38,582 nucleotides of DNA. It comes from an uncultured Alphaproteobacteria bacterium. Lineage in GTDB: Bacteria > Pseudomonadota > Alphaproteobacteria > HIMB59 > GCA-002718135. Each line of letters starts with the position of its first letter. Within the stretch, counting starts at the first letter, position 1. The translations under genes were made by a program, and so were the position numbers. The stretch is from the NCBI GenBank assembly GCA_902605135.1, contig CACLBK010000001.1:1-38582 (forward strand). The letters run 5' to 3'. Shown one piece after another: positions 1 to 38,582 of the stretch. Under the pieces are notes generated by a model, which saw only the letters and a program-made list of their open reading frames with translations, did not search any database and had not been told where the DNA came from.

Positions 1-39
1 AATTCTGTAGGTGAATTTTATGAAATCCCTAAACCTTAA
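1..39 (+). CDS. C-terminal end of an unidentified plus-strand gene (partial)
   Basis: The first 39 bases read as 12 codons ending in Gly-Glu-Phe-Tyr-Glu-Ile-Pro-Lys-Pro followed by TAA at 37-39. The stop overlaps the minus-strand stop of the LysE-type gene at 36-38 in a TTAA tetranucleotide. The same arrangement occurs at two other convergent gene ends in this window, which is the main reason to believe this is a real gene tail. Twelve residues are too few to name a family, so function is unknown. The alternative is chance openness of a short frame at the window edge. Confidence 0.35.
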   Translation, partial: NSVGEFYEIPKP

Positions 40-644
40 GCGTTGTAAAATAACACTGAGCTTGCAGTTATAATTAAAAGGATTGCTAAAAACCATTCAA
101 CAATTTTTTTTAATTTTTCATTATTAAGATATTGTCTGATAACACTTCCTCCATATGCCCATATACTAATGGAAGGAATATTAACTACTGTAGACATAAT
201 AACCATAAATAGTGTTCCAATTATTATATTTTCATCTTTTGGATAATATAATGTTACTGCAGTTGAACAGATTACCCAAGCTTTTGGATTTACAAATTGA
301 AACAAAATTGCTTCATGATATTTTAATGGTCTTAATCTATTTTTAGTCTTTGAAATATTTAAAGATCCAAACATTTTATATGCTAAATAAAGAATGTAGC
401 CTGCTCCAACATATCTTAAAATATCATAGATTATAGGATAGGTAATAAACAAAGATCCAAGACCTAGACATACAAGTGCTAATTGCAAACCATGACCAGA
501 AGGAATGCCAAAAATATTAGGTATAGATCTTATAAATCCAAATTTTATACCTGATGCAGTTAAAATACTATTGTTTGGACCTGGAGTTACGTACATAATA
601 AAATTATACACTGCTAAAGCAGCTATTAATTCCCATGTAATCAT
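36..644 (-). CDS. LysE/RhtB-family amino acid exporter
   Basis: A 202-residue, strongly hydrophobic protein with about six membrane segments. The N-terminal stretch carries the family motif TPGPNN after the first helix, followed by a Gly-rich loop ending in GIPSGH. Length and layout match LysE/RhtB exporters, which expel amino acids or related metabolites across the inner membrane. Substrate cannot be told from sequence. It starts three bases downstream of the yajQ stop, so yajQ and this gene probably share a transcript that continues from rmuC. It converges on a gene tail at the window edge with overlapping stop codons. Confidence 0.85.
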   Translation of the reverse strand: MITWELIAALAVYNFIMYVTPGPNNSILTASGIKFGFIRSIPNIFGIPSGHGLQLALVCLGLGSLFITYPIIYDILRYVGAGYILYLAYKMFGSLNISKTKNRLRPLKYHEAILFQFVNPKAWVICSTAVTLYYPKDENIIIGTLFMVIMSTVVNIPSISIWAYGGSVIRQYLNNEKLKKIVEWFLAILLIITASSVLFYNA

Positions 645-647
645 TTT

Positions 648-1133
648 TTAATCTCTAAAATTTACAAATTGGACTGGTATACCTATCTTAGCATCCTCAA
701 TAAGCTTCATTACACTTTGTAAATCATCTTTTTTCTTTCCTTCAACACGAAGTTCATTCCCATTGATCTTTACTTGAACTTTTAATTTAGAACTTTTGAC
801 ATCAAAAGTAATTTTTTTACACAGGGATTGCTCAATTCCTTCTACTAAATCATAAGTTTGACGAATTTTATTTCCCCCAGCTTTTTCCATATCATTTTTT
901 TTTAAACATAAAGGATCAACTTTTCGTCTAACAAAATGAGTAACGAGCATGTCGTTTACTTGACTAGCTTTCATTTCATCATCAGTAATAACAACTATAG
1001 TATTTTCTTTTTTTTCAATTGAAGTATCTGATCCTTTAAAATCGTACCTAGTGGTAATTTCTCTTGTCGCATTTCCTAGTGCGTTATCAATTTCTTGATG
1101 ATCTAATCTGTTTACAATATCAAAACTAGGCAT
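648..1133 (-). CDS. yajQ: YajQ-family nucleotide-binding protein
   Basis: A 161-residue protein that matches YajQ from end to end: it opens with MPSFDIVNRLDHQEIDNA, has the block TTRYDFKGSD near residue 30, and ends with the VQFVNFRD tail. Family members are small cytoplasmic proteins with two ferredoxin-like folds. Some bind cyclic di-GMP and act with transcription factors, while others bind nucleic acid or tRNA. Which role applies here cannot be read from sequence. It lies between rmuC (4 bases upstream) and the LysE-type exporter (3 bases downstream), so it is probably cotranscribed with both. Confidence 0.95.
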   Translation of the reverse strand: MPSFDIVNRLDHQEIDNALGNATREITTRYDFKGSDTSIEKKENTIVVITDDEMKASQVNDMLVTHFVRRKVDPLCLKKNDMEKAGGNKIRQTYDLVEGIEQSLCKKITFDVKSSKLKVQVKINGNELRVEGKKKDDLQSVMKLIEDAKIGIPVQFVNFRD

Positions 1134-1137
1134 TTAT

Positions 1138-2097
1138 TTAGTTTATTACATCGTCATTTATATCTGGCAACTGTTTTTTAGTACTTAATCTTCCTAATTT
1201 TTTCATCTTTTCTACTTTTTTAGTCAAACTACCTGAGCCATCTTGTAGTCGTTGTTTAGCTTCATCCATTTTTGATTTCGCTAAATCTAATGAATGATTA
1301 GCTTTTATAAAAGACTCATAGACACTGACTGTTTTATCGTAAATATCTGATGCAGCTGATGCTATATCTTTTATTGTTTTTGATTGTTTATCAACCCGCC
1401 ACATATTTTCTACAGCTTTAAGTAAAAAGGGCAAAGTTGATGGTCCAACAATAATTATTTTATTGTTCCATGAATCTTCGATGAGTTTATTTGCCTCATT
1501 ATATAAAGTAAGTAAAGCTGGTTCTATTGGGACAAACATTAAAACATTATCAATTGTGTTTATTCCATATATTTTTGAATAATTATCTTTACTCAAACTT
1601 CTAATCGAAGTTTTTGTTGAATCCAAAAATTTTTTCAAAAAAATTTTCTTTTGTTGATTATCATTTGTATTAGAATAATCATGCCAAGAATCTAAGGACA
1701 CTTTTGAATCTATAATTATGTGTCTATTACCTGGCATATGAATAATTACATCTGGTTTTTGTAAATTTCCATCTTCATCTCTAAAAGTTTTTTGAGTTGA
1801 ATACTCTTCTCCTTCTCTCAAACCAACACTATCTAAAATATTTTTAAGTACAAATTCTCCCCAAGGACCTTGTTGAAGTGCACCACCTCTAATTAAAGTA
1901 TTCTCAATTCTATCTTGAGCTAAATTAAAATTTTGTAAAGATTGCTGAATTGATTGCATGTGATTTTTTAAGGAAGTAAGGTCAGTATCATCTTTTATTT
2001 CAGAATTTTTTGTTTTGCGAAGAAAAAATAAAATTGATAAAAAACCAACTCCAGATAAAAAACCAATAATGAAAACAAATATAAGATTTTCAAACAT
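1138..2097 (-). CDS. rmuC: RmuC-family DNA recombination protein
   Basis: A 319-residue protein with one N-terminal membrane segment (about residues 5-26), a short coiled-coil stretch (about 45-70), and the conserved RmuC core. Core blocks include GPWGEFVLKNILDSVGL, the Asp-Val-Ile-Ile-His and Ile-Ile-Asp-Ser-Lys pair typical of the nuclease-like fold, and IIVGPSTLPFLLKAVENMWR. RmuC limits certain recombination events, notably inversions at short inverted repeats, and is related to restriction-endonuclease-like folds. The protein is shorter than the E. coli version (about 475 residues), mainly through a shorter coiled coil, which is common in alphaproteobacteria. It is the second gene after the YqaA-type gene in the same direction. 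Confidence 0.92.
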   Translation of the reverse strand: MFENLIFVFIIGFLSGVGFLSILFFLRKTKNSEIKDDTDLTSLKNHMQSIQQSLQNFNLAQDRIENTLIRGGALQQGPWGEFVLKNILDSVGLREGEEYSTQKTFRDEDGNLQKPDVIIHMPGNRHIIIDSKVSLDSWHDYSNTNDNQQKKIFLKKFLDSTKTSIRSLSKDNYSKIYGINTIDNVLMFVPIEPALLTLYNEANKLIEDSWNNKIIIVGPSTLPFLLKAVENMWRVDKQSKTIKDIASAASDIYDKTVSVYESFIKANHSLDLAKSKMDEAKQRLQDGSGSLTKKVEKMKKLGRLSTKKQLPDINDDVIN

Positions 2098-2103
2098 AAC
2101 AAA

Positions 2104-2520
2104 TTAAATAAGATATAAATATATTATCAAATATCTAGCAATTTTCCCAATAGATACAAATATTAAAAAAAAAGTAATATTATATTTTACTGTACCTGCT
2201 GCAAATGCGATTGGATCTCCAATAATAGGCACCCATGAAAATAATAATGACCATTTTCCATACTTTTTGAAAATATCTGTAGCTTTCTGGAATAAATAAT
2301 TATTTACTGGGAACCAAGGTTTCTTAATAAGAAAATTTACAAAGTAACCACATATCCAACTAATTAAAGATCCTAAAATATTACCTGCTGAAGCAAAAAT
2401 TAATAATAAAAATGGATTATACTTATTAGATAATAATAGTGCAGATAAATATGTCTCTGAAGCAAAAGGGAAAAAAGTACCTAAAGACAAACAAAAAATA
2501 AATAATGATGAATAGATCAA
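2104..2520 (-). CDS. YqaA-family (DedA/VTT-like) inner-membrane protein
   Basis: A 138-residue membrane protein with four to five hydrophobic segments. It carries YqaA-type landmarks: a Ser-Glu-Thr-Tyr near residue 21, GNILGSLISW near residue 46, KYGKWSLLFSWVPIIGDP near residue 87, and a late GK-x-x-RY. YqaA proteins belong to the VTT/DedA superfamily, linked to lipid transport or membrane homeostasis, but their exact function is not established. It lies six bases upstream of rmuC on the same strand and is separated by only 49 bases from the divergent M24 peptidase gene, so it is likely the first gene of a four-gene operon. Confidence 0.85.
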   Translation of the reverse strand: MIYSSLFIFCLSLGTFFPFASETYLSALLLSNKYNPFLLLIFASAGNILGSLISWICGYFVNFLIKKPWFPVNNYLFQKATDIFKKYGKWSLLFSWVPIIGDPIAFAAGTVKYNITFFLIFVSIGKIARYLIIYLYLI

Positions 2521-2569
2521 AGTATTTCTTATTGTTAATTCATGTTAATGCTATGTTACTTATCAATTT

Positions 2570-3712
2570 ATGAACGATTTTCCAAAAGAAGAATTTATTT
2601 CCAGAATTGAAAAAATACAAATACATATTGAAAAAGAAAATATTGATGTAGTTATTATAACTTCGCCGTCTAATTTTAGATATTTTACTGGACTTGATAG
2701 TAATTTTTGGGAAAGCCCTACAAGGCCCTGGTATTTAATTATTTCAAAAAAAAATCCAATAAAAGCAATAATACCATCTATTGGTATTACTGCTATGCAA
2801 AAAACATTAGTCAATGATATCGAATCTTGGGAGTCTCCAAATCCAAAAGATGAAGGAATATCTTTATTAAAAAAAAATATTAAAAGTTTTCCTAAAAATT
2901 CAAATATTGGTTTTGAATTAGGAAATGAAACTTTTTTGCGAATGAGTATTAATGATTATTTGGATATTCAAAAAGATTTATCAGAATATAATTTTGTTGA
3001 TGCTAGTAAAATACTTTGGAGTATAAGAAAAATAAAATCTGAAATAGAGATCAATTATATTAAAGAAATTTGTTCTATTACAAGTAAAGTATTTGATGAT
3101 TTTTCTCAAAAAATTAATTTAGGAATGAGTGAAAAACAAATTGCATCAATATTTAAAAAAGAATTAATTGAGAGTGGTGCAGATTATATTCAATACATGG
3201 CGTGTGCTTCAGGGCTTAATGGTTATAATCAGATTATCTGTAACCCAACAGAAAAAGTAACTAAAGATGGTGATATTCTAATTATTGATACTGGAGCAAC
3301 TTTAAATGGTTATTTTTCAGATTTCGATAGAAATTTTGGTTTTGGAAAAATTCACAAGCAAGTTCTAGATGCATATAATAAATTGTGGGAAGCAACTGAG
3401 AGAACTTTAGAAATTATAAAACCTGGAACTAGTTGTTCAGAAATATATTCTAAGTTATCTCAAAGTTTAATAACTAACAAAGTATCAGTTGGAAGGATGG
3501 GTCATGGTTTAGGCTTACAACTAACTGAGCCGCCAAGTATTATGAAAAATGACAAAACTTTACTAGAGAAAAATATGATTATAACTCTTGAACCATCAAT
3601 TGAAATGGACGCAAATAAAATATTAGTACAAGAGGAAAATTTATTAATAACTAAAGACTCCTATAAACTTTTAAGTACTAGAACTCCTGAAAATTTACCT
3701 ATTATTAATTAG
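2570..3712 (+). CDS. M24-family metallopeptidase (Xaa-Pro aminopeptidase/creatinase-like)
   Basis: A 380-residue cytoplasmic protein with the two-domain layout of prolidase/creatinase-type enzymes: an N-terminal creatinase-like domain (about 8-145) and a pita-bread domain (about 155-375). All five metal ligands of the catalytic type are visible: Asp240, Asp251, His312 (in GHGLG), Glu341 (in LEPS) and Glu355. This argues for an active metal-dependent hydrolase rather than creatinase, which has lost the metal. Substrate may be Xaa-Pro peptides or an N-acyl compound such as ectoine, and the sequence does not decide. It is a single gene whose stop directly abuts the stop of the ABC ATPase on the other strand. 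Confidence 0.85.
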   Translation: MNDFPKEEFISRIEKIQIHIEKENIDVVIITSPSNFRYFTGLDSNFWESPTRPWYLIISKKNPIKAIIPSIGITAMQKTLVNDIESWESPNPKDEGISLLKKNIKSFPKNSNIGFELGNETFLRMSINDYLDIQKDLSEYNFVDASKILWSIRKIKSEIEINYIKEICSITSKVFDDFSQKINLGMSEKQIASIFKKELIESGADYIQYMACASGLNGYNQIICNPTEKVTKDGDILIIDTGATLNGYFSDFDRNFGFGKIHKQVLDAYNKLWEATERTLEIIKPGTSCSEIYSKLSQSLITNKVSVGRMGHGLGLQLTEPPSIMKNDKTLLEKNMIITLEPSIEMDANKILVQEENLLITKDSYKLLSTRTPENLPIIN

Positions 3713-5431
3713 TTAAATTATTGATTCAATTTTAGGCATAAGTCTAATTAATTCCTTTGTATATTCATGCTCAGGATTATTAAATAATTCCTCTGTATCT
3801 TTTGTTTCACAAACAGCACCATTTTTTAGTACAATTATTCGGTTACACATTTGGCGAATTACAGGGAGATCATGGCTAATAAATAACATGGTTAAATGAA
3901 GTTCATCTTGAATATCTTTTAATAAATTCAATATTTGAGCTTGTATACTTACATCCAATGCAGAAGTTGGTTCATCACATATTAATAATCTTGGTTTTGT
4001 TGCCAAGGCACGAGCAATAGATATTCTCTGCCTTTGTCCTCCTGAGAATTCATGCGGGTATCGATCTAGAGATTGTCTGGTCATGCCAACAATATCTATT
4101 AAGTCGTAAACATTTTGTAAAAGTTCATTATTGCTGATATTTTTTTGAAAAAATTTAATTGGTTCTGCAATAATATCCTTAACTTTGAAACGAGGATTTA
4201 GAGATGAGTAAGGGTCTTGAAAAATCATTTGAATTTGACCTCTACTTTTATGTATTTGATATTTTTTATTTGAATTATATAAAGGTTCATTATTATAAAT
4301 TAAATTACCTTTGTTAGGACCAACTAATCCAGTGATAATTTTTGCAATAGTTGATTTACCTGAACCTGACTCTCCAACTAATCCAAGTGTTTCACCTTCA
4401 AATAATTCAAAAGATACATTATCTACAGCTTTAACTATTTTATCATTTGAACTTTTATTAGAGCTAAAAGAAAAACTACTTCCTAAAGAATTATCATCAA
4501 AAATTTTTGTCACTTCCTCAAGTTTTAATAATTTTTGATTTTTATTTTCCCTTACTCCCCATGTTTTAATAATATTTTTAGTCAAATCCTTGGAACTAGA
4601 TGCGATTTTCTTACCATCAGGGCTAATCAATTTAAATCTATCAATTTTTTTATTTGTTGGTGGTACTGAAATTACTAAGCTTCTTGCTTCTGTTGATTTC
4701 GGATTTGTTAATAATTCTTTAGTCTCTCCTTGTTCTACAATATGTCCGTATCTCATAACAATAACTTTGTCTGTTGTTTCTGCTATAACTCCCATATCAT
4801 GGGTAATAATTATAACTCCAAGATTTCTTTTTTTTGTTAGATCCTTAAGAAGTTCTAATATTTGATATTGAATACTTACATCTAAAGCTGTTGTTGGTTC
4901 GTCCGCAATTATTAAGTCAGGCTCACAACTTATTGCTAAAGCTATCACAACTCTTTGACGCATTCCTCCACTGAATTGGTGTGGATAATTCTCAATTCTT
5001 TTTTCAGCATTTTCTATTCCAACCTCTTTGAGTAGTTGAATTGATTTTTTAAGTGAATCTTGATAGCTTAAATTTAAATGTGCTTGAATAGTTTCAATTA
5101 ATTGATCTTTTATTTTAAATAGAGGATTTAATGAAGTTTGGGGATCTTGAAAAACAAATCCTATTTTTTTTCCTCTAATATTTTGAACTGTTTCTTCGTT
5201 ACTTCTTAATTCAATATTGTCTATTTTGATTGAACCATCTGTAATTTCACCTGGAGGATCAATCAAGTTAATTATCGCATTTGCAATTGTAGATTTTCCA
5301 GATCCAGACTCACCAACAATTCCTAATATTTCACCTCTTTCTAAAGAAAATTCTACATTTTTGCTTGCAACAATAGTCTCCTTTCGTGTTGGATAACTTA
5401 TGTTTAAGTTTTTAATTTCTAAAAAACTCAT
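3713..5431 (-). CDS. Peptide/nickel-type ABC transporter, two fused ATPase domains (DppD-DppF type)
   Basis: One protein carries two complete ABC ATPase domains, at about residues 1-260 and 305-570. Each has a Walker A GESGSGKST, an ABC signature (FSGGMRQR in the first, FSGGQRQR in the second) and a Walker B (IIADEPTTALD and LICDEPTSALD). Oligopeptide importers normally use two separate ATPases, so this is the known fused arrangement. I chose ATG 5431 because it gives MSFLEIKNLN, the usual domain start, and forms an ATGA overlap with the stop of the upstream permease. The frame stays open to an earlier ATG at 5470 that would add 13 residues inside the permease gene. It energises import through the two permeases upstream. 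Confidence 0.93.
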   Translation of the reverse strand: MSFLEIKNLNISYPTRKETIVASKNVEFSLERGEILGIVGESGSGKSTIANAIINLIDPPGEITDGSIKIDNIELRSNEETVQNIRGKKIGFVFQDPQTSLNPLFKIKDQLIETIQAHLNLSYQDSLKKSIQLLKEVGIENAEKRIENYPHQFSGGMRQRVVIALAISCEPDLIIADEPTTALDVSIQYQILELLKDLTKKRNLGVIIITHDMGVIAETTDKVIVMRYGHIVEQGETKELLTNPKSTEARSLVISVPPTNKKIDRFKLISPDGKKIASSSKDLTKNIIKTWGVRENKNQKLLKLEEVTKIFDDNSLGSSFSFSSNKSSNDKIVKAVDNVSFELFEGETLGLVGESGSGKSTIAKIITGLVGPNKGNLIYNNEPLYNSNKKYQIHKSRGQIQMIFQDPYSSLNPRFKVKDIIAEPIKFFQKNISNNELLQNVYDLIDIVGMTRQSLDRYPHEFSGGQRQRISIARALATKPRLLICDEPTSALDVSIQAQILNLLKDIQDELHLTMLFISHDLPVIRQMCNRIIVLKNGAVCETKDTEELFNNPEHEYTKELIRLMPKIESII

Positions 5432-6351
5432 CTCTTTTTTAATTTTGGATTTAAAGCATCTCTCATCCAATCCCCTAATAAATTAATTGATAATGCTAAA
5501 ACAATTAAGAAAATTGCTGGAAAAAAAGTAATCCACCACTCTCCTGAAAATAAAAAATTATTTCCAAATCTTATTAGAGTACCAAGAGAAGGTGTCGTAG
5601 GCGGGACGCCAACACCTAAAAAACTTAAGGTGGACTCTGTAATAATTGCAAGAGCTAATCCAATTGTAGCAATTACCAAAATGGGTCTAAGTATATTTGG
5701 TAAAATATGCTTAAACATAATTAATATATTTGATAGTCCAATAATTCTTGATGCTGAGACATACTCTTTATTTTTTTCTACTAAAGTTGACGCTCTTGAT
5801 ACTCTTGCAAACTGTGGCCATTCAGAAATACCAATCGCAAATATCAAAACATAAATTGCCATTTCATCATGCATTGATTGTGTAATAATTGCTCTTGCAA
5901 TTCCATCTACAAGTAAAGCCATTAAAATGCTTGGAATAGTTAATTGTACATCTGTAAGACGCATTACAATGATTTCATATCTACCTCCAATATATCCAGC
6001 AGTTATTCCAAGAAATATTCCAAGTATCATTGCAAAAATTATAGAAGCAAAACCAACTATAAGTGAAATCCTTGAGCCATAAATCATTGTTGAAAACATA
6101 TCTCTTCCCTGTTGATCAGTACCTAAGATAAAACTAGAATTTCCTCCTTCTGACCATACTGGCGGAGTAAATGCATCCATTAAAGAAACTGATGCTGGAT
6201 CAAAAGGATTATAAGGAGCTACTATCCCAGCAAATACAGAACAAAATAATATAATAAAAAATATGGTTGAAGAAATTACTGCTAATTTAGAATTAAAGAA
6301 ACTATATCCAATATCAGTATCATAAATTTTATTAAATGTTTTAAGCAACAT
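5428..6351 (-). CDS. Peptide/nickel-type ABC transporter permease (DppC type)
   Basis: A 307-residue inner-membrane protein with an N-terminal membrane segment (about 24-46), the DppC-type conserved block with GTDQQGRDMFS near residue 88, and a BPD-transport core. The EAA-like loop lies around GLSNILIMFKHILPNI, the contact site for the ATPase. It ends with the usual DppC tail GDWMRDALNPK. It starts two bases after the DppB-type stop and overlaps the ATPase gene by four bases, so the three are translationally coupled. It forms one half of the membrane channel. Confidence 0.93.
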   Translation of the reverse strand: MLLKTFNKIYDTDIGYSFFNSKLAVISSTIFFIILFCSVFAGIVAPYNPFDPASVSLMDAFTPPVWSEGGNSSFILGTDQQGRDMFSTMIYGSRISLIVGFASIIFAMILGIFLGITAGYIGGRYEIIVMRLTDVQLTIPSILMALLVDGIARAIITQSMHDEMAIYVLIFAIGISEWPQFARVSRASTLVEKNKEYVSASRIIGLSNILIMFKHILPNILRPILVIATIGLALAIITESTLSFLGVGVPPTTPSLGTLIRFGNNFLFSGEWWITFFPAIFLIVLALSINLLGDWMRDALNPKLKKR

Positions 6352-6353
6352 TT

Positions 6354-7331
6354 TTAACTTCCTTCTTCCTTCAGTCTAATTCTTGGATCTATAAAATAGT
6401 AAGTGATATCTACTATAAAATTTATCATAACAAATATAAAAGCTACCATAATCATGTATGCTGACATTATGGGAATGTCGACAAAGTATACAGCCTTGAT
6501 AAACAATGATCCCATACCAGGCCATTGGAAAACTGTTTCTGTAATTATTGAGAAAGCAATTAATGTGCCGATGTTTATACCCGTAATAGTAATTACTGGG
6601 ATTAATCCATTTTTGAGTGCATGTTTGTAATTAATAACACTTCTTTTAATACCTCTTGCTTTTGCAAATTTGATATAATCTGTTTGTAAAATTTCCATCA
6701 TTTCAGCACGAACTAATCTGATGACATAAGTCATTTGAAATAGACTTAAAGTAACAGATGGAAGTATGAGTGCTTTTAGACCAGAAGTAGTCAAAAAACC
6801 TGTAGTCCAAAAACCTATTTGCGTTACCTCACCTCTTCCAAAAGATGGAAGAACTCCTAAGATTACTGAAAATAAATAAATTAACATTATTCCTATTATA
6901 AATGTTGGCAGAGAAACTCCAGCTAGAGAAATCACAAGAATAATATTAGAAATAAAACTGTCTCTGTGAATACCTGTATAGACGCCTAAGATAACACCAC
7001 TGATGATAGCAATCAATGCAGATACAAAAACTAATTCTAAAGTAGCAGGCATTCTTTCTGCAATTAAATCTGATACTTCTCTTTTTAATTGGTATGATAT
7101 TCCAAAATCCCCTTGAATTATATTACCTAAAAAACGGGAAAATTGAACGTAGACAGGGTCATTTAAACCTAATACTTCTCTTACTTCAGCACGTCTTTCA
7201 TCTGAAGCATCTTCTCCTGTCATACTATTTACTGGATCGCCAACAAAATTAAATAAAGAAAAAGAAACAAAAGCGACAACAATCATAACAAGAATTGATT
7301 GAAGGAGTCTTTTAAAGAAATAGGTGAACAT
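6354..7331 (-). CDS. Peptide/nickel-type ABC transporter permease (DppB type)
   Basis: A 325-residue permease with the DppB layout: an N-terminal segment starting MFTYFFKRLLQSI, a periplasmic loop containing GDFGISYQ, then a channel core with an EAA-like loop near the block SVINYKHALKNGLIPV, and the C-terminal stretch ending DPRIRLKEEG. It pairs with the DppC-type permease two bases downstream. The gene sits 45 bases after the binding-protein gene, with a 12-bp hairpin in between. That arrangement usually keeps binding protein more abundant than permease. Substrate is probably a peptide or peptide-like compound. Confidence 0.93.
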   Translation of the reverse strand: MFTYFFKRLLQSILVMIVVAFVSFSLFNFVGDPVNSMTGEDASDERRAEVREVLGLNDPVYVQFSRFLGNIIQGDFGISYQLKREVSDLIAERMPATLELVFVSALIAIISGVILGVYTGIHRDSFISNIILVISLAGVSLPTFIIGIMLIYLFSVILGVLPSFGRGEVTQIGFWTTGFLTTSGLKALILPSVTLSLFQMTYVIRLVRAEMMEILQTDYIKFAKARGIKRSVINYKHALKNGLIPVITITGINIGTLIAFSIITETVFQWPGMGSLFIKAVYFVDIPIMSAYMIMVAFIFVMINFIVDITYYFIDPRIRLKEEGS

Positions 7332-7337
7332 GAATTT

Positions 7338-7365
7338 TTTTCTGGCCAGTAAACTGGCCAGAAAA
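7338..7365 (-). promoter_or_regulatory. Hairpin between binding-protein and permease genes
   Basis: A perfect 12-bp inverted repeat with arms at 7338-7349 and 7354-7365 and a four-base loop lies in the only gap of the ABC operon. The core of each arm is CTGGCCAG. On the transcribed minus strand the 3' side runs into As rather than Us, so it is not a classical terminator. Stem-loops at this place in binding-protein operons, as in malE-malF, are known to protect the upstream mRNA and lower permease expression. I infer the same here. Confidence 0.7.
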
Positions 7366-7376
7366 TGTAAATTTTG

Positions 7377-8951
7377 TTAGTTTACGTTCGCAAATCTAAA
7401 TAATGGCTCGTTGTTCATTCTAATTGGAACATCGACATTACTTTTTGATGCTTGGTTTACAACTTGGTGATGTAAAGGAAGATATGTTACATCATCTTGA
7501 GTAATATCCCAAGCTTCTGCAATCATAGCATTTCTTTTATCTAGATCAGTTTCAACACCCATTGCTGCTACTAACTCATCAACTCTAGCATTGCTAAAAT
7601 TAACTTTGTTCCAGCTACCAGCGCTATCAAATAAGTATGAGTATACATAATGACTGTCAAAAGTTGGAACACCCCAACCTAACATGTACATGTCACTAGT
7701 CATGCCATTTGCATCACCCTCTTTAACTTCTGAGAAGTGTTGGCTTTTAGTTTTTGCATCAAGAGTCACATTAACTCCAATTTTAGCAAACATACCAATT
7801 GCAGCAACACAGATTGCTTCATCGTTTATGTAACGATCATTTGGACAATCTAGAGTCACGTCAAAACCATCTGGATATCCAGCTTCTGCTAAAAGTTTTT
7901 TCGACATCTCAGGATCATAAGGCATTCTTTGATCACGTTCTGCTGTATGGCCGTTTACACCAGGAGCAGTAATAATTCCTGCAGGAGCACTTTGACCCCT
8001 CATTACCTTGTCCTTAATAGCTTCCATATCTAGTGCATGATACATAGCTAGACGAACTCTTTTATCTGCAAAAGGATTTTTACCTTTAATGTTAGATGAA
8101 TTTAATTCAGCCGAACCTTGATCCATACCAAAAAATATTGTTCTATTTTGAGGAGTCATTTTTACATTGTGTCCAGAAGAAGATTTAATTCTTTCGATAT
8201 CTTGCACTGGTACAACATTCGTGTAATCAATTTCTCCAGAAAGAAGAGCTGCAACTCTTGTTGCATCATTTGCTATTGGTAATAATTCAATGGTATCAAC
8301 ATTAAATGTACTATCATCTCCCCACCAATCATTATTTTTTTCAAGAACAGTTCTTACATCTTGTTCTCTAAGTGTAATTTTGAAAGGTCCAGATCCATTT
8401 GAATTAGATGCACAATAAGATGTTTCTCCTGCATCCCAATTGTATGATACTTCACAACCGTTTGCTTTTGACCATGCTTCAGACATTACAAAAATCTGAG
8501 TTAGCTGACTCAAAAGAATTGGGTTTGGTCCATCAGTTTTTACTTCAACTGTGTGATCATCGATTGCTCTTGCTGATTTAATACTTTTAATTAAATCAAC
8601 CATATCAGAAGGAGCAGTTTTTGCTCTATTGATACTAAAAGCTATATCACTAGCAGTTAAAGAAGATCCATCATGAAATTTAACACCTTTTCGAATATTG
8701 AAAATCCATGTGTCTGGAGCAGTTGCATCCCATGACTCAGCAAGCTGAGCTTCTATTTCCATATTGATACCTCGAGTTACTAAACTTTCGTAAACCTGAC
8801 GAGACACCATATGAGTTGGTCCTTCGTTTTGTGCGTGCGGATCAAGAGTTAATGAATCACCTGGCATTGACCACTTAATATTATTTGCAATTGCTGGTGA
8901 AAAAATACCCATGAAAAGCAAAGACAAAACTATGCTTAAAGTCTTTTTCAT
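7377..8951 (-). CDS. Extracellular solute-binding protein family 5 (DppA/OppA type)
   Basis: A 524-residue periplasmic protein from the chosen start. ATG 8951 is preceded by a strong GGAGG Shine-Dalgarno at about 6 bases and begins a standard signal peptide (MKKTLSIVLSLLFMGIFSPAIA, cleavage after Ala-Ile-Ala). An upstream in-frame start at 8987 is less likely. Family-5 landmarks are a lysine-glycine-valine-lysine-phenylalanine-histidine-aspartate block near residue 90 and the repeated lobes that bind peptide-like ligands. It delivers substrate to the DppB/DppC-type permeases downstream. Ligands in this family include di- and oligopeptides, glutathione, opines and nickel chelates, and I cannot choose among them. 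Confidence 0.93.
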   Translation of the reverse strand: MKKTLSIVLSLLFMGIFSPAIANNIKWSMPGDSLTLDPHAQNEGPTHMVSRQVYESLVTRGINMEIEAQLAESWDATAPDTWIFNIRKGVKFHDGSSLTASDIAFSINRAKTAPSDMVDLIKSIKSARAIDDHTVEVKTDGPNPILLSQLTQIFVMSEAWSKANGCEVSYNWDAGETSYCASNSNGSGPFKITLREQDVRTVLEKNNDWWGDDSTFNVDTIELLPIANDATRVAALLSGEIDYTNVVPVQDIERIKSSSGHNVKMTPQNRTIFFGMDQGSAELNSSNIKGKNPFADKRVRLAMYHALDMEAIKDKVMRGQSAPAGIITAPGVNGHTAERDQRMPYDPEMSKKLLAEAGYPDGFDVTLDCPNDRYINDEAICVAAIGMFAKIGVNVTLDAKTKSQHFSEVKEGDANGMTSDMYMLGWGVPTFDSHYVYSYLFDSAGSWNKVNFSNARVDELVAAMGVETDLDKRNAMIAEAWDITQDDVTYLPLHHQVVNQASKSNVDVPIRMNNEPLFRFANVN

Positions 8952-9011
8952 ATTATTTCCTCCATAGAAATTTGATGGTAGACCCATACTACTTCAATGG
9001 AAATATTCAAT

Positions 9012-9059
9012 ATTATTAGTATTAATAAGTGCTATATTTTGTCATAATTATTAGTATTA
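9012..9059. repeat. 13-bp direct repeat pair in a divergent promoter region
   Basis: The sequence ATTATTAGTATTA occurs at 9012-9024 and again at 9047-9059, a spacing of 35 bases start to start. It lies in the 142-base gap between the divergent ABC binding-protein gene and nth. The spacing is a little over three helical turns, which would suit two protein dimers on one DNA face. It may be an operator for the transporter operon, but the region is AT-rich and chance cannot be excluded. Confidence 0.35.
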
Positions 9060-9093
9060 CTTAATACGTAACTCTTGAAGGAGGCTTTAAACA

Positions 9094-9747
9094 TTGAAAA
9101 GAATAGAAAAGGCGCAGGAGGTCTCTAGAATACTCAATCGTATATATAGAAAAGTTCCTATCCCTCTAAAACACAAAAATAAATTTGAATTAGTTGTGGC
9201 TGTTCTTCTTAGTGCACAATGTACAGATGAAAGAGTTAACCAAGTTACACCATCGCTTTTTAAGAAAGCAAACACAGCTATAAAGATGACAAAGGTACCC
9301 AAAAAAACAATTTATAATATTATTCGTCCATGTGGATTAGCACCTCAAAAATCTAAAGCGATATTTGAACTTTCAAGAATACTTGTAAAAAAATTTAAAG
9401 GGAAAGTTCCAGAAAGTTTTGAGGAACTAGAAAAGTTACCAGGTGTAGGTCACAAAACTGCAAGTGTAGTTATGTCTCAAGGATTTGGTCATCCAGCATT
9501 TCCAGTTGATACACACATTCATCGTTTAGCTCAACGCTGGGGTTTAACGAATGGAAAAAATGTTGTTCAAACAGAAAAAGATTTAAAAAATCTATTTCCA
9601 GAAAAATCATGGAATAAACTTCATCTACAAATAATATTTTATGGTAGAGAATTTTGTCAGGCTAGAAGTTGTTATGGTTTAGAATGTGAAATATGTAAAT
9701 CTTGTAATCCTAGAAGAAAAAAACCATTCATAACTAAGAAACCTTGA
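9094..9747 (+). CDS. nth: Endonuclease III (DNA glycosylase/AP lyase)
   Basis: A 217-residue base-excision repair enzyme that removes oxidised pyrimidines and cuts abasic sites. The start is TTG 9094, supported by a GAAGGAGG Shine-Dalgarno at 9077-9084 and by no better in-frame ATG. The helix-hairpin-helix LPGVGHKTASVV holds the catalytic Lys, and the catalytic Asp is in FPVDTHIHRL. The C-terminal iron-sulfur cysteines are spaced unusually: within CQARSCYGLECEICKSC there are five cysteines, rather than the E. coli C-x6-C-x2-C-x5-C pattern. It is a lone gene, divergent from the ABC operon, and ends one base from the stop of hemJ. Confidence 0.93.
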   Translation: MKRIEKAQEVSRILNRIYRKVPIPLKHKNKFELVVAVLLSAQCTDERVNQVTPSLFKKANTAIKMTKVPKKTIYNIIRPCGLAPQKSKAIFELSRILVKKFKGKVPESFEELEKLPGVGHKTASVVMSQGFGHPAFPVDTHIHRLAQRWGLTNGKNVVQTEKDLKNLFPEKSWNKLHLQIIFYGREFCQARSCYGLECEICKSCNPRRKKPFITKKP

Positions 9748-9748
9748 T

Positions 9749-10168
9749 TTAAAAAGGCTGAAATACAACAAGAATAATTATGAAAATTAAAGCCACAGAT
9801 GGAAGTTCATTTGTAATTCTAAAAAATTTAGCTGAATGTTTGTTTTTATCATTTTTGAAGTCGTTAATACACTTAAGACAAAAAAAGTGATAAGCCGATA
9901 ATAAAATTACAAAAATAATTTTTAAAATTAACCAGGTATCAATACCGACATAATGTATCATTGATATTCCAGATATCCAGGTCACAAAAAATGCTGGAAA
10001 CATAATTATCCTATAAAGTTTTCGTTCCATTAATTTAAAAGTTTCAGATGTCTCTTTTGTTATTTCTGGATTGGCATGATTAACAAATAAACGAGGAAGA
10101 TACAAAAGACCTACCATCCATGCAATCATACTAAAAATATGTATTACTTTGATTGTATTAAATATCAT
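9749..10168 (-). CDS. hemJ: HemJ-type protoporphyrinogen IX oxidase
   Basis: A 139-residue membrane protein with four hydrophobic segments. It carries HemJ landmarks: His10 in KVIHIFSMIAWMVGLLYLPR, the following Tyr-Leu-Pro-Arg, and a late Asn-Glu-Leu-Pro before the last helix. HemJ oxidises protoporphyrinogen IX to protoporphyrin IX in bacteria that lack HemG and HemY, probably with a bound heme. Its place as the last gene of the heme operon, three bases after hemF, supports the call: it supplies the only step between HemF and ferrochelatase. Confidence 0.9.
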   Translation of the reverse strand: MIFNTIKVIHIFSMIAWMVGLLYLPRLFVNHANPEITKETSETFKLMERKLYRIIMFPAFFVTWISGISMIHYVGIDTWLILKIIFVILLSAYHFFCLKCINDFKNDKNKHSAKFFRITNELPSVALIFIIILVVFQPF

Positions 10169-10171
10169 AAA

Positions 10172-10981
10172 CTATTCCCACGAGGCCTGAGGTGGCATTG
10201 ACATTAATATTGCATCAATATTACCTCCTGTTTCTAAACCAAATTTTGTTCCTCTATCATACAGAAGATTAAATTCAGCATAACGACTTCTTTTAACTAA
10301 CTGCTTCTTTTTATCTTCTTCATTCCATTGATCATCTTTAAGAGTTATTAATGTATCTTTTATAAATTTATGAAAATACATTCCAACTTCTTGAACAAAC
10401 TCAAAATCCCTACCCCAATCACCTGTTTGCACGTAATCAAAAAAAATACCGCCAATTCCCCTAGATTCATTCCTATGTTTTATAAAAAAATAATCATCAC
10501 ACCATTTCTTAAATTTAGGATAATAAGATTTATCAAATTTATTACATAAATTTTCTAAACCTTTGTGATATTTTTCTTCGTTATTAAATTTTAAACAAGG
10601 CGTAACATCCATTCCACCACCAAACCACTCTTGAGTTGTTTTTATAAATCTAGTATTGAAATGCATTGATGGGATTTTAGGTGAGATAGGATGCAAAACT
10701 ACACTTATTCCAGTGGCATTATAATTTGGATTTTCTTTTGCTCCTGGAATTGCGTCTCTCATAGTTTCATTGAAAGATCCACCCACTGAAGAAATATTAA
10801 CACCTCCTTTTTCAATAATATTTCCTTTAATTTTACTCATCGTACCACCACCATCATCTTTATGATCCCAATTAGTTATCTCAAAATTATTTCCATCAAT
10901 AGATTCTATTGTTTTAATTAGATTTTCTCTTAATTTTTCGAACCAATCTTTTGCAGTATTAAATTTTGGATCTGCTATCAT
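10172..10981 (-). CDS. hemF: Oxygen-dependent coproporphyrinogen III oxidase
   Basis: A 269-residue enzyme converting coproporphyrinogen III to protoporphyrinogen IX with molecular oxygen. Clear HemF blocks are GISVVLHPISPKIPSMHFNT, WFGGGMDVTPC, RGIGGIFFDYV and the C-terminal KRSRYAEFNLLYDRGTKFGL, ending in a Pro-Pro-Gln-Ala-Ser-Trp-Glu tail. ATG 10981 forms an ATGA overlap with the hemH stop at 10978-10980. An in-frame ATG at 10990, three codons earlier, is also possible. No anaerobic HemN lies nearby, so heme synthesis from this locus would need oxygen. Confidence 0.95.
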   Translation of the reverse strand: MIADPKFNTAKDWFEKLRENLIKTIESIDGNNFEITNWDHKDDGGGTMSKIKGNIIEKGGVNISSVGGSFNETMRDAIPGAKENPNYNATGISVVLHPISPKIPSMHFNTRFIKTTQEWFGGGMDVTPCLKFNNEEKYHKGLENLCNKFDKSYYPKFKKWCDDYFFIKHRNESRGIGGIFFDYVQTGDWGRDFEFVQEVGMYFHKFIKDTLITLKDDQWNEEDKKKQLVKRSRYAEFNLLYDRGTKFGLETGGNIDAILMSMPPQASWE

Positions 10982-12003
10982 AATGGCCAACCTTGAATAT
11001 GTTTTTTTATAAGATTTACAAAAACATCTATGTGATCTTCATTATCATTTAAACAAGGTATATAATTGTAACTCTCACCACCTGACTCCATAAAATATTC
11101 TTTATTTTCTTCCTCAAGTTCTTCAAGTGTTTCAAGACAATCACTACTAAATCCAGGTGAAATTATATGAATATTTTTAATTCCATGTTTTGGTAATTCT
11201 TTTAAAGTTTCACTTGTATAGGGTTTTAGCCACTCTTCCCTACCAAATCTACTTTGAAAAGTTGTCATTATTTCATCATCAGATAAACCCATATGTTCTT
11301 TAACCAGTCTTGTAGTTTTCAAACAAAAACAGTGATAAGGATCCCCATTAGTTAAGTATCTTTTTGGTATACCATGATAACTAAAAATTATTTTTTGTGG
11401 TTTTTTATTATTTTTCCAAAAGGTATTTATTGAATTAGATAAAGCTTCTATATAATTTTTTTCTTCAAAATACTGATTTATAAAACGCATTTCAGGTATC
11501 CAACGCCATTTTTGTAAAACATTTGTTACTTCATCAAATGTACTTCCGGTGGTAGCTGCACAATATTGAGGATACATAGGTAAAACTAATAATCTTCTTA
11601 CTTGTTTGTTTTGAAGTTTTAATAAAGCATTAGGAATTGAAGGATTTCCATAACGCATTCCAACTTCAAAAACTATATTCTCACTTTTGGAGGAAAAGGA
11701 TGATTGAATTTTACTTAATTGTCTATTCGCTATATCTAAAAGAGGAGAACCTTTATCTGTCCATATTTGTTTATATGCCTCTGCAGATTTAGATGGTCTT
11801 ACTTGCAAAATTACAAGCTTTAATAAAATTTGCCAAAGAATTTTAGGTAATTCAATTACTCTTGGATCTGATAAAAATTGATTGAGATAAACTTTTAGTT
11901 CTTTTCTATTTGGAGCATCTGGAGTTCCAAGGTTGGTAATTAGGATACCAATTTTTTCTTTACTTCCGTGCTCGTAATCTTTTTCACCTATGTATTTAAC
12001 CAT
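10978..12003 (-). CDS. hemH: Ferrochelatase
   Basis: A 341-residue enzyme that inserts ferrous iron into protoporphyrin IX. Landmarks are KIGILITNLGTPDAP near the N-terminus, the metal-site His in SYHGIPKRY, FQSRFGREEWLKPYT, and the catalytic Glu region DCLETLEELEEE. Length is normal for bacterial ferrochelatase. Two cysteines in the stretch HCFCLKTTRLV near residue 225 are in the place seen in many proteobacterial homologues. The gene follows hemE by five bases and precedes hemF with a four-base overlap, so it is transcribed inside the heme operon although it acts last in the pathway. Confidence 0.96.
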   Translation of the reverse strand: MVKYIGEKDYEHGSKEKIGILITNLGTPDAPNRKELKVYLNQFLSDPRVIELPKILWQILLKLVILQVRPSKSAEAYKQIWTDKGSPLLDIANRQLSKIQSSFSSKSENIVFEVGMRYGNPSIPNALLKLQNKQVRRLLVLPMYPQYCAATTGSTFDEVTNVLQKWRWIPEMRFINQYFEEKNYIEALSNSINTFWKNNKKPQKIIFSYHGIPKRYLTNGDPYHCFCLKTTRLVKEHMGLSDDEIMTTFQSRFGREEWLKPYTSETLKELPKHGIKNIHIISPGFSSDCLETLEELEEENKEYFMESGGESYNYIPCLNDNEDHIDVFVNLIKKHIQGWPL

Positions 12004-12008
12004 ATCTA

Positions 12009-13007
12009 TTAGCTAAATTCTTTTCTGATATTTTCTATAAATAAATGAACGTTTTTTTCAGGAGTGTTTTTGTTTATTCCATGACCAAGTCCACAAACCC
12101 AACCATTCAGGTGTTCATTTGATTTCATTTGTTCGATAAATTTTTTCAGATCATCTAAAAATATATCTGTTTCATTCAAAATCAATTGCTCATTAAAATT
12201 TCCTTGAATAAATCCAGAATTTTGATCTTTAAAAACAGATGATAAATCTATTGTATGATCATAACCAAAACCAGCAAATGGAAAATTTATAGCAGAATTT
12301 AGGTCTTCCCAATTTTTACCTCTTGAGTAATATCCAATTTTATTTGGAAAAGAAATTGCAATATCTTTGAGTAATTTAACATATATTTCATTAAAATTTA
12401 TTTTATCTAAGTCATATAAAGAGCTATCAAATACCATCACAACTTCAACACCAGCATCAAGTTGTAGTTGAATATTTTTTTTAAGAAGAGGGATGAGGGT
12501 TGTAGAAATAAATTCTAAATTTATGTTTGTATCAATTAAATTAGAATTATTGTTTCCAAATGCATACTTTGATAATGTCCAAGGACCACCAACAAATCCT
12601 ATTAAACTTTTATTATTAGGCAATCTCTCTTTTGTTACTTTTATTGCTTCAAATTGAAAGTGCATGTGTTCAATTGCTTGATCAATATTATTGTAGTCAT
12701 TGATGTTAACTGAATTTATATAAGAGTTAAATTTAGGCCCTGGATCAAACTTTAATTTTAAACCAAGTCCTTCTAAAATAAATAAGATATCACTAAATAA
12801 AATTGCAACATCATAATCAAATTCATGTATTGGACCAAAAGCAATTTCAGCAGCAAGATCAGGGGTTTTACAAAGTTCTTCAAAAGAATATCTTTCTTTG
12901 AGTTTACGATAATGAGAATGGTACCTTCCTGCCTGTCTCATAAACCAAATAGGTGGCGTTTTTTGTTTAATTCTTTTAAGTGCATTTTGAAATAAAATAT
13001 TAGACAT
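12009..13007 (-). CDS. hemE: Uroporphyrinogen decarboxylase
   Basis: A 332-residue enzyme that removes four carboxyl groups from uroporphyrinogen III to give coproporphyrinogen III. Signatures include PPIWFMRQAGRY near residue 18 with the substrate-binding Arg pair, FSDILFILEGLGL with the catalytic Asp, GFVGGPWTLSKYAFG, and the C-terminal GWVCGLGHGI followed by Asn-x-x-Thr-Pro. It starts one base after the hemC(D) stop, so the two are likely translationally coupled. Confidence 0.96.
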   Translation of the reverse strand: MSNILFQNALKRIKQKTPPIWFMRQAGRYHSHYRKLKERYSFEELCKTPDLAAEIAFGPIHEFDYDVAILFSDILFILEGLGLKLKFDPGPKFNSYINSVNINDYNNIDQAIEHMHFQFEAIKVTKERLPNNKSLIGFVGGPWTLSKYAFGNNNSNLIDTNINLEFISTTLIPLLKKNIQLQLDAGVEVVMVFDSSLYDLDKINFNEIYVKLLKDIAISFPNKIGYYSRGKNWEDLNSAINFPFAGFGYDHTIDLSSVFKDQNSGFIQGNFNEQLILNETDIFLDDLKKFIEQMKSNEHLNGWVCGLGHGINKNTPEKNVHLFIENIRKEFS

Positions 13008-13008
13008 A

Positions 13009-14517
13009 TTATGAATTTAATAATTTGTTCTTCCAACTATCATAAGATAGCTCAACAAAAAGATTTTTATCTTCACCTAATATTTTAAGGATCTCGTTAT
13101 AGGTATTTCCTGGTCCACAGAAGTGATATTTTTTTATAATTTCAGGATATTTTTCTATAGTTGTTTTAAAAGCTGAACTGCTCATCCAATAAAAGTATTT
13201 TTTCTTTTGAATATCAATTTCAAAACCAATTGGTTCTAATCTATAAGTTTCAATTTTATTTTTTATTGAGCTATCAGGGGAATCACTATGAGTTAACTTA
13301 ATCCAAGGAAAATTAGTGAGTGAATTAATATTATTTTCAAAATCTTCACCAAGACCATCAGAAGTTCCATTAACCCACATACCTCTTTCTGCTAAATTTT
13401 TCCAAGTTCTTAAACCGCTTGCCCAAATAATATTATTCGACCTAAGTTTAATATCATCTTGAATTGAACTTATGCGTGAAATATAAATACATTTATTTTC
13501 TAAATTAGATACATCAGAAATATTTTCATTTAATTGTTTTCTAGAAAATATTTTGTAAGATTTTAAATCTTCTGGATATATCTCATTAATATTATTACAT
13601 GAAAAATCAAAATCCTTTGAGTTAACTAAATTCCAACTTTCAAAGTGATTTCCACTTTCATCTTCACCTCTTTTAGACACAACTAATCCTAATTTATGTG
13701 AGATGTAAGATACTCCTATTTTTTGATGACATCCTCCACCATAATTTTTTAAAATATTTCTTTCCTCAATAACATTAGAATAATCTTTAGAGACATTAAT
13801 ATCATTTAAAATTTTATTAAGTTCATTATCTTTAATTCTTGTTTCAATAGCCAGAGCACCTTGGCCTGGAGAACAAGGGTTAATAGATAATGGTAAAACA
13901 GACCATAGACATTCGTTAATATATTTTTTTAGAGTTGTTTTTAACTCATTGAATTCAGGGTAATTATTTAAAAGTAACCTATCAATTGCTGCTTTAGCAA
14001 CAATAAAACCATCACTATCAGGATTTTCCAAAAATTTTTTAAATCTAGTAGGTATGTTACCCCTTATATTTTCAAAATTAACTTTATCAATTTTTTGTGG
14101 AAGATAATTTTTAATAAAATTCTCTAAATTATACTGTCTTCTTGGAGACGAGCAAAGAATAGTAATTTTATTACTATCCATAGTTTTATTTTTTTTTAAG
14201 AATAATATATCTCGTTTATCAGCTCGTTTTAATGTTGCGGCTATTTTAGTTTTATCTCCAACTTCAATTGGAAGATCCTTCCAAGAGTGAACAATTAGAT
14301 CACATTTATTATTTATTAATTCATCCCTTAAATCATTTGTAAAAACTCCTTCCGTTGGCATTTCAGAAAGAGGTGTTTTTAGATCTTTATCTCCAGAAGT
14401 ACTTCTTGTTAAAAAATCTATTTCTACAAAAGGATGCTTTGATTGCAAATACTCAGAAAATTCACGTGCTTGAATTATTGCTAAGTCACTTTTTCTCGAT
14501 AAAACTCTAATTTTCAT
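13009..14517 (-). CDS. hemC: Divergent hydroxymethylbilane synthase with C-terminal HemD-like domain
   Basis: A 502-residue protein, versus about 310 for ordinary HemC. Residues 1 to about 320 are porphobilinogen deaminase: catalytic Asp81 in HSWKDLP, substrate-binding arginines in CSSPRRQYN and NIRGNIPTR, PGQGALAIE near 217, and dipyrromethane-cofactor Cys263 in GGGCHQKIG. Residues about 340-502 resemble a degenerate uroporphyrinogen III synthase: WASGLRTWKNLAERG and, later, WMSSSAF then FCGPGNTYNEIL, comparable to the Ser-rich and Gly-x-x-Thr loops of HemD. I infer a bifunctional HemC-HemD. Such fusions are known in Leptospira. No separate hemD is in the window. It is the first gene of the heme operon, with a 42-base divergent gap before the cytochrome b561 gene. 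Confidence 0.88.
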   Translation of the reverse strand: MKIRVLSRKSDLAIIQAREFSEYLQSKHPFVEIDFLTRSTSGDKDLKTPLSEMPTEGVFTNDLRDELINNKCDLIVHSWKDLPIEVGDKTKIAATLKRADKRDILFLKKNKTMDSNKITILCSSPRRQYNLENFIKNYLPQKIDKVNFENIRGNIPTRFKKFLENPDSDGFIVAKAAIDRLLLNNYPEFNELKTTLKKYINECLWSVLPLSINPCSPGQGALAIETRIKDNELNKILNDINVSKDYSNVIEERNILKNYGGGCHQKIGVSYISHKLGLVVSKRGEDESGNHFESWNLVNSKDFDFSCNNINEIYPEDLKSYKIFSRKQLNENISDVSNLENKCIYISRISSIQDDIKLRSNNIIWASGLRTWKNLAERGMWVNGTSDGLGEDFENNINSLTNFPWIKLTHSDSPDSSIKNKIETYRLEPIGFEIDIQKKKYFYWMSSSAFKTTIEKYPEIIKKYHFCGPGNTYNEILKILGEDKNLFVELSYDSWKNKLLNS

Positions 14518-14543
14518 GGATTATATTTCTTTTGATAGCACTA

Positions 14544-14549
14544 TATAAT
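14544..14549 (+). promoter_or_regulatory. Candidate -10 box of the cytochrome b561 gene
   Basis: A perfect TATAAT hexamer lies 10 bases before ATG 14560 in the 42-base gap between two divergent genes. If used, transcription would begin about 4 bases before the start codon, giving an almost leaderless mRNA. No Shine-Dalgarno is present, which fits. No clear -35 is seen, so the assignment is tentative. Confidence 0.4.
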
Positions 14550-14559
14550 AAAATTAGTA

Positions 14560-15123
14560 ATGGTTGAATTTAAAGGTACAAAATCTTCTTGGGGCATAAT
14601 TGCTAAGTTATTCCACTGGTCATTAGCACTCCTTCTTTTTTGGCAAGTTGCAACAGGTATTAGCCTTCATAATATGGAATTTTCGCCTATTAAGATGGGT
14701 TTTATTATTACACATAAATTTTTTGGCACCTTAGTGTTTAGTTTAGTTGTACTTAGATTAATTTGGAAATACATATTTAATACCCATCCCAAATATGAAA
14801 ACATTCCATTATTTCATAAACTAGTTTCAAATTTAGTTCATTTTATTCTGTATGGGTTAGTAATTCTTATACCCATACAAGGTACTTTGATGACCTGGTT
14901 AGAAGGAGGAGATGTTTACCTTTTGGGATTAATTAAAATACCACCTCTAATTGAAGAAAACTTTATTCTTTATCCTGATGCACTAACTATACACTATTAC
15001 TCAGCTCTTATTTTAACAGCTATTTTTTCACTTCATATTGTAGCAGCATTATACCATCGATTTATGATTAAGGATAAATATGGAGTTTGGAAAAGAATGG
15101 CTTTTAGTAGAACTAAGGTGTGA
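14560..15123 (+). CDS. Cytochrome b561 family protein
   Basis: A 187-residue protein with four membrane helices and histidines in positions typical of the CybB-type diheme family: His19 in KLFHW, His near 51 in THKFFG, and a pair in the C-terminal helix region HYYSALILTAIFSLH. These proteins pass electrons across the inner membrane, and some act as superoxide:ubiquinone oxidoreductases. The partner here is unknown. It sits between the divergent heme operon and hemA and needs heme itself, so shared regulation with heme supply is plausible. The 55-base gap to hemA holds no obvious terminator. Confidence 0.88.
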   Translation: MVEFKGTKSSWGIIAKLFHWSLALLLFWQVATGISLHNMEFSPIKMGFIITHKFFGTLVFSLVVLRLIWKYIFNTHPKYENIPLFHKLVSNLVHFILYGLVILIPIQGTLMTWLEGGDVYLLGLIKIPPLIEENFILYPDALTIHYYSALILTAIFSLHIVAALYHRFMIKDKYGVWKRMAFSRTKV

Positions 15124-15178
15124 CAATTCATTCAATTAAACACTTACAATTAAAGATATGGTAAGATATCTAATTAAT

Positions 15179-16414
15179 ATGGAATACAAAGACTTCTTCA
15201 AATCTGAACTGAAAAACCTTAAAGAACAGGGTCTCTATAGAGAATTTAGAAACATAGATAGACCTATAAAAAGTTTCCCAAATGCAGATGAAAGTTTCAG
15301 AAATAAAGAAAGAGAAGTTGAGGTTTGGTGCTCTAATGATTATCTAAATATGAGTCAGCATCCTGAAGTGGTAAATGAAATAGTGAAAACACTTCTAGAG
15401 TATGGATCTGGTTCAGGAGGTACAAGAAATATTTCAGGCACATCAAGTTATCACACTGAACTTGAAAAGAAACTTGCAAACATTCATAATAAAGAGTCAG
15501 CATTAGTTTTTGCTTCAGCATATACAGCAAACCAATCAACTTTATGGACTTTAGGAAAAAAAATTAAAGATATTGAAATATTTTCTGATGAATTAAATCA
15601 TGCTTCATTAATTCAAGGTATTAAAAATAGTGGAGCTAAATGTCATATTTTTAATCATAATGATGTAGATCATTTAGAAGAATTACTAAAACAAGCCGAT
15701 GCTGATACTCCTAAGCTTATAGTATTTGAAAGTTTATATTCTATGGAAGGTATAAGATCTCCAATTATAAAAATAGTTGAATTAGCAAAAAAATATAATT
15801 GTATGACTTATCTAGATGAAGTTCATTCGGTTGGATTATATGGTGAAGAAGGCAGAGGTATTGCTGTAGAAATGGGTGTTGAAAATAAAATAGATATTAT
15901 TAATGGAACTTTAGCCAAAGCTTTTGGTCAAATGGGTGGATACATTGCAGCTAGTTCTGAAATAATTGACTATATTAGGAGTTTTGCACCAGGTTTTATT
16001 TTTACTACGTCTATTTGCCCTTCAATTGCCGCCGGAGCATCTAAAGCAATCGATATCGTCTCTCTTGCAGAACAACTTAGGATAAGAATAAGAGAAAATG
16101 CAGCTCTAATTAGACAAAATTTAGACTCTTTAGCTATTCCCTTCTTAGATACAAATTCTCATATTGTAGCAGTGTTAATTAATGATCCTTTTTTATGTAA
16201 GAAAGTATCTAAAGATTTAATTGAAGATCATGGTATTTATGCACAACCAATTTTTTATCCAACTGTACCTAAGGGTCTAGAAAGACTAAGAATAACAGTT
16301 ACTCCAAAACATAGAAAAGAGCATATTGAAAAAATGATTAAGGCTCTTGATACTGTTTGGTCTAAAAATAATTTACCAAGGAAAAATATTAATAAAGTTA
16401 TAGGAAATATTTAG
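15179..16414 (+). CDS. hemA: 5-aminolevulinate synthase
   Basis: A PLP enzyme that condenses glycine and succinyl-CoA to 5-aminolevulinate, the first step of the alphaproteobacterial (Shemin) heme pathway. ATG 15179 gives [18 protein letters not shown], the normal family N-terminus. The ATG at 15158 would add seven residues and has no better ribosome site. Landmarks are [25 protein letters not shown], the [10 protein letters not shown] loop and the PLP lysine in [12 protein letters not shown]. The length of 411 residues is usual. It lies 1.2 kb from the heme operon in divergent orientation, making this a near-complete heme locus lacking only hemB. Its stop overlaps that of the EamA gene. Confidence 0.96.
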
Positions 16415-17313
16415 GTTTTAATATTCATATCTATCTGCCTTGCGGCAAAACCATAGTAAACAACAGCTAAAGTTATAATAAAACCTCCAATTATTACAGT
16501 AGTACTTGGCACTTCATTAATTCCAAAAATAGGAAGCCATACCCAAAGTACTCCTCCAACTACTTCCATTAACGATAAAAGTGCAAGCTCAGCTGATGGT
16601 AAATATTTTGCTCCAAGACTATAAAGTATCAAACCAGCTGCAACAATTAACCCATGAAGTATGCTCAAATAACTGTTTATTTCAGGCATTAGAATAAAAG
16701 GTTCAAAAGAAAAACCTAAAATAAAGAAAGCAAATATTGCACAAAATAATCCAGCTAAAACAACTGTTGTGAATTTAGGAGTTTCAGGTTTCCATCTTAT
16801 TGTTACTGTATATAAAGCAAAGCCAGTTGCAGAAATAAATCCGATTATAGCGCCTAAGGCAGTACCTGAAATACTATCATTTATAATCATCACACATACA
16901 CCTATAAAAGCTACAACCATTGCAATTAATGTTGATCTCTTTAGTATTTCACCAAGAACAAAGTAACCAACAATAGCTGCAATAAAAGGCATAGCTGCTA
17001 ACATAAATAAAGTAACAGCAGCAGTAGTCATAGTAATGGAAAAAATAAATCCTGTAAAAGCTGTTGCTAAGAATAATCCACCAAGTATTGATGATGTTCC
17101 TATTTTGAGAAAATTTTTATAAAAAGTAAAACCTTCACGAAGAAATAAATATATTAAAAGTATAACTGAAATTGTTATCCCTCTATAAAATAAATATTGA
17201 AAAACATATTGATGGCCATCTACCATATATCGCACAGTCAATGCTCCAAAACTCCAGAATATTCCAGCAAGAAAAACTACACAAAAAGCATATAAATAAG
17301 AGTTTTGACTCAT
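16411..17313 (-). CDS. EamA/DMT-family transporter
   Basis: A 300-residue membrane protein with ten predicted helices in two five-helix EamA repeats. The first runs to about residue 145 (with [12 protein letters not shown] at the start) and the second from about 155 to 290 (with [20 protein letters not shown]). Members of the drug/metabolite transporter superfamily carry amino acids, nucleosides or other small metabolites, often outward. Substrate cannot be inferred. The stop overlaps the hemA stop in TTAG. The gene begins 47 bases after the end of the small lipoprotein gene on the same strand, so it could be the distal gene of the operon starting at the MotA/MotB-like pair. Confidence 0.85.
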
Positions 17314-17359
17314 TGTTTTATGGTCAAATCATTAAATTTAATAAAAGTAAATTAATATT

Positions 17360-17518
17360 TTAGTTATTTATTTGAATACCTGTTTCTTTACTTCCTGATA
17401 TCTTAATATTTACTTTATTGTCATCATTTTTAATTTCAGATAAAGTTGACATCTTACAACTTACGACAAAAAGAAGTAAAAAAATTATTGGCAGCTGCCT
17501 ATAGAACCAAGAGCACAT
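17360..17518 (-). CDS. Small 52-residue lipoprotein overlapping the pentapeptide gene
   Basis: A short frame starts at ATG 17518 inside the last codons of the pentapeptide-repeat gene, in another reading frame, and ends with TAA at 17360-17362. The peptide begins MCSWFYRQLPIIFLLLFVVS, and a Cys follows at residue 21. A positive residue, a hydrophobic core and the lipobox Val-Val-Ser-Cys together make a convincing lipoprotein signal. The mature part is about 32 polar residues rich in Lys and Asn. A weak GGA lies upstream of the start. The coherent signal is unlikely by chance, but the gene is short and unlike any family I recognise. Function unknown. Confidence 0.55.
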   Translation of the reverse strand: MCSWFYRQLPIIFLLLFVVSCKMSTLSEIKNDDNKVNIKISGSKETGIQINN

Positions 17519-17988
17519 TTTTTTCCATCTATCCAAATTGTATTTGACAAATTTGCTTCATCAAAAATTGCACCTGAAATATTAGCTCCAAGAAGATTTG
17601 CTTCATACAAATTTGCACCTTTAAAAGTAGCTCCAAAAAGATTAGATCCTTCAAAGTTTACTTTAGCAAGGTTTGCATTATCAAAATTAGCATTATTGCA
17701 ATTAGCACCCTGTAAGTTTGAAGCATATAAATTTGAGTTACTAAAATTTGAGAAGATAAAATTACCGATAGACAAGTTTGAATTATTAAGCTGAGATTTT
17801 TCAAAGTTAGATAAAGATAAATTAACTCCAGACATTTGAGAATTTGCTAAGCCAGTGCCAGAAAGATCTAGATTTTCTACAAAATTACAATTAGTCCAAT
17901 CAACATCATTTGCTGGCTGATCGCTACACGCGGCAAATACAGAATATGAGCTGAAAAAAGTAAAAATAAATAAAATTAAAAATCTCAT
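17485..17988 (-). CDS. Exported pentapeptide-repeat protein
   Basis: A 167-residue protein with an N-terminal signal peptide (residues 1 to about 19, ending Ser-Val-Phe-Ala) and a right-handed beta-helix made of roughly 15 pentapeptide units of the A(N/D)LxX or SNLxx type, such as ANLAKVNFEG and ANLYEANLLG. Cysteines at about 21 and 34 and near the C-terminus suggest disulfides in the periplasm. Pentapeptide proteins have many roles and no enzymatic activity can be assigned. It begins 41 bases after the MotB-like gene on the same strand. That location suggests a function in the envelope with the MotA/MotB-like pair. Confidence 0.85.
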   Translation of the reverse strand: MRFLILFIFTFFSSYSVFAACSDQPANDVDWTNCNFVENLDLSGTGLANSQMSGVNLSLSNFEKSQLNNSNLSIGNFIFSNFSNSNLYASNLQGANCNNANFDNANLAKVNFEGSNLFGATFKGANLYEANLLGANISGAIFDEANLSNTIWIDGKKCALGSIGSCQ

Positions 17989-18029
17989 GTCAATTTTTTA
18001 TGATCATTTTATGTTAAATTTAAGGCAAA

Positions 18030-19796
18030 TTAACGTGAGGTGAGTTTTAATTCAATCCTTCTATTTTGCTGCAGATCACTCTCAGTTTCTCCATCACTGA
18101 TAGGATAAAACTCTCCATATCCTGCCGATGCTAATCTATTTGGAGGAAAACCAATATCAAGAAGAAGTTTTAGAACAGTATTAGCTCTAGCTGAAGATAG
18201 TTCCCAGTTAGATGGATATCTTATTGTCTGTATAGGTCTTTTGTCAGTGTGTCCTTCTACCATTATAATCCAGTCAATATCAGATGGGATATCATTAGTA
18301 GTCTCTTTTAAAGTAAGACCAATTTCACTTAATTTTTCTTTACCAGATAGTTGTAAATCTGCTGAAGCAGAATCAAATAGTAGCTCTGATTCAAAAATAA
18401 ATCTATCTCCTACAATTTTAATGTCTTTTCTATCACCTAAAATAGATTGTAATTTTCCAAAAAACTCAGATCTATATTTTTGGAGTTCAAATACTTTAGA
18501 TGTAAGGGCTTTATTTAGTTTTTCACCAAGTACTTCAATTTCTAAATCCTTAATTAAAGCCTGACTTTCACTCGCTTCTAGAGCACTATTAAGTAAAGCT
18601 ATTTCCTTTTGTAAAGTATCAATTTGATTAGAAAGAATTTCCACCTGTTCTAATGTTTTTGAAGCCTGTATTTCCATTTTTTCAATTTCTTCAAGTGATG
18701 TTTCTTTTTGTGCTTGATTCCCTTCTTCTAATGAAACAATTTGATTTTGTAGCAGTTCAAGTTTTTCAAGTTGCTGTTTTTGTTTTTCTTCAGACAAAGA
18801 AAGTATATTATTTAATTCAGAAATTTTTCCACGAAGATTGAAAATAGTGTTATCTTTCTGAAGTAAGTCTTTATTTAATCTTGCTAATTCTTCATTTTTA
18901 AATCTAATTGCATCAAGTTGCTCTTTAAGTGATGCATCTTTTAGGCCAAGACTATCGTTAATTTCTAAAAGATCATTCATTAATTGTTGGTATTGAGATA
19001 TTTGATTTTGTAATTCTTCATCTCTTAAAGATAATTCAATATTTGTTTTCTCTAACTCCTTATTTAAACTTAGTAGTTCCTCATTTTTGTTTTTAATTGC
19101 TAACAATTGATCTTCAATTCCTCCACCCTCTAGGCCCAAACTTTTGTTAATTGCTATTAAATTATCATTCTTTTCATTTAATTCTTCAATTATAGCTTTT
19201 AGGGATTTCTCACTTTCTATTAGTTTTAAATTAGCATTGTCTAATTCTTGATTAAGTATTTTAAGCTGATCAATTCTTGTTGCTAGAGCCTTATTAATCC
19301 TTTCTCCTAAACCTTCAGTTTTGAGTAAAGCAATTTCTTGTCCTTCGTATGTTTCTAGTGCATTTGCAACTATTCTTAATTCTTTTAAAAGAATGCTAAT
19401 TTGCTCTGATAAGGCAATAATATTTTGCTCTTGAACAAATATTTCTGATCTTTTTTTTGCAACTTCTGTTTGTAATTGTTGACTTAATAATTGCTCACTT
19501 TGTAAATTTAATTGTGTATCTTCAAGTATTTTCTCCGTTTCTGAGAGAGTTAAGAGAGCTTCCTTTTTGTCTTGAGTTTCAATAACTAATATTTTTGATA
19601 GTTGATTAATTTGTGCTCTTAAATCTTGAAGTGCCTTATCCCTTCCAGATATAGCATCACTTAAGTATATTTGTGAAACCGTAAAAACCATTAAGACAAA
19701 GATAATTACAATTAGTAAAGTTGCTAAAACATCTACAAACCCTGGCCAAATATTTGTTGTATCAGCAAGTCTATTTCTTAAAGACCTAGTAGACAT
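18030..19796 (-). CDS. MotB/OmpA-like peptidoglycan-binding protein with long coiled coil
   Basis: A 588-residue protein with three parts. Residues about 20-42 form one membrane helix starting GFVDVLATLLIVIIFVLMVF, where Asp22 matches the proton-binding Asp of MotB/ExbD/TolR. Residues about 47-450 are a long coiled coil containing internal repeats: 214-251 matches 277-314, and 163-180 matches 423-440. Residues about 465-588 are an OmpA/MotB domain with the peptidoglycan-binding block VEGHTDKRPI, then NWELSSARANTVLKLLL and QQNRRIELKL. It is probably the stator-type partner of the MotA/TolQ-like protein two bases upstream. No flagellar genes are nearby, so a motility role is not implied. Confidence 0.88.
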   Translation of the reverse strand: MSTRSLRNRLADTTNIWPGFVDVLATLLIVIIFVLMVFTVSQIYLSDAISGRDKALQDLRAQINQLSKILVIETQDKKEALLTLSETEKILEDTQLNLQSEQLLSQQLQTEVAKKRSEIFVQEQNIIALSEQISILLKELRIVANALETYEGQEIALLKTEGLGERINKALATRIDQLKILNQELDNANLKLIESEKSLKAIIEELNEKNDNLIAINKSLGLEGGGIEDQLLAIKNKNEELLSLNKELEKTNIELSLRDEELQNQISQYQQLMNDLLEINDSLGLKDASLKEQLDAIRFKNEELARLNKDLLQKDNTIFNLRGKISELNNILSLSEEKQKQQLEKLELLQNQIVSLEEGNQAQKETSLEEIEKMEIQASKTLEQVEILSNQIDTLQKEIALLNSALEASESQALIKDLEIEVLGEKLNKALTSKVFELQKYRSEFFGKLQSILGDRKDIKIVGDRFIFESELLFDSASADLQLSGKEKLSEIGLTLKETTNDIPSDIDWIIMVEGHTDKRPIQTIRYPSNWELSSARANTVLKLLLDIGFPPNRLASAGYGEFYPISDGETESDLQQNRRIELKLTSR

Positions 19797-19798
19797 TA

Positions 19799-20824
19799 TT
19801 ATTTTTTAATTTTCTTTAATTCTTTTTCAATATTCTGAAAATACTCTTTGACTTTTTTTGTTTCTAATATTCCATTTTTACTTAAAGCTTCTGTTAAGTT
19901 CATAAGTGAAGACTGCGTATTTAACTGAGAAGATAGGAAGTTTGAAAGTTGTTTATCAAGATTGGATGAGTTTGAATTTATTTTATTAAGTATTTCATTA
20001 AATTTATCTAAATTGTTTGAAATTTTCGTTTGATTATCAGATGATTTTTTAAAAGCATTCAAAAGATTTTCTAAGTTATCATAAATTTTTTGAATTGCTT
20101 CAGCTGTTGGTTTATCTTCAACTTTAGAGAAATCTGGTGAGGAATTAGAGTTAAGTATTTTCTCAAAGTATTGACTAAATTTATTTTGAGCTTGACCAAG
20201 ATTTAGATCAAGTAATCCTAATATTAAAGAGCCTGCTAAACCCAACAATGAACTGCTAAATGCAATACTCATTCCTTCTAGTGGAGCATTTAAACCATCT
20301 TTTAGAGAATTAAAAAAACCGGCAACATTTGTATCATCTATACCTAAACCACTAATAACATTACCGACAGATCCAATAGTTTTAAGAAGTCCCCAGAAAG
20401 TTCCAAGGAGTCCTAAAAAAACTAGTAATCCAACTAGGTAGCGTGAAGTTTCTCTTACACTCACTAAAGTCATGTCTGAGTTTTCTATTAATCTATTTAT
20501 TGATGAGCTTTTAAAAGAAAATTTTCCATCTAAATTTTTTAATTCAAGAGAAATATTTTTATCTTGTCCTCTTAAATTTGAAAATGCTTCTACAGAATTG
20601 GTAATATTGAAGTTGGAATAAGAAATATATTTATAATTTAGATTAATCAGATGGAAAAAATTAAATACAATTCCGATTCCTAAAGCTAATAAAATTATTA
20701 TATTAATGAAAATATTTGATAGAAAAGCATTTTGTAAAACAGGATATAATAAAACAACAATAACGAAAACAGCAATTAAAAATACTGAAGCTCTAATTAT
20801 GTAATTGTTTAGCGATTGTGCCAT
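19799..20824 (-). CDS. MotA/TolQ/ExbB-like proton channel subunit
   Basis: A 341-residue protein with four probable membrane segments: two near the N-terminus (about 10-30 and 35-55) and two in the conserved core. The core holds GLLVFLGLLGTFWGLLKTIG near 132-151 and a second helix after the PLEGMSIAFSSSLLGLAGSL block. The C-terminal 100 residues are a polar coiled coil. This layout matches alphaproteobacterial MotA/TolQ/ExbB relatives that sit beside OmpA-domain partners. Together the two should form a proton-driven complex anchored to the cell wall. The general plan resembles ZorA/ZorB, but no Zorya effector genes are present. Confidence 0.87.
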   Translation of the reverse strand: MAQSLNNYIIRASVFLIAVFVIVVLLYPVLQNAFLSNIFINIIILLALGIGIVFNFFHLINLNYKYISYSNFNITNSVEAFSNLRGQDKNISLELKNLDGKFSFKSSSINRLIENSDMTLVSVRETSRYLVGLLVFLGLLGTFWGLLKTIGSVGNVISGLGIDDTNVAGFFNSLKDGLNAPLEGMSIAFSSSLLGLAGSLILGLLDLNLGQAQNKFSQYFEKILNSNSSPDFSKVEDKPTAEAIQKIYDNLENLLNAFKKSSDNQTKISNNLDKFNEILNKINSNSSNLDKQLSNFLSSQLNTQSSLMNLTEALSKNGILETKKVKEYFQNIEKELKKIKK

Positions 20825-20874
20825 TAATAAAAGATTATATCACCTATGATAGAAATTCAATAAATATAAATTCC

Positions 20875-22059
20875 TTAATTGTAGATATAATTTCTTGTTA
20901 GAGGCAAATTGTTAATATCCTTTGCTATTTGTATTTGAAAAACAACATTACCCATATTTACAAAAGAATACTTACTTGCCAAAAGATAAAACTCCCACAT
21001 TCTAAAGAAACGTTGATCAAACATCTTTATAATTTTGTCTTTATTTTTAATAACATTTTGATACCATTTAGAAAGTGTATGAGCATAATGTAGTCTTAGC
21101 ACTTCAACGTCAGTAACATTTATATTAAGTTTTTGTGTTTCGTTCATTACTTCAGATAAAGATGGAATATAACCACCAGGAAAAATATATTTTCTAATCC
21201 AAGGGCTAGTAGCAGTTGGTTTACTTCTTTGACCAATTGTATGCAAAAGAAAAACTCCATTCTCTTTCAAAATATCATTAGCTTTACTTAAATAAGTTTT
21301 AAAATATTTAACACCAACATGCTCAAACATTCCAACTGATACTATGCGATCATATTTTTCATTCTCATTTCTATAATCTTGTATTGCAAAAGAAACTTTA
21401 TCACTCAAACCCTCTTTTTGTGCTCTTTCAGACGCAGTTTTAAATTGATTTTCTGAAAGTGTGATACCTTTAACTTTGGCTCCAGTAGATTTAGCTATTT
21501 CAATTGCCATTCCACCCCAACCACATCCAATATCAAGAACATCCATATTTTCTGTAATTTGAAGTTTTTTAATTATATGTTGTTTTTTATCTTTCTGTGC
21601 TTGGTCTAAACTAATATTTGGGTTATGAAAATAAGCACAAGAATATTGCATGTCTTGATCAAGAAATAATTTATATAAATCTTCATTTAAGTCGTAGTGA
21701 TGAGCAACATTTTTTTTGGAATTTACCAGTTGGTTAATTTGCTGAAAAGGCATAAAAATTGAAGATAAAAATTCATAAAATTTATAAAATTTATTATTTG
21801 AAATAAAATCGTCGTAACAATTAGTTATTAAATTAATAAAGTCTTCTATAGTCCCTTTTTCAACTACTAACTCCTCATTCATATATGCTTCACCTATATG
21901 AAGATTGGGGTTTAAGAATAGCTTTCTCTCAATAGATTTATTTTTTAATCTAACACAAATGTGTGGATTTGAACTTCCAAATTTATAAATTTTATCATTA
22001 GAATCTATAATTTCTAATGTTCCCTCAAAATTTAACTTTTTCAGTACACTGAAGAGCAT
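20875..22059 (-). CDS. cfa: Cyclopropane-fatty-acyl-phospholipid synthase
   Basis: A 394-residue SAM-dependent enzyme that adds a methylene across the double bond of membrane lipid acyl chains. Landmarks are the block DQDMQYSCAYFHNP, the SAM-binding loop VLDIGCGWGGMAIEIAK, SVGMFEHVGVKYF with the acidic and His residues near the active site, and the family-typical IFPGGYIPS. Length matches E. coli Cfa (382). It is followed after 50 bases by the MotA-like gene and preceded by the GcrA-like gene 87 bases away, all in the same direction. Cyclopropane lipids are normally a stress or stationary-phase change. Confidence 0.94.
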   Translation of the reverse strand: MLFSVLKKLNFEGTLEIIDSNDKIYKFGSSNPHICVRLKNKSIERKLFLNPNLHIGEAYMNEELVVEKGTIEDFINLITNCYDDFISNNKFYKFYEFLSSIFMPFQQINQLVNSKKNVAHHYDLNEDLYKLFLDQDMQYSCAYFHNPNISLDQAQKDKKQHIIKKLQITENMDVLDIGCGWGGMAIEIAKSTGAKVKGITLSENQFKTASERAQKEGLSDKVSFAIQDYRNENEKYDRIVSVGMFEHVGVKYFKTYLSKANDILKENGVFLLHTIGQRSKPTATSPWIRKYIFPGGYIPSLSEVMNETQKLNINVTDVEVLRLHYAHTLSKWYQNVIKNKDKIIKMFDQRFFRMWEFYLLASKYSFVNMGNVVFQIQIAKDINNLPLTRNYIYN

Positions 22060-22146
22060 AATTTTATTATTTTAAGAAAATCATTACTTATGTCAATAAC
22101 TCTAAATTATTAACATTTATTTGGTAAATAATTTGTTCTGGTAAAC

Positions 22147-22371
22147 TTAAGCTGCAATACGACGATTTTTTTGAGCTTCTTTTTCTTTTTTAAGCTCTTT
22201 CTCGTCAATGTAGGCGACATCACAGTGATTCTGACAGTATGGCTTACCAGCAACTGTGCTAGCTTCACAGAAATGGAAGTCTTTTTCCTGAGGATCACCG
22301 ATTGGCCATTGGCAACTCGAAAAACTGTGCATCACACTGTTTTGTTTAAAATAATTTTTTAAAATAGACAT
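22147..22371 (-). CDS. Short GcrA-family protein (C-terminal domain only)
   Basis: A 74-residue protein whose residues 20-54 carry the GcrA C-terminal signature: CQWPIGDP, then FHFCEA, then PYCQNHCDVAY. The Cys/His set (Cys20, Cys35, Cys46, His49, Cys50) suggests metal binding. Caulobacter GcrA is about 170 residues, with an N-terminal DNA-binding domain and a C-terminal domain that binds sigma-70. Here the N-terminal part is absent, and I see no frame-shifted remnant in the 159 bases upstream. The tail is Lys/Glu-rich. The start could also be the ATG at residue 14. It might tune sigma-70 without reading DNA, which is inference. Confidence 0.8.
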   Translation of the reverse strand: MSILKNYFKQNSVMHSFSSCQWPIGDPQEKDFHFCEASTVAGKPYCQNHCDVAYIDEKELKKEKEAQKNRRIAA

Positions 22372-22530
22372 ATTTTTTTTATATTATTAATATCGAGCTA
22401 GTTTATATTTATCAAAAGACTAGTATTCAATATTAAATTTTTAAAAGTTGTTAATTATCAATATCTTAGTACTCTAATCTTTCTAACCTACTATATATTG
22501 ATGCCAAACTTCTCAAAAAAACGAATCGGT

Positions 22531-22713
22531 TTATCTAAAAAATAAAATTGCAAATAATAATACCAAAAAAAATAAATAGGATTTTATTGTAAAGCTTTTT
22601 GTAAGTTTTGATTTAGGCGGTTTCCTTAAAAATATAAAGAAAACAATAGTACTCCAAAATATTAGCAGAATTGCCCAGCCTGTTATAAATGCATAAAAGA
22701 AATCAACAGACAT
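22531..22713 (-). CDS. Small two-helix membrane protein
   Basis: A 60-residue frame with two hydrophobic segments (about 6-28 and 44-59) separated by a basic loop (Arg-Lys-Pro-Pro-Lys-Ser-Lys). It begins 19 bases after the msrA stop on the same strand, so it could be cotranscribed with it. The positive loop fits a cytoplasmic hairpin turn. No family recognised. The clean two-helix topology supports a real gene, but no Shine-Dalgarno is seen. Confidence 0.55.
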   Translation of the reverse strand: MSVDFFYAFITGWAILLIFWSTIVFFIFLRKPPKSKLTKSFTIKSYLFFLVLLFAILFFR

Positions 22714-22732
22714 TTATTGATAAAAATTTAAG

Positions 22733-23194
22733 TTAGATTGCGCAGTGTAAGCCTGTTTTTTGGATATATTTTTGATGATATTCTTCAGCTTTATAAAATT
22801 CTTTGGCTTGTGATATTTCAGTAACAATATTTAATCCTGAATTTTTAGAATATTCATTTTTAGAATTAATAGATTTGGTTTTTTGATCTTCATCATAATA
22901 ATATATTGCTGATCTGTATTGTGTACCAATATCTGGACCTTGTCTATCAATAGTAGTAGGATCATGACACTTCCAAAAAACCATTAGTAGTTCTTCATAG
23001 GATATTATAGAGTTATCAAATTCAACTAAAACGACCTCTGTATGGTTTGTATTTCCAGCGCAAACACTTTCATAAGATGGGTTAATAGTATCGCCTCCAG
23101 AGTAACCAACTAAGGTATTTATTACACCCGAAGTTTTACAAAAGGTTTCTTCCACACCCCAAAAACATCCTGCTCCAAATAAAGCTTTTTCCAT
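22733..23194 (-). CDS. msrA: Peptide methionine-S-sulfoxide reductase
   Basis: A 153-residue repair enzyme that reduces methionine-S-sulfoxide in oxidised proteins. The catalytic Cys is in GAGCFWGVE near residue 10. The downstream blocks VGYSGG, HTEVVLVEFD, FWKCHDPTT and GTQYRSAIYY are all present, and the C-terminus carries the resolving Cys in GLHCAI. The length is on the short side but complete. It diverges from the Nudix gene with 40 bases between the start codons. The nearby peroxiredoxin suggests a loose oxidative-stress grouping. Confidence 0.96.
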   Translation of the reverse strand: MEKALFGAGCFWGVEETFCKTSGVINTLVGYSGGDTINPSYESVCAGNTNHTEVVLVEFDNSIISYEELLMVFWKCHDPTTIDRQGPDIGTQYRSAIYYYDEDQKTKSINSKNEYSKNSGLNIVTEISQAKEFYKAEEYHQKYIQKTGLHCAI

Positions 23195-23234
23195 AGTTAT
23201 AAATATATATGTAATATGAAATATATCAATTTTT

Positions 23235-23816
23235 ATGAGCTCAAAATTTAAAATTTTAGATAAAAAAAATATTCACAATGGTTTTTTTAAGATGAATGAA
23301 GTTACTCTTAAATATCAAAAATATGATGGAAGCTGGAGTAATGAATTAAAAAGAGAGCTATTCGGGGGTGCACAAGTATCAGCGGTCTTACCATATGACC
23401 CTAAAAATAAAAAAATTGTTTTAATTCAACAATTCAGACCGGGAACAATTTCTAAAGATAGTGAAAATTATCTAGATGAAGTAGTAGCTGGAATAATTGA
23501 TCCTGGTGAAACACCTGAAGATACAGCTAAAAGAGAATGCTTTGAAGAAACAGGCTGTGAAGTAAATAATCTCAAATTAATACAAGGATACTTTCCTGCT
23601 CCAGGATCATCAGAGTCTTTCTATAATCTTTTTTTAGGCCAAGTTGCTGCTCCAGATAAAGTAATTATAAGAGGTCTAGAGAATGAAAATGAAGATATAC
23701 TTGTTAAAAGTTATAGTTTTGATGAAGTAAAAAAGAAGATGGAAAACAAAGAGATTTTGAATGGACTGACTTTAATAGCATTACAATGGTTTTTTTTAAA
23801 TATCTATAAATCTTAA
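23235..23816 (+). CDS. Nudix hydrolase, ADP-ribose pyrophosphatase-like
   Basis: A 193-residue hydrolase. The Nudix box matches the consensus G-x5-E-x7-R-E-x2-E-E-x-G, seen in GIIDPGETPEDTAKRECFEE followed by Thr-Gly. The upstream strand motif VVLIQQFRPGT type and a Pro-Ala-Pro-Gly-x-Ser block after the box (FPAPGSSESF) are typical of the NudF/ADP-ribose pyrophosphatase group, which cleaves ADP-ribose to AMP and ribose 5-phosphate. It is a lone gene with no Shine-Dalgarno, and its TAA overlaps the stop of the exported-protein gene on the other strand. Confidence 0.9.
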   Translation: MSSKFKILDKKNIHNGFFKMNEVTLKYQKYDGSWSNELKRELFGGAQVSAVLPYDPKNKKIVLIQQFRPGTISKDSENYLDEVVAGIIDPGETPEDTAKRECFEETGCEVNNLKLIQGYFPAPGSSESFYNLFLGQVAAPDKVIIRGLENENEDILVKSYSFDEVKKKMENKEILNGLTLIALQWFFLNIYKS

Positions 23817-24148
23817 GTTCCTATGCCTCTTTGATACGGTTGCACTAATTCTTTGCAAATTAAGTTCATATCTAATGTTTCAACATTTTTATCGATAGTT
23901 TGATATTCCTGACACTCATATAATTCTTGATCTTTTTGGAGAACAGAGACAAATAAAATTATTGTTAAACCATCTCCAACTTCTATATCACTTATAGCGT
24001 AGCTTTTTACTTCAAATCCTTCATTAATAAGATCTTTATATGATTTATCTGACTCTAACCATTGATCTATATTTGGATTAGCAGATAAGATATTGGAAAA
24101 TAGTAAAAATGTTGAAAATAAAAAAAATGTTAATTTGTTGTTAACCAT
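23813..24148 (-). CDS. Small exported protein of unknown function
   Basis: A 111-residue protein with a signal peptide (residues 1 to about 23, ending Ile-Leu-Ser-Ala) and a mature domain of about 88 residues with two cysteines (about 78 and 97) that could pair in the periplasm. The pattern of a Trp-containing start, a strand with Gln-Lys, then spaced cysteines resembles small periplasmic proteins common in AT-rich marine alphaproteobacteria, but I cannot name a family. It overlaps the 3' end of the peroxiredoxin gene by 19 bases, which implies coupled expression. Confidence 0.7.
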   Translation of the reverse strand: MVNNKLTFFLFSTFLLFSNILSANPNIDQWLESDKSYKDLINEGFEVKSYAISDIEVGDGLTIILFVSVLQKDQELYECQEYQTIDKNVETLDMNLICKELVQPYQRGIGT

Positions 24149-24672
24149 TGTAAAACTTCATTTATATGTTTGTTAGGAGGAAAAATAGGGTAGAATACTT
24201 TTTTAACAATATTCTTTTCCACAATAAGAGTTAATCTTTTAAAATAAATTTTGTTATCAATTTCAAAGAAGGGTACTTTTAATGAATTCAGCAAAATATT
24301 TTCTGAATCACTTAAAACATCATATGGGATTGCTAATCTATCAGTCATTTCCTTAATATAATCTATTGTTTGAGTTGATACTCCGATAGGCACTGCATTA
24401 AGTTTGATTAACTCCTCATATTTATCTCTAAAACTACATGTTTCCACAGTACAGCCAATAGCCCCTGGTGTTTGATTCCAATTTTTAGGTAAATTTTCAT
24501 TTGGATTACCTGTCCTAGAGTAAAAATATAATATTAATCGAAATGTGTCTGACCTTTTTATTTTTAAAAGATTTCCCTGTTGATTTTTCAGAGAAATATC
24601 TGGCAAAAACTTATTTAGAAGATGATCTGCTTGTCCATCATTTTGGGGTTTGGGAAATTTGGTGTAATCCAT
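24130..24672 (-). CDS. Peroxiredoxin (AhpC/TSA, PrxQ-like subgroup)
   Basis: A 180-residue thioredoxin-fold protein. The active-site block is TPGAIGCTVETCSFRD, with peroxidatic-type Cys74 and a second Cys79, as in PrxQ/BCP enzymes where these two cysteines form a disulfide. A roughly ten-residue loop (NPNENLPKNW) and two extra residues before Cys74 set it apart from E. coli Bcp and match a subgroup of longer-loop peroxiredoxins. It would reduce hydrogen or alkyl peroxides with thioredoxin. It diverges from the agmatinase-family gene across 48 bases. Confidence 0.85.
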   Translation of the reverse strand: MDYTKFPKPQNDGQADHLLNKFLPDISLKNQQGNLLKIKRSDTFRLILYFYSRTGNPNENLPKNWNQTPGAIGCTVETCSFRDKYEELIKLNAVPIGVSTQTIDYIKEMTDRLAIPYDVLSDSENILLNSLKVPFFEIDNKIYFKRLTLIVEKNIVKKVFYPIFPPNKHINEVLQWLTTN

Positions 24673-24686
24673 ACTAATTTGTCTTG

Positions 24687-24692
24687 TATAAT
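24687..24692 (+). promoter_or_regulatory. Candidate -10 box of the agmatinase-family gene
   Basis: A perfect TATAAT at 24687-24692 lies 28 bases before ATG 24721 in the short divergent gap. No convincing -35 is seen at the usual spacing and no Shine-Dalgarno precedes the start codon, so this is a tentative assignment. Confidence 0.35.
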
Positions 24693-24720
24693 CAAACTCT
24701 ATATATCATAAGATACATTT

Positions 24721-25659
24721 ATGACTCAAATTAAACCTTTATCTAGTATGGAAACCCCTCGCTTTGCTGATGTTGCAACCTTTTTTCGTTTACCTGTAGT
24801 GAAAGATTTAAATAAGTTAGATTATTGTATTTCTGGAGTGCCGTGGGATGGTGGGACAACCAATAGACCGGGTGCAAGGCATGGCCCTAGAGAGATTAGA
24901 AATGCATCATCGCTTGTAAGACTTTATCACCCCGTATCGCTTAAAAGTCCTTATGATAAATTTAATATTGCGGATTTTGGTGATTGTCCTGTAAATCCAG
25001 CTGACTTAAATGATAGTTTAGAAAAAATAGAAAAATTTTACTCAAATATTCATAATTCCAAAACAATTCCATTATCGATTGGTGGTGATCATTTAATTAG
25101 TCTTCCAATTTTAAGAGGTATTGCAAAGGAAAAGCCAATAGGTTTATTTCAGTTTGATTCTCATTCTGATACTTGGGACACCTATTTTGGTGGATTTAAA
25201 TATACTCATGGCACACCATTTAGGCGAGCTATAGAAGAAAATCTTATAGATCCAAAAAAATATGTAATCCTTGGTCTTCGTGGGTCCTTATATGATCCAG
25301 ATGATATGAAATGGGCTAGAGAACAAGGTGTAACTATTATTACTATAGATGATTATTATGAAATGGGATTTAATAAATGTATTGAAAAAATTTATGAAGT
25401 TCTAGCTAATACAGATACCTATTTTACATTTGATATAGATGGAATAGATCCAACTTTCGCACCTGGTACAGGAACTCCCGAGGTTGGTGGTTTTAATGTG
25501 AGAGAGGCACAAACAATTATAAGAGCACTTAACAAAATTAATTTTGTAGGCGGCGATGTTGTTGAAGTTTCGCCTCCATTTGATGTGAATAATATGACTT
25601 CATTAGTAGGAGCAACAATTGCATTTGAGATGCTATGTACTATGACAAAAGTGAATTAA
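24721..25659 (+). CDS. speB: Agmatinase-family ureohydrolase
   Basis: A 312-residue binuclear manganese (or nickel) enzyme of the arginase/agmatinase family. Metal-ligand motifs are GGDHLISLP, FDSHSDTWD (Ser in place of the usual Ala) and FDIDGIDPTFAPGTGTPE. Substrate-side features such as GARHGPREIRNAS fit agmatinases and guanidinobutyrases. The reaction would release urea from a guanidino compound. Agmatine is the default guess, but recent members of this family hydrolyse other guanidino compounds, so the symbol is provisional. It is a single gene, and its TAA overlaps the stop of eda. Confidence 0.82.
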   Translation: MTQIKPLSSMETPRFADVATFFRLPVVKDLNKLDYCISGVPWDGGTTNRPGARHGPREIRNASSLVRLYHPVSLKSPYDKFNIADFGDCPVNPADLNDSLEKIEKFYSNIHNSKTIPLSIGGDHLISLPILRGIAKEKPIGLFQFDSHSDTWDTYFGGFKYTHGTPFRRAIEENLIDPKKYVILGLRGSLYDPDDMKWAREQGVTIITIDDYYEMGFNKCIEKIYEVLANTDTYFTFDIDGIDPTFAPGTGTPEVGGFNVREAQTIIRALNKINFVGGDVVEVSPPFDVNNMTSLVGATIAFEMLCTMTKVN

Positions 25660-26216
25660 AATTCTTCAAAATTTGAAGTTCCAACACATAAAACATTTTT
25701 TAAATCTAGATATTTATTAATATTATCTTTATTAACCCCACCTGTTGGAATAAATTTTATATCCTTTAAAATATTTTCAATTGATTGTAATTTTTTTTCC
25801 TCTCCATTTAAATTTGCTGGAAAAAATTTAATTATTTTATAACCTTTTTTATTAAGATTTATAAACTCACTAACCGTCTCAGCTCCAGGAATATATGAAA
25901 GATTATTCATTTCTAAAACCTCATCAATAATTCCAGGTGAGACAAAAAAATTAAAATCGTGATCTTGACCTCTAATTAAATCTTCTTTTGTTAAAACAGA
26001 GCCTAGTCCAAATTTACAATCAGAAAAATATTTTTTTAATTCTAAAGCAATAGAAAAAGATTCTTTTTCTCTTAATGTTATTTCGAAATATTTAATTGAT
26101 TTATTTTGATTTAAATATTTTTTTAATCTTGAAATATCATTCTCAAGGTTTGTTGTGTTTAAAATTGGCAATACTTGTTGTTTATGGAGATCCGATTTTA
26201 AGTGATTATTTAACAT
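25656..26216 (-). CDS. eda: KDPG/KDG-phosphate aldolase
   Basis: A 186-residue class I aldolase that splits 2-keto-3-deoxy-6-phosphogluconate to pyruvate and glyceraldehyde 3-phosphate. The Schiff-base Lys is in IKFFPANLNG. The catalytic-type Glu lies in FEITLREKES, and the phosphate-binding loop is FIPTGGV. It is about 20 residues shorter than E. coli Eda, ending soon after the GTSNF strand, so the last helix is lost. It overlaps the kdgK 3' end by 11 bases. The kinase makes the aldolase's substrate, so the pair forms one pathway segment. Confidence 0.9.
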   Translation of the reverse strand: MLNNHLKSDLHKQQVLPILNTTNLENDISRLKKYLNQNKSIKYFEITLREKESFSIALELKKYFSDCKFGLGSVLTKEDLIRGQDHDFNFFVSPGIIDEVLEMNNLSYIPGAETVSEFINLNKKGYKIIKFFPANLNGEEKKLQSIENILKDIKFIPTGGVNKDNINKYLDLKNVLCVGTSNFEEF

Positions 26217-27102
26217 CTACTATAGCGCCTTTTTTCATTACTATTTTAGAACCTAAACTGCTACCAGCTTTTAATGCTAAAACTGGATCATTATTTACAA
26301 TAAAATTTGATAAATAAGCAGCATTAAATCCATCACCGGCACCTGAGGTATCAACTACTCTTTTGATTAATTTATTCTTAAAAACATGCTTAATTTTGTT
26401 TAAAAATACATATGTAATTTCTGCATTTTTTCTGAATATACTATGTTTAATTTTATATTTTCTAACTATTTGCTCATAAGACTTGATACTCTTTTTATTT
26501 TTCCAATAATTCATATCTTCACCAGATGAAAAACATATATCTACAAATTTTAGAACTGAGTCAAAAAATTTATTTAAATTTTTTTTATTCCATCGACTTG
26601 GACGAATATTAAAATCAAAAACTATTTTTATTTTTTTACTTTTTAAGAGCTCTAATAATTCAATAAAATTATTTAGTTTTGATATGTGTATTATTGAAAG
26701 AGTAATGCCAGAAAAATATATGTAATCAAAATTTTTAAGCTCTTTATATAAATTTAAAAAATCAATACTATTAAAGTATTGTTTCGCTGCACTTTCATTT
26801 CTCCAATAGAAAAATTGCTTTTCTCCATTAATTTTATTTTTTATTAAATATAATCCAACTTCAAATTGGTTAATTTGTTTTATATGTTTTGTTGAAATTT
26901 TTTTAGATTTGACAAATTCTAAAAGAGATTGATTTATTTCAGATTTTCCTATGGCACTTAAAAAAAAAGCGTTTAATTTTTTCTTATCAAGATAATTACA
27001 AAAATTAAGTGTATCTCCAGCAAACGATTGGTTGTAAAAACTATCTTTTATATTCGAAATCTCAATCATAGCTTCACCGATTGAGCATATTTTTGTTTTC
27101 AT
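26206..27102 (-). CDS. kdgK: 2-dehydro-3-deoxygluconokinase (PfkB family)
   Basis: A 298-residue sugar kinase. The PfkB C-terminal signature DTSGAGDGFNAAYLSNF carries the catalytic Asp near residue 257, and the N-terminal GEAMIEIS and SFAGDTLNF blocks match KdgK. It phosphorylates 2-keto-3-deoxygluconate to KDPG, which Eda then cleaves. That neighbour is the best evidence for the substrate. The protein is rich in Lys, Ile and Asn. It starts nine bases after the mutarotase gene stop on the same strand. A related role with deoxy-fuconate cannot be excluded given the fucosidase upstream. Confidence 0.88.
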   Translation of the reverse strand: MKTKICSIGEAMIEISNIKDSFYNQSFAGDTLNFCNYLDKKKLNAFFLSAIGKSEINQSLLEFVKSKKISTKHIKQINQFEVGLYLIKNKINGEKQFFYWRNESAAKQYFNSIDFLNLYKELKNFDYIYFSGITLSIIHISKLNNFIELLELLKSKKIKIVFDFNIRPSRWNKKNLNKFFDSVLKFVDICFSSGEDMNYWKNKKSIKSYEQIVRKYKIKHSIFRKNAEITYVFLNKIKHVFKNKLIKRVVDTSGAGDGFNAAYLSNFIVNNDPVLALKAGSSLGSKIVMKKGAIVDVK

Positions 27103-27111
27103 ATTTAAATA

Positions 27112-27435
27112 TTAATCGTGGTGAAAGACCTCTTCCATTATTGACCACCACTCACCCTTTTTCCTATTTGGATCTGGAACTTGACATGGTCCACATAAAC
27201 TCCACCATTCTTGTACCTTGGTATTTTCAGCCATTAATTTGTTATCTCTTTCAAGATTATCTCCGTGATATTCCATGTAACCAAATAATGTGTTTTTATG
27301 TAAATAGATAGAAAAGTTTTTAAAATTAAGTTCTGTCAAATTAACTAAAACTTCTGGCCATACATTTGCATGTAATCTTTTGTATTCATCAATTTTATCT
27401 TCTCTAACACCAAGAGTCATACCTAAGCGTATCAT
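27112..27435 (-). CDS. L-rhamnose/L-fucose mutarotase (RhaM/FucM type)
   Basis: A 107-residue protein of the RhaM family, which interconverts alpha and beta anomers of 6-deoxy sugars. Family landmarks are MTLGVREDKIDEYKRLHANV near the N-terminus, the YLHKNTLFGYMEY strand, and the Trp-Trp pairs near the C-terminus, including EWWSLCGPCQVPDP. Because the adjacent gene is an alpha-L-fucosidase, L-fucose is a more likely substrate here than L-rhamnose. It starts at the base after the fucosidase stop, so both are in one operon. Confidence 0.88.
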   Translation of the reverse strand: MIRLGMTLGVREDKIDEYKRLHANVWPEVLVNLTELNFKNFSIYLHKNTLFGYMEYHGDNLERDNKLMAENTKVQEWWSLCGPCQVPDPNRKKGEWWSIMEEVFHHD

Positions 27436-28593
27436 TTAAAGATTGTCCTTTCTATTGATCTTGAAACTAACTGCATGGTCACAAGGTTTGTTATTTGGTC
27501 TAGTAATGTGAAGACCGTCTTTTGTTTGTTTCCATTCAACTTTTTCATTACTTCCAAGAAGTTCAACTGACTCCACCTCGTTATCAAAGAGCTTATCCAT
27601 ACTTTCTATTGTAAAATCTTTACTCGGCCAACCCAGTGCAGTCGCATAAAGAGTGTTTCCTTTAGTGGTAAAACGAAAGTCTTGAGCTGTATATTGAAGT
27701 TTTGCACGATTATCAGAAAATGGCCCAGCTTCGGTCATTTCTGTTGGTCCTTCTCCATATTGATCCCAAGTTTCAGTATCAAAAATTGCTTCTCCACTTA
27801 CTTCAAGCCATTTGCCAATACCTTCTAAAAGACTTTTATCTTCTTCTGGAATAGTTCCATCAGGTTTTGGCCCAATGTTTAGAAGCATGTATCCATTTTT
27901 ACTTACATTATCTATTAGGTAATGAACTAAATCAGTTGTTGATTTATATTCAGAGTCTTTCATATAAGCCCATGCACTTCCATCATGAACTGTAGTATCT
28001 GTGATCCAGTCATAGTGTGTTAATTCTGACTCTCTTCCTAATTCTAGATCCAATAAACCAGAACCAGGAGGTAGATCATGCCATTTATATGATACAACAA
28101 CTTCACTCCCCCACTCTTTCTCCTTATTATAATAATAGGAAAGGAAATCTTTTTTGTATTTTTCATGAATATATCTAATACCAAAATCAAACCAAACGTA
28201 ATCAGGTCGGTAATTATCAACTACTTCTTTTAGTCTATTTAACCAACGATCATGAAAAGCTTTACTAGGCTTATCTTGGCTTTCTGTTTTTCTTCCCCAG
28301 TGATCAGGATAAATTGCTTGATTACCAGTATTATCTAAATTGTGAAGCTCACCATATAAACCTTCATATTCTTTCTTAGAAGTATCAAAGTCTTTATTCC
28401 AATGAGGAAAAAAATACCAATTCTCAGCATGATGCATTGCAACCATATATTTCATTCCTTTACCTCTTATTGCTTTTTCTAATTCACCAACAACGTCTCT
28501 TTTCGGTCCCATTTTAGAAGCGCACCATTCAGTGTCTGAACAATTCCACATGGGAAAACCATCATGATGTTCTGCAACCGGTCCTGCAAACAA
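27436..28593 (-). CDS. Alpha-L-fucosidase (GH29), N-terminally truncated
   Basis: The 385-residue frame begins abruptly at AGPVAEHHDGFPMW, which in complete GH29 enzymes lies about 90-120 residues from the N-terminus. There is no natural start codon here: the frame opens with TTG 28593 and no Shine-Dalgarno. The rest is intact: the likely nucleophile Asp136 in YVWFDFG, MLLNIGPKPDGTIPEED, and a C-terminal beta domain. Without the N-terminal strands and any export signal, it should be inactive as read. The cut coincides with the cut in the formate dehydrogenase gene on the other strand. It would release L-fucose from algal polysaccharides or glycans. Confidence 0.85.
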   Translation of the reverse strand: MFAGPVAEHHDGFPMWNCSDTEWCASKMGPKRDVVGELEKAIRGKGMKYMVAMHHAENWYFFPHWNKDFDTSKKEYEGLYGELHNLDNTGNQAIYPDHWGRKTESQDKPSKAFHDRWLNRLKEVVDNYRPDYVWFDFGIRYIHEKYKKDFLSYYYNKEKEWGSEVVVSYKWHDLPPGSGLLDLELGRESELTHYDWITDTTVHDGSAWAYMKDSEYKSTTDLVHYLIDNVSKNGYMLLNIGPKPDGTIPEEDKSLLEGIGKWLEVSGEAIFDTETWDQYGEGPTEMTEAGPFSDNRAKLQYTAQDFRFTTKGNTLYATALGWPSKDFTIESMDKLFDNEVESVELLGSNEKVEWKQTKDGLHITRPNNKPCDHAVSFKINRKDNL

Positions 28594-28594
28594 G

Positions 28595-30565
28595 AATAGA
28601 TTATGCGTAAAGGGAAGATTTGGTTTTGATTATGTAAATAATCCAGAAAGACTTACAAAGCCATTGATTAGAATTAAAGACAAAGCAAAAGATTTACATC
28701 CAAGTATTAATTTTTCAAATATTCATGAATATTTTAGAGAAGCATCTTGGGATGAAGCTTTAGATTATGCTGCACAAGGGTTATTAAAACTTAAAAAACA
28801 AAGAAATGGTAAAAGTAATCTTGCGGGATTTGGATCAGCTAAATGTTCAAATGAAGAAGCATATTTATTTCAAAAATTAATACGAACTGGTTTTAATACT
28901 AATAATGTCGATCATTGTACAAGGCTTTGTCATGCGTCATCTGTAGCTGCCTTACTAGAAACAATTGGTTCAGGAGCTGTTACTGCTCCATTCTATGAAG
29001 TTGAACATTCTGATGTGATAATAGTCATTGGTGCTAATCCGACTGAAAACCATCCAGTAGCAGCAACTTTTTTTAAAAACGCTGCAAAAAAAGGTTCTAA
29101 ATTAATTGTAATGGATCCTAGAGGTCATTCTTTAAAAAAACATGCAACTCATATGTTACAATTCAAACCAGGATCTGACGTTGCTCTCTTAAACTCAATA
29201 ATGAATGTTATTGTTGAAGAAAATTTATTTAATTCTCAATACATTAAAAAACAAACTGAGGGATTTGATAAATTAAGAAAACATTTAATGAATTATTCAC
29301 CTGATATAATGGAAAACGAAACAGGTATTGATCCAGAATTAATAAGAGAAGTAGCGCGCTTATATGCCAATACAAATAAAGGAATTATTTTCTGGGGGAT
29401 GGGCATTTCTCAACATACACATGGTACTGACAATGCTAGATGTTTAATTTCTCTAGCTTTAATGACAGGGAATGTTGGAAAAAGAGGATCTGGTTTACAT
29501 CCTTTAAGAGGACAAAATAATGTTCAAGGAGCGTCTGATGCCGGCCTTATACCAATGATGTACCCTGATTACCAATTAGTTGATAAAGATAATAATAAAA
29601 ATTTTTTTGAAAAACTTTGGAAGACTTCTTTAGATGATAAAAAAGGTCTAACTGTTGTTGAAATTATGGACGCTATTCACGAGAATACAATTAAAGGAAT
29701 GTATATACTTGGTGAAAATCCAGCAATGTCCGACCCTGATCTTAATCATGCAAGAAAAGCTCTGCAAATGTTAGAGCATTTAGTTGTTCAAGATATTTTT
29801 TTAACTGAAACAGCAACATATGCGGATGTTATTTTCCCAGCTTCAGCGTGGCCTGAAAAAAATGGAACAGTTACTAATACTAACAGACAAGTACAAATGG
29901 GAAGAAAAGCTTTAGACTCTCCAGGTCAAGCGAAAGAAGATTGGTGGATAACGAACGAACTTGGAAAAAGAATGGGTTTAAATTGGAAATATAAACATCC
30001 CAAGGAAATTTATAAAGAAATGTCTCTAACAATGCCTTCATTAAACAATATATCTTGGGAAAGATTAGAAAATGAAAACTCTGTAACTTATCCAAGTAAA
30101 TCTCCAATTACACCAGGAGATGAAATTGTTTTTGGTGATAAATTTCCAAACGAAAATGGTAAAGGTAAATTTGTTCCAGCTAGTGTTACTGCGCCAGATG
30201 AAGTACCCGATAAAGAATTTGCAATGATACTAACTACAGGAAGGCAATTAGAGCATTGGCATACCGGAGCTATGACTAGAAAGGCATCAAATTTAGATGC
30301 TATTGAACCAGAACCTTCAGTTTCAATATCACCCAGAGATATATTAATAAATAATATGAAAGCTGGAGATAAAATAAAAGTTTCAACTAGAAGAGGTTCT
30401 ATAGATATTAGAGTAAGACAAGATAGAGCCATTCCTGATGGAGTTATCTTTATTCCATTTTGCTATAATGAATCTGCAGCTAATCTTTTAACTAATCCAG
30501 CTTTAGATCCATATGGAAAAATTCCTGAATTTAAATATTGTGCAGCAAAAATTGAAAAGTTATAA
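28595..30565 (+). CDS. Formate dehydrogenase alpha subunit, N-terminally truncated
   Basis: Coding similarity starts at the block NRLCVKGRFGFDYV, the place of the fourth cysteine of the molybdopterin-domain [4Fe-4S] site. The frame is open back to 28568, and family-like residues Gly-Pro-Ala-Asn-Lys may start at 28580. The first about 200-270 residues, with ferredoxin-type clusters and the first three ligands, are missing. Downstream parts are intact: the catalytic Cys-His in VDHCTRLCHASSV, GANPTENHPVAA, GMGISQHTHGTDNAR, GLHPLRGQNNVQGASDAG and the C-terminal cofactor-binding domain. The best available start is TTG 28664. Full FdsA-type enzymes oxidise formate with NAD. As it stands this copy should not work. 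Confidence 0.87.
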   Translation, partial: NRLCVKGRFGFDYVNNPERLTKPLIRIKDKAKDLHPSINFSNIHEYFREASWDEALDYAAQGLLKLKKQRNGKSNLAGFGSAKCSNEEAYLFQKLIRTGFNTNNVDHCTRLCHASSVAALLETIGSGAVTAPFYEVEHSDVIIVIGANPTENHPVAATFFKNAAKKGSKLIVMDPRGHSLKKHATHMLQFKPGSDVALLNSIMNVIVEENLFNSQYIKKQTEGFDKLRKHLMNYSPDIMENETGIDPELIREVARLYANTNKGIIFWGMGISQHTHGTDNARCLISLALMTGNVGKRGSGLHPLRGQNNVQGASDAGLIPMMYPDYQLVDKDNNKNFFEKLWKTSLDDKKGLTVVEIMDAIHENTIKGMYILGENPAMSDPDLNHARKALQMLEHLVVQDIFLTETATYADVIFPASAWPEKNGTVTNTNRQVQMGRKALDSPGQAKEDWWITNELGKRMGLNWKYKHPKEIYKEMSLTMPSLNNISWERLENENSVTYPSKSPITPGDEIVFGDKFPNENGKGKFVPASVTAPDEVPDKEFAMILTTGRQLEHWHTGAMTRKASNLDAIEPEPSVSISPRDILINNMKAGDKIKVSTRRGSIDIRVRQDRAIPDGVIFIPFCYNESAANLLTNPALDPYGKIPEFKYCAAKIEKL

Positions 30566-30572
30566 ATATTAT

Positions 30573-30695
30573 ATGATTAAAAAAACTTTAATAATTTTAT
30601 TTCTTGTATTTAGTCCAATCACTGCTTGCTCTACATTAAGTGAAATGAATGAAAGAGTAAAAGGTGATGGAGTGCCTTATATTCCAGGGATTTAA
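30573..30695 (+). CDS. Small 40-residue lipoprotein
   Basis: ATG 30573 begins MIKKTLIILFLVFSPITAC, a compact lipoprotein signal with lipobox Ile-Thr-Ala-Cys at residues 16-19. The mature peptide is only 22 residues and ends with Pro-Tyr-Ile-Pro-Gly-Ile. An upstream in-frame ATG at 30513 lies inside the formate dehydrogenase gene and would spoil the signal. It starts eight bases after that gene's stop, so it probably shares its transcript. Size resembles entericidin-like lipoproteins, but the mature part does not match, and function is unknown. Confidence 0.65.
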   Translation: MIKKTLIILFLVFSPITACSTLSEMNERVKGDGVPYIPGI

Positions 30696-30717
30696 TTTAT
30701 AAAATTCTTGTCGAATT

Positions 30718-30723
30718 TATAAT
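30718..30723 (+). promoter_or_regulatory. Candidate -10 box for tRNA-Thr
   Basis: A perfect TATAAT sits 22 bases before the first base of the tRNA-Thr gene, giving a precursor with roughly a 15-base leader. No clear -35 is visible at standard spacing. Confidence 0.4.
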
Positions 30724-30744
30724 TTAATATAAATGCAATTTAAT

Positions 30745-30820
<76 letters not shown>

Positions 30821-30834
30821 CCTAAAATAAATGT

Positions 30835-31596
30835 TTAGCTTGAGTAAAATTGATACAGAGCTATTGATGTTGCATTAGAAACATTCAAACTATCAATTTC
30901 AAATTTTAAATTCTTTTTCATTTTTATTTGCATTATTTCATCACATTCTTTTTTAACTAATTCTCTAATACCTTTACCCTCTGAACCAAAAACTAATACT
31001 GATTTTTCTGAAAAATTTAATTCAGAGTTATTACTTTTAGAACTGTCAAAGCCATATATCCAATAATTATTTTTTTTAAGATAAGAAATTGCTCTTCTAA
31101 TATTTGTTACTCTAATATAATTTACAATTTCTGCTGCACCAGACGCAGATTTACATAGTGATGATGTTAATTCCGGTGAATTATCTTTTCCAACGATAAT
31201 TCCTTCACAATCAAATAATGCACATGATCTCATTATTGAGCCAATATTTTGAGGGTCAGTTACCTGATCTAAAATTAATATTACCGATTTTGATTTTTTG
31301 CTTTCGATTTTTACAAACTCTTCCAAATTTGGCCTAGAAAAATCTGTTGTTATAAGAACTACTCCCTGTGTTGTGTTATTGGTTCCATATCTTCTTGTGA
31401 ATTCATTTTGAGGAAGAATAGTAATTTTTTGTATTTTAGATTCATATTTTTTATCAAAATTAATCTGATTTTTACTAATTATCAGCTCAATATGCTCTCT
31501 TTTATCATTTTGAAGTGCTGCTTTAACAGAATGAAGACCAAAAATTGTCTGAATTCCTTGATTTTTATTAGTATTATTATTTTTAAACTTACTCAT
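30835..31596 (-). CDS. rlmB: 23S rRNA (guanosine-2'-O)-methyltransferase RlmB (SpoU family)
   Basis: A 253-residue SpoU/TrmH-type methyltransferase with a trefoil knot. The N-terminal RNA-binding domain (GIQTIFGLHSVKAAL) is followed by motif 1 ILDQVTDPQNIGSIMRSCAL, motif 2 VLVFGSEGKGIRELV and motif 3 SLNVSNATSIALYQF. The first residues are a low-complexity Lys/Asn-rich extension. It methylates the ribose of a conserved guanosine in the peptidyl-transferase region of 23S rRNA. It diverges from the tRNA-Tyr/tuf transcript across about 170 bases, and its 3' end faces tRNA-Thr 14 bases away. Confidence 0.93.
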   Translation of the reverse strand: MSKFKNNNTNKNQGIQTIFGLHSVKAALQNDKREHIELIISKNQINFDKKYESKIQKITILPQNEFTRRYGTNNTTQGVVLITTDFSRPNLEEFVKIESKKSKSVILILDQVTDPQNIGSIMRSCALFDCEGIIVGKDNSPELTSSLCKSASGAAEIVNYIRVTNIRRAISYLKKNNYWIYGFDSSKSNNSELNFSEKSVLVFGSEGKGIRELVKKECDEIMQIKMKKNLKFEIDSLNVSNATSIALYQFYSS

Positions 31597-31721
31597 GATT
31601 TAATATCACAGATTTGTCTAATTAATACAATCTAGATATGTACAAAATAGCATTTTTTGTCTAAAAGGCCGTTGCTTTTACGAGTATACGTATATTGCAA
31701 AGGTGAAACTGCTGTTTTAGA

Positions 31722-31727
31722 TTGACA
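31722..31727 (+). promoter_or_regulatory. Candidate -35 box of the tRNA-Tyr/tuf transcript
   Basis: A perfect TTGACA at 31722-31727 lies 39 bases upstream of tRNA-Tyr. The region downstream is AT-rich with TAGTAT at 31743-31748 as the nearest -10-like hexamer, at a short 15-base spacing. This is the best promoter for the tRNA-tuf-secE-nusG block. The remaining bases of the gap to rlmB (31597-31721) show only a 10-bp palindrome TATACGTATA at 31685-31694. Confidence 0.45.
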
Positions 31728-31766
31728 TATATACTAATTTATTAGTATTGGCCAATTTCTTCAAAT

Positions 31767-31852
31767 GGAGGGGTGGTCGAGTGGTTAAAGGCAGCGGACT
31801 GTAAATCCGCCCGCGTGAGCGTACGTAGGTTCGAATCCTACCCCCTCCACCA
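31767..31852 (+). tRNA. tRNA-Tyr (anticodon GUA)
   Basis: An 86-base class II tRNA with acceptor GGAGGGG/CCCCTCC, a long variable arm (between the anticodon arm and the T-arm), anticodon loop CTGTAAA with anticodon GTA, a TTCGAAT T-loop and an encoded CCA. It is the first gene of the tRNA-Tyr, tRNA-Gly, tuf cluster. Confidence 0.97.
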
Positions 31853-31910
31853 TTATGGAGGTAATGGGATTAAAGCATTAAAGTGAGTGTGTGAAGCAGT
31901 CAGTTTAGTT

Positions 31911-31984
31911 GCGGGTGTAGCTTAGTGGTAAAGCTCCAGCCTTCCAAGCTGGCTACGAGGGTTCGATTCCCTTCACCCGCTCCA
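31911..31984 (+). tRNA. tRNA-Gly (anticodon UCC)
   Basis: A 74-base cloverleaf with acceptor GCGGGTG/CACCCGC, anticodon loop CTTCCAA with anticodon TCC, T-loop TTCGATT and encoded CCA. It lies 58 bases after tRNA-Tyr and 28 bases before tuf. This is the same order as in many proteobacteria, so tuf mRNA is probably released by tRNA processing. Confidence 0.97.
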
Positions 31985-32012
31985 TAACAAAAATTATTGG
32001 GGTAAAAAAAAA

Positions 32013-33203
32013 ATGGCTAAAGCAAAATTCGAAAGAAACAAACCGCATTGTAACATAGGTACTGTCGGTCACGTTGATCATGGTAAAACAACATTAACTG
32101 CGGCTATAACAAAAATATTAGCAGAGACAGGTGGAGCAGAATTTACTGATTATGCAAATATTGACAAAGCACCTGAAGAAAGAGAACGTGGTATTACAAT
32201 ATCTACTGCACATGTTGAATATGAAACTGAAGCAAGACACTATGCTCACGTAGATTGTCCTGGACACGCAGATTATGTTAAGAATATGATCACTGGTGCA
32301 GCCCAAATGGATGGTGGTATCTTAGTTGTTAATGCAGCTGACGGGCCAATGCCTCAAACGAGAGAACACATACTTTTAGCAAGACAGGTAGGTGTACCTG
32401 CTCTAGTTGTATACATGAACAAAGTTGATCAAGTAGATGACAAAGAATTAATTGATCTAGTTGAAATGGAAATTAGAGAACTTCTAACTTCATATGAATT
32501 CCCAGGTGATACTATCCCAATCATTAAGGGTTCAGCTTTAGCAGCTCTTGAAGGCAGAGACGATGAAATTGGAAAAAATTCAATTATGGAACTAATGAAA
32601 GCAGTTGACGAACATATACCACAACCTAGCCGACCTGTAGATCAGCCTTTCTTAATGCCAGTTGAGGATGTATTTTCAATTTCTGGCAGAGGTACAGTTG
32701 TCACAGGAAGAATTGAACAAGGTCAAGTTAAAGTTGGAGAGGAAATTGAAATCCTAGGAATAAGAGAGCCTCAAAAAACTACTTGTACTGGAGTTGAGAT
32801 GTTTAGAAAACTTCTAGACTCTGGCGAGGCCGGAGACAACGTTGGTGTTCTTCTCCGTGGAACAAAAAGAGAAGAAGTTGAACGTGGTCAAGTATTAGCA
32901 AAACCTGGTTCAATAAAACCTCATACAAAGTTTAAAGCAGAAGCATATGTCTTAAAAAAGGAAGAGGGTGGAAGACATACTCCTTTCTTTTCTAATTACA
33001 GACCTCAATTCTACTTTAGAACAACTGATGTAACTGGAACAATTAAATTACCAGAAGGCACCGAAATGGTAATGCCTGGTGATAATATTGCTATGGAAGT
33101 TACTCTTTTGTCCCCAATCGCAATGGATAAAGGTTTAAAATTTGCAATTAGAGAAGGTGGAAGAACAGTTGGCGCTGGAGTTGTTGCTGAAATTATTGAA
33201 TAG
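32013..33203 (+). CDS. tuf: Translation elongation factor Tu
   Basis: A 396-residue GTPase that carries aminoacyl-tRNA to the ribosome. G-domain motifs are GHVDHGKTT, the switch-region block [18 protein letters not shown] and NKVD. Domains 2 and 3 follow, with the C-terminal [13 protein letters not shown]. Length and sequence are fully typical. A weak GGGG stretch lies 10 bases before the ATG. Codon choice is less extreme in AT than the neighbouring biosynthetic genes, as expected for a highly expressed gene. It sits between tRNA-Gly and tRNA-Trp. Confidence 0.99.
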
Positions 33204-33241
33204 TTTTAGAGACCGTTCTATCAGTTAGCCAAAACTTAATT

Positions 33242-33317
33242 AGGAGTGTAGCTCAACTGGTAGAGCACCGGTCTCCAAAACCGGGGGCTGCGGGTTCAAG
33301 TCCTGCCACTCCTGCCA
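33242..33317 (+). tRNA. tRNA-Trp (anticodon CCA)
   Basis: A 76-base cloverleaf with acceptor AGGAGTG/CACTCCT, D-arm GCTC/GAGC, anticodon loop CTCCAAA with anticodon CCA, T-loop TTCAAGT and encoded CCA end. It is located between tuf and secE, the classical position. Confidence 0.97.
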
Positions 33318-33331
33318 AAAGAAATGATACT

Positions 33332-33547
33332 ATGAATATTGAAAAAAAGAAAACATCACCAGCTCTTTTTGTAAGACAAGTTAGACAAGAATTACAAAAA
33401 GTTACCTGGCCTCAAAGAAGAGATACTTTTATTTCTTCAGCAATAGTCATATTATTAATAATTTTGTTTTCATTGTTTTTTCTTTTAACTGATCAAATAT
33501 GGTCTTTTTCGATAAGAAAAATAATTGAAATAGGTTCAGGTTTATAA
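33332..33547 (+). CDS. secE: Preprotein translocase subunit SecE
   Basis: A 71-residue single-helix form of SecE, the essential clamp of the SecY channel. The amphipathic stretch VRQELQKVTWPQRRD before the helix is the family signature, followed by one membrane segment of about 22 residues. The length is normal for alphaproteobacteria, which lack the two extra helices of E. coli SecE. The TAA overlaps the nusG ATG by one base (TAATG), so the two are translationally coupled. It follows tRNA-Trp by 14 bases. Confidence 0.96.
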   Translation: MNIEKKKTSPALFVRQVRQELQKVTWPQRRDTFISSAIVILLIILFSLFFLLTDQIWSFSIRKIIEIGSGL

Positions 33548-34080
33548 TGAATAAGACCAGATGGTACGTTCTTCATGCCTACTCAGGTTATGAAAAAAAA
33601 GTTGCTGACAGTATTTTAGATCAAGCAACAAAACTTGGAGTAAAAGAACATATTGAAGAAATATCTGTTCCTATTCAAAATGTTGTTGAAGTAAAAAGAG
33701 GTGTTAGAGTTAATACAGAAAGAAAAATCTTTCCTGGTTATGTCCTAATAAAAATGAGTTTAAATGATGATACTTGGCATATTATTAAAACTACACCAAA
33801 GTTGAGTGGTTTTTTAGGTAATAAAGGTAAACCAATTCCAATTAGTAATGCAGAAGCAAAAAGAATATCTGAGCAGGTAATTGATGGTGTAGAAAAGTCT
33901 AGACCTGCAATTATGTATGATATTGGTGAACAAGTAAAAGTAATTGACGGACCTTTTGCTTCATTTAATGGGGAGATTGAGCAAATAGATGAAGATAAAT
34001 CACGATTAAGAGTAGCTGTTTCAATTTTTGGCAGATCAACGCCAGTAGATTTAGAATACTCTCAGGTAGAAAAGGTATAA
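33547..34080 (+). CDS. nusG: Transcription termination/antitermination factor NusG
   Basis: A 177-residue protein with the NGN domain that binds RNA polymerase (starting TRWYVLHAYSGYEKKVA, with KIFPGYVLIKM) and a C-terminal KOW domain (VIDGPFASFNGEIEQIDED), which contacts Rho or ribosomal protein S10. It controls elongation and couples it with translation. It is followed after three bases by rplK, the usual order. Confidence 0.97.
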   Translation: MNKTRWYVLHAYSGYEKKVADSILDQATKLGVKEHIEEISVPIQNVVEVKRGVRVNTERKIFPGYVLIKMSLNDDTWHIIKTTPKLSGFLGNKGKPIPISNAEAKRISEQVIDGVEKSRPAIMYDIGEQVKVIDGPFASFNGEIEQIDEDKSRLRVAVSIFGRSTPVDLEYSQVEKV

Positions 34081-34083
34081 AAT

Positions 34084-34512
34084 ATGGCGAAAGAAATTTT
34101 AGGATTAATAAAATTACAAATACCTGCTGGAGGAGCTAACCCCTCACCTCCTGTTGGCCCTGCACTTGGGCAAAGAGGTCTCAACATAATGGATTTTTGT
34201 AAAGCATTTAACGATAAAACTAAAGATTTAGAAAAAGGTGCACCAATTCCAGTTGTTATCACAGCATATAAAGATAGAAGTTTTGACTTTACTACAAAAT
34301 TACCTCCAGTAAGTTATTATCTAAAAAAAGCAGCAAAAATAAAAAAAGGAAACTCTACTCCTGGAAGATCGCTGGTAGGTAAAGTATCAATACAAGATAT
34401 TGAAAAAATTGCCAAAGAAAAAATGAGAGATTTAAATGCTATTGATCTAAATGGTGCAATGAATATGGTTAAAGGATCTGCTGTTTCAATGGGTATGGAG
34501 GTAGTAGGTTAA
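34084..34512 (+). CDS. rplK: 50S ribosomal protein L11
   Basis: A 142-residue protein with the N-terminal [20 protein letters not shown] block that binds thiostrepton-type drugs and the stringent-response factor, and the C-terminal rRNA-binding domain with [17 protein letters not shown] and the late [18 protein letters not shown]. It is part of the GTPase-associated centre. The stop overlaps the rplA start in TAATG. Confidence 0.98.
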
Positions 34513-35201
34513 TGAAAATAACAAAAAATAGAAAACAAATGTTAAATAATTTTGATACCTCTAAAATTTATGAACCACTAGAAGCAATCAAAATTTTGAA
34601 AGAAAAATCTTATGTAAAGTTTAATGAAACAATTGATATTTCAATTAATCTAGGTATCGATAGTAACAAAACTGATCAAAATATTAAGGGTGTTGTAAAT
34701 CTTCCCAAGGGATCTGGAAGAACTGTAAGGGTAGCAGTAATTGCAAATGAAGACAAACATAATGATGCTATAAATAATGGTGCAGATTTGGTTGGAAGTG
34801 ACGATTTGATTGAAACAATTTCAAAATCAAAAATTGATTTTGATGTACTAATTTCGACTCCAGATATGATGCCTAAACTAGGTAAGGTTGCAAAAATACT
34901 AGGTCCAAAAGGATTAATGCCAAATCCTAAACTTGGGACTGTAACTAATGAAATTTCTCAATCAGTAAAAGACGTTAAATCAGGTCAAGTTAAATTCAAA
35001 AATGATAAATCTGGTATCGTTCATGCTGGTGTTGGAAAACTAGATTTTAGTGAAGAAGACTTGTTAGAAAATATTAAAACATTTTATTCTTCAATTAGTA
35101 AAAGTAAACCTGATTCCATTAAGGGTTCTTTTATAAAAAAGGTTACCATAGCTTCAACTATGGGATTTGGATTAAATATTAACCAAGCTAGCTTGCGTTA
35201 A
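34512..35201 (+). CDS. rplA: 50S ribosomal protein L1
   Basis: A 229-residue protein of the L1 stalk. Typical blocks are FNETIDISINLGIDSNKTDQ, LPKGSGRTVRVAV, STPDMMPKLGKVAKILGPKG and LMPNPKLGTVT. In many bacteria L1 represses its own operon by binding the mRNA. I did not locate an obvious L1 mimic upstream of rplK. It is followed by a 183-base non-coding region carrying the L10 leader. Confidence 0.98.
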   Translation: MKITKNRKQMLNNFDTSKIYEPLEAIKILKEKSYVKFNETIDISINLGIDSNKTDQNIKGVVNLPKGSGRTVRVAVIANEDKHNDAINNGADLVGSDDLIETISKSKIDFDVLISTPDMMPKLGKVAKILGPKGLMPNPKLGTVTNEISQSVKDVKSGQVKFKNDKSGIVHAGVGKLDFSEEDLLENIKTFYSSISKSKPDSIKGSFIKKVTIASTMGFGLNINQASLR

Positions 35202-35212
35202 TTAATCCAAAA

Positions 35213-35229
35213 GATGATCTTTGATCATC
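35213..35229 (+). promoter_or_regulatory. Small hairpin after rplA
   Basis: GATGATC at 35213-35219 and GATCATC at 35223-35229 form a perfect 7-bp stem with a TTT loop, 12 bases after the rplA stop. There is no U-tract, so it is not a terminator. It directly precedes the L10 leader and may be a processing or stability element. Confidence 0.4.
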
Positions 35230-35230
35230 A

Positions 35231-35308
35231 CCTGTCAAAGACTGCAGGAGCTTTTAGCTTAATATCCTGCATAGACTGAAGCGAGTCATTGATTTGCTTC
35301 TTGACAGG
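35231..35308 (+). promoter_or_regulatory. Ribosomal L10 leader-like RNA
   Basis: The region upstream of rplJ folds as a three-way junction. The closing stem pairs CCTGTCAA (35231-35238) with TTGACAGG (35301-35308). An inner stem pairs TGCAGGA (35243-35249) with TCCTGCA (35265-35271). A second arm pairs GAAGC (35278-35282) with GCTTC (35296-35300), extendable by two pairs. AGACT-type asymmetric strands beside the stems could form the kink-turn bound by L10. Position and form fit the known L10 leader, by which the L10-L12 complex represses translation of rplJL. Confidence 0.75.
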
Positions 35309-35310
35309 CT

Positions 35311-35341
35311 TTAAATTAGTTTGGTGGGCAAACTAATTTAA
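35311..35341 (+). promoter_or_regulatory. 12-bp perfect hairpin between L10 leader and rplJ start
   Basis: TTAAATTAGTTT (35311-35322) pairs perfectly with 35330-35341 around a GGTGGGC loop. A further GC pair can form across a bulged T. It stacks directly after the L10 leader closing stem and lies 43 bases before the rplJ GTG. No U-tract follows, which argues against a simple terminator. It may expose or hide the rplJ ribosome site or be cut by RNase III. Confidence 0.5.
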
Positions 35342-35384
35342 GCTAATATTGGATCCTTTGGGTTCAATTAAAACCGAGGTTGAC

Positions 35385-35906
35385 GTGAAACGTTCTGAAA
35401 AAAAAGATTTTGTAAGTAATCTTAAAGAAGACTTTTCTAATGCTACTTCTGTAATTGTTGCCGAATATTCTGGGCTAACAGTTAATGAAACGGAGCAACT
35501 AAGAAAAGAAATGAGAGATAATGGAGCAAAATTTAAAGTAACTAAGAACAGACTTACTAAACTTGCTATATCTGAAACTCAATTTAAAGATATTTCAGAA
35601 CTTTTTAAAGGTCCAACAGCAATTGCTTATTCTGATGATGCAGTAGCACCAGCAAAAGTAGCGGTTAGCTTTGAAAAAAAATTTGAAAAGTTTAAAATTA
35701 TTGGCGGAGGTTATAATGGTGAGAAAATTGATAAAGAAAAAATTGATTTTCTTGCAAAATTACCCTCTTTAGATGAGTTAAGAGGAAAAATAATAGGATT
35801 AATTTCTGCACCTGCTCAAAAGATAGCTTCAATTACAGCTGAACCTGGAGCGCAAATTGCAAGATTAATTAGTTCTAATAGTAGCAATAAACAAGAGTCG
35901 AACTAG
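35385..35906 (+). CDS. rplJ: 50S ribosomal protein L10
   Basis: A 173-residue protein that anchors the L7/L12 stalk. GTG 35385 is the best start: GAGG lies five bases before it, and it gives the usual N-terminus VKRSEKKDFVSNLKEDF. The frame is open to TTG 35349, which would add 12 unlikely residues. Conserved blocks are SVIVAEYSGLTVNETEQLRK, AKFKVTKNRLTKLA and the C-terminal helix that binds L12. It is preceded by the L10 leader and a 12-bp hairpin. Confidence 0.97.
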   Translation: MKRSEKKDFVSNLKEDFSNATSVIVAEYSGLTVNETEQLRKEMRDNGAKFKVTKNRLTKLAISETQFKDISELFKGPTAIAYSDDAVAPAKVAVSFEKKFEKFKIIGGGYNGEKIDKEKIDFLAKLPSLDELRGKIIGLISAPAQKIASITAEPGAQIARLISSNSSNKQESN

Positions 35907-35924
35907 GTAAATAAGGAGAAATAA

Positions 35925-36302
35925 ATGGCTGATTTAAATAAAATTGTTGAAGATCTATCTTCTCTTACCGTTCTTGAAGCAGCTGAATTAAGTAAATTGC
36001 TTGAAGAAAAATGGGGTGTATCTGCTGCGGCACCAGTTGCAGTTGCTGCTGCTCCAACAGCAGGTGGTGGAGAAGCTGCTGCAGAAGAGAAAACAGAATT
36101 TGATATTGAACTATCTGAAGCTGGATCTAATAAAATTGCTGTAATCAAAGAGGTGAGAACCATTACTGGTCTTGGCCTTAAAGAAGCAAAAGATCTGGTC
36201 GAAGGTGCGCCTAAACCACTAAAACAAGGGGTTAAAAAGGAAGAAGCTGAAGAAATGAAAAAAGCTTTAGAAGCAGCAGGTGCTAAGGTTTCATTAAAAT
36301 AA
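35925..36302 (+). CDS. rplL: 50S ribosomal protein L7/L12
   Basis: A 125-residue stalk protein with N-terminal dimer helices ([20 protein letters not shown]), an Ala/Gly/Pro-rich hinge near 37-52, and the C-terminal factor-binding domain ([29 protein letters not shown]). An ideal AAGGAG lies six bases before the ATG, in keeping with its four- to six-fold excess over other ribosomal proteins. An attenuator follows before rpoB. Confidence 0.98.
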
Positions 36303-36307
36303 TATAT

Positions 36308-36336
36308 AGGCCTTTTATAAGGCCTGTATTTTTTTG
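36308..36336 (+). terminator. Attenuator-type terminator between rplL and rpoB
   Basis: AGGCCTT (36308-36314) pairs with AAGGCCT (36319-36325) around TTAT, followed by a run of Ts at 36329-36336. This is a proper intrinsic terminator, placed six bases after the rplL stop. Because rpoB follows in the same direction without its own obvious promoter, it probably ends only part of the transcripts, as known for E. coli rplL-rpoB. Confidence 0.8.
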
Positions 36337-36360
36337 AGTAGATTAAATAAAGGAGTTAAA

Positions 36361-38582
36361 GTGAGTTTAGACCATATTAATTTGAAAAAAATAAGAAAAT
36401 CTTTTGGAAAAATACCTCTTGTAACATCTTTACCTAACTTAGTAGAAGTTCAAAAAAGATCATTCGATAATTTTTTACAACTTAAAACTGATCCTGAAAA
36501 AAGAGAAAATATTGGTTTACACTCGATTTTCAAATCCGTTTTTCCAATTCACGATTATACAGAAAGAGCTACTGTAGATTATGTAAGCTATAATCTAGGT
36601 GTTCCAAAATATGATGTTGAAGAGTGTTCACAAAGAGGAATGACTTATGGAACCCCATTGCTTGTAAACTTTAGACTAATAATATGGGACATAGACGAAA
36701 TTGCGGGAACAAAATCAGTAAGAGATATAAAAGAACAAGAGGTTTACATGGGTGATATACCCCTAATGACAAAAAATGCAACTTTTGTAGTGAATGGAAC
36801 AGAAAGAGTTGTTGTTAGTCAAATGCACAGATCGCCTGGAGTATTTTTTGATCATGATTATGGTAAAACTCATACAAGTGGAAAATATCTTTTTAATGCA
36901 AGAATTATTCCTTACAGAGGTTCTTGGTTAGATTTTGAGCATGATGCAAAAAACAATATTCATGCAAGAATTGATAGAAAAAGAAAATTTCCAGTTACAA
37001 CTTTATTTAAATCTCTTCTTAGTAATTCATCTGAAAAATACATCAAAGAATGTCAAGATAGAAAGATAGAACCTGATGCTAAGAGAATTTTAGGAATGAC
37101 AAGTGAAGAAATATTATCACTTTTTTACGATAATATTGTTTACAGAAAAAATAATTTTGGATGGTCATTTAAACAGGATCTGACATTTTTTAAAGCTAAG
37201 ATTTTAAATTTTGATTTACTTGACTCAAATAATGGTAAAATCTTAGTTTCTAAAGGTACAAAAGTTAATCAAAAGATACTGAATGATTTAAAAAAGAAAA
37301 AAATTTCAAATGTTACGATTAGTGAAGAATCTCTTTTGGGTTTATTTACATCTTCAGATATAATCGATGAAAAAACAGGGAAGATTTTTTTTGAAGCGGG
37401 TTATGAAATTGATGAAATTTTTCTACAATTTTTAAATGAAAATAAATTAAATAAGATTGATATTCTTAAAGCAGATAATATCGAAATTGGATCTTACATT
37501 AGAAATACTTTGCAGTCTGATAAAGCAAGATCAAGAGAAGAGGCGTTGTTTGAAATATTTAAAATATTAAGACCAGGAGAACCACCTACTATTGAAACTG
37601 CAGAGAATCTTTTTAATAACCTTTTTTTTAATTCGGATAGATATGATTTATCATCTGTGGGGAGATTAAAAATAAATGCTAAGTTTAAAAAAAGCACTCC
37701 CATTGATCAGAGAGTCTTAGATAAAAGTGATATTATTGATGTTGTTAATCATATGCATAATCTAATAGATGGTAAAGGTGAAATTGATGATATTGATCAT
37801 TTAGCCAATAGAAGAGTTAGGTCAGTTGGAGAGCTTCTAGAGAATCAATATAGAATTGGTTTATTAAAGATGGATAGAGCAATTAAAGAAAGATTAAGTT
37901 CTCTCGAAGTCGATAATATTATGCCTCAAGATATAGTTAATGCAAAACCTGTTGTAGCATCAATAAAGGAATTCTTCGGACTAAGTCAACTCAGTCAATT
38001 CATGGATCAAACAAACCCTTTAAGTGAAATTACTCACAAAAGAAGGGTATCTGCTCTAGGTCCTGGAGGATTAAACAGAGAAAGAGCTGGATTTGAAGTT
38101 AGAGATGTTCATCAAACTCATTACGGTAGGATTTGTCCAATTGAAACTCCTGAAGGAGCAAACATTGGATTAATTAATAGTTTGGCATCTTATTCTAGGA
38201 TTAATAAATATGGCTTTATTGAAACTCCTTACAGAATTGTTGAATCTGGAAAGGTAACAAATAAAGTAATATATTTGAGCGCAATTGACGAGGAAGATTT
38301 TGTAATAGCCCAAGCAAATGCTGAAATAAATTCTAAAGGTAAATTTTCAAATCAAATTGTAAGCTGTAGAAAAAATGGAGAATTTATTAACGTTGATATT
38401 GATGCTATTGATTTGATGGATGTTTCTCCACAACAGCTAGTATCAGTTGCTTCTTCTCTCATTCCTTTTTTAGAAAATGATGATGCAAACAGAGCTTTAA
38501 TGGGTTCAAATATGATGAGGCAGGCTGTTCCACTAATTAAACCAAAAGCTCCACTAGTTGGCACAGGTATGGAGTATACAGT
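36361..38582 (+). CDS. rpoB: RNA polymerase beta subunit (5' part, continues beyond window)
   Basis: The frame runs from GTG 36361 to the window end, 740 complete codons of about 1,370. AAGGAG at 36350-36355 sits five bases before GTG and decides the start. The N-terminus ([20 protein letters not shown]), [20 protein letters not shown] and the rifampicin-pocket block [20 protein letters not shown] followed by [13 protein letters not shown] are typical. Residues equivalent to E. coli Asp516, His526 and Ser531 are the sensitive forms. It is the core catalytic subunit, with rpoC expected downstream. Confidence 0.98.

Follow-up and report, generated by a model that had tools for sequence, protein, structure and literature searches.

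GcrA is a reader of methylated DNA tethered to a ligand of sigma-70, and its DNA-binding half directs activation to methylated promoters. The protein is laid out as a DNA-binding domain (residues 1-45), an unstructured linker (46-107) and a sigma-interacting domain (SID; 108-173), as described in PMC7403470. On sigma, GcrA, RbpA and Crl all use domain 2 as their docking site (PMC7403470, PMC6917491). The three proteins make overlapping contacts with sigma, strengthen the sigma/polymerase interaction and stimulate open complexes (PMC7403470); Crl acts without contacting DNA (PMC6917491). GcrA duplicates exist: Caulobacter has a GcrA paralogue, GcrB (CCNA_01269), a blastx match 44% identical to GcrA, which partly compensates for loss of gcrA when expressed from a plasmid (PMC3885167), and phiCbK-like Caulobacter phages carry GcrA homologues that could reset host GcrA-dependent transcription (PMC3556154). 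No description of a GcrA consisting of the SID only was found in a partial search of the literature by titles and abstracts, and the literature search returned no paper treating GcrA and HIMB59 together. By a term search, the main text of the paper on the AEGEAN-169/HIMB59 clade (PMC10308909) does not mention GcrA, CcrM or sigma.

The locus considered here lies in a 38,582-nucleotide stretch of DNA from an uncultured alphaproteobacterium of this group, which was analysed as a whole and is called the window. On its minus strand, positions 22147-22371 encode a 74-residue protein with an ATG start, recognized by its open reading frame, its match to the Pfam GcrA model (PF07750) and the presence of homologous loci. 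The match (49.5 bits against a cut-off of 26.9, E 8e-13) is confined to profile positions 109-152 of 155, and positions 1-108, which cover the DNA-binding domain and linker, have no counterpart. The NCBIfam GcrA equivalog NF050816 gives 45.9 bits, below its 280-bit cut-off. Among solved chains, those matched by sequence are GcrA chains 5yix_B (E 3e-8) and 7ye1_G (E 1e-7), followed by two more with E of at least 0.24. Like Caulobacter crescentus GcrA (5yix, 7ye1, 7ye2), the short protein carries the SID signature C-x-W-P-x-G-x-P ... F-x-F-C ... P-Y-C-x2-H-x3-A-Y, and 15 columns are invariant when the SID of the window is aligned with six other GcrA SIDs. The domain spans residues from about 20 to 54 and holds the invariant residues C20, C35, C46 and H49, a set that would suit a zinc site. 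Unlike Caulobacter GcrA, the protein lacks both the N-terminal methyl-DNA-binding domain and the linker, has a conserved 19-residue arm of its own (residues 1-19) and a very conserved, clade-specific C-terminal segment that is predicted to be helical and ends in IAA (residues 55-74), and coexists with a full GcrA in one genome.

The reading of the initial annotation, that the frame encodes a GcrA C-terminal domain deprived of its DNA-binding part, is thus confirmed, and the short form proves to be conserved among homologues of equal length. Exactly 74 residues are encoded at 71 of 71 loci, taken from 71 genomes of the same genus, and again at 80 of 80 loci of a second, named collection drawn largely from the same genomes. 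A full-length gcrA broken by a sequencing frameshift, the case that would have undone this reading, is ruled out, because all 71 loci hold the same 74-residue frame and the DNA upstream is a conserved non-coding promoter region. The open stretch in this frame extends over just 78 residues. The gene is therefore a real one for a free-standing SID.

The predicted structure agrees with this assignment for the core of the protein. An AlphaFold2 model has a mean pLDDT of 74.9, with values near 90 in the blocks covering residues 21-50; this model was built on an alignment of 50 rows, 36 of which are GcrA-like SIDs from viral contigs, and the mean falls to 45.8 when 25 short forms are used alone. A helix is modelled at residues 57-73 with lower confidence, the block means over residues 51-74 being 75, 68 and 56. 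In a Foldseek search, the top three matches are the three GcrA entries (E 0.004-0.017), the next has E 2.7, and no structural match reaches E 0.001 or below. The SID core superposes on 5yix_B with an rmsd of 0.8 over 37 aligned columns at 46% identity (Foldseek); VIA gives an rmsd of 1.6 over 39 residues and a Z of 3.9, which is small as the domain is small. The core is thus predicted to fold like the solved GcrA SIDs. Crl and RbpA do not appear among the solved chains matched by sequence or among the structural matches listed.

Within the family, the short SIDs form a lineage apart from the full-length proteins. In a tree of SIDs, the 13 short rows make one group (support 100/98), as do the 18 full GcrAs of the family (99/99) and the six rows of the sister family (96/100), and the short group falls outside the group of the family's own full GcrAs. 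The tree has only 56 columns, with some rows duplicating one genome and long branches flagged by the program, and it fixes no sister group for the short clade. The short SIDs retain the common CQWPIGDP...FHFC signature, from which the full GcrAs of this family have diverged to CEWPxGHP.

With the short protein as query against 151 genomes (counts by family made by hand from the match table), the 74-residue form turns up in 71 of the 91 genomes of the genus, always with at least 81% identity, and in no genome among the 52 of the sister family. One sister-family match (G131) falls in an 83-residue frame, which is the last part of a full gcrA (C2:195744-196163) broken by three in-frame stops. In the genus, the 20 negative genomes look like cases of missing assembly, because 19 of them also lack the syntenic orthologue of cfa, the gene downstream (they have distant paralogues or none), and in the twentieth (G017) cfa starts 74 bp from the end of a contig of 7,556 bases. 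None of the 20 shows an assembled locus without the short gene, so in these genomes a truly patchy presence within the genus finds no support. Eleven more genus genomes (G152-G162) were seen in an order-wide search only, and five of them (G153, G155, G156, G157 and G160) list one match, of full length; the assembly explanation concerns the 20 genomes. Five of eight genomes searched from the family's other genera have the short form as well. It was not found in G151, G163 and G167, of which G151 (g11) and G163 (g12) also lack a cfa orthologue, and the assembly of G167 (g13) is 67% complete.

Farther afield, 237 of 386 genomes in a class-wide alphaproteobacterial sample are matched, and no frame shorter than 112 residues is present outside the order among the matches listed. 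Of 28 class-wide GcrA homologues that were fetched, 27 show all or part of the helix-turn-helix, and the remaining one (L195) was printed only downstream of it. The PF07750 model also scores above its cut-off in a control genome, that of the archaeon Sulfolobus acidocaldarius. A phage origin was considered and rejected: a search of viral contigs with the short protein gives no relative of the short form, and phage records give 23 partial matches, all below 60% identity. The homologues of phiCbK-like phages resemble the short protein in being extra GcrA-family proteins (PMC3556154) but differ in being phage-borne, and they are about 49% identical to it over 35 residues. A scan of viral contigs with the SID only finds 57 loci, 25 of which have a helix-turn-helix recognized by a regular expression, while several others have diverged N-termini in long frames. 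Two frames in prophage-like contigs, of 105 (L292) and 100 residues (L301), are SID-like without a recognizable DNA-binding part. They could be other free-standing SIDs or sequence errors, and SID-only frames may occur sporadically in such contigs.

The short gene is under strong purifying selection. Between two groups of loci (24 and 17, together the 41 of 71 that have long flanks, assigned according to their identity to the window protein and not by a tree), its pN/pS is 0.124, the lowest of eight genes, against 0.229-0.460 for seven neighbours, each counted in the loci that hold it. Inside the first group the value is 0.061, against 0.115-0.349 for the neighbours. All 55 distinct short proteins keep the C-C-C-H pattern and all 55 end in IAA, an end found in none of the 18 full GcrAs of the family. 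The conservation is uneven along the protein: in the 54 short proteins of length 74, the mean fraction of the major residue is 0.969 over residues 55-74, 0.920 over the SID and 0.890 over residues 1-19. That the C-terminal tail is more conserved than the SID itself is a new finding here. The IAA end resembles C-terminal degradation signals of the ClpXP type and is a putative signal of this kind.

The initial annotation had also offered that the protein might be a leftover in a streamlined genome without CcrM, and had proposed a search of the genome for CcrM and a long GcrA. Both are present. The source genome (1,156,384 bases in 63 contigs, 68% complete) encodes a second, full-length GcrA-family protein in a 157-residue frame on contig 34, and a CcrM, a 356-residue methylase with N6_N4_Mtase (PF01555) and RAMA (PF18755) domains whose best solved relative is Caulobacter CcrMI (6pbd, E 1e-126, residues 5-351). 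PF01555, which is not specific for CcrM, was found in 89 of 101 relatives searched. The sigma-70 of the genome has domain 2 and the non-conserved region, and 384 of its residues form a stretch that can be aligned over its whole length with the sigma chain in the GcrA transcription complex 7ye1. With GcrA, CcrM and sigma-70 all encoded, the notion of a leftover without CcrM falls, as it does on the selection seen in the short gene. The full-length gcrA adjoins a phosphoglycerate-kinase-like gene at three loci from both families, as judged by eye from the translations, and no GANTC is present in the 200 nt upstream of full gcrA in the family loci read. The ccrM of the source genome (L003, upstream of 1435) is preceded by three GANTC sites, all of them within 66 nt.

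Upstream of the short gene lies a rigidly spaced region comprising a CcrM-type site, two boxes and a sigma-70-type promoter, a new observation here. The promoter, putative and read from sequence, spans 22402-22430 on the minus strand, with TTGAAT at -35 (22425-22430), a 17-nt spacer and TATAAA at -10 (22402-22407). The pattern TTGAnn-17-TATA(A/C) recurs in 70 of 71 loci; a generic scan for promoter consensus omits the site, which fails the rules of the scan. Farther upstream, at 22459-22496 on the minus strand, is an operator-like pair of TAGTA/TACTA boxes, ATATAGTA (22489-22496) and TACTAAGATATTG (22459-22471), the latter 28 nt upstream of the -35 element. Across the loci, ATnTAGTA is followed by TACTAAnATATTG at a distance of 17 nt in 68 of 71 cases and 18 nt in two, and the second box is separated from the -35 element by 28 nt in 68 and 27 nt in two, with one locus unscored for each distance. 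Five loci of other genera share the layout with changes of a few bases. Between groups, identity is 66-71% from -160 to -45, compared with 45% for the 90 nt downstream, and the leader of the short gene is not conserved (0.11, gap-rich). An RNA leader in place of a promoter was rejected, there being no Rfam match and a consensus fold of -0.78 kcal/mol with no compensatory pair. A CtrA-type site, seen by eye in only some sequences, was dropped. The exact two-box pattern is unique in the source genome, and a wider regulon was not supported, since the second box with two mismatches gives seven matches against 16 for a backward control.

The methylation site is CGATTCG at 22522-22528 on the minus strand. 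It fits YGAKTCK, the extended GcrA motif proposed for Caulobacter in PMC7987155. The same source describes presence of a motif alone as a poor proxy and its conservation as a better one (PMC7987155). Here conservation is complete: every one of the 71 loci has CGATTCG within the 230 nt preceding the short gene, as have 79 of 79 adequately flanked loci of the named collection (largely the same genomes) and five loci of other genera. In a sliding scan of the 71 loci, 64-nt stretches around the short gene hold GANTC in a mean of 10.6% of loci; only the stretch at -200 does so in all 71, the runner-up being near -1280 with 60. In the window as a whole, which comes from a genome with CcrM, GANTC is rarer than expected, with 65 sites against 117 in shuffles. 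With respect to the upstream gene the place of CGATTCG is not fixed and ranges from within the end of the coding sequence to immediately beyond the stop codon. Between CGATTCG and the first box there are 24-25 nt in 53 loci and 34-36 nt in 18. The two spacings differ by about one helical turn, which points to factors that would bind on one face of the DNA. The distance from CGATTCG to the inferred transcription start is 129-130 nt in 53 loci and 139-141 nt in 17. GcrA targets in Caulobacter were defined within -40 to +40 of the start site, and in Brevundimonas no preference beyond GANTC is described except a slight one for a preceding C (PMC7987155). Since the site lies some 130-140 nt upstream of the start, beyond the Caulobacter target window, control of the short gene by GcrA through CGATTCG is put forward as a hypothesis; CGATTCG may instead be used by a different factor or in the control of a different step.

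The gene order around the locus, 60-residue protein, short gene, cfa, MotA-like and OmpA-like genes on one strand, holds as far as the loci reach in 49 loci with longer flanks, a few genomes contributing more than one, and in three loci from other genera, a count that excludes 30 short-flank loci. The 60-residue protein (22531-22713, minus strand), with its stop beside CGATTCG, is a predicted membrane protein, a name read from the sequence, and has no Pfam match; its gene is kept in the long-flank loci and evolves fast (pN/pS 0.46 between groups). At one locus (L058), msrA and a Nudix gene are inverted upstream. The cyclopropane-fatty-acid-synthase-like gene cfa (20875-22059, minus strand) is the next gene downstream in the examined loci whose contigs reach it, and beyond it a 341-residue MotA-like protein, also named from its sequence (no Pfam match at E 0.001), and a 588-residue OmpA-domain protein are kept as a pair (18030-20824 of the window, minus strand). 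Between the short gene and cfa is a promoter-like site, TTGACA-16-TAAAAT (22069-22096), both hexamers of which recur by eye in five of seven printed spacers; a hairpin with a T-run is seen, also by eye, in three printed spacers of the second group. As cfa has a promoter-like site of its own and the spacer a hairpin with a T-run, the short gene is probably transcribed as a unit of its own.

The short protein resembles GcrB in being a second GcrA-family protein beside GcrA and differs in lacking the DNA-binding half, a lack not reported for GcrB in the part of PMC3885167 consulted. As first proposed for this protein, modulation of sigma-70 and antagonism of full GcrA appear to be the leading readings, and the one we favour, at about even confidence, is that it would be a ligand of sigma-70 domain 2 derived from the GcrA SID that competes with GcrA or tunes it. 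The SID core with its C-C-C-H pattern would dock on the patch of sigma-70 used by GcrA, so that a holoenzyme would carry either GcrA or the short protein. Containing the SID only, the latter should occupy the place of GcrA without bringing a reader of methylated DNA, and it would thereby lower or reshape GcrA/CcrM-dependent transcription; the conserved C-terminal helix possibly adds an effect of its own on open-complex formation. The invariant extended GANTC site and the two conserved boxes suggest that production of the short protein is probably coupled, as a feedback, to the CcrM/GcrA cycle. From the SID match, the predicted fold, the invariant columns, the partners present in the same genome, the lowest pN/pS, the separate group in the tree, CGATTCG in 71 of 71 loci and the fixed spacing, we infer sigma binding, competition and control by methylation. 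Other observations argue against this reading. The SID signature is likewise present in the full GcrA of these genomes, and nothing favours either protein as the better binder. The strict C-terminal tail is not explained by simple competition, no structural match reaches E 0.001, CGATTCG is far upstream, and Brevundimonas shows little preference for the extended motif according to PMC7987155. A more specific form, in which an SID-only feedback partner is timed by methylation through an invariant CcrM site whose helical phase is fixed, competes with GcrA for sigma-70 and is removed via its invariant IAA end as a ClpXP-type signal, is rather unlikely as a whole.

The tail also bears on an alternative that we regard as possible though doubtful, namely that the protein would be a methylation-blind activator of sigma-70 like Crl or RbpA, docking on domain 2, contacting core polymerase or DNA through the C-terminal helix, and stimulating promoters broadly with no meaningful competition with GcrA. 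Docking of a small protein on domain 2 is a possible working mode by analogy with these factors, given that RbpA, Crl and GcrA overlap on sigma and stimulate open complexes (PMC7403470) and that Crl needs no DNA contact (PMC6917491), and the most conserved part of the short protein is precisely the tail predicted to be helical. However, the model of this tail is of middling to low confidence, and activation by an SID alone has no support here, the DNA-binding half being what directs activation to methylated promoters in GcrA. It is unlikely, though the position of the gene directly upstream of cfa in the examined loci that reach it would fit, that the SID-like domain has been repurposed for another partner or for a local role with cfa, in lipid modification or envelope stress, rather than as a global sigma-70 factor. 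The two genomes of other genera that lack a cfa orthologue and also lack the short gene point the same way, but a promoter-like site for cfa itself lies between the two genes, a distant cfa is present without the short gene at four sister-family loci, and retention of all the signature residues suggests that the ancestral partner has been kept. That the gene is a decaying leftover of a former GcrA is very improbable: the DNA-binding domain seen in 27 of 28 class-wide homologues is indeed missing, and the five further genus genomes show a full-length GcrA only, but the data on selection and retention contradict decay, with the lowest pN/pS in the neighbourhood, 74 residues at every one of the 71 loci, a conserved promoter, and no assembled locus lacking the gene among the 20 negative genomes. 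The short gene probably encodes a dedicated partner or competitor of GcrA, not a relic.

If the more specific, methylation-timed form held, an abundant marine lineage would have a built-in limiter of its DNA-methylation-dependent transcription programme. A sigma ligand encoded alone beside a complete GcrA and CcrM is a natural experiment on the sigma-binding half by itself, and its outcome would be one of two: methylation-dependent transcription has an intrinsic limiter, or the same docking site is used independently of methylation. The small gene encodes a single domain, and direct control by CcrM/GcrA is a candidate mode of regulation for its promoter, in an ocean lineage known mostly from uncultured genomes.
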